Shown piece by piece: positions 1 to 39,272 of a stretch of DNA of 39,272 nucleotides. The translations under genes were made by a program, and so were the position numbers. Positions within the stretch are counted from its first letter, which is position 1; every line of letters begins with the position of its first letter. Below the pieces are notes generated by a model that searched no databases, was not told the origin of the DNA, and saw nothing but the letters and a program-made list of their open reading frames with translations. Location of the stretch: positions 1 to 39,272 of the forward strand of contig CAINLW010000059.1 of assembly GCA_903850545.1 (NCBI GenBank), in the 5' to 3' direction. This DNA comes from an uncultured bacterium (GTDB lineage: Bacteria; Patescibacteriota; Minisyncoccia; Phycocordibacterales; GWA1-40-21).

Positions 1-62
1 ACTACGTCCTTCATCGCTTATTAGAGTCAAGGCATCCACCGTGCGCCCTTAAATTTCCCATT
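1..62 (-). rRNA. rrl: 23S ribosomal RNA, 5' end only (partial)
   Basis: The reverse complement of 1-50 matches the universally conserved 5' end of 23S rRNA: an ACGGTGGATGCC block at 42-31, then a GCGATGAAGGACGT block. Aligned to E. coli 23S, base 1 of the mature RNA falls near 62, but the exact end is uncertain by several bases. The gene runs off the left edge. No 16S 3' end (anti-Shine-Dalgarno region) lies upstream, so it is not in a 16S-23S operon on this side. Confidence 0.93.
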
Positions 63-296
63 AGGAAATTTAAAAACCACAATCTTTAACTAGTTTACAT
101 CGTAAACTAATAAATTTGTTTTAACCTGTTATATGGAATCAATTCCGTATAACAGTCTCGTCAAAATTAATTGACGAATTTTTTTAAATCGTATCAATCT
201 CTCTCCAAGAAAAATTGATCGATTCACCTGCCTGTCTACAGTATCTATAAAAGACCCAATCCACTTCGCGTGGAAAATTGGTGATACTATGACAGA
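50..296 (-). other. hairpin-rich leader of the 23S rRNA
   Basis: This stretch upstream of 23S holds a run of short inverted repeats. They are 51-58/64-71 (8 bp), 91-98/102-109 (8 bp), 126-139/141-154 (14 bp with one G-U type change), 159-164/171-176 (6 bp), 187-198/214-224 (imperfect), and a nested one with outer arms 232-245/283-295 and inner arms 256-264/270-281. It has no open frame and no tRNA, so it is not a normal 16S-23S spacer. It probably folds during rRNA maturation (inference). Confidence 0.6.
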
Positions 297-376
297 ATGA
301 AGATATAAATTTTAGTTATCCTCTTTCGAGAATCTCTGAAATCTTAATCTTATTTTTCAAGTTTCAGTCTTTCCGT

Positions 377-398
377 AAAAAAAACCGCTTTTGAGCGG
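377..398 (-). terminator. intrinsic terminator-like hairpin upstream of 23S
   Basis: Read on the minus strand this is CCGCT-caaa-AGCGG followed by eight T. It lies downstream of the 479-506 promoter and before the 23S 5' end, so either a separate short RNA of about 90 nt ends here or the rRNA transcript must read through it. Confidence 0.6.
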
Positions 399-478
399 AA
401 TCTAGAGGCAACACTATAAATAATGTTGACTATATTCCCCGCTTTGATTGGTTTTTATATAACATATCTGTAGAAACG

Positions 479-506
479 AGTATATAGGAAAGCAGAATAA
501 AGTCAA
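479..506 (-). promoter_or_regulatory. strong sigma70-type promoter for the 23S unit
   Basis: On the minus strand TTGACT (506-501) is followed after 16 bp by TATACT (484-479). Transcription would start near 472 and run towards the 23S gene. The -35 hexamer overlaps the 3' arm of the hairpin at 501-546, as at the rpsS promoter. Confidence 0.7.
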
Positions 507-546
507 GGAAAAAAAGGAGTGAAACGACTATTTTTTCCTGACCCCG
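501..546 (-). repeat. GGGGTCA-hairpin element, copy 1
   Basis: The inverted arms 502-514 and 531-542 flank a loop whose minus strand reads TAGTCG-ttt-CACTC. A GACGGGGTCA block lies on the promoter-distal side and the -35 box on the other. Related copies are at 15770-15820 and 16038-16082, with different arm sequences but complementary arms and a similar loop. Confidence 0.55.
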
Positions 547-650
547 TCACTATTTCCAAAAACGCCAAATAAACGCTATAATTGGCGCTAGAAAATCATT
601 ATCAAAATTTATACAGACATAATTGATAAAAATAGTGTTGGGGGTCAAGG
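537..650. other. cruciform-like inverted repeat, possible structured RNA
   Basis: The outer arms 537-555 and 630-650 (TGACCCC...CACTATTT against AAATAGTG...GGGGTCA) enclose two smaller hairpins, at 563-568/582-587 and 599-605/623-629. This gives a three-way-junction layout of about 114 nt. I found no 5S rRNA, tRNA or other known signature in it. Apart from the features listed here, 63-776 contains no gene that I can support. Confidence 0.4.
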
Positions 651-723
651 AGTAATTGTCTACAGGTTATCCCCATGTATATTTTACGCCTTATTTTTCA
701 ATGTTATTTTGTATATTTATATT

Positions 724-753
724 AGAAAAAGCTGGATAATTCCAGCTTTTTCT
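724..753. terminator. bidirectional terminator after ndk
   Basis: A perfect 12-bp stem (724-735/742-753, with AGCTGG/CCAGCT at its top) around loop ATAATT, with A/T runs on both sides. It lies 24 bp past the ndk stop codon. Confidence 0.8.
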
Positions 754-776
754 AATTTTCATATTTTTTAAAATAA

Positions 777-1373
777 TTATTCTAAAATTCCCTTCAAATC
801 TGCGTCATATAATATTTCATCTTGAATATGTCTGTATTTAATAACTTCATGATCTTTGAACCATAAATTTATTTCGTTTTTTGCTTCTTCTACTGAACCA
901 GATGCGTGTACTAAGTTTCTGACAGCTCTTCCATCAATATCGGATAATTGATAAGAATCCAAAACATAATCTCCTCTGATGGTTCCAACATCTGAAGTTA
1001 AAGGTTCCGTTCCTCCAACTAATTTTCTGACTATACCAACAGAATGAACTCCTTGTAAAATCAAGGCGACAACTGGACCACAAGACATATATTTAACTAG
1101 GTTGTTTAAAACAATTGTACTACTTTCGATTGGATCGTCAGTTGGTGGTTTCAGTCCTTTTTTAATATAACCTGCAATTGTCTTTTCTCCAGTTTTTCTC
1201 ATCCATTCAGGATCAAGAGAATAATGCTTTCTAACCATTTCTCCTGAAGGAACAATCATTTTCATTGCAACTATTTTAAGGCCACTTCTCTCAAACCTTT
1301 CTATTATTTCTCCTACTAAAGACCTTTGAATTCCGTCCGGCTTTATCATCACAAACGTTTTTTCTGTTTTCAT
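777..1373 (-). CDS. ndk: nucleoside diphosphate kinase
   Basis: Transfers the gamma phosphate from NTP to NDP through a phosphohistidine, balancing cytosolic nucleotide pools. The N-terminus (TFVMIKPDG) and the NLVHASGSVEEA motif with active-site His156 are diagnostic. At 198 residues it is longer than the usual 140-150. Extra sequence lies around residues 53-80, where the family's short Kpn-loop approach normally is, there is a longer loop before the active His, and a tail of about 20 residues follows. The neighbouring map and adenylate-kinase-like genes are also housekeeping. No Shine-Dalgarno sequence is visible, and a strong bidirectional terminator follows. The 82-bp gap upstream holds only repeats of ATTCGTA-like words. 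Confidence 0.95.
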   Translation of the reverse strand: MKTEKTFVMIKPDGIQRSLVGEIIERFERSGLKIVAMKMIVPSGEMVRKHYSLDPEWMRKTGEKTIAGYIKKGLKPPTDDPIESSTIVLNNLVKYMSCGPVVALILQGVHSVGIVRKLVGGTEPLTSDVGTIRGDYVLDSYQLSDIDGRAVRNLVHASGSVEEAKNEINLWFKDHEVIKYRHIQDEILYDADLKGILE

Positions 1374-1455
1374 ATTTTTATTTTTAATAATTGTTAATAA
1401 TTTAATTTCTTATTCGTAGCCATTCGTATCATTCGTTCATTCGTATATTTGTATA

Positions 1456-4257
1456 TTAATCTGAAAATTTCGGCATTACTGGTTCAGGTTTTTTATATCT
1501 ATCTATCATCCTCTGCTCAATTTCCGCTCTATCCCGTCCAAACTTAAGATACGACAATTGCTTTATTTTTTCAATCCTTTCTATGTCTTCTTTGGAAGTG
1601 CTTTGTGGTGGAAAATTTGTCGACATACTAAAAGGTTTTGTTGGCACACCTTTTGAAAGCAACTTGATGTAGGAAGTATGATTCTCAATATTCATTAAAT
1701 CTTTTGTAGTAAAAACAGGTGCAAGCTGTTTTGCCAAAAACTCTGCATCTTCTGGGCTCACACGGAAAACATCTATGGTACCGACGTTTCCAAAAACAGA
1801 ATTTTTTATCTTTTCGTCAAGTTGGGAAATATACTGGTGAGCAACATTCAGTGACAACTTATATTTTCTTGCCTCGGAGAAAATAGAACAGATAGAATCT
1901 GTTGAGACATTTTGAAATTCGTCAATATATAGATAAAACGGTGCTAATTCTTTTCCAAAAGAATCAACTCTTGAAAGTGCAGCCATCTGTATTTTACCAA
2001 CGATAACAAGACCAATAAGGTTTGCGTTGATATCACCGAGTCTGCCTTTAGATAAGTTAACTAAAAGTATTTTTTTATTATCCATAATTTCTCTAAAATT
2101 AAACACGGACTTTTCTTGAGAAATTATTGGACGCATAATATCGTTTGACAAAAACACATCAAACTTTGATGAGACGTACGGCACGAAGTTGGCTAGACCC
2201 TGATCCCCTGTTGTCTTTACAGCGCTTTCCCAAAACTGTCTTACAAGAGGATTCTTACATTTTAATAGTTTCATGTCCCTAAAGGTTTTATCAGACAAAA
2301 CACGGCTGATATCCAAAAGAGTGCAACCAGAATCTGGGTCTTCCATAACAAGTAAAGCTGAGTTTCTAAAGTATTGTTCGAACATTGGACCTCCTCCTCC
2401 ATTGGCTGACATATCAAAAAGTTTTTTAAAAATGGACATCATTTCATTTACCACGAAAGTTTTTTGTTCCGGAAATCTTGGATCAAACTCAAGCATATTC
2501 AAACCCATTGGTCTAGGAATATATCCCGGATCAAAATAAATGACATCATCATATCTTTCCGGCGGAATAAACGCTAAAATCTCTTGAATATCTGTGCCGT
2601 GTGGATCAATAAAACATACCCCATCGCCATTTAAAATATCTTGGCGTATCATGGTTTTCAAAATAGTAGTTTTACCAGCACCAGTCTGTCCAATAGTATA
2701 AAAATGCCTCAATCTATCTTCAGGAGCCATTCTTATTTCTGTATCTACATTTCTATAGTGATTAGTTCCAAGAAGAATCCCCTCATTTGGCAAATCTACT
2801 GGAGCTGGTGCAGATATTGCTTCTGTTTTTTTAAGTTGAGATGCACTACTAAAATCGGCTTCGGGCAAGTGCATTATTGTTGTAAGCTCTTTTAAGTTTA
2901 TACAAATTTTCTTATTTTCATCAAAAACCCTGAAAGCAAAATCTTGTGACATTTTTAACAAATCTTTTCCTTCAATTTTTTTGAATTCAAACTTATTACC
3001 ATGTGTATTTTCAAATTGATTAAATGCTGATTCTATGTCTGAAAGTATATCCAAAGCATCTTTTTTATTTGCTGCAGATGCCATAATTCTTACGTTTATG
3101 TTCGCAAGAGGACTACCTATTTTTAATTTTATGTTTTCTATCGAAGGAGCATTTAAGGCTGTATTATCTTCTTTTTTATCATCCTTCTTTTCATTTTTTA
3201 TTACATCTTTTCCGAGTTGTTTGATAATTCCAAAAAAAGAAGAATCGGCTTTTAGTAAAGCATCTTTAAATTTCAAACCCTTCTCCATTTCCTTAAGAAC
3301 TCTCTTGAAAAATTCTATCTTTTCTGATTTCTCTGGTTTTACAATTATTTGTATCGAAGCTCCTTCGTTTTCTTTGTCAACTTTTGAAAAACTATTGAGT
3401 AATACGTTGAGCGGATCATAATCAAATTGCTCATACATTTTTATTGGATAGATGTCATGTTTAGAAAAAGAAACCGAAGATCCTACATATTCACCAGATT
3501 GGTTAAAAATATTATAATCATCTTTTTTCTCAACAACTCTCACTTCAGGAAAAACAGACTGAACCTGTTTTTCAAAAAGAGATCTTTTTGAATCCGGAAT
3601 CGCTATATAAAATATAATTTGATTGCTAAAGTTGGCCTTAGCAAGTTCGATAACAAAATATCCAGCGCCGTCCTTATCATTAGTTTCAACCGAAAACATA
3701 CCGGAATAAAACTGTTCCATTTTTGAAATAATTTCCTTTAGTTGTTTATTTTTTTGTGTATCATCTTGCTTTACAACGCTGGGAAGAGAAACCTCAAAAA
3801 GTGTCATTTTTATAGCTTTCAAAATCGGTCCTTTTTCTTTTTTGTCTGCTACCTGAAAACCAGCCTTTACATATTGGACTAAAAATCTATGAAAGTCTGA
3901 TTCAAGATGTGGACTATTCATTTTAAGAACAACTGATAAGGCATTTAGAATCCCTTTTTCTTGTAACAAAAGAACTAATTCCCCCATTTGGGCATCGTGA
4001 GTTTCTGGCTTTAAATCAAGCACTATTGATTCAACTTCGTGAGATTTCAGAGCATAACTTTCATGCAAAACATCTTTTGGATTTTGCTGTCCATGTTCAA
4101 CAACTTTTTGCTGAATAATTTCTTCGCGAGGAACAGATTCGCCATTTTCTGCTAATTTCTTTTCGCGCTCTGTTACCTTCGCGCGCAAATAATTCAGCTC
4201 CTCATCTGGAGTTTTAAATTTTTGTTCAGGCCCATGATTTCCAAATTGTTCTACCAT
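1456..4257 (-). CDS. VirD4/TraG-HerA-type P-loop ATPase (type IV secretion/pilus-like coupling protein)
   Basis: A large ATPase of 933 residues from the chosen ATG; a GTG nine bases upstream would add three. The N-terminal half (about 1-480) has a charged coiled start and no recognisable catalytic motif. The ATPase core begins near 500, with Walker A GQTGAGKTT at 523-531 and Walker B FYLYIDEFQ with D779/E780. The SLNVAHQYISQL segment just after is typical of the TraG/TraD/VirD4 and HerA group. No membrane helix is evident at the N-terminus, unlike classical VirD4. In this radiation such ATPases are often linked to type IV pilus or DNA transfer machinery, but no other component lies nearby, so substrate and role are open. 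An extended -10 box sits just upstream. Confidence 0.75.
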   Translation of the reverse strand: MVEQFGNHGPEQKFKTPDEELNYLRAKVTEREKKLAENGESVPREEIIQQKVVEHGQQNPKDVLHESYALKSHEVESIVLDLKPETHDAQMGELVLLLQEKGILNALSVVLKMNSPHLESDFHRFLVQYVKAGFQVADKKEKGPILKAIKMTLFEVSLPSVVKQDDTQKNKQLKEIISKMEQFYSGMFSVETNDKDGAGYFVIELAKANFSNQIIFYIAIPDSKRSLFEKQVQSVFPEVRVVEKKDDYNIFNQSGEYVGSSVSFSKHDIYPIKMYEQFDYDPLNVLLNSFSKVDKENEGASIQIIVKPEKSEKIEFFKRVLKEMEKGLKFKDALLKADSSFFGIIKQLGKDVIKNEKKDDKKEDNTALNAPSIENIKLKIGSPLANINVRIMASAANKKDALDILSDIESAFNQFENTHGNKFEFKKIEGKDLLKMSQDFAFRVFDENKKICINLKELTTIMHLPEADFSSASQLKKTEAISAPAPVDLPNEGILLGTNHYRNVDTEIRMAPEDRLRHFYTIGQTGAGKTTILKTMIRQDILNGDGVCFIDPHGTDIQEILAFIPPERYDDVIYFDPGYIPRPMGLNMLEFDPRFPEQKTFVVNEMMSIFKKLFDMSANGGGGPMFEQYFRNSALLVMEDPDSGCTLLDISRVLSDKTFRDMKLLKCKNPLVRQFWESAVKTTGDQGLANFVPYVSSKFDVFLSNDIMRPIISQEKSVFNFREIMDNKKILLVNLSKGRLGDINANLIGLVIVGKIQMAALSRVDSFGKELAPFYLYIDEFQNVSTDSICSIFSEARKYKLSLNVAHQYISQLDEKIKNSVFGNVGTIDVFRVSPEDAEFLAKQLAPVFTTKDLMNIENHTSYIKLLSKGVPTKPFSMSTNFPPQSTSKEDIERIEKIKQLSYLKFGRDRAEIEQRMIDRYKKPEPVMPKFSD

Positions 4258-4267
4258 AATAGGCACA

Positions 4268-4276
4268 ATTATATCA
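4268..4276 (-). promoter_or_regulatory. extended -10 promoter of the VirD4-like gene
   Basis: The minus strand reads TGATATAAT ten bases before the ATG at 4257. There is no good -35 hexamer. The transcript would have a leader of only a few bases, which favours the ATG over the upstream GTG. Confidence 0.55.
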
Positions 4277-4348
4277 TATTAAATTAATATTTTGCACGTA
4301 TTAAAATAGTGTTCTTTACAAAGATAAAAATATTTTTTAATAAAGATT

Positions 4349-5119
4349 CTAAATTTTAGTCAGAATTTCAGGTTCGCCATTTGTTATTACAACTGTATGT
4401 TCAAAATGCGCGCTTCTTGAACCATCTTTTGTTTTGAAAGTGTATCCGTCTTTTTCTATAAAAATTTCTTTCTTGCCAACATTCAACATTGGTTCTATCG
4501 CGATAGTCATTCCAGATTTTAGTTTGTCTCCACGTCCCCTCTCTCCGAAATTTGGAACGTAAGGATCTTCATGAACACTATACCCGACTCCATGTCCACA
4601 CAAATCTTCTACAATAGAAAAACCATTTGCTTTAGCAACTCTTTCAACTGCATAACCAATATCTCCAGTGTGTTTATTCCCTTTTGCAGCTTTTATTCCA
4701 GCGTATAAAGCTTCTTTTGTAACATTAAGAAGTTTTTGTGACACTGAATCAATTTTTCCAACCCCAACCGTAATAGCTGAATCCGTAACAAGTCCAGCAT
4801 GAGTAAGACACATATCTAGAGAGACAATATCTCCTTCATTCAAAATTCTTGGATTTTCATTCGGAATACCGTGAACTATTTCATCATTTATTGAAACACA
4901 GATAGATGCGGGATAAGCTCTCTTAGCGCCACTAGGTTTATAGTTTAGTGTTGAAGGAATATCACCTCTTTCTTTTGCAAGTTCATTTGCTAGATCATTT
5001 AATTCTGAAGTTAAAACTCCAGGTTTTACCGCCTTAGCAACTTCCTGCAATATAAAAGCTAAGCGTTTTCCACCTTCTCTCAGTACTTCTATTTCCTCTG
5101 CTGATTTTATCGTTATCAT
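4349..5119 (-). CDS. map: methionine aminopeptidase, type I
   Basis: Removes the N-terminal Met from nascent proteins in the cytosol. All family residues are present: His83 (substrate), and metal ligands Asp102, Asp113, His176, Glu209 and Glu240. The length (256) is normal, without an N-terminal zinc extension. Its position downstream of secY and the adenylate kinase-like gene preserves the common secY-adk-map order, although a terminator and a separate promoter now divide adk from map. The promoter lies so close that the leader is only about 4-5 nt. Confidence 0.97.
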   Translation of the reverse strand: MITIKSAEEIEVLREGGKRLAFILQEVAKAVKPGVLTSELNDLANELAKERGDIPSTLNYKPSGAKRAYPASICVSINDEIVHGIPNENPRILNEGDIVSLDMCLTHAGLVTDSAITVGVGKIDSVSQKLLNVTKEALYAGIKAAKGNKHTGDIGYAVERVAKANGFSIVEDLCGHGVGYSVHEDPYVPNFGERGRGDKLKSGMTIAIEPMLNVGKKEIFIEKDGYTFKTKDGSRSAHFEHTVVITNGEPEILTKI

Positions 5120-5130
5120 GATTCTCTTTT

Positions 5131-5158
5131 AATATACTCTTTAGACTGTAAAAATCAA
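5131..5158 (-). promoter_or_regulatory. map promoter
   Basis: The minus strand has TTGATT (5158-5153), a 16-bp spacer and TATATT (5136-5131), eleven bases before the map ATG. The -35 box overlaps the T-run of the preceding terminator. Confidence 0.6.
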
Positions 5159-5181
5159 ACCCCCGTTTTAGACGAGGGTTT
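5157..5181 (-). terminator. terminator after the adenylate-kinase-like gene
   Basis: A 10-bp stem with one mismatch (AAACCC.CGT / ACG.GGGTTT), followed on the minus strand by TTTGATTTTT. Confidence 0.75.
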
Positions 5182-5187
5182 AAAATA

Positions 5188-5808
5188 TTATTTATTAAAA
5201 ACTTTTGAGACAAGTTCTTCGTGTACTTTTTCTATAGTTTGCTCACCATTTACATCCAAAAAATCACAATCTTTATTTTGTCTAAAAAAGTTAGCACAAG
5301 GAAGAACCTCTTCTACAAACCAGCTCATTCTTTTATTTATTCCTTCTTCTGTATCGTCTTTTCTTCCCCTTATCAAAAGCCTGTCTCTTGCTGACTCATC
5401 GCTTATGTTTATATAAACAACCTTATATCTTGGTGTTTTATAAAACTTTAGTGTTCCATCGAGTAATATTGCTTCCGGAAGCTTTCTTGGGCATCCATCA
5501 AAAATAATATTCTCTTTTCCCGAAAAATTTTTGTTTAAATAGTTTGTCCAGAGATAAATAACAATGGACTCCATTACAAGACCTCCAGAATTGTGTACCT
5601 CTTTTGTAAGTTTTTCTAAATAAGTATCGCCTTTCATAAACTCTCTTATAAAAGCACCTGATTCAACATGGAGTGTTTTATTGTTATTTAACTCTTTAAG
5701 TTTCTTTTTTAAAAGCTCAACTTGTGTACCCTTTCCGCAACCAGATTTCCCCATAATAATGGTAATGACCGGTTCCTTCTTTTCTTCTTTTTTAAATATA
5801 TTTAACAT
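5188..5808 (-). CDS. adk: adenylate kinase-like nucleotide kinase
   Basis: Predicted to interconvert AMP plus ATP with 2 ADP. The P-loop GKSGCGKGT is at 20-28, followed by a DGCPRKLPEA segment that matches the DGFPRT motif of adenylate kinases. RGRKDDTEEGINKR resembles the R.DD.E....R LID/core motif. The LID is short and has no zinc cysteines. The SecY-Adk-Map order supports the assignment, but divergence leaves another nucleoside monophosphate kinase possible. The ATG sits three bases after the palindromic element at 5811-5943, which therefore makes up nearly all of the 5' leader. A terminator follows. Confidence 0.8.
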   Translation of the reverse strand: MLNIFKKEEKKEPVITIIMGKSGCGKGTQVELLKKKLKELNNNKTLHVESGAFIREFMKGDTYLEKLTKEVHNSGGLVMESIVIYLWTNYLNKNFSGKENIIFDGCPRKLPEAILLDGTLKFYKTPRYKVVYINISDESARDRLLIRGRKDDTEEGINKRMSWFVEEVLPCANFFRQNKDCDFLDVNGEQTIEKVHEELVSKVFNK

Positions 5809-5810
5809 TT

Positions 5811-5943
5811 ACCCGAGAAAATTTTTATTGATGAAAATGTTATTGTTTTACAAGCTCATATTTCTAATATTTAACCTAGTTTAATATATAAACTAAATTT
5901 TATAAAAGCATTTTCAATAACGTCAATAAAAACTTTAACGGGT
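5811..5943 (-). repeat. ACCCG/CGGGT palindromic element, copy 1 (leader of adk-like gene)
   Basis: Read on the minus strand it starts ACCCGTTAAAGTTTTT and ends AAAAATTTTCTCGGGT. These ends pair over 16 positions with a conserved two-base internal loop. Inside are arms a (ATTGA/TCAAT), b (GTTATTG/CAATAAC) and c (GAAAATG/CATTTTC) in the order a-b-c-loop-b'-c'-a'. A hairpin TAGTTT...AAACTA occupies the loop. The element ends two bases before the start codon. Confidence 0.9.
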
Positions 5944-5945
5944 GA

Positions 5946-5954
5946 ATTATAGCA
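5946..5954 (-). promoter_or_regulatory. extended -10 box in front of element copy 1
   Basis: The minus strand has TGCTATAAT two bases before ACCCG. Transcription would begin inside the first bases of the element. The -35 position is poor. Confidence 0.6.
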
Positions 5955-5988
5955 CGATTAGTTTCAAGGTTCTAGGTTCTCATAAATT

Positions 5989-6021
5989 CAAAAGGGTTTC
6001 CGCTTTGCGGAAACCCTTTTG
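5989..6021. terminator. strong hairpin terminator
   Basis: A perfect 15-bp stem CAAAAGGGTTTCCGC with loop ttt. It lies between the candidate RNA at 6055-6199 and the adenylate-kinase-like leader, and would end that RNA on the minus strand. Confidence 0.75.
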
Positions 6022-6054
6022 GTTGTATTTTCCTAATAGCTATAAGCTAATTAG

Positions 6055-6199
6055 TCCCAGTAACAATTTTTTATGTTTAAAAACACCAAAACACTTAGAC
6101 AGAGAGGTTTAGCCTATTCGGCCTCGTGTTTTGTATAGAAAAACAGAGCTAACTGTAATTGATAGTTTGTCTCATTAACTACCAAAAATTGTTACGGGA
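6055..6199 (-). ncRNA. candidate structured RNA downstream of secY
   Basis: The outer arms 6055-6071 and 6184-6199 pair over 16 bp with one bulged A. Inside, on the minus strand, are a hairpin AACT...AGTT and a larger arm CAAAACAC...GTGTTTTG capped by GAGG...CCTC, giving a three-way junction. The secY terminator lies just upstream, a TATTAA -10-like box abuts the 5' end, and a 15-bp terminator lies 34 bp downstream. This looks like an independent RNA gene of 145-210 nt. I recognise no known family, and 6S or a palindromic repeat are alternatives. Confidence 0.4.
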
Positions 6200-6213
6200 T
6201 TAATATTTTGTAA

Positions 6214-6251
6214 CCACAAAAAAATCGCTTCCATAAAGCGATTTTGTGTGG
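6214..6251 (-). terminator. terminator after secY
   Basis: AAAATCGCTT-ccata-AAGCGATTTT with extending CACAAA/TTTGTG arms and a T-run on the minus strand, nine bases after the secY stop codon. Confidence 0.8.
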
Positions 6252-6259
6252 ACAAAATT

Positions 6260-7531
6260 TTAATATTCTCTCATTGTTATCTGAGCCTCAATTTTCTTTA
6301 TCAAATCTATTACAACTGAAACGACGATAAGTAGGGCTGTTCCTCCAACGGCGATTGAATTCATATTTGAAACAGATTGAACAATAATAGGCAAAACAGC
6401 AATTACACCCAAAAATAATGCTCCCACTAAAGTAATTCTTGTTAGAACTTTGGCCAAATATTCTGAAGTTGAAGCTCCCGGTCTTACTCCCGGAACAAAA
6501 GCTCCACCTTGCTGAAGATTTTTTGATATTTGATCTGGATCAAAAGTGACAGCTGTATAAAAATATGTAAACAAAACAACCAAAACAAAGTACAAAATTC
6601 CATGTATCCAAGAATTTATAAGGAGGTCATAGATAGTTGTAGAAATGTTATTTATCATTACACTCACAATACTTGCTTTAGATAGAAATTGAAATATCAT
6701 TTGAGGAAAAAGCAAAATAGACATTGCAAAGATAATTGGAATAACACCCGCTTGGTTTAATCTTAAAGGTAGATATGTTGAAACTCCTCCAGAAACTTTT
6801 GAACCAGTTATTCTTTTTGCATAAGTAACTGGAATAGGTCTTTCTGCTTCCGAAATATATACAACTCCGTAAATGACTGCTAAAAACACAGCTCCTAAAG
6901 CCAAATATACTGGTATCTGACCTATATCAAAAGCTGCGCTCATTTGAGCAATACTTGTAGGTAAACGCGCTACTATACCTGCAAAGATAAGCATAGATGT
7001 CCCATTGCCAATACCGAATTCAGTCATAAGTTCGCCTATCCACATCATTAATATTGAACCAGCAACGATAATCAATAAATTCAAAGAAAAATCAAAAGCA
7101 CTGGCGTGAGTAATAACTGATGATCCTTCTAAAAGTTTTAAAAAACTAAAACCCTGCACCAAAGCTATTGGAACAGTAAGTATTCTTGAAATTTGAGTAA
7201 ACTTTTTTCTTCCGATTTCCCCCTCTTCTTGATACATGGTCTTTATCCTTGAAGACATCATTGTAAGAAGCTGCATTATAATAGATGCTGTAATATAAGG
7301 ACCAACTCCAAGCATCACGATGGAAAGTTTACTCATTCCACCTCCTGAAAAAACGTTTAAGAAGCTTAGAAAATCATTCGAAAAAAAAGCGTTTAATTTA
7401 CCTGCGTCGATACCTGGAATTGGAATGGTAGCCAATAATCTAGAAATAAGTAAAGCACCGAGAACAAAAAAAATTCTGTTTCTCAGTCCTTTGTCTTGAA
7501 AAATTAACTTAATTTTATCAAAAAAATCCAT
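6260..7531 (-). CDS. secY: preprotein translocase subunit SecY
   Basis: Central pore subunit of the Sec translocon in the cytoplasmic membrane. The 423 residues contain about ten hydrophobic helices, including the plug-containing N-terminal region (LLATIPIPGID), the cytosolic loop EEGEIGRKKFTQ, ERPIPVTYAKR and the late PGVRPG loop that contacts SecA or the ribosome. The length is normal. It is the last gene of the spc-type cluster, 8 bp after rplO, and is followed at once by a terminator. It would export the large surface proteins encoded at 16249, 18078 and 32664. Confidence 0.97.
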   Translation of the reverse strand: MDFFDKIKLIFQDKGLRNRIFFVLGALLISRLLATIPIPGIDAGKLNAFFSNDFLSFLNVFSGGGMSKLSIVMLGVGPYITASIIMQLLTMMSSRIKTMYQEEGEIGRKKFTQISRILTVPIALVQGFSFLKLLEGSSVITHASAFDFSLNLLIIVAGSILMMWIGELMTEFGIGNGTSMLIFAGIVARLPTSIAQMSAAFDIGQIPVYLALGAVFLAVIYGVVYISEAERPIPVTYAKRITGSKVSGGVSTYLPLRLNQAGVIPIIFAMSILLFPQMIFQFLSKASIVSVMINNISTTIYDLLINSWIHGILYFVLVVLFTYFYTAVTFDPDQISKNLQQGGAFVPGVRPGASTSEYLAKVLTRITLVGALFLGVIAVLPIIVQSVSNMNSIAVGGTALLIVVSVVIDLIKKIEAQITMREY

Positions 7532-7539
7532 CTTTTGTT

Positions 7540-7971
7540 TTATTTAACAGTACCTCCTGCTTTCTCTATTTTTGTTTTTGCTTCGGCAGAAACTTTACAA
7601 CCAGAAATATTGAACTTCTTTGAAAGATCTCCAAGTGCCAAAATTTTCACCTTTGGATTCTTTCCGAGTCTTGTTTCCAAAACCTCTTTTTTAACTAATA
7701 TTGCTGGGGTAATAGAACTTCCTGTTGGAAAAATTGCTTCTAATTGTCCGACATTGACTGCAATATATTTTTCCTGGAAACCTTTAAAAGAATAACCCCT
7801 TAATTTAGGCATTTTCTTGATAATATCTCTCCATTCTGGTCTTACTTTGTGACCAGCTCTTGCTGTTTGACCCTTTCCTCCTCTACCTGAAGTCTTTCCT
7901 CTTTTTCCACCTCTTCCTACGATAGCGGTCTTTCTATTTTTTGTAACTCTTTTAAGATTGTGTATTTTCAT
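7540..7971 (-). CDS. rplO: 50S ribosomal protein uL15
   Basis: The N-terminus (MKIHNLKRV) and Gly/Arg/Lys-rich segment GRGGKRGKTSGRGGKGQ are typical of uL15, which threads into the large subunit. At 143 residues the length is standard. rpmD (uL30) would normally lie between rpsE and rplO. Here rplO starts ten bases after rpsE, so uL30 is absent, as known for Candidate Phyla Radiation bacteria. Confidence 0.96.
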   Translation of the reverse strand: MKIHNLKRVTKNRKTAIVGRGGKRGKTSGRGGKGQTARAGHKVRPEWRDIIKKMPKLRGYSFKGFQEKYIAVNVGQLEAIFPTGSSITPAILVKKEVLETRLGKNPKVKILALGDLSKKFNISGCKVSAEAKTKIEKAGGTVK

Positions 7972-7981
7972 GGTCGTAAAA

Positions 7982-8668
7982 TTATTTTTTTATTTCAGTT
8001 TTGACTTCTTTGTTTTCTACCTTTGTTTCTATTGGTGCTACTACTGGATTTCTCTTTTTATCAAAAACTGAAAGTGCGATAATTGCTGCTCTTGCGATAT
8101 TTAATTTGTTCTTTGATGGAGAAATTATTTTTGCTGTAACGTCTTTAATACCGGCAAGCTCAATAACACTTTTTAATGCACTTCCAGCACTAACTCCTCT
8201 TCCTTTCGCTGGCATCATAAGTACAACTCCACTACAATATTTTGCAGTTACATCATGAGGAATAGATGAAGTCTTTGTGAGGTTTAATTGCATAATGTTT
8301 TTCTTAGCATTTCTGTACGCTTTATCTATTGCCAAAGATGTATCATTTGCTTTGCCTGTACCTACTCCAACTGAACCTTTTTTATTTCCAACTACCATAT
8401 AAACACTAAAGTTCAATCTTTTACCTCCTTTTGTAACTCTAGTAACTCTTCGTATATTTAAAATTTTCTGATCAAATTCTGGCTTGACTCTTTCTGGTCT
8501 TCCGTGACCTCCTCTTCTTGGATTTTTTGTTCTATCTCCACCAAAATCAGATCTTGGTTTACTAAAAATAACAGCTCTTGGTTGAGTTTTTGCTGGAACT
8601 GCATTTGTTGGAGTTGTAGTTACCGGAGCAGTTGAAGTATTTGTTGTTGTTTTAGTTTCTATTTCCAT
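7982..8668 (-). CDS. rpsE: 30S ribosomal protein uS5
   Basis: The double-stranded-RNA-binding and S5 C-terminal domains are clear: the VTKGGKRLNFS motif, GSVGVGTGKA, and KGRGVSAGSALKSVIELAGI. The protein is 228 residues against a usual 160-170. The excess is a Thr/Pro/Ala-rich unstructured N-terminus (about 1-45) and a charged C-terminal tail. Such tails are common in small-genome ribosomes. The next upstream gene is rplR. Confidence 0.96.
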   Translation of the reverse strand: MEIETKTTTNTSTAPVTTTPTNAVPAKTQPRAVIFSKPRSDFGGDRTKNPRRGGHGRPERVKPEFDQKILNIRRVTRVTKGGKRLNFSVYMVVGNKKGSVGVGTGKANDTSLAIDKAYRNAKKNIMQLNLTKTSSIPHDVTAKYCSGVVLMMPAKGRGVSAGSALKSVIELAGIKDVTAKIISPSKNKLNIARAAIIALSVFDKKRNPVVAPIETKVENKEVKTEIKK

Positions 8669-8741
8669 TTTATTAAATTATTGATTTTCTGAATTTTATT
8701 TTTAATATTTAAACTTTATTTTTACTCTTTACTCTTTTATT

Positions 8742-9092
8742 TTAAAACTTCAAACCTCCTTCTCTTGCTCCATCAGCAAATGCTTTTACTTTTCCTGTAT
8801 AAATAAATCCTCCTCTATCAAAAACTACTTTTGATACCCCCTTTTCTATTGCTAATTTTGCTAATTCTTTTCCGGCATTTAAAGATTTTTCTACAAAATT
8901 CTTTCCTTTGCATTTATCTGCTGAATAAGCAGCTAGGGTAATTCCCTTTGAATCATCGATTATCTGACCATAAACTGAAGTGTTTGATTTGTATACACAA
9001 AGTCTAGGCATATCAGGTGTTCCAGAGATTTTGGCTCTGATTCTATTGTGTCTTATCTGTATTTTGGTCGCTTTGTTTGTTAATCTTTTCAT
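8742..9092 (-). CDS. rplR: 50S ribosomal protein uL18
   Basis: A 5S-rRNA-binding protein of normal length (116). RLCVYKSNTSVYGQIIDD and the C-terminal FDRGGFIYTGKVKAFADGAREGGLKF region, read in parts, are family hallmarks. The gene lies between rplF and rpsE in the usual order. The 73-bp gap to rpsE holds repeated TTTACTC-like words. Confidence 0.96.
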   Translation of the reverse strand: MKRLTNKATKIQIRHNRIRAKISGTPDMPRLCVYKSNTSVYGQIIDDSKGITLAAYSADKCKGKNFVEKSLNAGKELAKLAIEKGVSKVVFDRGGFIYTGKVKAFADGAREGGLKF

Positions 9093-9148
9093 TGTATTTA
9101 AATTTCGTTTTGTATTTTGTATACTATATACTAAATACTTATACTATT

Positions 9149-9682
9149 TTACGCTGTTTTCTTTCCTTCTTTTCTTCTAATTATTTCCCCTTCGAATCTA
9201 ATTCCTTTTCCTTTATATGGTTCTGGTTTTTTAATTGCCTTGATACCTGAAGCAAAACTTGTAACTAATTCTTTATCAATACCTGTTATGACGATTACTC
9301 CTTTTTCTGAAGAAACTTTTAGATTTTTTGGAATTGAAACTTTAACAGGATGAGAAAATCCAACTTTTAAGGTAATTTCTGTAGGTGTTACATCGGCTTT
9401 ATAACCAATACCTTCTACGATAAGTTTGTTTGTATATCCTTTATTTACCCCTTCAATCATATTCATAATATGTGAAGCGTAAGTACCCCAAAGCGCCTTG
9501 TTTTCTAAGGTTTCTTTTACTGGTTTAAGATCAATTTTATTTCCTTCTACTAAAATAGTTATATTTTTCTTGAAAGTTCTTGAAAGTTCTCCAAGAGGTC
9601 CTTTTACAGTAACAACATCCCCGTTAATTTTAACTTCGGTTTTTGCTGGTATTTCTATTCCTTTTTTTCCTAATCTTGACAT
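9149..9682 (-). CDS. rplF: 50S ribosomal protein uL6
   Basis: The N-terminus (MSRLGKKGIEIP) and the C-terminal signature PEPYKGKGIRFEGEIIRRKEGK identify uL6. The two tandem L6 domains are at about 10-82 and 90-165. The length is normal (177). The gene follows rpsH after an 85-bp palindromic AT-rich spacer, and is followed by rplR. Confidence 0.97.
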   Translation of the reverse strand: MSRLGKKGIEIPAKTEVKINGDVVTVKGPLGELSRTFKKNITILVEGNKIDLKPVKETLENKALWGTYASHIMNMIEGVNKGYTNKLIVEGIGYKADVTPTEITLKVGFSHPVKVSIPKNLKVSSEKGVIVITGIDKELVTSFASGIKAIKKPEPYKGKGIRFEGEIIRRKEGKKTA

Positions 9683-9767
9683 TATATTATAATAAATTAT
9701 GAATTGTGAGTTATAAATTGTGAATTAAAATTTGTAATTTATAATTCATAATTTACAATTTTTTTCG

Positions 9768-10157
9768 CTACCAAATCCTAAATAATACTTCTCCACCAAC
9801 TTTTTGTTTAACAGCTTCTTTATTTGTTAGAATACCTGCTGGTGTAGAAATAATTGTTGCTCCAAACCCATTTTTGAAAGGTCTGATATCTCCTGATTTT
9901 TGGTAAACTCTTTTTGAAGGCTTAGAAACTCTTTGAACTCCAGTAATTTTTGAAGATTTATCTGCTTTATATGCAAGGACAACTTCCAACAATCTGCCAG
10001 TAGTATTTTTTGAAAATGATTTGAGATATCCTGCCCTTACTAATGCATTTGCTATTGATTCTTTATTTTTTGAAGTGTAAACAGAAACAACCTCCTTGCC
10101 AACAAGGTTTGCGTTTTTAATTCTTATTATAAAGTCTCCTATATTGTCTGTTACCAT
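9768..10157 (-). CDS. rpsH: 30S ribosomal protein uS8
   Basis: A 16S-rRNA central-domain binder of 129 residues. DNIGDFIIRIKNA at the N-terminus and the C-terminal GFGATIISTPAGI...GGEVLFRIW are diagnostic. Its ATG overlaps the rpsN stop region by seven bases, so the two are probably translationally coupled. Confidence 0.97.
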   Translation of the reverse strand: MVTDNIGDFIIRIKNANLVGKEVVSVYTSKNKESIANALVRAGYLKSFSKNTTGRLLEVVLAYKADKSSKITGVQRVSKPSKRVYQKSGDIRPFKNGFGATIISTPAGILTNKEAVKQKVGGEVLFRIW

Positions 10158-10336
10158 GATGATTTTTTAATTCCAGGAATTTTTCCCTGATTAGCAAACT
10201 CTCTAAAACAAATTCTGCATAGATCAAAGTCTCTCATGTAGCCGTGCTTTCTTCCGCAACGATAACATCTCCTCACCACTCTTGAGGCAAACTTTACTGG
10301 TTTTTTTGATCTTGCTATAACTGATTTTTTAGCCAT
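10151..10336 (-). CDS. rpsN: 30S ribosomal protein uS14, zinc-binding (type Z)
   Basis: The short 61-residue form carries a complete zinc ribbon with Cys24, Cys27, Cys40 and Cys43, and the RICFREFANQGKIPGIKKSSW-type end. It heads the downstream half of the split ribosomal cluster, with its own promoter at 10383-10411. That promoter shares 30 identical bases with the rpsS promoter. Confidence 0.97.
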   Translation of the reverse strand: MAKKSVIARSKKPVKFASRVVRRCYRCGRKHGYMRDFDLCRICFREFANQGKIPGIKKSSW

Positions 10337-10366
10337 TTTTACTAATATTTAAAATAAAAAGCTCTT

Positions 10367-10396
10367 AAAAGCTTGTTTGAACATACTAGCAAGAAG
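10367..10396 (-). repeat. 30-bp promoter repeat, rpsN copy
   Basis: Thirty bases identical to 15730-15759. On the minus strand the segment covers TTCTTGC, the -10 box TAGTAT, GTTCAAACAAGC and TTTT. It thus spans the last spacer bases, the -10 element and the first transcribed bases. A short AAGCT/AGCTT stem followed by T's forms just downstream. Confidence 0.9.
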
Positions 10397-10411
10397 TAAA
10401 TGTAAAGTCAA
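10383..10411 (-). promoter_or_regulatory. rpsN promoter
   Basis: The minus strand has TTGACT (10411-10406), a 17-bp spacer ending TGC (extended -10) and TAGTAT (10388-10383). It drives rpsN-rpsH-rplF-rplR-rpsE-rplO-secY. Confidence 0.8.
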
Positions 10412-10446
10412 TTAGAATACCTGTCTGTTTATAAGACACTTCTTTA

Positions 10447-10455
10447 TGATATAGT
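10447..10455 (+). promoter_or_regulatory. extended -10 box of the GrpB-like gene
   Basis: TGATATAGT ends six bases before the ATG at 10462, so the mRNA would be leaderless. It is divergent from the rpsN promoter. Confidence 0.5.
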
Positions 10456-10461
10456 TCATAC

Positions 10462-10965
10462 ATGAAAATATACAAATTTAGAAAATATGACAAATCCTTC
10501 CCTACTCTTTTTAACCACGAAAAGAAAATGATAGAAAATGTTATTCTAAAAAATAGTCAAATAGAACATGTCGGAAGCACTTCAGTTCCAAAAATGCGAG
10601 GTAAAGGAGTGATTGATTTAATAATCTATTCTCCTAAAAATAAAACGATTGAGATAAAATCGGACTTAGAAAAACTAGGATACGAAGAGGGTTCTGTTGA
10701 TAAAGACAGAATCTTTTTAAAACGCGAATATAAAATTAAAAACAAAACTAGAAGGTTTCATACTCATATAATTTCTAACAAAAAACTTTGGAACAGCGCG
10801 ATTGTTTTTAGGAATTTTCTAATAAATAACAAAAAGGTCTTCGATAGATATGAAAAATTAAAGGAAAAAGCTATAATTGCATGCAATAACGATGGTAAGA
10901 TTTACAGAAAATTAAAAAATGGATTTATTAAAAAACAAATTAAAATAGCTCTGAGCAAATCATGA
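10462..10965 (+). CDS. GrpB/UPF0157 family protein (nucleotidyltransferase fold)
   Basis: The IEHVGSTSVPKMRGKGVIDLII segment, read in parts, matches the HVGSTSVPGL..KP.IDI motif of the GrpB family, which adopts a nucleotidyltransferase fold. The first Asp of the motif (ID) is present. The remainder, including the HTHII segment, fits the family. At 167 residues the length is normal. The biochemical role of the family is poorly defined. The gene lies on the strand opposite to the ribosomal genes around it and forms a two-gene operon with the downstream transporter (4-bp ATGA overlap). It probably entered the ribosomal cluster as a unit. Confidence 0.8.
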   Translation: MKIYKFRKYDKSFPTLFNHEKKMIENVILKNSQIEHVGSTSVPKMRGKGVIDLIIYSPKNKTIEIKSDLEKLGYEEGSVDKDRIFLKREYKIKNKTRRFHTHIISNKKLWNSAIVFRNFLINNKKVFDRYEKLKEKAIIACNNDGKIYRKLKNGFIKKQIKIALSKS

Positions 10966-11840
10966 ATATAACATTTATTTTTGTCATATTGGCCCCTATA
11001 ACTTATGGTTTGGTAAACATTATTGACAAATACTATTGTTCTAAAAAAATTAAGAGCCCTTTTAGCTATACAGCTGTTGTTGGAATTACTCATGTTATCC
11101 TTGGGCTTCTGATAGCTAGTTTTTTGGATTGGAATGAATTTACATTATCAATGCTCACAATTTCAATAATATTAGGTGCACTATATGCAGCTATGCTTTT
11201 GATATATTATTTTGCACTATATAATGAAGACGTCTCTTCAATCGTTGGAATTGATTATTCCTATCCAATAATTATCGCGATTCTATCTTTTTTTATCCTT
11301 CATGAAAATGTAGGAATTTTGGGATATTTTGCTTTGCTACTTATAATTTTTGGAGTTTTTAATCTACAAAAAAGAATGGTAAAAATTCGTCTAGATATGA
11401 GCATGTGGATTTTGGTTCTGATGCCTATCGTAACTGGAGTTTATGAATTTATTATTAAAATATCTACCGAAAATATTCCGGAATTAAATGCCCTCGCAAT
11501 AAATAGTATTGTTGCTGGAACAATTGTAATGTCAACTCTTTTTCTTAAAAAGGTCCGTGAAGATTTTCCTGAGGATATAAAAAATATTGGATTAGCGTTA
11601 GCAAATGAATCTCTTACTATTTTAGCAATATTATTTATTTTTCTGGCAATGAAATACTATCCGGCCACAATGGTTTCTTCTATTGGCACTTTGCAAATAC
11701 TTTTTGTACTAATCATTGAACAGTTTGTCTTAGTAAAAATTGGTGGAGTAACAAAAGATAAAATTTTAATGCCAAAATTAAGCGGGATTTTACTTATTGT
11801 TTCTGGAGTTATAATTATGACAATCGTTGGAATTGTTTAA
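10962..11840 (+). CDS. EamA/DMT-superfamily transporter
   Basis: 292 residues, almost entirely hydrophobic, with about ten predicted membrane helices in two EamA-like halves (roughly 1-132 and 145-292). The PITYGLVNIIDKYY start and ILHENVGILGYFALLLI segment resemble drug/metabolite exporters. The substrate cannot be predicted. Its ATG overlaps the GrpB-like stop codon, so the two are coupled. A bidirectional terminator separates it from convergent rplE. Confidence 0.8.
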   Translation: MNITFIFVILAPITYGLVNIIDKYYCSKKIKSPFSYTAVVGITHVILGLLIASFLDWNEFTLSMLTISIILGALYAAMLLIYYFALYNEDVSSIVGIDYSYPIIIAILSFFILHENVGILGYFALLLIIFGVFNLQKRMVKIRLDMSMWILVLMPIVTGVYEFIIKISTENIPELNALAINSIVAGTIVMSTLFLKKVREDFPEDIKNIGLALANESLTILAILFIFLAMKYYPATMVSSIGTLQILFVLIIEQFVLVKIGGVTKDKILMPKLSGILLIVSGVIIMTIVGIV

Positions 11841-11858
11841 ACCAACCACTTTCTTAAC

Positions 11859-11884
11859 AAAAAACCGCTTTTACGCGGTTTTTT
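11859..11884. terminator. bidirectional terminator between transporter and rplE
   Basis: AAAACCGC / GCGGTTTT hairpin with A and T runs on both sides, between convergent stops. Confidence 0.8.
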
Positions 11885-11889
11885 AATAT

Positions 11890-12465
11890 TTATTGTGTTT
11901 TCTTTTTTCCTTTTGCTCTTTTTGCTTCTTCTCCTTTTTTGAATGGGAAACCTAAGTATTCTAAGAAAGTTTTTGCTGAATTTTTATCTTTCACATTAGT
12001 AACTATTGTCATTGCAAGTCCAAAAACATCTTTCAATTCTTCATCGGCTGTTTCTGGAAAAACTGAATTTTCTTTCATACCAATCGTGAAGTTGCCCATA
12101 CTATCAATAGCATGCGCAGAAAGTCCTCTGAAATCTTTTGTTCTAGGCAAAGCAATGTAAACAAGCTTGTTTAGAAAATCAAACATTCTCTGACCTCTGA
12201 GTGTAACTTGGTATCCTACTGGATCTCCTTCTCTGACCTTAAATGTAGCAACTGACTTTTTGGCTATTTTAAGCATAACCTTCTGTCCAGAAATTTTTGT
12301 GAGCCTATCTTCAACGATTTTATTTTTGTTTTTATCTTTAAATGAACCTGTACCAGAACTCAAAACAACCTTCAAAACTTTTGGGGTTTGCATTTTATTC
12401 TTAAGTCCCATTGATTCTTTCAGGGATTCAAAAGCTTTATTCTGTTTTTCTCTTAATGATATCAT
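11890..12465 (-). CDS. rplE: 50S ribosomal protein uL5
   Basis: A 5S-rRNA-binding protein. VLSSGTGSFKD, KISGQKVMLKIAKKSVATFKVREG (in parts) and FDFLNKLVYIALPRTKDFRGL are family signatures. It is 191 residues, slightly long because of a Lys-rich C-terminal tail. It is the last gene of the upstream ribosomal half and is followed by the terminator at 11859-11884 instead of rpsN, so the usual rplE-rpsN link is broken. Confidence 0.97.
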   Translation of the reverse strand: MISLREKQNKAFESLKESMGLKNKMQTPKVLKVVLSSGTGSFKDKNKNKIVEDRLTKISGQKVMLKIAKKSVATFKVREGDPVGYQVTLRGQRMFDFLNKLVYIALPRTKDFRGLSAHAIDSMGNFTIGMKENSVFPETADEELKDVFGLAMTIVTNVKDKNSAKTFLEYLGFPFKKGEEAKRAKGKKKTQ

Positions 12466-12526
12466 GATGATTTGTATTTAAATTTTCGTAGGATTTCGTT
12501 AATATTCGTAGTTTTATTTTCGCATA

Positions 12527-12826
12527 TTATATTTCTTTACCGGTTTTCTTGTTTATTCTTACAAATTTGTCTCCTATAAATTTCTTTCCGACACGAGCTC
12601 TTTTTCCATTATCGTTGATCATAACATTTGAAACATTGATTGGCATGGTCTTGTCTATAACTTGACCTTTTGCTCCTGATTTTTTAGCTCTTTGATGTTT
12701 CTTACTAATATTTATACCTTCAACTAATACAGCATTTTTTGCTGGGAATGCAACAAGAACTTTACCAGTTTTCCCCTTGTCTTTTCCAGCTATAACTATT
12801 ATGTTGTCTCCTTTTTTAATTTTCAT
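12527..12826 (-). CDS. rplX: 50S ribosomal protein uL24
   Basis: The KOW motif near the N-terminus (KGDNIIVIAGKDKGKTGKV) and the following VEGINISKKHQ segment identify uL24, an assembly initiator of the large subunit. The length is normal (99). It lies between rplN and rplE as usual, with AT-rich spacers of 61 and 73 bp. Confidence 0.96.
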   Translation of the reverse strand: MKIKKGDNIIVIAGKDKGKTGKVLVAFPAKNAVLVEGINISKKHQRAKKSGAKGQVIDKTMPINVSNVMINDNGKRARVGKKFIGDKFVRINKKTGKEI

Positions 12827-12899
12827 TGTATTTTATATTTTGATTTTGTGTGTGGTATTCTTTATACCATATACTAAATACTTATACTGTATACTATTT

Positions 12900-13271
12900 T
12901 TAGACTATTTCTGGTGCAAGAGACACAATCTTTTTAAAACCTAATTCTGCTAATTCTCTTGGAATTGGACCGAAAACTCTACCGGCAATTGGATCCTTCT
13001 TTCCTTTTTCAATAATAACAACTGCATTTTCATCAAATCTTATATAAGAACCATCTTCTCTTCTGAAAGGATATCTTTGTCTAACGACAACTCCATAAAG
13101 AATATCGTGTTTCTTTGCCATCTTTCTTGGCTCAGCTTTTTGAACTGATAAGACAACGATTTCGCCAATCTTAGCCCATCTCTTTTTTGAACTTCCAAGA
13201 ACCTTAAAAACTCTGCCTATTTTGGCACCTGAGTTATCTGTTATTTTTATTATTGATCTTGGTTGTATCAT
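12900..13271 (-). CDS. rplN: 50S ribosomal protein uL14
   Basis: MIQPRSIIKITDNSGAK, the VVRQRYPFRREDGSYIRFDENAVVI region (in parts) and the end RELAELGFKKIVSLAPEIV are classic uL14. The length is normal (123). The gene is preceded by rpsQ with a 20-bp gap. Confidence 0.98.
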   Translation of the reverse strand: MIQPRSIIKITDNSGAKIGRVFKVLGSSKKRWAKIGEIVVLSVQKAEPRKMAKKHDILYGVVVRQRYPFRREDGSYIRFDENAVVIIEKGKKDPIAGRVFGPIPRELAELGFKKIVSLAPEIV

Positions 13272-13291
13272 TGTAGTATATTAAAAATTAA

Positions 13292-13552
13292 TTATTTCTT
13301 TAAGACTTTGAATCTTTTGTTTTTTGAAATAGGGCTTGTTTCGATTATTTCAATAATTTCCCCATCTTTGCATGTATTTCCCTCATCATGAGCCATAATT
13401 TTATTTTGTTTTTTGATATATTTTCCGTACTTTGGGTGTTTCTTGAAAGAATCTATTGAAATAACCACTGTGTCTTTCATTTTTGTTGAGACAACAACAC
13501 CTTTCAATACTTTTCCATTATTCTTTTTTGTTACTGTTTTTTCCATTGTCAT
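13292..13552 (-). CDS. rpsQ: 30S ribosomal protein uS17
   Basis: An OB-fold 16S binder. VLKGVVVSTKMKDTVVISID, KHPKYGKYIK and HDEGNTCKDGE.IEI.ETSPISKNK match the family. It has 86 residues and lies six bases after rpmC in the standard order. Confidence 0.96.
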   Translation of the reverse strand: MTMEKTVTKKNNGKVLKGVVVSTKMKDTVVISIDSFKKHPKYGKYIKKQNKIMAHDEGNTCKDGEIIEIIETSPISKNKRFKVLKK

Positions 13553-13558
13553 TAATTA

Positions 13559-13768
13559 TTATTTTTTACCTTTTACTTCTGCTTTTTTTACTTCATTTAA
13601 AATTGTTAGGATCTGAGCTATCTCTCTCTTTATATTTCTTCCGGCTTTAACATTTTTGGTTTTACTTCCTGATGTTCCAAATCTGAAGTTGCTTAAAGCA
13701 ACACCCTTATCTGAAAGCTCTTTGTCCAATTCTCCTGCTGTTTTTTTTCTTAAATCTTTAATATTCAT
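13559..13768 (-). CDS. rpmC: 50S ribosomal protein uL29
   Basis: A short helical protein (69 residues). MNIKDLRKKTAGELDKEL and the NIKREIAQILTILNE motif are typical. It sits at the tunnel exit, where targeting factors dock. It lies between rplP and rpsQ, 8 and 6 bp away. Confidence 0.95.
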   Translation of the reverse strand: MNIKDLRKKTAGELDKELSDKGVALSNFRFGTSGSKTKNVKAGRNIKREIAQILTILNEVKKAEVKGKK

Positions 13769-13776
13769 GGTATTTT

Positions 13777-14187
13777 TTATCTTGCGAGAAATTTAGTATC
13801 TACTGGAAGCTTTGTTCCTCCCTTTCTAAGCATTTCTCTTGCTGAAGTTTCGTCACATCCATCTACTTCAAAAAGTACTCTTCCTGGTTTAATAATAGCA
13901 ACGTAACCTTGCAATTCTCCTTTACCCTTTCCCATTTTAACTTCGGCTGGTTTTTGTGTGTATGGATGGTCAGGGAAAATTCTTGTCCAAATCTTTCCAC
14001 TTTTACTCATTGAGTGCGCAATGGCTTTTCTAGCAGCCTCTATTTGTTGTGATTTGATTCTTCCACCCTCTGTAGCCTTCAATCCATAAGAGCCAAAAGA
14101 AATCTTTGTTCCTCTTGTTTCAACTCCAACTTTATCAGGATTTTCTCTGAATGTGTGAGCTTTTCTAAATTTTACTTTTTTTGGCAT
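13777..14187 (-). CDS. rplP: 50S ribosomal protein uL16
   Basis: MPKKVKFRKAHTFRENPDK and the GKGKGELQGYVAIIKPGRVLFEVDG region (in parts) identify uL16. I chose the ATG at 14187, giving MPKK as in the family. An in-frame ATG two codons upstream (14193) is also open. The mature length of 136 is standard. Confidence 0.96.
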   Translation of the reverse strand: MPKKVKFRKAHTFRENPDKVGVETRGTKISFGSYGLKATEGGRIKSQQIEAARKAIAHSMSKSGKIWTRIFPDHPYTQKPAEVKMGKGKGELQGYVAIIKPGRVLFEVDGCDETSAREMLRKGGTKLPVDTKFLAR

Positions 14188-14205
14188 TAACATGGTATTT
14201 AAAAA

Positions 14206-14895
14206 TTATTTAGCTTTTGCGTTTGAAACTGCCCCGCCTTTGATGGCAAAAACATCTCCTTTATATATCCAAACCTTAATACCGATATCTCCGTATGTCA
14301 TATGGGCTTTCTCCTGTGCATAATCTATATCTGCACGAAGTGTCTGTAAAGGAACTCTGCCTTTTTTCATTTCTTCTGATCTTGCAATTTCGGCGCCTCC
14401 AAGTCTTCCTCCACAATAAAGCCTAATACCTTTGACATCTCTGTTGGCCATTACTTTCTCTACTGTTTGTTTCATAACTCTTCTAAAAGGCAATCTTTTT
14501 TCTAAACCTTCAGCTATCATCTGAGCTACTATAGCGGCGTTTGATTCCGGTGATTTGATCTCTTCTACGTCTAATTTAAAATCAAGAGGTATAGCGAGTT
14601 TATTTTTTGAAGCAAGTTTAAGTATGTCTTTTCTAAGTTTAACTGAACCTTCCCCACTTCTTCCAATAACAACTCCAGGTCTTGATGTTTTTATGATAAG
14701 TCTAAACGTCTTGTCGTTTCTTTCCATCTCAATACCACCAATATATTGACCTCTCATCTTTTTTTCAAGATATTCTCTAAGTGTTGTGTCCGCTCTCAAA
14801 AAATCTCTGTATTTTTGACCAGATGAAAACCATCGAGATTTCCAATCTTTGATGATACCCAATCTATGTGCGTATGGATGAACTGAGTGTGACAT
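14206..14895 (-). CDS. rpsC: 30S ribosomal protein uS3
   Basis: The KH domain contains IKTSRPGVVIGRSGEG (about 66-81), and the C-terminal domain contains GRLGGAEIARSE and GVKVWI-like IGIKVWIYKGDV. The start MSHSVHPYAHRLGI differs from the usual MGQKVHP by one substitution in the Q/K region. It has 229 residues and lies four bases after rplV. Confidence 0.97.
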   Translation of the reverse strand: MSHSVHPYAHRLGIIKDWKSRWFSSGQKYRDFLRADTTLREYLEKKMRGQYIGGIEMERNDKTFRLIIKTSRPGVVIGRSGEGSVKLRKDILKLASKNKLAIPLDFKLDVEEIKSPESNAAIVAQMIAEGLEKRLPFRRVMKQTVEKVMANRDVKGIRLYCGGRLGGAEIARSEEMKKGRVPLQTLRADIDYAQEKAHMTYGDIGIKVWIYKGDVFAIKGGAVSNAKAK

Positions 14896-14899
14896 ATTT

Positions 14900-15349
14900 T
14901 TATTTTTTAACTTCTGCTTTTGCTTTTACTTTTTTTGCTTTCTTTTCTACTGGTTTAACTTCTTCCTTTTTAACCTCGGCTTTTTTAGACTTTTTACCTT
15001 TTTTTGCTGGCATATTATCTATTGTATCTAATTGTAAAAAAATATGGCTTGTTCTTTTGTTTATTGGGTAGGCCATTCCTCTTGCTCTTGGCATTCGTCT
15101 TTTTAAAACCTGTCCTTGGTCTATTCTAAATTCTTTTATATAAAGTTGATCTGCTGAAATATTAAAATTATTTGAAGCGTTTGCAACAGCTGAATCTATC
15201 AAATCTGCTAATGGCTTTGAAGCTCTTTTAATCAAAAAAGCTAGGGTGTTTCTTACATCCTCTATCTTTTTTCCCTTCACTAGATTGGCAACTAACCTTA
15301 CCTTTCTTGGTGACTGTCTATAATCATTTAATCTTGCGGTAATCATCAT
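14900..15349 (-). CDS. rplV: 50S ribosomal protein uL22
   Basis: The start ITARLNDYRQSPRKVRLVANLVKGK and the tunnel hairpin region QGQVLKRRMPRARGMAYPINKRTSHI (in parts) are diagnostic. The core covers residues 1-112. A Lys/Glu/Ala-rich, probably disordered tail follows to residue 149, repeating KKxExK-type words. The gene lies five bases after rpsS. Confidence 0.96.
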   Translation of the reverse strand: MMITARLNDYRQSPRKVRLVANLVKGKKIEDVRNTLAFLIKRASKPLADLIDSAVANASNNFNISADQLYIKEFRIDQGQVLKRRMPRARGMAYPINKRTSHIFLQLDTIDNMPAKKGKKSKKAEVKKEEVKPVEKKAKKVKAKAEVKK

Positions 15350-15354
15350 GATAA

Positions 15355-15696
15355 TTATTTTTTAGCGTCTGTTGATGCTTTAGCTGCCTTTGATGCTGTA
15401 ATTTCTGCTTCCTTTGCTGCTATATCAAGATCTTTCTGCATTTTACCACCGTGTCTAGTAAACTTTCTTGTTGGAGAAAATTCACCAAGTCTGTGTCCTA
15501 CCATATCTTCTGAAACCAAAACTTCTACATGTTGTCTTCCGTTGTGTACACCGAATAAAAAACCAACCATCTCTGGAGATATTTGGCTTCTTCTTGACCA
15601 TGTTTTAATAACGCCTGTTTCAATAGGTTTTTTACCCTCTATTTTTTTTAGAAGTTTTTCATCAACAAACGGTCCTTTTTTTAGTGATCTTGACAT
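15355..15696 (-). CDS. rpsS: 30S ribosomal protein uS19
   Basis: [19 protein letters not shown] at the start and [19 protein letters not shown] at the core end are diagnostic. I chose the ATG at 15696 because the family begins MSRSLKKGP. An upstream open extension to 15777 runs through the promoter and is not credible. The protein has 113 residues with an Ala/Lys-rich tail. It is the first gene of the cluster. rplB, rplW, rplD, rplC and rpsJ, which normally precede it, are absent. Confidence 0.97.
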
Positions 15697-15729
15697 AAAA
15701 TATTGTGTAAAATAAAACAAATAAGCTAA

Positions 15730-15759
15730 AAAAGCTTGTTTGAACATACTAGCAAGAAG
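15730..15759 (-). repeat. 30-bp promoter repeat, rpsS copy
   Basis: Identical to 10367-10396, covering the end of the spacer, the -10 box and the first transcribed bases. Immediately downstream, AAGCT-ttttt-AGCTT can form, as in the rpsN copy. Confidence 0.9.
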
Positions 15760-15774
15760 ACAAGAGAAAGTCAA
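15746..15774 (-). promoter_or_regulatory. rpsS promoter
   Basis: TTGACT (15774-15769), a 17-bp spacer and TAGTAT (15751-15746) on the minus strand, about 50 bp before rpsS. The -35 box is embedded in the 3' arm of a 12-bp hairpin. Confidence 0.8.
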
Positions 15775-15820
15775 CAAAACAACGAGCGTAATCGCGACTA
15801 TGTTTTGTTGACCCCCTCGC
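15770..15820 (-). repeat. GGGGTCA-hairpin element, copy 2
   Basis: A perfect 12-bp inverted repeat (15770-15781/15801-15812). The minus-strand loop reads TAGTCGCGATTACGCTC, and GAGGGGGTCA lies on the distal side. It abuts the rpsS -35 box just as copy 1 abuts the 23S promoter. Confidence 0.6.
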
Positions 15821-15938
15821 CTTTTTCACCGGTTGTCATATTCAAAAATACAATGGCAATAATTAGTTATAAACAAAATAAATACATAAATCACTTCTTT
15901 CAAAAAGGTGTTGGGGTAAAACAAAATATATTTCTAGA

Positions 15939-16034
15939 TTATTTAATTCCACCAGCTATACCCATAATCAAAAAACTAACACCAATGATTATTGCAAAAG
16001 TAATTAAAAATTTAAAAAAAGTGGAATTAAACAT
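15939..16034 (-). CDS. possible 31-residue membrane peptide
   Basis: The minus-strand frame from ATG at 16034 to TAA at 15939 encodes 31 residues. They start MFNSTFFKF, continue with one long hydrophobic helix (about 8-28) and end GGIK, a charge pattern that fits a single-span small protein. No Shine-Dalgarno sequence is present. A hairpin element ends a few bases before the ATG. No homologue is recognised, so a chance frame is quite possible. Confidence 0.35.
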   Translation of the reverse strand: MFNSTFFKFLITFAIIIGVSFLIMGIAGGIK

Positions 16035-16037
16035 GAT

Positions 16038-16082
16038 TGATTTTTAATGAGCGAAGCGATTATAAAAATCATCACCCCGTCA
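16038..16082 (-). repeat. GGGGTCA-hairpin element, copy 3
   Basis: Arms 16038-16046 and 16063-16071 (TGATTTTTA/TAAAAATCA), minus-strand loop TAATCGCTTCGCTCAT and a distal TGACGGGGTGA block. The rest of 16083-16248 has only AT-rich inverted repeats, such as GTAAGTAT/ATACTTAC, and another GACTGGGGTT motif near 16160. I see no gene in it. Confidence 0.5.
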
Positions 16083-16248
16083 AATTATTAATTAAGTAAG
16101 TATAGATTATACTAATAATACTTACATATTTTGGATAAAACAAAATAACAAACTATGCTTATTTGACTGGGGTTCTCTAAATTATTAATCTGCTCCCATA
16201 ATCGTATAAATACTGTCAAAAATTTTTACAGGTTAATTGTAACATTTT

Positions 16249-17856
16249 TTAAAAATTATAAAACAAGTGTGCAAACGACTTTGCACCATTTATTGGAAAA
16301 TTTATTACATTTAACCAAAAACTAGGAGTTGTTGTAGATTTTATTGATTCTAAAATTGTGGCTGTCTGCGAAACATTTTTAGTGTCTTGAGATTCACCAA
16401 CCCCTCCACTTGGTGTAATATTACTGATTTTGTCTGTTTGTTTATTTACTGACAATTTAATATCGGCAACCACTTTTTTGTCACTTTCTTGTTTTTTTGC
16501 AACAACTGATGATAAACTTTGTGTGTTCTCGATGATTTTACTTTGAACAGTTTTTTGTAAAATTGCGAGTGAAGTGTTTTGTTTTTCAATTTCATCACCA
16601 TCAAAATACGCAATCTCCCTACCCATAGGATTACTCATGGAAATTCTAACTGAGGAAGAACTGTTTCCAACAGGAAGAACAAATCCATACAGCGAAGGAG
16701 CAGTAAAAATATCTTCTTTTGAAATTATAATTTTATTACCAGCACTTATTATTGTGTCTTCTGGAAATACAAAATCTTTTTGCCCATTATTAATTTTCCA
16801 TTTTCCTATATTTATTTCAATATTGTTTTTGTTTGTTATTTCTACATCTCCATTTGCTAAATTTGTTACGGAAACATTTGGAAAATTGACTTTTACAATA
16901 GTTCTAGAAACTGAAATGTAATCCCCACAAACTCCATTTAAAACCACTTGGTATTCTCCAGGATATTTATATGTGTGATTGACAATTTTACCTTCTGCAG
17001 AAAGACCATCACCGTATGACCATTTGAAAGTCGGTGTACATTGAATGTTTTGAGAAAGCTTATATTTTGCATCGAACTCTATTGGAGAGCCCACCAAAGT
17101 CGTTCTTTCGCGTCCAGCACTTGTCTCAAACGCAGTTTTTTCATTATAATCGCTTAAATCTTCTTCGGTTGAATGTGCTGAAACATAAACAATTCTTTTA
17201 ACAACTTTTGTGGTTTGAGTTGTGGTGCTTGTTGTGGTTGATGTTGAGCTCGTCGTACAACTTTGTGTAAGTTCAGGCGACCCACCACTACAACCGTCAG
17301 GAGTTTGAGTTAAAATCGTTCTTTCTTGAGTATCACTTAAACATATTCCCCACTCTGAATATGTGAATGAGGTGCAAATGTTTGAAGATACTGTGCCAAT
17401 ATTTATGATTTGTTCAACACTATCAAAAACTATTCCACTTTTTGATTTCGCCGAAACAGTAATTGTATGCTGTCCATCAGTCAATCCTTTATAATAAAAA
17501 GATCGGCTGGAGTTTCCAGAACTTATATAAACACTGGAGGTTGAAAAACCACCTGATAAAGTTGTAATACTTTTCCATGTATCTTTATTCGAAGAAAATT
17601 CACCGTTTCCTGAGGTAGATAAATTAAGATAAATCGTCTCAGTTGCCTTAGTTGTAGTACTGTCTTGATCTTCAGCTTCGATTTTTATAGGACCAGATAC
17701 TTGTCCAACTTCTAAAGTTTGTGTTTCACTAACAAAAGAAATCTTATAAACACTTGCGTAAACATTATTTACAAATACAAAATTAATAATAAAAATGACA
17801 AAAGAAACTGAGACAAAAAAGAACAAGTGTTTATTTTTTAACATCTTATTGATCAT
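16249..17856 (-). CDS. secreted PKD/lamin-tail surface protein
   Basis: A 535-residue exported protein. An N-terminal hydrophobic segment (about 10-30) ending near VYAS looks like a signal peptide. A Cys-containing thrombospondin-like patch (YSEWGICLSDTQER...GCSGG) lies near 165-195. A PKD-type domain (FKWSYGDG...VNHTYKYPGEYQVVL) lies near 270-320. A lamin-tail-like beta domain (about 325-415, ITNKNNIEINIGKWKI) follows. A disordered Ser/Lys/Thr-rich tail precedes a short hydrophobic end. Such modules mediate surface adhesion or envelope assembly, and the exact role is unknown. A second ATG at 17844 is a plausible alternative start. Two terminators separate it from the next upstream gene. Confidence 0.75.
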   Translation of the reverse strand: MINKMLKNKHLFFFVSVSFVIFIINFVFVNNVYASVYKISFVSETQTLEVGQVSGPIKIEAEDQDSTTTKATETIYLNLSTSGNGEFSSNKDTWKSITTLSGGFSTSSVYISSGNSSRSFYYKGLTDGQHTITVSAKSKSGIVFDSVEQIINIGTVSSNICTSFTYSEWGICLSDTQERTILTQTPDGCSGGSPELTQSCTTSSTSTTTSTTTQTTKVVKRIVYVSAHSTEEDLSDYNEKTAFETSAGRERTTLVGSPIEFDAKYKLSQNIQCTPTFKWSYGDGLSAEGKIVNHTYKYPGEYQVVLNGVCGDYISVSRTIVKVNFPNVSVTNLANGDVEITNKNNIEINIGKWKINNGQKDFVFPEDTIISAGNKIIISKEDIFTAPSLYGFVLPVGNSSSSVRISMSNPMGREIAYFDGDEIEKQNTSLAILQKTVQSKIIENTQSLSSVVAKKQESDKKVVADIKLSVNKQTDKISNITPSGGVGESQDTKNVSQTATILESIKSTTTPSFWLNVINFPINGAKSFAHLFYNF

Positions 17857-17960
17857 ACTAACACTCGCTCCACCACTACCCTAATTTTCTTTTGGCTTTT
17901 ATGTTGATAACTTTTTTTTAAACACTTTAAAGAAGCTTTCTTTCAAAAATAATTCAAAAG

Positions 17961-17992
17961 AAAAGCCCGGTCACTTTTGCGACTGGGCTTTT
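17961..17992. terminator. terminator hairpin
   Basis: A 12-bp stem AAAAGCCCGGTC/GACTGGGCTTTT with one G-T pair and T/A runs. Confidence 0.7.
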
Positions 17993-17999
17993 TCAAAAC

Positions 18000-18025
18000 A
18001 AAAACCACCCTTTCGGGTGGTTTTT
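18000..18025 (-). terminator. terminator after the S-layer-like gene
   Basis: A perfect 11-bp stem with loop tttc (AAAACCACCC/GGGTGGTTTT core). It lies about 50 bp past the stop at 18078 on the minus strand, and together with the hairpin at 17961 forms a tandem terminator. Confidence 0.8.
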
Positions 18026-18077
18026 GTAACCTATTCTTCTATGGCGAATCCCACAGATAGAATCACAAGTGGTTATA

Positions 18078-21000
18078 TTAGTCTGTAACGACTACTGATA
18101 AGTTTACGTTGTATTGAGATGTACTCAAGTTTGCACTACTTGTTATAGCAGTTAGGTCTCCTTCTACATCAACCCATTGGAATGATGTAGCTACGCCCAA
18201 ACCTGTTGTAACCTTGTTAACATCTGTTGTTCCTGAAAGACTTAGTCCATCAGCATAAACATCAAGTGTCTCACCCGTAACATCATATGTTCCTGAGAAC
18301 ACGGCTGTTACTGTTTGACTTGTAATTGCAGAACCCGCTGTTATACCTGTTGCAACAGTAGTACCTGCAGAATTCTTGATATTTACTACAGTTCCTGAAG
18401 CTATTCCAGAACTATTACCAACAACTGCAAAGGTCAAAGGAATTTGTGTAAGTCTTACAAGAGAACCTGTAGAACTTATATTCATTCTTGCAACCAATTT
18501 ATTGTTGATAGCGCCTGTGCCTGGAGTTACTAATGTAACTGTTGGCATACCTGCAACTACGTACATATTGTTTGTAGCATTTGCTGACGTAGGATATGTT
18601 GTTGTTGAAGTATTTCCTGACTTGTACTCAATAGAAACTACTTGAACTCCTACTGGTAGATTTGACTCAACACCTGAATTTGTTGTTGTTCCAACTTTTC
18701 TGTATGAAACTACAACTGGGAATGCTGTACCTGCTAGATTGTTTTGTACTAGGATAGGTGCAGACGTGAAATCAAGAGTTGTTGTTGCATTTGCTTCTGT
18801 AATATCAACTGTCTTTCCACCAAATGTGATAGAAGAGATAGCTGTTGATGTAGAAACTGTCAACTTTACTGAAACTTTCTTTATTTCAACTGGAGCACTT
18901 ACAGCTTTTAATGTAAATGTACCTGCTGCATTTCCTGTAGTATTACCTACAACAAATTTTGTTGCTGGTGAAACTGATGAAAGAGCAATGTTTGCTAGAG
19001 TACCAGAAGTAACAGACATTGTTTGTCCTGTAGCGCTCTGATCTAGATCGATATTGCTGAATTTACCATTTCCAATAACTTGTATTGAAGTAGTTGCTGT
19101 ACCTGATGATATATTGTTTACATCAGCATATACTTTAACTGTTCTTGAAGAATCAGCGGCAATTTCAAAATTACCATTTGGTAATGTGATATTGTTTACT
19201 GATTGTGGATTAACTGGGGTTGAAGCGCCAACACCTGAAATTTCAACTGTTAAGTTTGAAAGATCTGTTGTTGCGATAGTACCACCCAAATTAACTGTAA
19301 TTGATCTAATTATAGCTATTTCTGAAGAATCAGCTTTAACTACGAATGAACCTATCAAGTTCTTTGAAGAACTTGGTAATAGAACGCTGTCTCCATCTGA
19401 AACACTCTTTGTAACTGTCATTCCTGCTCCAACTACTGTCATTTGAGGACCAGTCTTTGCTGATGCTGGAATATTTCTTGTAGCAAATGAATACAAACCT
19501 TGTGTGTTCAATGAAGATGCTGTAAGTGTTCCTGTAACTACTGTATTTACTGCAATGTTTCCAACTAGGTTTTTCATATCAGCTTTCAATTCAAGAGAAA
19601 CTGATGTACCTGCTGGGATTGTGTAATTTACAGTATATGTCTTATCAACACCTAGGTTATCTTGTGTGCTTCCGATTTGCATACCGTTAGCAAACAATGA
19701 AACACTCTTTGTTGTTGTTGAAGTCTTTACTAGGAATGATGATATTTTCATATCTTCACCGTAAGCCTTCATTGTCCATTTACCGATAACAGCTTGTGAT
19801 GATCCAGTAACAATGTTACCAGAAATTAGAGAGGCATCATCTTGGAAGGTAATGTCTCCTTGTGAAACTGTCATTTTAGCTGTTGTAACTGGCTTTCCTG
19901 AAATGTTTGGAGTAACTCCAACATTGTAATTTGAACAGATCAAACCAATATCTGCAGCGTTTTGGATAGAAACTGTAAAGTCTCTAGTTGAACCCTTTAT
20001 AACATCAGCTCTAACTTCAAGATTCTTTGAACCTGTTTCTATTTTATAAGAATAAGCTCCTAGATCAAAAGTCATGTAACCATTTGTATCAATGCCTGCT
20101 GCTGTTGCAACTTGAACTCCACCTACGTAAAGTTTCAAATTTGTTAGTGAATCCATTGGGATTGAACCAACAACTTTAAATGCAGCTCTTGTCAAATAGG
20201 CTGCTTTGTTAGAAACAACCATTGGTGCTGACCAAATTGTGTAATTCAATGTACCTGCTTGAACATTCACAGCCGTAGCTGGAGTTGATGAAGCGGCAGC
20301 TGCAATAGTAACTGCAGCTAATTCACTTGCTGTTGGACTATAAACTGTCATCATTGCGCCACTTACTGGATACAATGCTTGAACTGGAACGTTTGTTAAA
20401 ACGTTAGTTAAAGAAACTCCAACTAACTCGCTACTGGTTAAACCAGAAACTATATCAGCTCTTACTGATATTGTTCTTGATGAACCAGCTGGAACTGTAA
20501 ACAATCCTGTACCAGCATTAAACATTACTTTTCCTGATGAAACTGAAGCTGAATCTGTAAGTCTTACTGCTCCCTCATAAAGATAAACAGCGTTTAATGT
20601 TGAATCTCCTGCAACTCCAATCTTAGACAAAGTTACATTTGTAACAACAGCTGGAACAGCTGATGTATTTTCAAATGTATATTCTGCTAGATTTGCTGCT
20701 GCTTGAGAAGAAAGTAGGGCACCTGCTACAGGTGATGTAGGAGCTAGCGAAACTTTCAAATCTACTCCAGTAACATTTGTACCTGTTGTGGTAGTTGTTG
20801 TTGTAGTAGTTGTTGTAACTGAACCGTTTACTGTTGCTCTTGTTTTAGAACCAAAGTATCCAGCTGCTGGTGTGATTCCTTTTTCCAACTGATATTTTAT
20901 AAGAGCTGCTTTTGTTAAAGAGCCAAAATATCCTGTTGCTGGAGAAATTCCTAGCAAATTTTGTAATGCTGTAACATCAGCACCTTTTGAACCAACTGTA

Positions 21001-21248
21001 AGGTCTGTTGCAAAAGTATAACCTGATGTTGCTGAACCTGTTGTTGTTACTGTTCCTGAAGTTGGTTGTCCATTCAAAGATGCAGTGACGTTAGCAACAG
21101 TTGTTGCATCAGCTCCAAAAGATTGAAGCAATGAAACAATTGCGCTTACTTGAGCAGATGTTAATGCTGCAGCTTGTGCAACGCTTCCACCCACCATTGA
21201 AAGTACCAATGCAAATGATGCAATGATACCAATTAATTTTTTACTCAT
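18078..21248 (-). CDS. large secreted peptidoglycan-binding, S-layer-like protein
   Basis: A 1056-residue exported protein. Residues 1-26 form a signal peptide (positive MSKK, hydrophobic core, AQA cleavage region). A peptidoglycan-binding type 1 domain lies near 82-145, with two GYFG.(L/K)T(K/R)A repeats (TGYFGSLTKAALIKYQ and AGYFGSKTRATV). A Thr-only linker follows, then about 850 residues of repeated beta-rich domains of roughly 100 residues, containing phrases such as AGSSRTISVRADI, TGSKNLEVRADV, ADSSRTVKVYADV and AGTSVSLELKAD. Cysteine is almost absent. This fits an S-layer or major surface protein anchored to the wall. An apparent leader of about 550 nt precedes it, and the region is free of other genes. 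Confidence 0.8.
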   Translation of the reverse strand: MSKKLIGIIASFALVLSMVGGSVAQAAALTSAQVSAIVSLLQSFGADATTVANVTASLNGQPTSGTVTTTGSATSGYTFATDLTVGSKGADVTALQNLLGISPATGYFGSLTKAALIKYQLEKGITPAAGYFGSKTRATVNGSVTTTTTTTTTTTGTNVTGVDLKVSLAPTSPVAGALLSSQAAANLAEYTFENTSAVPAVVTNVTLSKIGVAGDSTLNAVYLYEGAVRLTDSASVSSGKVMFNAGTGLFTVPAGSSRTISVRADIVSGLTSSELVGVSLTNVLTNVPVQALYPVSGAMMTVYSPTASELAAVTIAAAASSTPATAVNVQAGTLNYTIWSAPMVVSNKAAYLTRAAFKVVGSIPMDSLTNLKLYVGGVQVATAAGIDTNGYMTFDLGAYSYKIETGSKNLEVRADVIKGSTRDFTVSIQNAADIGLICSNYNVGVTPNISGKPVTTAKMTVSQGDITFQDDASLISGNIVTGSSQAVIGKWTMKAYGEDMKISSFLVKTSTTTKSVSLFANGMQIGSTQDNLGVDKTYTVNYTIPAGTSVSLELKADMKNLVGNIAVNTVVTGTLTASSLNTQGLYSFATRNIPASAKTGPQMTVVGAGMTVTKSVSDGDSVLLPSSSKNLIGSFVVKADSSEIAIIRSITVNLGGTIATTDLSNLTVEISGVGASTPVNPQSVNNITLPNGNFEIAADSSRTVKVYADVNNISSGTATTSIQVIGNGKFSNIDLDQSATGQTMSVTSGTLANIALSSVSPATKFVVGNTTGNAAGTFTLKAVSAPVEIKKVSVKLTVSTSTAISSITFGGKTVDITEANATTTLDFTSAPILVQNNLAGTAFPVVVSYRKVGTTTNSGVESNLPVGVQVVSIEYKSGNTSTTTYPTSANATNNMYVVAGMPTVTLVTPGTGAINNKLVARMNISSTGSLVRLTQIPLTFAVVGNSSGIASGTVVNIKNSAGTTVATGITAGSAITSQTVTAVFSGTYDVTGETLDVYADGLSLSGTTDVNKVTTGLGVATSFQWVDVEGDLTAITSSANLSTSQYNVNLSVVVTD

Positions 21249-21796
21249 ATCTAATTTGTAATTTTTAAATTAAAAGAAAAAACTTTCCCGAACATTAACT
21301 AATAAATAACTAATAACGTTGGAAAGAATTAACTTTATTTTCTCATCAGTGAACTCTCGCGAGCAAAATAAAAGTTTCGACTAAAAACTATTTATTTAAA
21401 TCTGATGAATATCTCTGTTCTCAAAAATTTTAAAATATTATTTCAAAAAATTTGAGATAACACACGGCCGACATATTGCACGCGTGACTTTCTTCCTACT
21501 ATTTCTTCTTTCCCGTATTCTCAATCACACGATTATCTTGAGCAGATAAAAGTTTTTATTATGAATGAGTTCGACACAAGTTTGAAGAATTAGTTGACAT
21601 AACTAAAACTGACTTTCTGTATTTCCGACATATTCAATTGTCAAAGTTCTCGACCACTGACAAATGGGTTTGAGCAAACCCGAATCAGTATTCTGTATTG
21701 GTGATTAGTTTTTTCAAACTAACCAGATTAGACCGCCTTTCAGCCGTCTAAAATTGCAAGGTTTTAAATCGTTTTTATGCAACTTAATTCACCTTG
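21249..21796 (-). other. long structured 5' leader of the S-layer-like gene
   Basis: From the predicted start near 21796 to the ATG at 21248 there is no credible frame. Hairpins include 21729-21750, 21699-21725, 21666-21681 (GGGTTT/AAACCC, perfect) and a longer one with arms 21331-21341/21365-21376. Long leaders of this kind often stabilise abundant S-layer mRNAs (inference). Confidence 0.5.
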
Positions 21797-21802
21797 TTGT
21801 GT

Positions 21803-21831
21803 ATTATATATCTTGTTTGTAAAACAAGCAA
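21803..21831 (-). promoter_or_regulatory. predicted promoter of the S-layer-like gene
   Basis: The minus strand has TTGCTT (21831-21826), a 17-bp spacer and a perfect TATAAT (21808-21803). It is the best promoter in the upstream region. Confidence 0.55.
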
Positions 21832-21860
21832 AATACATAACTGTGGATAACTCAAAAACA

Positions 21861-21894
21861 GGTTGTAGAAAGTAGCTTCTTAGCTTTTTAGGAA
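21861..21894 (+). repeat. dispersed repeat, copy 1
   Basis: A 25-bp block (21870-21894, AAGTAGCTTCTTAGCTTTTT then AGGAA) recurs inverted at 26503-26527, with weaker similarity extending nine bases further. Here it runs into a perfect 12-bp palindrome with loop AGA. Confidence 0.75.
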
Positions 21895-22005
21895 TAGAAT
21901 TCCTAAAAAGAATAACGATACTAACGACAACTTTCTTTAAGATCCACGAGGAGCTATTGTTGCATATTTGGGGTGAAAAAACAAGCATTGAATATGCAAA
22001 AATAA

Positions 22006-22160
22006 AAACTACGAATAATAACGAAACCCTGCGAAAACCACCAAACGGAATCCGTCTTTGCGAGCGGAGTGTTGAAAAGCGAATACATGGAGCTTTTCAA
22101 AGACGGACTGAGCGAAGGCGAAGGAGTCGGGGTCGGCATAAATTTTCAGCAGAAAATTAT
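22006..22160 (+). other. GC-richer island with large hairpin, no assigned gene
   Basis: In 21897-22345 I see no firm gene. This subregion is richer in G+C than its surroundings. It folds as a hairpin with inner arms 22072-22080/22092-22100 (TTGAAAAGC/GCTTTTCAA) and outer arms 22051-22057/22101-22107. A frame through GVLKSEYMELFKDG and GEGVGVG is open from 22006 to a stop near 22167, but has no convincing start. It ends with a GGGGTCGG block that recalls the elements at 501 and 15770. It may be a decayed gene, a small protein or a structured RNA. Confidence 0.3.
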
Positions 22161-22275
22161 ATGTGATGCAATCCAGGTTAATTAAAGAAATTTTCCGAGG
22201 AAAGACCTCCAAAAGGCAAAAAGAAGGACTCACCTCAAATGAATGAGGAAGAATTACCTCTAAATTAAAGAATTC

Positions 22276-22306
22276 AAAGGACGGCAGGCGAAGCCTGCCG
22301 TCCTTT
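22276..22306. terminator. strong terminator hairpin
   Basis: A perfect 14-bp stem AAAGGACGGCAGGC with loop gaa, downstream of the 22346 gene on the minus strand. Confidence 0.7.
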
Positions 22307-22345
22307 AATCAAATTTTCTACCACCTAACAACTAGTAGCTAAAAG

Positions 22346-23176
22346 CTATTTCATAAAGTATTTTGACCATCTTCTCTCCCCTTCTTTTTTCAAAAGTCCT
22401 TTAGAAACTAAACTTAGAAGCTCCCTCTGTATCGTCTTTTCGCTACAATCATTTATATTCTTGGCAAAATCTTTAATCGTCAAACCGACACCACTTTTCA
22501 ACATTGATAAGATAATCTCTCTTCTACTATCTTTGTCCTTTACAACTTTTTCTGAATTCGTATTTTTTATTAAAGACTTATTTTCATTCGTATTGTCTAG
22601 GACACTGTCCTTTTGTCCTTTATCATTGTCCTTTACTGTATCATCCGCCATTTTATTATTTAAATTTTGTAATCGTGATCCGGACTGAAAAGCTTGCTCA
22701 GGAATATAGTTGTAATCGCCATCAAAAAGATTCGGTTCAAATGCGATTTTAGCTGATGAATAATTTGTAGAAGAAGTAACAAGAAAATCAGCAAGTTTTT
22801 TAAGTTCTAAAGTTATTATTTGATGATTCATTTTTGACATCATTTTCGTATTTTCTGCAATATCAAAAATGATTGATGTTTCACTAATCGCTGACAACAA
22901 ACTTTTCTGATATGCTTCCTCACCCCAAACTCTATCAGACATAGCCAAAACCGTTCCTAACATCTCGTTTGCAAGAGTTCTTGTTCTCTCCTTCATTGGC
23001 TCCTTATCAGACATATGGCTAGTTAGTAAATATATTGCTCTGACTAATCTTTCTGTCTTTTGAAAAACAAAAAGTCCGTAAGAATCACCAGCAAACAAGA
23101 TAGTAATATCCGCCCTAACTACTGGGTTGTTTTGATTTTGTGAGCTAATTAAATTATTTTGGTTATTATTATCCAT
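22346..23176 (-). CDS. hypothetical protein with C-terminal winged-helix domain
   Basis: 276 residues. The N-terminus is Asn/Gln-rich (1-18). Residues 20-150 form a helical domain (ITILFAGDSYGLFVFQKTERLVRAI and helices around EMLGTVLAMSDRVWGEEA, in parts) that resembles four-helix-bundle proteins common in this group. A charged linker follows, and then a DeoR-like winged helix (about 215-276): REIILSMLKSG, IKDFAKNINDCSEKTIQREL, VSKGLLKKEG. It may be a transcriptional regulator. Repeats of ATTTGTCC lie in its promoter region and could be its own binding sites (inference). No family name can be assigned. Confidence 0.6.
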   Translation of the reverse strand: MDNNNQNNLISSQNQNNPVVRADITILFAGDSYGLFVFQKTERLVRAIYLLTSHMSDKEPMKERTRTLANEMLGTVLAMSDRVWGEEAYQKSLLSAISETSIIFDIAENTKMMSKMNHQIITLELKKLADFLVTSSTNYSSAKIAFEPNLFDGDYNYIPEQAFQSGSRLQNLNNKMADDTVKDNDKGQKDSVLDNTNENKSLIKNTNSEKVVKDKDSRREIILSMLKSGVGLTIKDFAKNINDCSEKTIQRELLSLVSKGLLKKEGERRWSKYFMK

Positions 23177-23224
23177 AATCTATGTCTTATACTTGTCTTT
23201 TAATAAAAAGTCTTTTACTTTTTC

Positions 23225-23266
23225 ATTTGTCCATTAAATTTGTCTTAAAGAATTTCACGGACAAAT
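23225..23266. promoter_or_regulatory. possible operator repeats upstream of the winged-helix gene
   Basis: ATTTGTCC (23225-23232) and ATTTGTC (23238-23244) are direct repeats, and GGACAAAT (23259-23266) is their inverted copy. They lie 50-90 bp upstream of the start at 23176. The remaining gap 23267-23586 shows no gene. Confidence 0.3.
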
Positions 23267-23586
23267 TCATAATTTGTACAATGATAATATGTCCGTTATA
23301 AAAAGTAAAGAGGTTTTTGCTACTGGAAAACAAAATTGGTTGAAGTAGCAATAGTAAAAACAGAAAAATACTTTAAGTTTGTCTTTGCATGTGTTGCGGA
23401 GCAATCCAAATTAGTATTAGTTTCGATTTAAATTACTTACTTAAATAATCGCCCTTTCACAGTACCTTGCGTAAACGAAGACTTTCACTTCCTAAAGCTA
23501 GACCAATAAAAAAAATAAGCAAAATAATTGCAAAATTTTATACTGTTTATAATCAAATTATACAAGAAATTTTATTTATTTTTTGT

Positions 23587-23592
23587 TATAAT
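23587..23592 (+). promoter_or_regulatory. -10 box in front of element copy 2 (ftsK)
   Basis: TATAAT preceded by TGT (extended -10), two bases before ACCCG. There is no -35 match. Confidence 0.6.
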
Positions 23593-23594
23593 TA

Positions 23595-23729
23595 ACCCGT
23601 TAAAGTTTTTACTGATGTGTTGAAAATGAGAAGTAAAAAATGCATTTTTTTATAAAAATAGCTAGATAACAAACTTCACTGTCATTTAACATCAACACCC
23701 TATTTTCGTCAGTAAAAATTTTCTCGGGT
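23595..23729 (+). repeat. ACCCG/CGGGT palindromic element, copy 2 (leader of ftsK)
   Basis: Same ends as copy 1. Inner arms are a ACTGA/TCAGT, b GTGTTGA/TCAACAC and c GAAAAT/ATTTTC, again in the order a-b-c-loop-b'-c'-a'. The element ends seven bases before the ftsK ATG. Its loop holds a TGCATT-centred hairpin. Confidence 0.9.
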
Positions 23730-23736
23730 AAACATC

Positions 23737-26013
23737 ATGGCAATAAAAAACAAAGAAAAAAAGAATCCTAAATCAACTCCAAAGGAAAATATTTTAAGCA
23801 GTATAAAAAACGAAACCAAACAAGGAATTATTGCGGTCGCTTTTTTTGTACTTGCAATTATTTTTACACTCGCTTCAATTAAAACTGGGGCTGATGGAAG
23901 CTTTGCAGGCCCAGTTGGTAAAGAGATCTATCACCTACTCTCCATACTTTTAGGTATTGGATATTTCTTAATTCCTATATTCTTTCTTATGCTTAGTATT
24001 TCTTTTTTTAAAGTTGAAGAAAGAGATTTTAATAAGTTAAAATTTTTTGGCGCTATATTATTTTTTATTTCAGGACTTGGAATGATTGATCTTGTATCAA
24101 AACACTACTGGACAGCTCAGGGTGGCATGCTCGGTGGAGTTATTTCTTCACCATTATTAAAAATGTTTGATTTTTATGCCAGCGCAATTATTTTGTTAGC
24201 AATACTTATTATCTCCTGCCTTATATTATTTGAAACAAGGATTACAGTCGAATCAATAATGTTTTGGAGAAAAGACAAAAAGGAAGATGACGACGATATA
24301 AAAGTAATTGCTGACAAAGCTGAAGCAGATGAAAAGAAAGAAGAAAAAGCTGAAGAAGAAAAAGAGGAAAGAAAAGACAAAAAAACATCAAAAGGTGTTT
24401 TCATCAAAAAAAATGAAGAAGACGAATCTGGAATAAAATTTAATCCAAAAGCAGTTGGAAATACAAAATATGTTCCTCCCCCACTATCACTCTTAGAAGA
24501 TGACAAAGGAAGAATCGTTTCTGGAGACATAAAAGCAAACGCAAATATCATAAAAAGAACTTTGCAAAACTTCGGTATAGATGTAGAAATGGATGAAGTT
24601 TCTATCGGGCCATCTGTTACAAGATATGCATTGAAGCCGGCCGAGGGGGTAAAAATTTCTAGGATTATGGGGTTGCAAAACGACCTTTCCCTTGCGCTTG
24701 CCGCTCACCCTCTGAGAATCGAAGCTCCAATCCCTGGAAAATCTCTTGTAGGAATTGAGATACCAAACTCGGTAAAGTCTACAGTCGGACTTGCTAACCT
24801 TATCGGCTCAGAAGAATTCCAAAAATCAGACAAACCCCTACTTATTACACTTGGAAAAGGAATTTCTGGAAAATCACATTTTGTTAATGTCGCCAAAATG
24901 CCACATGTGCTTGTTGCCGGAGCAACTGGAAGCGGTAAGTCTGTAACGATACATGCAATGATTACCTCCCTACTTTACAGAAACTCACCGGAAAATTTGA
25001 GATTTATTATGATTGATCCAAAAAGAGTCGAACTTACTTTATATAATAAAATTCCCCACCTTCTCACTCCAGTTATTACTGATGCAAAGAAAACCATTCT
25101 CGCTTTAAAATGGGCGACGAAAGAAATGGATCGTAGATATGATCTTTTGGAATTTCATGCTGCAAAGGATATAGATTCGTATCATAAAAATGTTTTAGCA
25201 CCTGAAATTAGAAAGATTGAGGAGTTAAAGAAAAAAGGTACTTATGATCCATCCAAGCACGTCGTACCAGAAACTATGCCTTTCATCGTTATTGTTATAG
25301 ATGAACTTGCAGATATTATGATGGCCTATCCAAGAGAACTCGAGGCTGGAATCGTGCGCTTGGCCCAAATGAGCCGTGCTGTCGGTATTCACCTCATTAT
25401 CTCAACACAAAGACCAAGCGTTAATGTCATTACCGGTATAATTAAAGCAAACATCCCTACAAGAATCGCGCTTCAGGTTGTATCACAAATAGATTCAAGA
25501 ACGATTTTGGATACTCCTGGTGCTGAAAAGCTTCTCGGGGCTGGAGACATGCTTTATATGGGAGGTGAGATGTCAAAACCTGTGAGAATTCAATCGGCTT
25601 TTGTTTCAGAAAAAGAAGTAAAAGATGTTGTTAAATATTTGGTAGATTCATACAGAGATGAGCTTATCGGCGGAGAAATTGACCTTACCGCTGTGACAAG
25701 TGGTGGAAGTGAAGATGATGGTGTTGGAGTATTTAACAGCCTAGAAGACGATGGTGGTGATGAACTTTATGAACAAGCAAAGGAAGAGGTTTTAAAAGCA
25801 GGAAAAGCATCTACTTCATACATACAGAGAAAACTTCGTGTCGGATATTCAAGAGCAGCCAGACTTATTGATTTGCTTGAACAAAAAGGAGTAATTGGTC
25901 CTGGTGATGGGGCAAGAGCGAGAGAGATAATTGGTAACGACAATAATTCTGAAACAACTGAGAAAGAAGTTAAATTGGAGGGGGTGGAACATAAAGATGG
26001 AGACTATTTGTAG
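23737..26013 (+). CDS. ftsK: DNA translocase FtsK
   Basis: Pumps DNA at the septum and helps resolve chromosome dimers. The N-terminal 160 residues contain four hydrophobic segments. A short acidic/Lys-rich linker (about 180-225) follows. The motor has Walker A GATGSGKS at 395-402 and Walker B VIVIDELADIM near 520. The C-terminal gamma domain (about 680-740: AGKASTSYIQRKLRVGYSRAARLID) would read KOPS-like polarity sites. At 758 residues it is near the SpoIIIE size. The gene begins just after palindromic element copy 2 and is followed by a small membrane protein gene. Confidence 0.96.
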   Translation: MAIKNKEKKNPKSTPKENILSSIKNETKQGIIAVAFFVLAIIFTLASIKTGADGSFAGPVGKEIYHLLSILLGIGYFLIPIFFLMLSISFFKVEERDFNKLKFFGAILFFISGLGMIDLVSKHYWTAQGGMLGGVISSPLLKMFDFYASAIILLAILIISCLILFETRITVESIMFWRKDKKEDDDDIKVIADKAEADEKKEEKAEEEKEERKDKKTSKGVFIKKNEEDESGIKFNPKAVGNTKYVPPPLSLLEDDKGRIVSGDIKANANIIKRTLQNFGIDVEMDEVSIGPSVTRYALKPAEGVKISRIMGLQNDLSLALAAHPLRIEAPIPGKSLVGIEIPNSVKSTVGLANLIGSEEFQKSDKPLLITLGKGISGKSHFVNVAKMPHVLVAGATGSGKSVTIHAMITSLLYRNSPENLRFIMIDPKRVELTLYNKIPHLLTPVITDAKKTILALKWATKEMDRRYDLLEFHAAKDIDSYHKNVLAPEIRKIEELKKKGTYDPSKHVVPETMPFIVIVIDELADIMMAYPRELEAGIVRLAQMSRAVGIHLIISTQRPSVNVITGIIKANIPTRIALQVVSQIDSRTILDTPGAEKLLGAGDMLYMGGEMSKPVRIQSAFVSEKEVKDVVKYLVDSYRDELIGGEIDLTAVTSGGSEDDGVGVFNSLEDDGGDELYEQAKEEVLKAGKASTSYIQRKLRVGYSRAARLIDLLEQKGVIGPGDGARAREIIGNDNNSETTEKEVKLEGVEHKDGDYL

Positions 26014-26093
26014 GTAAATAATTATGAACTGTAAATTATGAATGGTAAATGACAAATTTCATAATTAATAATTAATAATTAATAATTTACAAA

Positions 26094-26447
26094 ATGACTG
26101 ACCGACACGCAACAAAAAGATTACTAAAGACATTAGTTATTTCAATAATACTACTTTTTTTGTTAGGTTATACGACATATGAAATACAAAAAGTAATGTT
26201 TGGCCCAAGAATAGAAGTTACCTCCCCCGTAAACGGATCCTTAATATCAAATTCATTTACAGAAATATCTGGCGTTGCAAAAAATATCAAAGATATCAGT
26301 ATGAATGACAGAAAGATTTTTATAGATGAGCAAGGTAATTTTAAAGAACATATATTATTGTCCTATGGGTACAACGCGATCACTATAAAAGCCACTGATA
26401 AATTTGGAAGAAATACTGAAAAAATGGTTGAGGTGATATATAAATGA
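26094..26447 (+). CDS. single-span membrane protein with Ig-like (glucodextranase-B-type) domain
   Basis: 117 residues. The N-terminal cytosolic stub (1-12) is positively charged, followed by one membrane helix (about 13-30) and an extracytoplasmic beta domain, IEVTSPVNGSLISNS...SGVAKNIKDISMN...LSYGYNAITIKATDKFGRN. The TSPVNGS... and NAITIKATD phrases recall glucodextranase-B/bacterial Ig-like repeats. It probably lies in one operon with ftsK, separated by 80 bp of AATTAAT tandem repeats. The function is unknown. Confidence 0.7.
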   Translation: MTDRHATKRLLKTLVISIILLFLLGYTTYEIQKVMFGPRIEVTSPVNGSLISNSFTEISGVAKNIKDISMNDRKIFIDEQGNFKEHILLSYGYNAITIKATDKFGRNTEKMVEVIYK

Positions 26448-26502
26448 ACAGGACGTAGCTTATTAGCTTGTAGCTTATTAGGAAATCTAATTAATACATT
26501 TT

Positions 26503-26536
26503 TTCCTAAAAAGCTAAGAAGCTACTTCCTACAAGC
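26503..26536 (-). repeat. dispersed repeat, copy 2
   Basis: Inverted copy of 21861-21894, with 25 bases identical. Here it forms the 3' arm of a larger imperfect palindrome (about 26455-26540) between the small membrane protein gene and recA, possibly a terminator. Confidence 0.75.
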
Positions 26537-26543
26537 TAACTTA

Positions 26544-26552
26544 TGATATAAT
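26544..26552 (+). promoter_or_regulatory. recA extended -10 promoter
   Basis: TGATATAAT about 100 bp before the recA ATG, giving a leader of roughly 95 nt. GTTCG-G-CGAAC (26640-26650) is a perfect short palindrome six bases before the ATG. Confidence 0.5.
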
Positions 26553-26655
26553 TGTTTAGAAAATTTATTAGTTTTAACAAAATCAGCCTAAAACATTTTG
26601 ACCTTATAACAAATACTGATTTGTTCAGGCACGCAAAACGTTCGGCGAACCAAAT

Positions 26656-27738
26656 ATGAAAAAGAAAGAGAGAAAAGCAGAAAAAGAAATAATGACAGAC
26701 ATTGCGATTGAAGAAGTAAAGATTGAAAAAACTGAGGTTGAAAAAAAGTCCGATAAAGCAAGTGCAAGTAAAATTGCCGATGCTATTGACGCCATAAAAA
26801 CAAAATTTGGAGACGATTCTATTATGATGCTCGGAGACAAACCGAGATTGAATATAAATGTAATCCCTACTGGTTCTATCGGCCTAGATGCCGCACTTGG
26901 AGTCGGCGGATTTCCTCGTGGAAGAATTATTGAGATATTTGGTCCGGAATCTTCTGGCAAAACTACCCTAGCCCTCCACGCTGTAGCTGAAGCTCAAAAA
27001 ATAGATGGCGTTTGTGCATATATAGACGCAGAGCATGCAATGGATCCAGAATATGCAAAAAAGCTTGGTGTAAAAATAGACCAGCTTTTAATATCTCAGC
27101 CAGACAACGGTGAACAAGCACTCGATATCGTGGATAGTTTGGTTCGTTCAGGAAAAATAGATATTATTGTTATAGATTCAGTTGCAGCACTTACTCCAAA
27201 AGATGAAATTGAGGGAGATATGGGTGCATATCATGTAGGAAAACAAGCAAGATTGATGTCACAGGCTTTAAGAAAGCTTACGGCCATAGTCGCGAAATCA
27301 AAAACGATTGTAATATTTATAAATCAAATAAGAATGCAAATCGGCATTATGTTTGGTAATCCTGAAACAACTCCTGGAGGAAAAGCCTTGAAATTTTACA
27401 CTTCTGTAAGATTGGATATTCGAAGAATTGCCCAAATTAAAAAGGGTGATGAAATAATGGGCGGACGTTGCAGAGTAAAAGTTGTAAAAAATAAAGTTGC
27501 AGCCCCTTTCAAACAAACAGAATTCGACCTTATGTATAATGAGGGTATTTCAAAAGAAGGAGAAATATTAGCCTTAGGAGAAAAGATGGGTTTTATCAAA
27601 AAATCTGGTTCTTCTTATGAATATAATGGCGAAAAAATCGGCCGTGGATATGATTCGGCTAGGACATTCTTAAAAGAAAATCCAAAAATCGCTGAAACAA
27701 TATTAAAGGAAATAAGAGTAAAATTAAAAGAAATTTAA
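26656..27738 (+). CDS. recA: recombinase RecA
   Basis: Strand-exchange ATPase for recombinational repair. Walker A GPESSGKT is at 96-103, Walker [11 protein letters not shown] near 170, then loop L1 ([23 protein letters not shown], in parts) and L2 ([22 protein letters not shown], in parts). The length is normal apart from a charged Lys/Glu-rich N-terminus of about 35 residues. An ATG at codon 13 is an alternative start. The C-terminal acidic tail seen in many RecA proteins is missing. The gene converges on efp with a shared terminator. Confidence 0.98.
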
Positions 27739-27785
27739 ACTAGGTTCTAGCTTCTAGGTGCTAGGTTATAGAAGATACAAATACA

Positions 27786-27827
27786 AATCAAAACAAGTTT
27801 CCGCTTCGCGGAAACTCGTTTTGATTT
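27786..27827. terminator. bidirectional terminator between recA and efp
   Basis: AATCAAAACaAGTTTCCGC and its complement around loop ttc, with one mismatch. Confidence 0.8.
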
Positions 27828-27841
27828 CATAAACTTTATAA

Positions 27842-28414
27842 CTATTTCCCCGCTCTCCCTACATAATCCCCTGTTTCTGTATTTACAGTAATTATCTCGT
27901 TTTCGGTAATAAATAACGGTGCATTTATGATAGTTCCGGTTTCAAGAGTAATTTGTTTTTGACCACCGCTAGATGTATCCCCTTTTACTGCTGGTGGTGC
28001 TTCTGTAACCTTAAGATCAACTTTGATTGGAAGGTGTACTCCGATAACTTTTTCATTAAAAATCATTGTCTCAACTAGAGAATTTACTTTCATGAAATTT
28101 ACTGGATTACCGATCATTTCGGCTTCAAGTTTGAATCTGTTTGATGGGTCTTTTGGATCGCAGAACCAAAATTCGCCTTTGCTCTTATACATGAATTTTG
28201 CATCTTTATAATCTATATCAGCTTCTGCTATTTTTTCTGATTGGTGGAAAGAGATTTCAGTAATTTTGCCTGTAATTAAATTCTTAAGCTTTGTGGCATT
28301 AACTGGTTTTCTCTGTTGTTTACGAAACACATGAGAATGCAAAACTTCGTAAGGTTGTCCTTCATGAAGAATGATTTTTCTTTCTACTGCTTCGCTGTAA
28401 TCTAATATTGCCAT
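27842..28414 (-). CDS. efp: translation elongation factor P
   Basis: Relieves ribosome stalling at proline runs. The three beta-barrel domains fit the normal 190-residue length, and the C-terminal signature is GTIINAPLFITENEIITVNTETGDYVGR (in parts). The domain I tip loop is unusual. Numbering is collinear with E. coli EF-P, and the residues aligned with Pro32-Gly33-Lys34-Gly35 are Lys32-Gln33-Gln34-Arg35. The Lys normally modified or inserted at the P-site is therefore Gln34. The gene has its own promoter at 28449-28477. Confidence 0.96.
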   Translation of the reverse strand: MAILDYSEAVERKIILHEGQPYEVLHSHVFRKQQRKPVNATKLKNLITGKITEISFHQSEKIAEADIDYKDAKFMYKSKGEFWFCDPKDPSNRFKLEAEMIGNPVNFMKVNSLVETMIFNEKVIGVHLPIKVDLKVTEAPPAVKGDTSSGGQKQITLETGTIINAPLFITENEIITVNTETGDYVGRAGK

Positions 28415-28448
28415 TGATTTTATTTATTATTAACTGTTAATAGTCTTG

Positions 28449-28477
28449 ATTCTAGCGGAATTTTGACCAAAAAACAA
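28449..28477 (-). promoter_or_regulatory. efp promoter
   Basis: The minus strand has TTGTTT (28477-28472), a 17-bp spacer and TAGAAT (28454-28449), 34 bp before the efp ATG. Confidence 0.55.
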
Positions 28478-28496
28478 GGCAAAATTTTGTATTAAA

Positions 28497-28516
28497 AAAC
28501 CGCCGATTGGCGGTTT
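28497..28516 (-). terminator. terminator after rpsR
   Basis: AAACCGCC/GGCGGTTT hairpin followed by a T-run on the minus strand, eight bases past the rpsR stop. Confidence 0.85.
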
Positions 28517-28523
28517 CTAATAA

Positions 28524-28724
28524 TTATCTAGCTACAAACGGTAGAAGAGCCATAAACCTTGATCTCTTTATTGCTTCAGAAAGTTGTCTTTGGCTTCTTG
28601 CTTTAACATTGGTTTTCTTTTTACCCTGGACTCTTGCATGCGGATTCAAAAACTTCTTCAAAAGTTCTATATCTTTGTAGTCAACATACTTTATATTATT
28701 TTGTGAAAAAAAACATTGTTTCAT
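28524..28724 (-). CDS. rpsR: 30S ribosomal protein bS18
   Basis: The short basic protein (66 residues) with YVDYKDIELLKKFLNPHARV and the RSQRQLSEAIKRSRFMALLPF core is bS18, the partner of bS6 on the platform. It is the third gene of the conserved rpsF-ssb-rpsR operon, 42 bp after ssb. Confidence 0.96.
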   Translation of the reverse strand: MKQCFFSQNNIKYVDYKDIELLKKFLNPHARVQGKKKTNVKARSQRQLSEAIKRSRFMALLPFVAR

Positions 28725-28766
28725 TTTTATATTGTATTAATTATTTTTACTATTTTCTTTTTTAGT

Positions 28767-29222
28767 TTAGAATGGGATATCTTCTGGATTAATTTCTTCT
28801 GTTGGGTATTCTATTGTGTCCATTTGTGGAACTTTACTCTCTGGTTTTACTCCTATTGAGTCCTTCATGGTAACTTCATTGCCTCTCTCACCTCCACCTG
28901 GTCCAAATTGGAAATTTTCTACTATTATTTCAGATCTATATTTTTTACTTCCATCATTTTTGTCATCCCAGCTCCTATTTTCAATTCTTCCTTCTATAAA
29001 AACTCCTCTTCCTTTTTTCAAATACTGAGCCATTATTTCTGCTTGTTTACCAAAAGATACGATATTATGAAAAGTTGTACTGTCTTGCTTTACACCATCT
29101 TTATTTTTCCATGTTCTGTTTGTAGCTAGGCCGAATGAAACAACTTTAATACCAGATGGCAAAGATTTAAGTTCTGGATCTCTTGTTAAATTACCGAATA
29201 GAAAGGCTTTATTTAAATACAT
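28767..29222 (-). CDS. ssb: single-stranded DNA-binding protein
   Basis: The OB fold spans about 1-105: MYLNKAFLFGNLTRDPELK, TTFHNIVSFGKQAEIMAQYLKKG (in parts), VFIEGRIENRSW. A Gly/charged linker follows, and a C-terminal tip ending PEDIPF that matches the conserved DDIPF partner-binding tail. It has 151 residues. It lies between rpsF and rpsR in the classic operon and would serve RecA/RecO-dependent repair and replication. Confidence 0.97.
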   Translation of the reverse strand: MYLNKAFLFGNLTRDPELKSLPSGIKVVSFGLATNRTWKNKDGVKQDSTTFHNIVSFGKQAEIMAQYLKKGRGVFIEGRIENRSWDDKNDGSKKYRSEIIVENFQFGPGGGERGNEVTMKDSIGVKPESKVPQMDTIEYPTEEINPEDIPF

Positions 29223-29237
29223 TTTTGTTGTTATAAA

Positions 29238-29741
29238 TTATGCTTCCTCTGCTACTAATGCATCAATTGATTTGTCTATTTCTTCTATTGAGGCTGGCTT
29301 TACATCATTTTCTGTTTTCTCGACTTTCAGTGTTTTAATTTTTGCATCTTTGTCTGAAAAAATAGTAATTTTTGGAGAATACATTGTATTTTCTCTAACT
29401 GTTTTGATAATAAGATATCTAAGAACAGACTCGTTATTTTTCATACTTAAGTCAATATTTCTTACGTCACCTTCTTCACCAAGTTCAAACTTTATAAATC
29501 CAAAATATGCTTTATCAAAAACCTTATATGTTCCACCGAAAGCTTTTTTAATAGAATAAGCCAATGGTCTAAGTTTTGGAATTTGTTCTGAAATAATAAT
29601 AGCCTTTTCTTTTGTTAAAAAGGCCTTGATTTTCTCAACCTCTCCTGGAATATTTTCTTCTGATACAGAAGAAAGGACATGATATCCGACTTCGTATATC
29701 TTTTCCTCGTTATTTCTTGCAACTTTTGCTTTTTTACTCAT
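29238..29741 (-). CDS. rpsF: 30S ribosomal protein bS6
   Basis: The ferredoxin-like core is recognisable in YEVGYHVLSSVSEENI, the PLAYSIKKAFGGTYKVF segment and ESVLRYLIIKTV. I chose the ATG at 29741 (MSKKAKV) over an upstream ATG at 29777. A perfect-spacing promoter places the transcript start at or next to this A, and the upstream ATG lies in the -35 box. From there it is 167 residues, longer than typical, with an acidic C-terminal tail. Confidence 0.92.
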   Translation of the reverse strand: MSKKAKVARNNEEKIYEVGYHVLSSVSEENIPGEVEKIKAFLTKEKAIIISEQIPKLRPLAYSIKKAFGGTYKVFDKAYFGFIKFELGEEGDVRNIDLSMKNNESVLRYLIIKTVRENTMYSPKITIFSDKDAKIKTLKVEKTENDVKPASIEEIDKSIDALVAEEA

Positions 29742-29748
29742 GTCTGAA

Positions 29749-29777
29749 AGATTAGCACAGGTTAAATCAAAAATCAA
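29749..29777 (-). promoter_or_regulatory. rpsF promoter, leaderless start
   Basis: The minus strand has TTGATT (29777-29772), a 17-bp spacer ending TGC and TAATCT (29754-29749), then seven bases to the ATG. Transcription should start at the ATG itself. Confidence 0.7.
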
Positions 29778-29826
29778 ATATCAAAAACGAAACTTAAACC
29801 GATATTGAACATTAAAAACTATGATT

Positions 29827-31095
29827 TTAGAAATGGAGTATATCTTTAAATTCTTTATCGTCCTCAAATTTGCCCACTATGGCCAAATTTAATCCTTCGT
29901 TCTTAAAAATTCTTTCCGCGACAAATTTTATTTCATTTGCGGTAACAGCTTTTATTTCTTTAATAATATCTTCTGGTTTTTTTAAATCTTTTCTTAAAAC
30001 TTCTTGTCCTCCAATATACATCGCTAATGAATCCGAGGATTCCAAACCTAAATTTAAATGCCCTATTAAATGTTGTTTTGCTTTATTAAGTTCCTCAGGT
30101 TTGACTAACTCGTTTTTAATATTATTCATTTCCGCCAAAATCGTAGTAATCGCTTCCTTAACTCTTTTACTATCTACTCCTGCAAACACCGCAAAAAAGC
30201 CGTGGTCTGTATATTCACTATTATCTGCACCAACATAATAACAAATGCCCATTTCATCTCTCATTTTTTGGAATAACCTCGAGCTCATTCCTCCAGACAA
30301 AACGGCATCCATTACCATTATTATCGGATTATATTTGTTGTAAGTATTGAAAGATCTTGTTCCTAATATAAGATGTGTTTGATCAGTATCTTTATAGTGC
30401 AAAACTACCTGTGGTATTTTTTGACTCTCCACAACTTTTTCTTTTTCATCTTTTTTCCACTTTCCTATATTTTTAAAAGCGTTTGTAACTTTTTTAAAAA
30501 CTTCTTTTTCATTTATTTTTCCTGAAACAATTACTGTCGTAGCTGAAGCCACATAATGCTTACTTCTATAATCAATAAAATCTGTTCTTTTTATTTTTTG
30601 AATATTTTCCTTTGTACCAGCAATTTCCCACCCAGCAGGATGATTTCCATATAATAGTTTATGAAATTCTGCGCTTGCAATTTGTCTAGGCAAATCTTGA
30701 TACATATTTATTTCCTCAATAATAACCCCCTTCTCCTTTTCTATTTCCTTTTCTGGAAAAATTGGGTTTAGATACATATCAGAAACAACATCAAGAATAA
30801 TATTTAAATTTTTATAATCAGATTTAGCATAATATCCTGTGTATTCTTGCCCTGTAAACGCGTTATATTGAGCGCCAATGGTGTCCAATTCCCTTGTTAT
30901 ATCAATTGACGATGGGCGTCTAGAAGTGCCCTTAAAACACATATGTTCAAGGAAGTGTGAAATACCATTGTTTTCCTTATTTTCATATTTTGAACCTGTC
31001 TCAACAAGCACAAGCACTGTGGTTGTAGGATTTTCTTTCATCGGAACCGTAATAATCCTCATCCCATTTTTCAATTTCTTTTTTGTGTAATTCAT
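29827..31095 (-). CDS. M16 family zinc peptidase (pitrilysin/processing peptidase type)
   Basis: Carries the inverted zinc motif HFLEH (His47, Glu50, His51), with the third ligand expected in the EKGVIIEEINMYQD segment near 120-130. The C-terminal half (about 220-422) is the non-catalytic M16 repeat (GGMSSRLFQKMRDEMGICYYVGA, in parts). It has 422 residues, as in single-chain bacterial homologues such as PqqL/YmxG-like peptidases. It probably degrades or processes small peptides. An extended -10 box TGATAAAAT ends six bases before the ATG, giving a leaderless mRNA. Confidence 0.9.
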   Translation of the reverse strand: MNYTKKKLKNGMRIITVPMKENPTTTVLVLVETGSKYENKENNGISHFLEHMCFKGTSRRPSSIDITRELDTIGAQYNAFTGQEYTGYYAKSDYKNLNIILDVVSDMYLNPIFPEKEIEKEKGVIIEEINMYQDLPRQIASAEFHKLLYGNHPAGWEIAGTKENIQKIKRTDFIDYRSKHYVASATTVIVSGKINEKEVFKKVTNAFKNIGKWKKDEKEKVVESQKIPQVVLHYKDTDQTHLILGTRSFNTYNKYNPIIMVMDAVLSGGMSSRLFQKMRDEMGICYYVGADNSEYTDHGFFAVFAGVDSKRVKEAITTILAEMNNIKNELVKPEELNKAKQHLIGHLNLGLESSDSLAMYIGGQEVLRKDLKKPEDIIKEIKAVTANEIKFVAERIFKNEGLNLAIVGKFEDDKEFKDILHF

Positions 31096-31101
31096 GCGGT
31101 A

Positions 31102-31110
31102 ATTTTATCA
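31102..31110 (-). promoter_or_regulatory. extended -10 box of the M16 peptidase gene
   Basis: The minus strand reads TGATAAAAT, followed by six bases and ATG. Confidence 0.5.
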
Positions 31111-31130
31111 TAATATCGCACAAACATAAA

Positions 31131-31163
31131 CAAAAAGGCGGTCACTTTGTGACCGCCTTTTTG
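31131..31163. terminator. terminator after glyS
   Basis: A perfect 15-bp stem CAAAAAGGCGGTCAC with loop ttt, three bases beyond the glyS stop. Confidence 0.9.
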
Positions 31164-31165
31164 TT

Positions 31166-32575
31166 TTAGAATTTTTTATTAAAATATTCTGACAAACTCT
31201 CTATTTTTATTCTTTCTTGAGTTCCGGTATCTCTGTCTCGCACTGTAACCATTCCGTCCTTTTCTATCGTTTCAAAATCCACAGTCACACAATAAGGCGT
31301 TCCGATTTCATCTTGTCTTCGATATCTTTTTCCAATATTTCCATTGTCATCAAACATTACTGAACCAAATTCATTTTTCAAATTTTTATATACTTCCCTC
31401 GCCTTTTCTACCAAAATTGGTTTATTTTTCAAAAGTGGAAATACTGCAATCTTTACCGGCGCTATTTTTGGATTAAATTTTAAATAGACTCTTTTTTCTC
31501 CACCAAGTTCATCTTCTGTATATGCATAATCCAAAAACATAAGTACCAATCTTCCCAAGCCAACAGAAGTTTCAACAATGTGTGGAATAAATCTTTCTTT
31601 GGTTTCTTCATCAAAATATGAAAGATCAACACCAGAAAACTTTGAATGTTGTGACAAATCCCAATCTCCTCTTGCGTGAATACCTTCTACCTCTTTAAAT
31701 CCTCCGAAACAAGTAAAGTTATATTCAACATCATAAGCTTCCGAAGCATAGTGGGCCAGCTTTTCATGTTTATACCACCTAAGTTTTTCTTGAGGGATTC
31801 CGTTTTCAAGATACCATTTCATTCTGGTATCTTTCCACATATTATATTTTTCCTCCGTATCTTTCTTACTAATAAAATATTGCATTTCCATTTGCTCGAA
31901 CTCTCTTGTTCTGAATACAAATTGTCTGGCAGCTATTTCGTTTCTAAAAGCCTTTCCAACCTGAGCAATACCAAAAGGCAACTTCGGATGCAAAGAATCA
32001 ATAGTGTTTTTGTATTGTAAATAAATACCACCACAGGTTTCTGGTCGTAAATAAACTACATTTTCTTCTTTGAGCTCATCTGTAGGTGAACCAAAGTTTG
32101 ATTTTATCATTAAAGAAAACTTTTTAGCATCTGCTATATCTGTTTGACCACAACTGGTGCATTTTAATTTCTTTTCTGCCTTTAGTTTGTTTAATTCACT
32201 ATTGATAAAATCTATCGGCATTTTATCTGCAACAATTCCAAAACTTTCTAAAACAGTGTCTGCGCGCATCCTGTTGTGACATCTTCTGCATTCAATAAGT
32301 GGATCATCAAAATTACCAACGTGTCCTGAAGCTATCCATGCGGTTGGTTGCATAAAAATAGCGCTATCAAGCTCATAAACATCCTCTCTGGCGTCTATCA
32401 TGTTTTTAGTCCAAGAGTCTCGAATGTTATTTTTCAATAATGAACCATAGTGACCGTAATCATATACTCCACCTAATCCGCCATATATTTCAGACCCTTG
32501 AAAAATAAATCCTCTTCTTTTGCAAAGAGAAATTATTTCTTCCATCCTTTTGTTCTCTAATGTTTCTTTTTTCAT
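31166..32575 (-). CDS. glyS: glycyl-tRNA synthetase, alpha2 type
   Basis: Class II synthetase charging tRNA-Gly, here the single-chain dimeric (eukaryal/archaeal-like GlyQS) form of 469 residues. Motif 2 (FRNEIAARQ...REFEQMEMQ), the zinc or insert cysteines CRRCH and CTSCG, motif 3 (ETSVGLGRLVLM) and the C-terminal anticodon domain (IAPVKIAVFPL) are visible. The ATG follows a TATATATATA stretch by few bases, suggesting a very short leader. Terminators flank the gene on both sides. Confidence 0.96.
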   Translation of the reverse strand: MKKETLENKRMEEIISLCKRRGFIFQGSEIYGGLGGVYDYGHYGSLLKNNIRDSWTKNMIDAREDVYELDSAIFMQPTAWIASGHVGNFDDPLIECRRCHNRMRADTVLESFGIVADKMPIDFINSELNKLKAEKKLKCTSCGQTDIADAKKFSLMIKSNFGSPTDELKEENVVYLRPETCGGIYLQYKNTIDSLHPKLPFGIAQVGKAFRNEIAARQFVFRTREFEQMEMQYFISKKDTEEKYNMWKDTRMKWYLENGIPQEKLRWYKHEKLAHYASEAYDVEYNFTCFGGFKEVEGIHARGDWDLSQHSKFSGVDLSYFDEETKERFIPHIVETSVGLGRLVLMFLDYAYTEDELGGEKRVYLKFNPKIAPVKIAVFPLLKNKPILVEKAREVYKNLKNEFGSVMFDDNGNIGKRYRRQDEIGTPYCVTVDFETIEKDGMVTVRDRDTGTQERIKIESLSEYFNKKF

Positions 32576-32613
32576 TATATATATAATCTACTTTAAAATT
32601 GCTCCTTTTGCCA

Positions 32614-32646
32614 GTGCCTAATTTTGGCAAAGCCAAAATTAGGCAC
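32614..32646. terminator. hairpin between surface protein gene and glyS
   Basis: A perfect 15-bp stem GTGCCTAATTTTGGC with loop aaa, 18 bp after the stop at 32664. There is no long T-run. Confidence 0.6.
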
Positions 32647-32663
32647 ATATAAATTTTTTAATT

Positions 32664-34586
32664 TTATTGCACTATCTTCCCCACATCATCTACATATTCT
32701 GGATCAGAAGTAATATTTGTTGTAACGGGGTTCTTAACTTCGCCAATTCTCGCACCAGAATATGCATCTGTTCCACTTATCGTCGCCTCATTCAATAAAT
32801 TTAGTTCTGTTCCAAGTTGAGAAATTGAAGGAACAATAGCAACTTGAAAAGATGCGGTTCTAGGCGAATAATTAGTACCTGCCCCACTCCTCATATCTCC
32901 GATATTCCACACCACTTCTCCTGTTCCTTTATCATAAGTAACTTTTTCCGAATCTGGACTCGTATATCCTGTCCAAGTCACGTTCGGAGGCAAGAATGTT
33001 GAAACTCTAGCAGAAGTTAAATTATTAAATGAATTTGAGGCCGTCCAGGTAATAGTATAGGTCGATTCATTGTCTACTCGTGGTGGAAACGGCCCGCTAT
33101 TTTCAAAAGGTCCAATAGTTCTGAAACCTCTAGACATAAGTTTTAAATTCGAGGAAACTTTTAATATCCTTGAGTCAGAATATAAAACTTCCTGTTCAAC
33201 AGACCCGTTCACTCCCGCTTTATTGCCCAAAACAGTAAAACCAAGATTTATGGAAGAATTAGCAAACGAAATAAGTGACTTTGAAGATGGCAACAAAGTT
33301 TTTAATGAAAAATTAATATTTCCTTCGTCTGAAGGATTAATAGTAGAAAAGGCTGAATTACTACTTTTATCAAAAGTGATGGAATTATCAAGAGAATTAT
33401 AAAAACCTCCATCAATCTTAACGGATTCCTTATCTAAAGTTTGTCCACTAAATTTTACTTTTATAACCATGTCATAAATCGACTCGGTTAAATTATTTTT
33501 CCAATAAAGACCAACGCGATTTTCGTCTCCGACATCAATTGGAACTTCCTTACTATTTTGATTATTTATATTTACATCAAGTCCTATCGAGGATTTTTTC
33601 AATGATACTGTAAAAATGTATACTGCAAGAGGAGTGCCGATAATACTATTGTCATCCTTGCTCGGTGTCCCCAATGTAAATTTAAAAGTTTTTTCCTCAC
33701 CATCTTGTCCAGTAACAATTCCGGAAATTCTTATGTTTCTTTTTGCTCCCACTGCCAAATCTCCAATGTCAAAAACACTTCCGTCTGAACTCGACGGTAC
33801 TGGGTTTGAAGAAGACAAAGTAAAACCAAATGGATAATCAGCTTTCAATATTAAATTCTTTACAATGTTTGTTGAGTTAGAACCGACATCGATGGAAAAA
33901 TCAGCAACCTGATTTGCGCTTATTTCAGATGGTCCGGTTACTTTAATATCTACTGGAGATGATGCAATTTTAACATTAAAATCTTTTTCTTTGCTAAAAA
34001 TAGCGTTGGAACCAGAAACTCTATACTCAACAGTTACTTTTATAATTTTTTCTGTATTTTCCTCTCCATAAAGCACAGATTTTACTATTCTTTTTTCACT
34101 TTTTCCTATATTTATATTACCAAGAGTTTCACTGTATCTTTGCAAATCAACAGTTTGATCTGTCGCATTTTTTGTTCCTACAGGATATTCAATTCGTAAA
34201 TCAACAACTTTCAAATCTATATTATTATTATTTTTTACTTCAACATCTAAAGATAATTCATCTCCACCGGCAATAGACATCGGACCACTTATCAATACAT
34301 CTATATTGTTTCCAGAAACAACATTGTTTCCAGTAAAAAACTTTGAAAAAGTAAAGCTGAGAGCTAAAACAAAAAAAACAAAAGCTCCTAAAAGGATTTT
34401 GTTATAAGGAATTTGAAAACTACTTTCAACCTGTTCTTCTTTTACATCCCACGATGTAGGAGTTTTAGAATCAATTCCTCCCTGAAGCGAATGTCTTTTT
34501 TTTACAAAAATACCATCAGTAGTTTTAGAATACAAAGATTCTTGCACTTTATCTATATTGCTTATTTTCTCATTTGAATCCATCAT
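32664..34586 (-). CDS. membrane-anchored protein with large extracellular Ig/DUF11-like region
   Basis: 640 residues. A cytosolic N-terminus (1-65) is followed by one membrane helix (about 66-86, ILLGAFVFFVLALSF) and roughly 550 residues of beta-rich repeats. The phrases SGPMSIAGGDELSLDVEVKNN and TGPSEISANQVADFSIDVGSN mark two related units. The last domain (YTITWTASNSFNNLTSARVSTFLPP, in parts) resembles DUF11-type domains. The protein is probably a cell-surface adhesion or envelope component. TGTTATAAT ends seven bases before the first of two tandem ATG codons, so the mRNA is predicted leaderless from 34586. Confidence 0.7.
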   Translation of the reverse strand: MMDSNEKISNIDKVQESLYSKTTDGIFVKKRHSLQGGIDSKTPTSWDVKEEQVESSFQIPYNKILLGAFVFFVLALSFTFSKFFTGNNVVSGNNIDVLISGPMSIAGGDELSLDVEVKNNNNIDLKVVDLRIEYPVGTKNATDQTVDLQRYSETLGNINIGKSEKRIVKSVLYGEENTEKIIKVTVEYRVSGSNAIFSKEKDFNVKIASSPVDIKVTGPSEISANQVADFSIDVGSNSTNIVKNLILKADYPFGFTLSSSNPVPSSSDGSVFDIGDLAVGAKRNIRISGIVTGQDGEEKTFKFTLGTPSKDDNSIIGTPLAVYIFTVSLKKSSIGLDVNINNQNSKEVPIDVGDENRVGLYWKNNLTESIYDMVIKVKFSGQTLDKESVKIDGGFYNSLDNSITFDKSSNSAFSTINPSDEGNINFSLKTLLPSSKSLISFANSSINLGFTVLGNKAGVNGSVEQEVLYSDSRILKVSSNLKLMSRGFRTIGPFENSGPFPPRVDNESTYTITWTASNSFNNLTSARVSTFLPPNVTWTGYTSPDSEKVTYDKGTGEVVWNIGDMRSGAGTNYSPRTASFQVAIVPSISQLGTELNLLNEATISGTDAYSGARIGEVKNPVTTNITSDPEYVDDVGKIVQ

Positions 34587-34593
34587 GCCCAGT

Positions 34594-34602
34594 ATTATAA
34601 CA
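34594..34602 (-). promoter_or_regulatory. extended -10 box of the 32664-34586 gene
   Basis: TGTTATAAT on the minus strand, then exactly seven bases to ATG. Confidence 0.6.
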
Positions 34603-34641
34603 CAATATTTATCTCATAAAAACATTTTATATATGCCAAAC

Positions 34642-34678
34642 AAAGCCACACTTTGAAATCCTGACAAAGCGTGGCTTT
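34642..34678. terminator. terminator after recO
   Basis: AAAGCCAC.CTTTG / CAAAG.GTGGCTTT with a nine-base loop, 22 bp past the recO stop. Confidence 0.7.
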
Positions 34679-34699
34679 ACCCAATCACAGATAACTTTT

Positions 34700-35284
34700 T
34701 TATAAATGTGTCTCGTTTAAAGCATTATTTATATCCAAAATAGCCATTTTTTTCTTATTATCAAACCGATTTAAAGTTTCTATTGATAATTCATTGTCTT
34801 TTACAAAGTCTAACAAATCAAAGGATTCTTTAAAATAACCAAGATGATACAAAATTCTGAGTACAGTAATAGTTTCTAAATTTTTAATATTTTGCAAAAC
34901 TAATTCATTTTTTGATAGAAAATTATAAAAAGACTCGACACTAGAATATAGTCCTTCGTTTTTTTCTTCACCATGAAGTAATCTCAAAAGTAAAGAGAAA
35001 ATGTTTTTTACAGTTATAAGTTTATTGGTGTTTTTTATAAAATCCCCTCTTTCTATAGTTTCGACACTGGTTATTCGCCAAACGTGTTTACCTTTTACCA
35101 AAGAAATTTTTATTAAACAAAAATCTTGCAAATGCCCTTTCAGTTTTGATTTATCCAAACGCACGCCTTGTGCCACTGCTTTTATAAAACCCAAATCTTG
35201 AGTAAGCAAGAAATAATATTTATTCGCCTCCCCTATCGGCGAGCTTTTTATAATTATAGCTTTGGTGGTATAGATGTGATGCAT
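34700..35284 (-). CDS. recO: DNA repair protein RecO
   Basis: Helps load RecA on SSB-coated DNA. The N-terminal OB fold is clear (YTTKAIIIKSSPIGEANKYYFLLTQDLGFIKAVAQGVR, in parts), as is the helical middle with LHGEEKNEGLYSSVESF. It is 194 residues against about 240 usually. The C-terminal zinc-finger region is missing and the protein ends shortly after the RILYHLGYF helix. Short RecO forms occur in reduced genomes. The start ATG follows palindromic element copy 3 after two bases. Confidence 0.85.
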   Translation of the reverse strand: MHHIYTTKAIIIKSSPIGEANKYYFLLTQDLGFIKAVAQGVRLDKSKLKGHLQDFCLIKISLVKGKHVWRITSVETIERGDFIKNTNKLITVKNIFSLLLRLLHGEEKNEGLYSSVESFYNFLSKNELVLQNIKNLETITVLRILYHLGYFKESFDLLDFVKDNELSIETLNRFDNKKKMAILDINNALNETHL

Positions 35285-35286
35285 TT

Positions 35287-35423
35287 ACCCGAGAAAATTT
35301 TTGCCAATAAAAATTGTTTGTTCCGACTTTATCATAGATATTATTATATCACAGCGTTTTATCTACACATTTTTATCTCCTTAACTCAATTTTTAACAAA
35401 CATTGGCAAAAACTTTAACGGGT
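35287..35423 (-). repeat. ACCCG/CGGGT palindromic element, copy 3 (leader of recO)
   Basis: Same ends as copies 1 and 2. Inner arms are perfect: a GCCAAT/ATTGGC, b GTTTGTT/AACAAAC, c AAAAATTG/CAATTTTT, ordered a-b-c-loop-b'-c'-a'. The loop includes its own extended -10-like TGATATAAT. A weaker ACTAAT box sits two bases upstream of ACCCG, where the other copies have TATAAT. Confidence 0.9.
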
Positions 35424-35428
35424 GAATT

Positions 35429-35548
35429 AGTCTAAAGTCCATAAAGTCAAAAAGAATTTAATATTATTCATCAATGACAAAGAGTGTTTTCGCTTTGCGA
35501 AAACCCTTTTTGTTTTTTGACTTTACAGACTTTATGAACTTTAGACTT
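35429..35548. other. nested palindromic region between recO leader and ileS, with hairpin terminator
   Basis: The inner hairpin GTTTTCGC-ttt-GCGAAAAC (35486-35504) is followed on the plus strand by a long T-run. Outer arms built of GACTTTA/TAAAGTC words (35429-35455 and about 35515-35548) surround it. It probably ends ileS transcription on the minus strand, although the better T-run is on the plus strand. Confidence 0.5.
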
Positions 35549-35552
35549 TTGA

Positions 35553-38500
35553 CTAGTTTATAACAACTCTTGCTTTCAATCCCTCAAGTTCGATCAATTC
35601 TCCACCTTCCATTTTTTCAAAGCTAATTTCTTTAAGTCCTGTGGTCTTTGAAATTTCATTGTTAAATTTTGTAAAAAATTTCTTGCCAACTTCGTCTGTA
35701 TCAACAACAAGCGTGACTATATCACTTGGATTTAATTTTTTCTCCTTCCTCATTTCCTGAACTGCGCGGACAACATCTCTCATCATTCCCTCTTCTTTTA
35801 ACTCCTTTGTTAGAACTGTATCAAGTTCAACATCTGTTGAAATATTTTGATCAAAAATAATTTCTTTTACATTTACTTCTTCTTTTATTAACGCTGTGTA
35901 CTCATCTGTCAATTTCAACTTTTTACCCGTTAAAGTTTTGACTGACACATTAGACTGGTCGTCTAATGTAAGGAAAACTTCAGGTTTTCCATCAGTCAAA
36001 ATTTTCTCGGGTATACTTTTGACTTTTAGACTACTTAAGGGTTGTCGGACTTTCATTCCAGCTTTTGCGCGAGCTTCAAGTCCGAGAGATACTGCCAATC
36101 TCGTTTCCTTCATGTTTTCCAAAATTTCGTTTTCCTCTTTGGAAAGTTCGCCAACATATTCTTCCGTCCAATTTTCAAGATGTACACTCTCCTTTTCCAT
36201 TCCGCCAGTTATCTTCAAATATAAATCTTCAGCAAAAAAAGGCATTGAAGGAGCAACGAGTTTAGAAAATTCAAGAATAACAGTTCTTGTAGTAAACATT
36301 GCTGAATGTCGATCTTCTGGATCTTCAGATTTAAATCTGTCACGAGACCTTCTCAAAAACCATGTGGAAACATCATCAACAAAATCTCCAATAGGTCTTG
36401 TGGCTCTATCGAGCTCATTGTTATCTGTAGCTTTTGTGATTTGTGTCGCTGTCTCTTTTAATCTTGCAAGAATCCATTTATCCAAAATATTTTTGGGTTG
36501 TGAATATTTTTCTATCTTATTTAAATCCAAGTCAAAACCACCATACATTTCAAAAAAAGAATAAACATTTTGAAATCTCATAATAATTTTCTTTAAAATT
36601 TCATCTACTCCTTTGTTCGAAAATTTCAAATCTTCTGCTCGCATTGCCGGAGATGATAGTAAATAATACCTCAAAGCATCTGCACTATAACTTGTAACAA
36701 CATCCATAGGGTCAGGATAATTATTCAATCTCTTTGACATTTTTTGTCCATTTTCAGCAAGAACCGTTCCATTTACAATAACACTCTTATATGAAGATTC
36801 TCCAAAAAGAGCGACTGAAAGAACTATCATTGAGTAAAACCATCCTCTTGTCTGATCAACTCCTTCTGCAATAAAATCTGCAGGATATCCGATTCCTTTT
36901 GCCGGATTAAATTTATCTAAATTTTCAAATGGATAGTGAGATTCGGCATAAGGCATCGAACCTGATTCAAACCAACAATCAAAAACTTCTGGAACCCTTT
37001 TCATTTCCCCACCACATTTACATTTCAAAGTGACCTCATCAATAAATGGTCTATGTAAATCAAGTTCGTAATTTCTATTGTGAGGAATTGGTGCAAAAAG
37101 AATTTCTTTTATTTCAGAATTTTCAATAAACGGTTCACCTGCTTTTCTTATAGTTAATGCTTGTTCTGGGGTCATACCAAACACACCAGCAAACATTAAC
37201 CAGATAGGAGTATTATGACCAACAACTAAGATGTTTTTACCTTCATTTTTTTTATCAACATCATACATAAATTCTGTTATCCTGTTTTTAACAGTCATAT
37301 AATTTTCTCCGCCCTTTGGAGTTTTCGTAAATTTTGCTTCTCGAGATTCAAAAAAAGCTTGGTATTCTGCGTCTGATTTGCCATCCATTTCACCCACAAA
37401 TATTTCATGTAATCGTTCATCAAAAATAATTTGATCTTTTGGATAACCGATTTTATCTGCAATTACTTCTGCTGTTTCTTTCGTTCTTAAAAATGGAGAG
37501 CAGTAAATAACATCTATTTTTCCACTTTCTTTTGTAAGTAATTTTGAATCAATAAGTTTTTCTCCAGCTACTTTTGCTTCCTCTTTTCCCTTCTCTGTAA
37601 GATGATGTTTTGTTTTGGGATTTGAACTAAGGATTTTTAAAACATTACCTTCAGACTCCCCATGTCTTACGACAACAAAAGTATTTCTGCCACCAGTTTT
37701 TTCTTTTATATCTTGAATCGAACCAATAAATTCTTTTGTTGGACAACAATTACATCTCCAAACTGGAAGCGGTGCACCCCAAAATCTCGATCTTGATATT
37801 GACCAGTCACGAGCTCCCTCAAGCCACTTTCCAAATCTTCCATCTCCGATTTCCTCCGGAACCCATTTAACTTTTTTGTTTGCCTCCACGAGTTTATCTC
37901 TAAATTTGGTAACTTCAACAAACCATGAGCTCATTGCGTAATTTAAAAGTGGTGTATCACATCTCCAACAATGTGGATATGAGTGAATAAATTTTTCCTT
38001 TGCATAAAGAGTTCCTTTTCCAGCCAAAAACTTTATAACTTCAATGTCAGCAGCCTGAGGATTCTCTTTTGGTTTTACTTTTTCTTCATTAAAATCTTTA
38101 ACTTCTTTTTTGAATCTTCCGTCCATTCCGACATGCTGGATAAAAGGTAGTTTTTTTTCTTTACCAAGATTCATATCATCTTCTCCAAAAGCAGGTGCAA
38201 TATGAACTATTCCCGTACCATCCTCAGTGGTTACAAAGCTGGCATCATATACTTTAAATCCATTTTCTAGGTTTTTTAATTCTGAATTATTATAATAATC
38301 AAAAAGTGGTTTATATGACATTCCAATCAAAGCTTTTCCTGGGATTTTTTCTAAAATCTGATGCGATTCAACAATTGTAGAAAGTCTTGATTCAGCCAAA
38401 ATAAATTTTTCCTCGCTTGCCACGAGGTCAGCAGACTTTTCGTGGACTAGTTTTATTTTTACATAATCAATATCAGGATTTATGGCTAAAGCAACATTTC

Positions 38501-39218
38501 CAGGAAGAGTCCACGGGGTTGTGGTCCACGCCAAGAAAAATGTACCAGGATCTTCAACTAATTCAAATTTTACTGTAACTGAAATATCGGTAATGTCTTT
38601 GTATCCTTGAGCAACTTCAAAATTTGAAAGTGTAGTGCCACAATGAGGGCAAAGATGCATAGATTTAAAACCTTCATAGACTAAACCTTTATTATTTAAT
38701 TCTTTAAATATCCACCAAACTGTTTCGGTATATGATGGGTTCATTGTTCTATAATCATTTTCCATATCAACAAAACGACCCATACGGGGTATAATTTTTT
38801 TCCACTCATCTGCATAGATAAAAACTTTTGTCCTAGCGATATCATTAAATTTCTCCAAACCAAAATCTTCAATGTCTTTTTTTGATTTTAAACCTATTTC
38901 TTGTTCAACTATATTCTCAATCGGAAGACCATGAGTATCCCATCCCCATCTTCTAGCTACATACTTTCCTTTCATCGTCTGGTACCTGCCAACATAATCT
39001 TTCATTGTTCCTGCAAGAATGTGTCCATAATGCGGAAGTCCTGTTGCAAACGGTGGGCCGTCATAAAACACAAATTTACCATTTGGAGCATCTTTTTCCA
39101 AAGTTTTTTTGAAAATCTCTTTTTCTTGCCAAAATTTTAGAATTTCCTCTTCTCTTTCAGCTATTTTACTTTTTACCACAACCTTTTCTTTTTTTTGTTC
39201 TTTATTATCTTCAGTCAT
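35553..39218 (-). CDS. ileS: isoleucyl-tRNA synthetase with inserted histidine-phosphatase domain
   Basis: Class I synthetase charging tRNA-Ile. The HIGH motif is HYGH (in PPFATGLPHYGHILAG), the KMSKS motif is QKMSKRLNN, and the CP1 editing domain keeps TTTPWTLPGN and GTGIVHIAPAFGEDD. Its 1221 residues exceed the family's usual 1000-1050 because of two insertions. One is a whole histidine-phosphatase domain (about 509-713) between the zinc-ribbon halves CNCC and CKCGG. The other is a 30-residue stretch near 1068-1098, encoded by palindromic element copy 4. The synthetase frame is intact through both, so the enzyme should be active. An extended -10 box TGATAATAT lies six bases before the ATG, giving a leaderless mRNA. 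Without the insertions it would be about 986 residues. Confidence 0.95.
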   Translation of the reverse strand: MTEDNKEQKKEKVVVKSKIAEREEEILKFWQEKEIFKKTLEKDAPNGKFVFYDGPPFATGLPHYGHILAGTMKDYVGRYQTMKGKYVARRWGWDTHGLPIENIVEQEIGLKSKKDIEDFGLEKFNDIARTKVFIYADEWKKIIPRMGRFVDMENDYRTMNPSYTETVWWIFKELNNKGLVYEGFKSMHLCPHCGTTLSNFEVAQGYKDITDISVTVKFELVEDPGTFFLAWTTTPWTLPGNVALAINPDIDYVKIKLVHEKSADLVASEEKFILAESRLSTIVESHQILEKIPGKALIGMSYKPLFDYYNNSELKNLENGFKVYDASFVTTEDGTGIVHIAPAFGEDDMNLGKEKKLPFIQHVGMDGRFKKEVKDFNEEKVKPKENPQAADIEVIKFLAGKGTLYAKEKFIHSYPHCWRCDTPLLNYAMSSWFVEVTKFRDKLVEANKKVKWVPEEIGDGRFGKWLEGARDWSISRSRFWGAPLPVWRCNCCPTKEFIGSIQDIKEKTGGRNTFVVVRHGESEGNVLKILSSNPKTKHHLTEKGKEEAKVAGEKLIDSKLLTKESGKIDVIYCSPFLRTKETAEVIADKIGYPKDQIIFDERLHEIFVGEMDGKSDAEYQAFFESREAKFTKTPKGGENYMTVKNRITEFMYDVDKKNEGKNILVVGHNTPIWLMFAGVFGMTPEQALTIRKAGEPFIENSEIKEILFAPIPHNRNYELDLHRPFIDEVTLKCKCGGEMKRVPEVFDCWFESGSMPYAESHYPFENLDKFNPAKGIGYPADFIAEGVDQTRGWFYSMIVLSVALFGESSYKSVIVNGTVLAENGQKMSKRLNNYPDPMDVVTSYSADALRYYLLSSPAMRAEDLKFSNKGVDEILKKIIMRFQNVYSFFEMYGGFDLDLNKIEKYSQPKNILDKWILARLKETATQITKATDNNELDRATRPIGDFVDDVSTWFLRRSRDRFKSEDPEDRHSAMFTTRTVILEFSKLVAPSMPFFAEDLYLKITGGMEKESVHLENWTEEYVGELSKEENEILENMKETRLAVSLGLEARAKAGMKVRQPLSSLKVKSIPEKILTDGKPEVFLTLDDQSNVSVKTLTGKKLKLTDEYTALIKEEVNVKEIIFDQNISTDVELDTVLTKELKEEGMMRDVVRAVQEMRKEKKLNPSDIVTLVVDTDEVGKKFFTKFNNEISKTTGLKEISFEKMEGGELIELEGLKARVVIN
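35925..36012 (-). repeat. ACCCG/CGGGT palindromic element, copy 4, inside ileS
   Basis: The ends match the other copies, but the element lies opposite to the gene: the ileS sense strand reads ACCCGAGAAAATTTT...AAAACTTTAACGGGT. It is 88 bp and contains arms TTGACTGA/TCAGTCAA and two local hairpins, ACATTAGAC/GTCTAATGT and GGAAAA/TTTTCC. The arms are thus nested rather than crossed. It encodes IPEKILTDGKPEV...VKTLTG in frame with ileS. Confidence 0.9.
37080..37692 (-). other. histidine-phosphatase domain inserted in IleRS
   Basis: IleRS residues about 509-713. The RHG motif is Arg518-His519-Gly520 (VVVRHGESEGN). The second Arg is R578 (YCSPFLRTKETAE), the acid/base Glu lies in LHEIFVGEMDG, and the distal His is H668 (VVGHNTPIW). 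All catalytic positions of the phosphoglycerate-mutase-like branch are present, so it looks active. Its substrate is unknown. Confidence 0.9.
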
Positions 39219-39224
39219 ATTTAC

Positions 39225-39233
39225 ATATTATCA
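39225..39233 (-). promoter_or_regulatory. extended -10 box of ileS
   Basis: TGATAATAT on the minus strand, six bases before the ileS ATG. Confidence 0.5.
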
Positions 39234-39272
39234 ATTAAATAGAAAAAAGAAAGGGCGGGTTTTGCGGAAGCA

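Follow-up and report, generated by a model that had tools for sequence, protein, structure and literature searches.

The isoleucyl-tRNA synthetase (IleRS) encoded in the window, which is the whole 39,272-nucleotide stretch of DNA analysed here and comes from the ~0.99 Mb draft genome of an uncultured member of the Patescibacteria, carries a complete histidine phosphatase (HP) domain inside its chain, and this is one case of a much wider pattern. The first-pass annotation of this DNA had caught only this case; its observation is confirmed as real, and its interpretation is partly supported. It is quite possible, with confidence falling slightly short of even, that the IleRS and the valyl-tRNA synthetase (ValRS) of Patescibacteria are synthetase-phosphatases, in which a third catalytic centre beside those for synthesis and CP1 editing would dephosphorylate a compound specific to branched-chain charging. 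Strong selection would then have led the two synthetases to acquire an HP at differing sites on several independent occasions, or to retain one as operon partner.

The synthetase of the window and its inserted domain

The features of the window on which the analysis rests are as follows, with the evidence for each.

35553..39218, minus strand: ileS, IleRS2-like isoleucyl-tRNA synthetase with internal HP (open reading frame, Pfam, NCBIfam TIGR00392, best PDB match P. megaterium IleRS2)
39021..39032, minus strand: HIGH-type signature HYGH, residues 63-66 (sequence)
37743..37754, minus strand: zinc-knuckle half 1, C489-x-x-C492 (sequence, cysteine positions)
~37086..37703, minus strand: inserted segment, residues ~506-711, not in any solved IleRS found (alignment to 8c8v, ~206-residue gap in the target)
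37152..37676, minus strand: branch-1 HP domain, residues 515-689 (PF00300, E 3.7e-31; AF2 domain model)
37659..37667, minus strand: R518-H519-G520 catalytic motif, with H519 as predicted phosphohistidine nucleophile (R and H in 104/104 same-site inserts)
37485..37487, minus strand: R578, second catalytic Arg (104/104 same-site inserts)
37404..37406, minus strand: E605, acid/base Glu (102/104 same-site inserts)
37215..37217, minus strand: H668, second catalytic His (104/104 same-site inserts)
37014..37022, minus strand: zinc-knuckle half 2, C733-x-C735, with the PEVFDCWFESGSMP segment after it (sequence, cysteine positions)
36729..36743, minus strand: KMSKR signature, residues 826-830 (sequence; near-invariant in the IleRS alignment)
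34700..35284, minus strand: recO-like gene, downstream of ileS (open reading frame; compared with loci L274 and L275)

The ileS frame is open throughout its 1221 codons, and its product scores 858 bits against the NCBIfam ileS equivalog TIGR00392 (cut-off 621.4), a match from which charging of tRNA-Ile is predicted. In Pfam order, tRNA-synt_1 lies on both sides of His_Phos_1 and is followed by Anticodon_1 (913-1062) and DUF5915; the HIGH-type and KMSKS-type signatures, CP1 and the anticodon domain are all present. This is the single full-length IleRS match in the genome. Elsewhere in the window, positions 18078-21248 (minus strand) encode a large repeat-rich protein of 1056 residues, probably secreted, whose N-terminal part is peptidoglycan-binding-like.

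When the protein is aligned with the IleRS2 of Priestia megaterium (8c8v), residues 1-505 pair with 8c8v up to residue 475, and residues from 712 onward pair with 8c8v from 479 onward; 8c8v thus advances by only ~4 residues across the window's 505-712, and ~206 residues are inserted. The PF00300 (His_Phos_1) score of 108.7 bits, against a gathering score of 21.7, places the domain in branch 1 of the HP superfamily, and the RHG motif, the second Arg, the second His and the acid Glu are all found in it. An AF2 model of residues 1-1070 (45 alignment rows) has a mean pLDDT of 90.9 and a pTM of 0.88, so that the synthetase and HP domains are modelled together with confidence, and the HP domain modelled alone (pLDDT 88.6) matches solved HP structures with a best E of 1.8e-12. 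The nearest solved folds are the phosphoserine phosphatase PspA, PhoE, a CobC-type enzyme and Rv2419c, which points, at the level of the model, to small-molecule phosphomonoesterases.

These results bear out the first-pass annotation on several points. It had described a complete HP domain within IleRS and had placed it between the two halves of a zinc ribbon, the zinc knuckle of CP2 in the present analysis, where C489/C492 indeed precede and C733/C735 follow it in the chain; its numbering of R518, H519, G520, R578 and H668 was correct; and the structure prediction that it suggested as a check gave the confident joint model described above. Its statement that the synthetase motifs are intact also holds (HYGH and KMSKR), but the second signature, which it named KMSKS, reads KMSKR.

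The persistence of the catalytic residues, claimed at first from one sequence, extends to the orthologues, where both the synthetase and the HP sets are kept. In 104 inserts at the site used in the window, R518, H519, R578 and H668 are invariant and E605 is kept in 102, while G520 is kept in 90 of them and replaced by Ala in the other 14; these inserts retain the core catalytic residues at identities down to ~30%. The R/H/R/H set is also complete in 13/13 and 2/2 of the HP domains at two further IleRS sites (P2 and P4, below), in 5/5 HP genes neighbouring ileS and in 13/14 ValRS domains. Pairwise dN/dS of the HP domain among close relatives is ~0.08-0.16, a rough value with synonymous sites near saturation. 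The sequences show the HP catalytic residues to be under purifying selection.

Recurrence in IleRS, in ValRS and beside ileS

A search for internal His_Phos domains in IleRS, which had also been suggested at the outset, revealed four positions, together with domains in ValRS and separate HP genes next to ileS. The IleRS positions are named P1 to P4, and a single protein may hold up to three HP domains.

P1 (window type), IleRS: CP2 zinc knuckle, between the halves
P2, IleRS: past the second zinc half and ahead of the PEVLDCWFESG segment
P3, IleRS: after WFESGSMPY
P4, IleRS: after KMSKS, before the anticodon domain

Most members of the Peregrinibacteria-type family f128 have both P1 and P2 domains, and one IleRS (genome G301) has three HP domains. 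ValRS with an internal HP occurs in 13 genomes from ten families (G421, G282, G378, G288, G103, G062, G250, G402, G419, G422, G301, G105 with two HP domains, and G429); the site mostly precedes DTWFSSG, within the CP2 region, and follows it in G421 and G378. Among the matches listed, every HP-bearing frame longer than 850 residues is an IleRS or a ValRS, and no HP was found in LeuRS or any other synthetase. Among the IleRS put through Pfam, HP was the only domain type recognised at the insertion sites. At the P1 site of one IleRS (L112, G354), between the zinc knuckle and DLHRPYID, there are ~70 extra non-HP residues without a Pfam match, possibly a linker or a remnant.

The insert lies in an open frame in 55 of 60 relatives, as read from alignment spans; of the other five, two (G031 and G038) clearly lack it, one is truncated where its contig stops, and no match was obtained in the remaining two. 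The named hits with the insert belong to Nomurabacteria, Yanofskybacteria, Giovannonibacteria, Jorgensenbacteria, Peregrinibacteria and Peribacteria, all of them Patescibacteria. In a profile search of a phylum sample, full-length matches to the insert together with both flanks were found within long frames of at least 56 of 380 genomes, our own count among the matches listed, with weaker matches outside it; many Patescibacteria have an IleRS without HP. No embedded HP was found in 251 Chloroflexota genomes or in 194 from a single archaeal phylum of the DPANN type, to which a Pacearchaeota genome belongs (both at a cut-off of 1e-30, which is weak for divergent inserts), nor in 27 genomes from other, mixed phyla, a set reached through IleRS matches already lacking the insert and so unbiased for ValRS only. 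Judged from these sequences, the recurrence looks restricted to the Patescibacteria lineage. One contig titled Spirochaetia (L171, QYPD01000003.1) has a P1 insert at 44% identity and is probably mislabelled Patescibacteria.

In several genomes, including relatives that lack the insert, the HP is a free gene situated directly or a short way upstream of ileS. The order argS - HP - ileS - recO is found in G331 (L274), where HP and ileS are spaced by 7 bases, and in G405 (L275), and both loci share the ileS-recO order of the window. In a third genome (G388) the order is argS - HP - HD/RelA-like gene - ileS, the gene in between (L276:5045-5548, plus strand) encoding an HD/RelA-like hydrolase. In L198 the HP gene and the start of ileS overlap, and in L219 the order is argS - HP - ileS, with a gap. 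Among six sampled genomes of the same class but outside the order, all lacking the insert, free HP genes near ileS occur in G331, G405 and G388, and G233 has a related HP elsewhere; the neighbour genes were found partly through high scores, and 3/6 is therefore no fair estimate of frequency. With several hundred genes to a genome and only a few of them coding for HP, such adjacency is unlikely to arise by chance.

Free and inserted forms interchange in the HP tree (80 rows): the G331 neighbour gene clusters with P1 inserts from its own class, and the one in G388 joins those of f128 (96/84). The P2 domains of f128 form their own group apart from the P1 domains of that family, the P4 domains form another, and the ValRS domains are scattered over several groups; these placements indicate, in a tree with many weak deep branches, that the HP insertions had several separate origins. 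Tandem duplication was considered as the source of double HP domains and rejected, since P1 and P2 of one family are separate in the tree. In an IleRS tree built with the insert removed, the presence and absence of P1 requires 15 changes; counting supported branches alone, the P1-only group still demands no fewer than 11. Transfer of whole ileS genes can be among the contributors to these changes. The IleRS of L123 (G174) and L275 (G405), one with a P1 insert and the other with a neighbouring HP, cluster in the core tree with the archaeal enzymes, apart from other Patescibacteria.

HP domains also occur outside synthetases in this phylum. A pyruvate kinase-like protein (G422, L165:1594-3033, minus strand) has a C-terminal HP, and there are HP fusions with an MFS-type transporter (G385, L269:2185-4026, minus strand) and with a DedA-type membrane protein (G235, L270:1367-2665, minus strand); other genomes of family f106 have HP-containing frames similar in length to these membrane-protein fusions. 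The fusions to pyruvate kinase, transporter and DedA-type protein imply that HP is mobile within Patescibacteria.

Proposed function and alternative explanations

Based on the results presented above, a catalytically competent small-molecule HP would serve IleRS, and ValRS in other Patescibacteria, whether as part of the same chain or as a separate protein encoded by an adjacent gene. H519 would accept the phosphate, R518, R578 and H668 would bind it, and E605 would act as acid/base; the substrate would be a small phosphomonoester that is made at, or poisons, the site of branched-chain tRNA charging. That the phosphatase is active and acts, in cis or from a gene of the same operon, on a small phosphomonoester linked to the synthesis of Ile- and Val-tRNA is, on the sequence evidence, an evenly balanced judgement. 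As first guesses for the substrate, an adenylate-derived by-product of the editing cycle and a phosphorylated amino-acid-like inhibitor are each improbable at best. Against this reading, the HP function is dispensable or replaceable, because many Patescibacteria have an IleRS without HP and P1 has changed at least 11 to 15 times, and the fusions described above show the domain to be mobile. Hydrolysis of Ap4A or aminoacyl-AMP, put forward in the first-pass annotation, would be a candidate role. Clearance of pyrophosphate, in line with the pyrophosphate-like inhibitors which that annotation also named, is not supported as a replacement for soluble inorganic pyrophosphatase: matches to this enzyme are found in 10/19 insert-bearing and 4/10 insert-lacking genomes, without clear association with the insert.

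The main rival to an active phosphatase tied to charging is that the HP is a passenger, in which the tolerant CP2 loops of IleRS and ValRS host a compact HP doing unrelated housekeeping uncoupled from charging. It is consistent with the HP fusions to other proteins, with the frequent gains and losses of P1, and with several genomes in which the IleRS HP is the only HP among the matches listed and could be the general HP of the cell. Against it, no other domain type was recognised at these sites in the IleRS scanned; the HP is also a free gene beside ileS, and its insertion is repeated at four places in IleRS and also in ValRS, with no other synthetase seen to carry it among the matches listed. 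This explanation is considered unlikely, although it is the strongest of the alternatives.

Less probable still is that the HP dephosphorylates the synthetase itself, phosphoproteins or phosphorylated tRNA ends. Its location on the synthetase would give it access, and some members of the superfamily, such as SixA and PGAM5, act on proteins; however, the nearest folds are small-molecule phosphatases, no kinase partner was identified, and four differing insertion sites do not point to one fixed target. Accessory domains inserted in synthetases are often non-catalytic, and the HP adjoins the catalytic core, so it could instead be a structural or ligand-sensing module; retention of the core catalytic residues in every P1 insert despite the low identities would be unexpected for a dead scaffold, which makes this very unlikely.

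It is highly improbable that the HP supplies the glycolytic phosphoglycerate mutase (PGM). Its best NCBIfam HP-type match is the archaeal dPGM model NF038349, far under the cut-off (91.6 vs 225 bits), as is TIGR01258 (30.9 vs 81.7), so that neither model of 2,3-BPG-dependent PGM is matched above its cut-off. Two genomes (G025 and G054) have enolase and no match to a metalloenzyme PGM, but the genome of the window has a PF01676 metalloenzyme gene adjoining enolase (C55), the expected place of iPGM, two others (G051 and G273) keep the IleRS HP without enolase and without PF01676, and the nearest folds are phosphatases rather than mutases. The rejection fits the window's genome and the latter two, and G025 and G054 remain exceptions. 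An assembly or gene-calling artefact, and with it the fusion of two genes by misassembly against which the first-pass annotation had cautioned, has a negligible probability, given the open frames in the relatives, their recurrence in independently assembled named genomes and the 104 conserved sequences.

Relation to known enzymes

Few enzymes have been studied as thoroughly as the aminoacyl-tRNA synthetases, and we know of no phosphatase activity that belongs to IleRS or ValRS. No description of an HP domain in either was found in the literature, with most subscription journals outside the search. Both domain families are known, and their recurrent, lineage-restricted coupling in IleRS and ValRS looks undescribed. 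That one large bacterial radiation has repeatedly captured an intact phosphatase in two synthetases would indicate that branched-chain charging involves a step, by-product or inhibitor so far overlooked, and it raises the question of which phosphate is removed and whether charging or editing depends on its removal. It suggests that Ile- and Val-tRNA charging in Patescibacteria is linked to a dephosphorylation step that has gone unrecognised, and would show that core translation enzymes have changed unnoticed among uncultured members of this group.

The window's IleRS has all synthetase domains and motifs in common with the IleRS2 or eukaryote-like enzymes of P. megaterium (8c8v), S. cerevisiae (8wnd) and T. 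thermophilus (1ile). The AF2 model matches the P. megaterium and yeast structures with TM-scores of 0.70-0.72, and the Thermus enzyme was also matched, but none of the solved IleRS matched has the ~206-residue HP in the CP2 zinc knuckle. The branch-1 enzymes PspA (4ij5/4ij6), PhoE (1h2e), the CobC-type protein (6e4b) and Rv2419c GpgP (4pz9) share the fold of the HP (TM about 0.65-0.72) and its catalytic RHG...R...E...H arrangement; they are free-standing, whereas the window's HP lies within a synthetase, and the identity of ~20-27% is too low for substrate prediction.

The CP1 editing domain of synthetases is universal and ancient, and hydrolyses misacylated products. In IleRS, ValRS and LeuRS it interrupts the class I core as a catalytic domain, like the HP; unlike CP1, the window-type HP is lineage-restricted, patchy and predicted to be phosphate-directed. 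The editing domain of LeuRS has been reported to be specific to synthetase hosts (PMC13114784). An IleRS with a second catalytic-type domain is likewise represented by the NCBIfam model ileS_w_GNAT (NF040702), which carries a GNAT acetyltransferase whereas the window's protein carries the HP, and against which the latter scores 296.5 bits, far below the cut-off of 1999.
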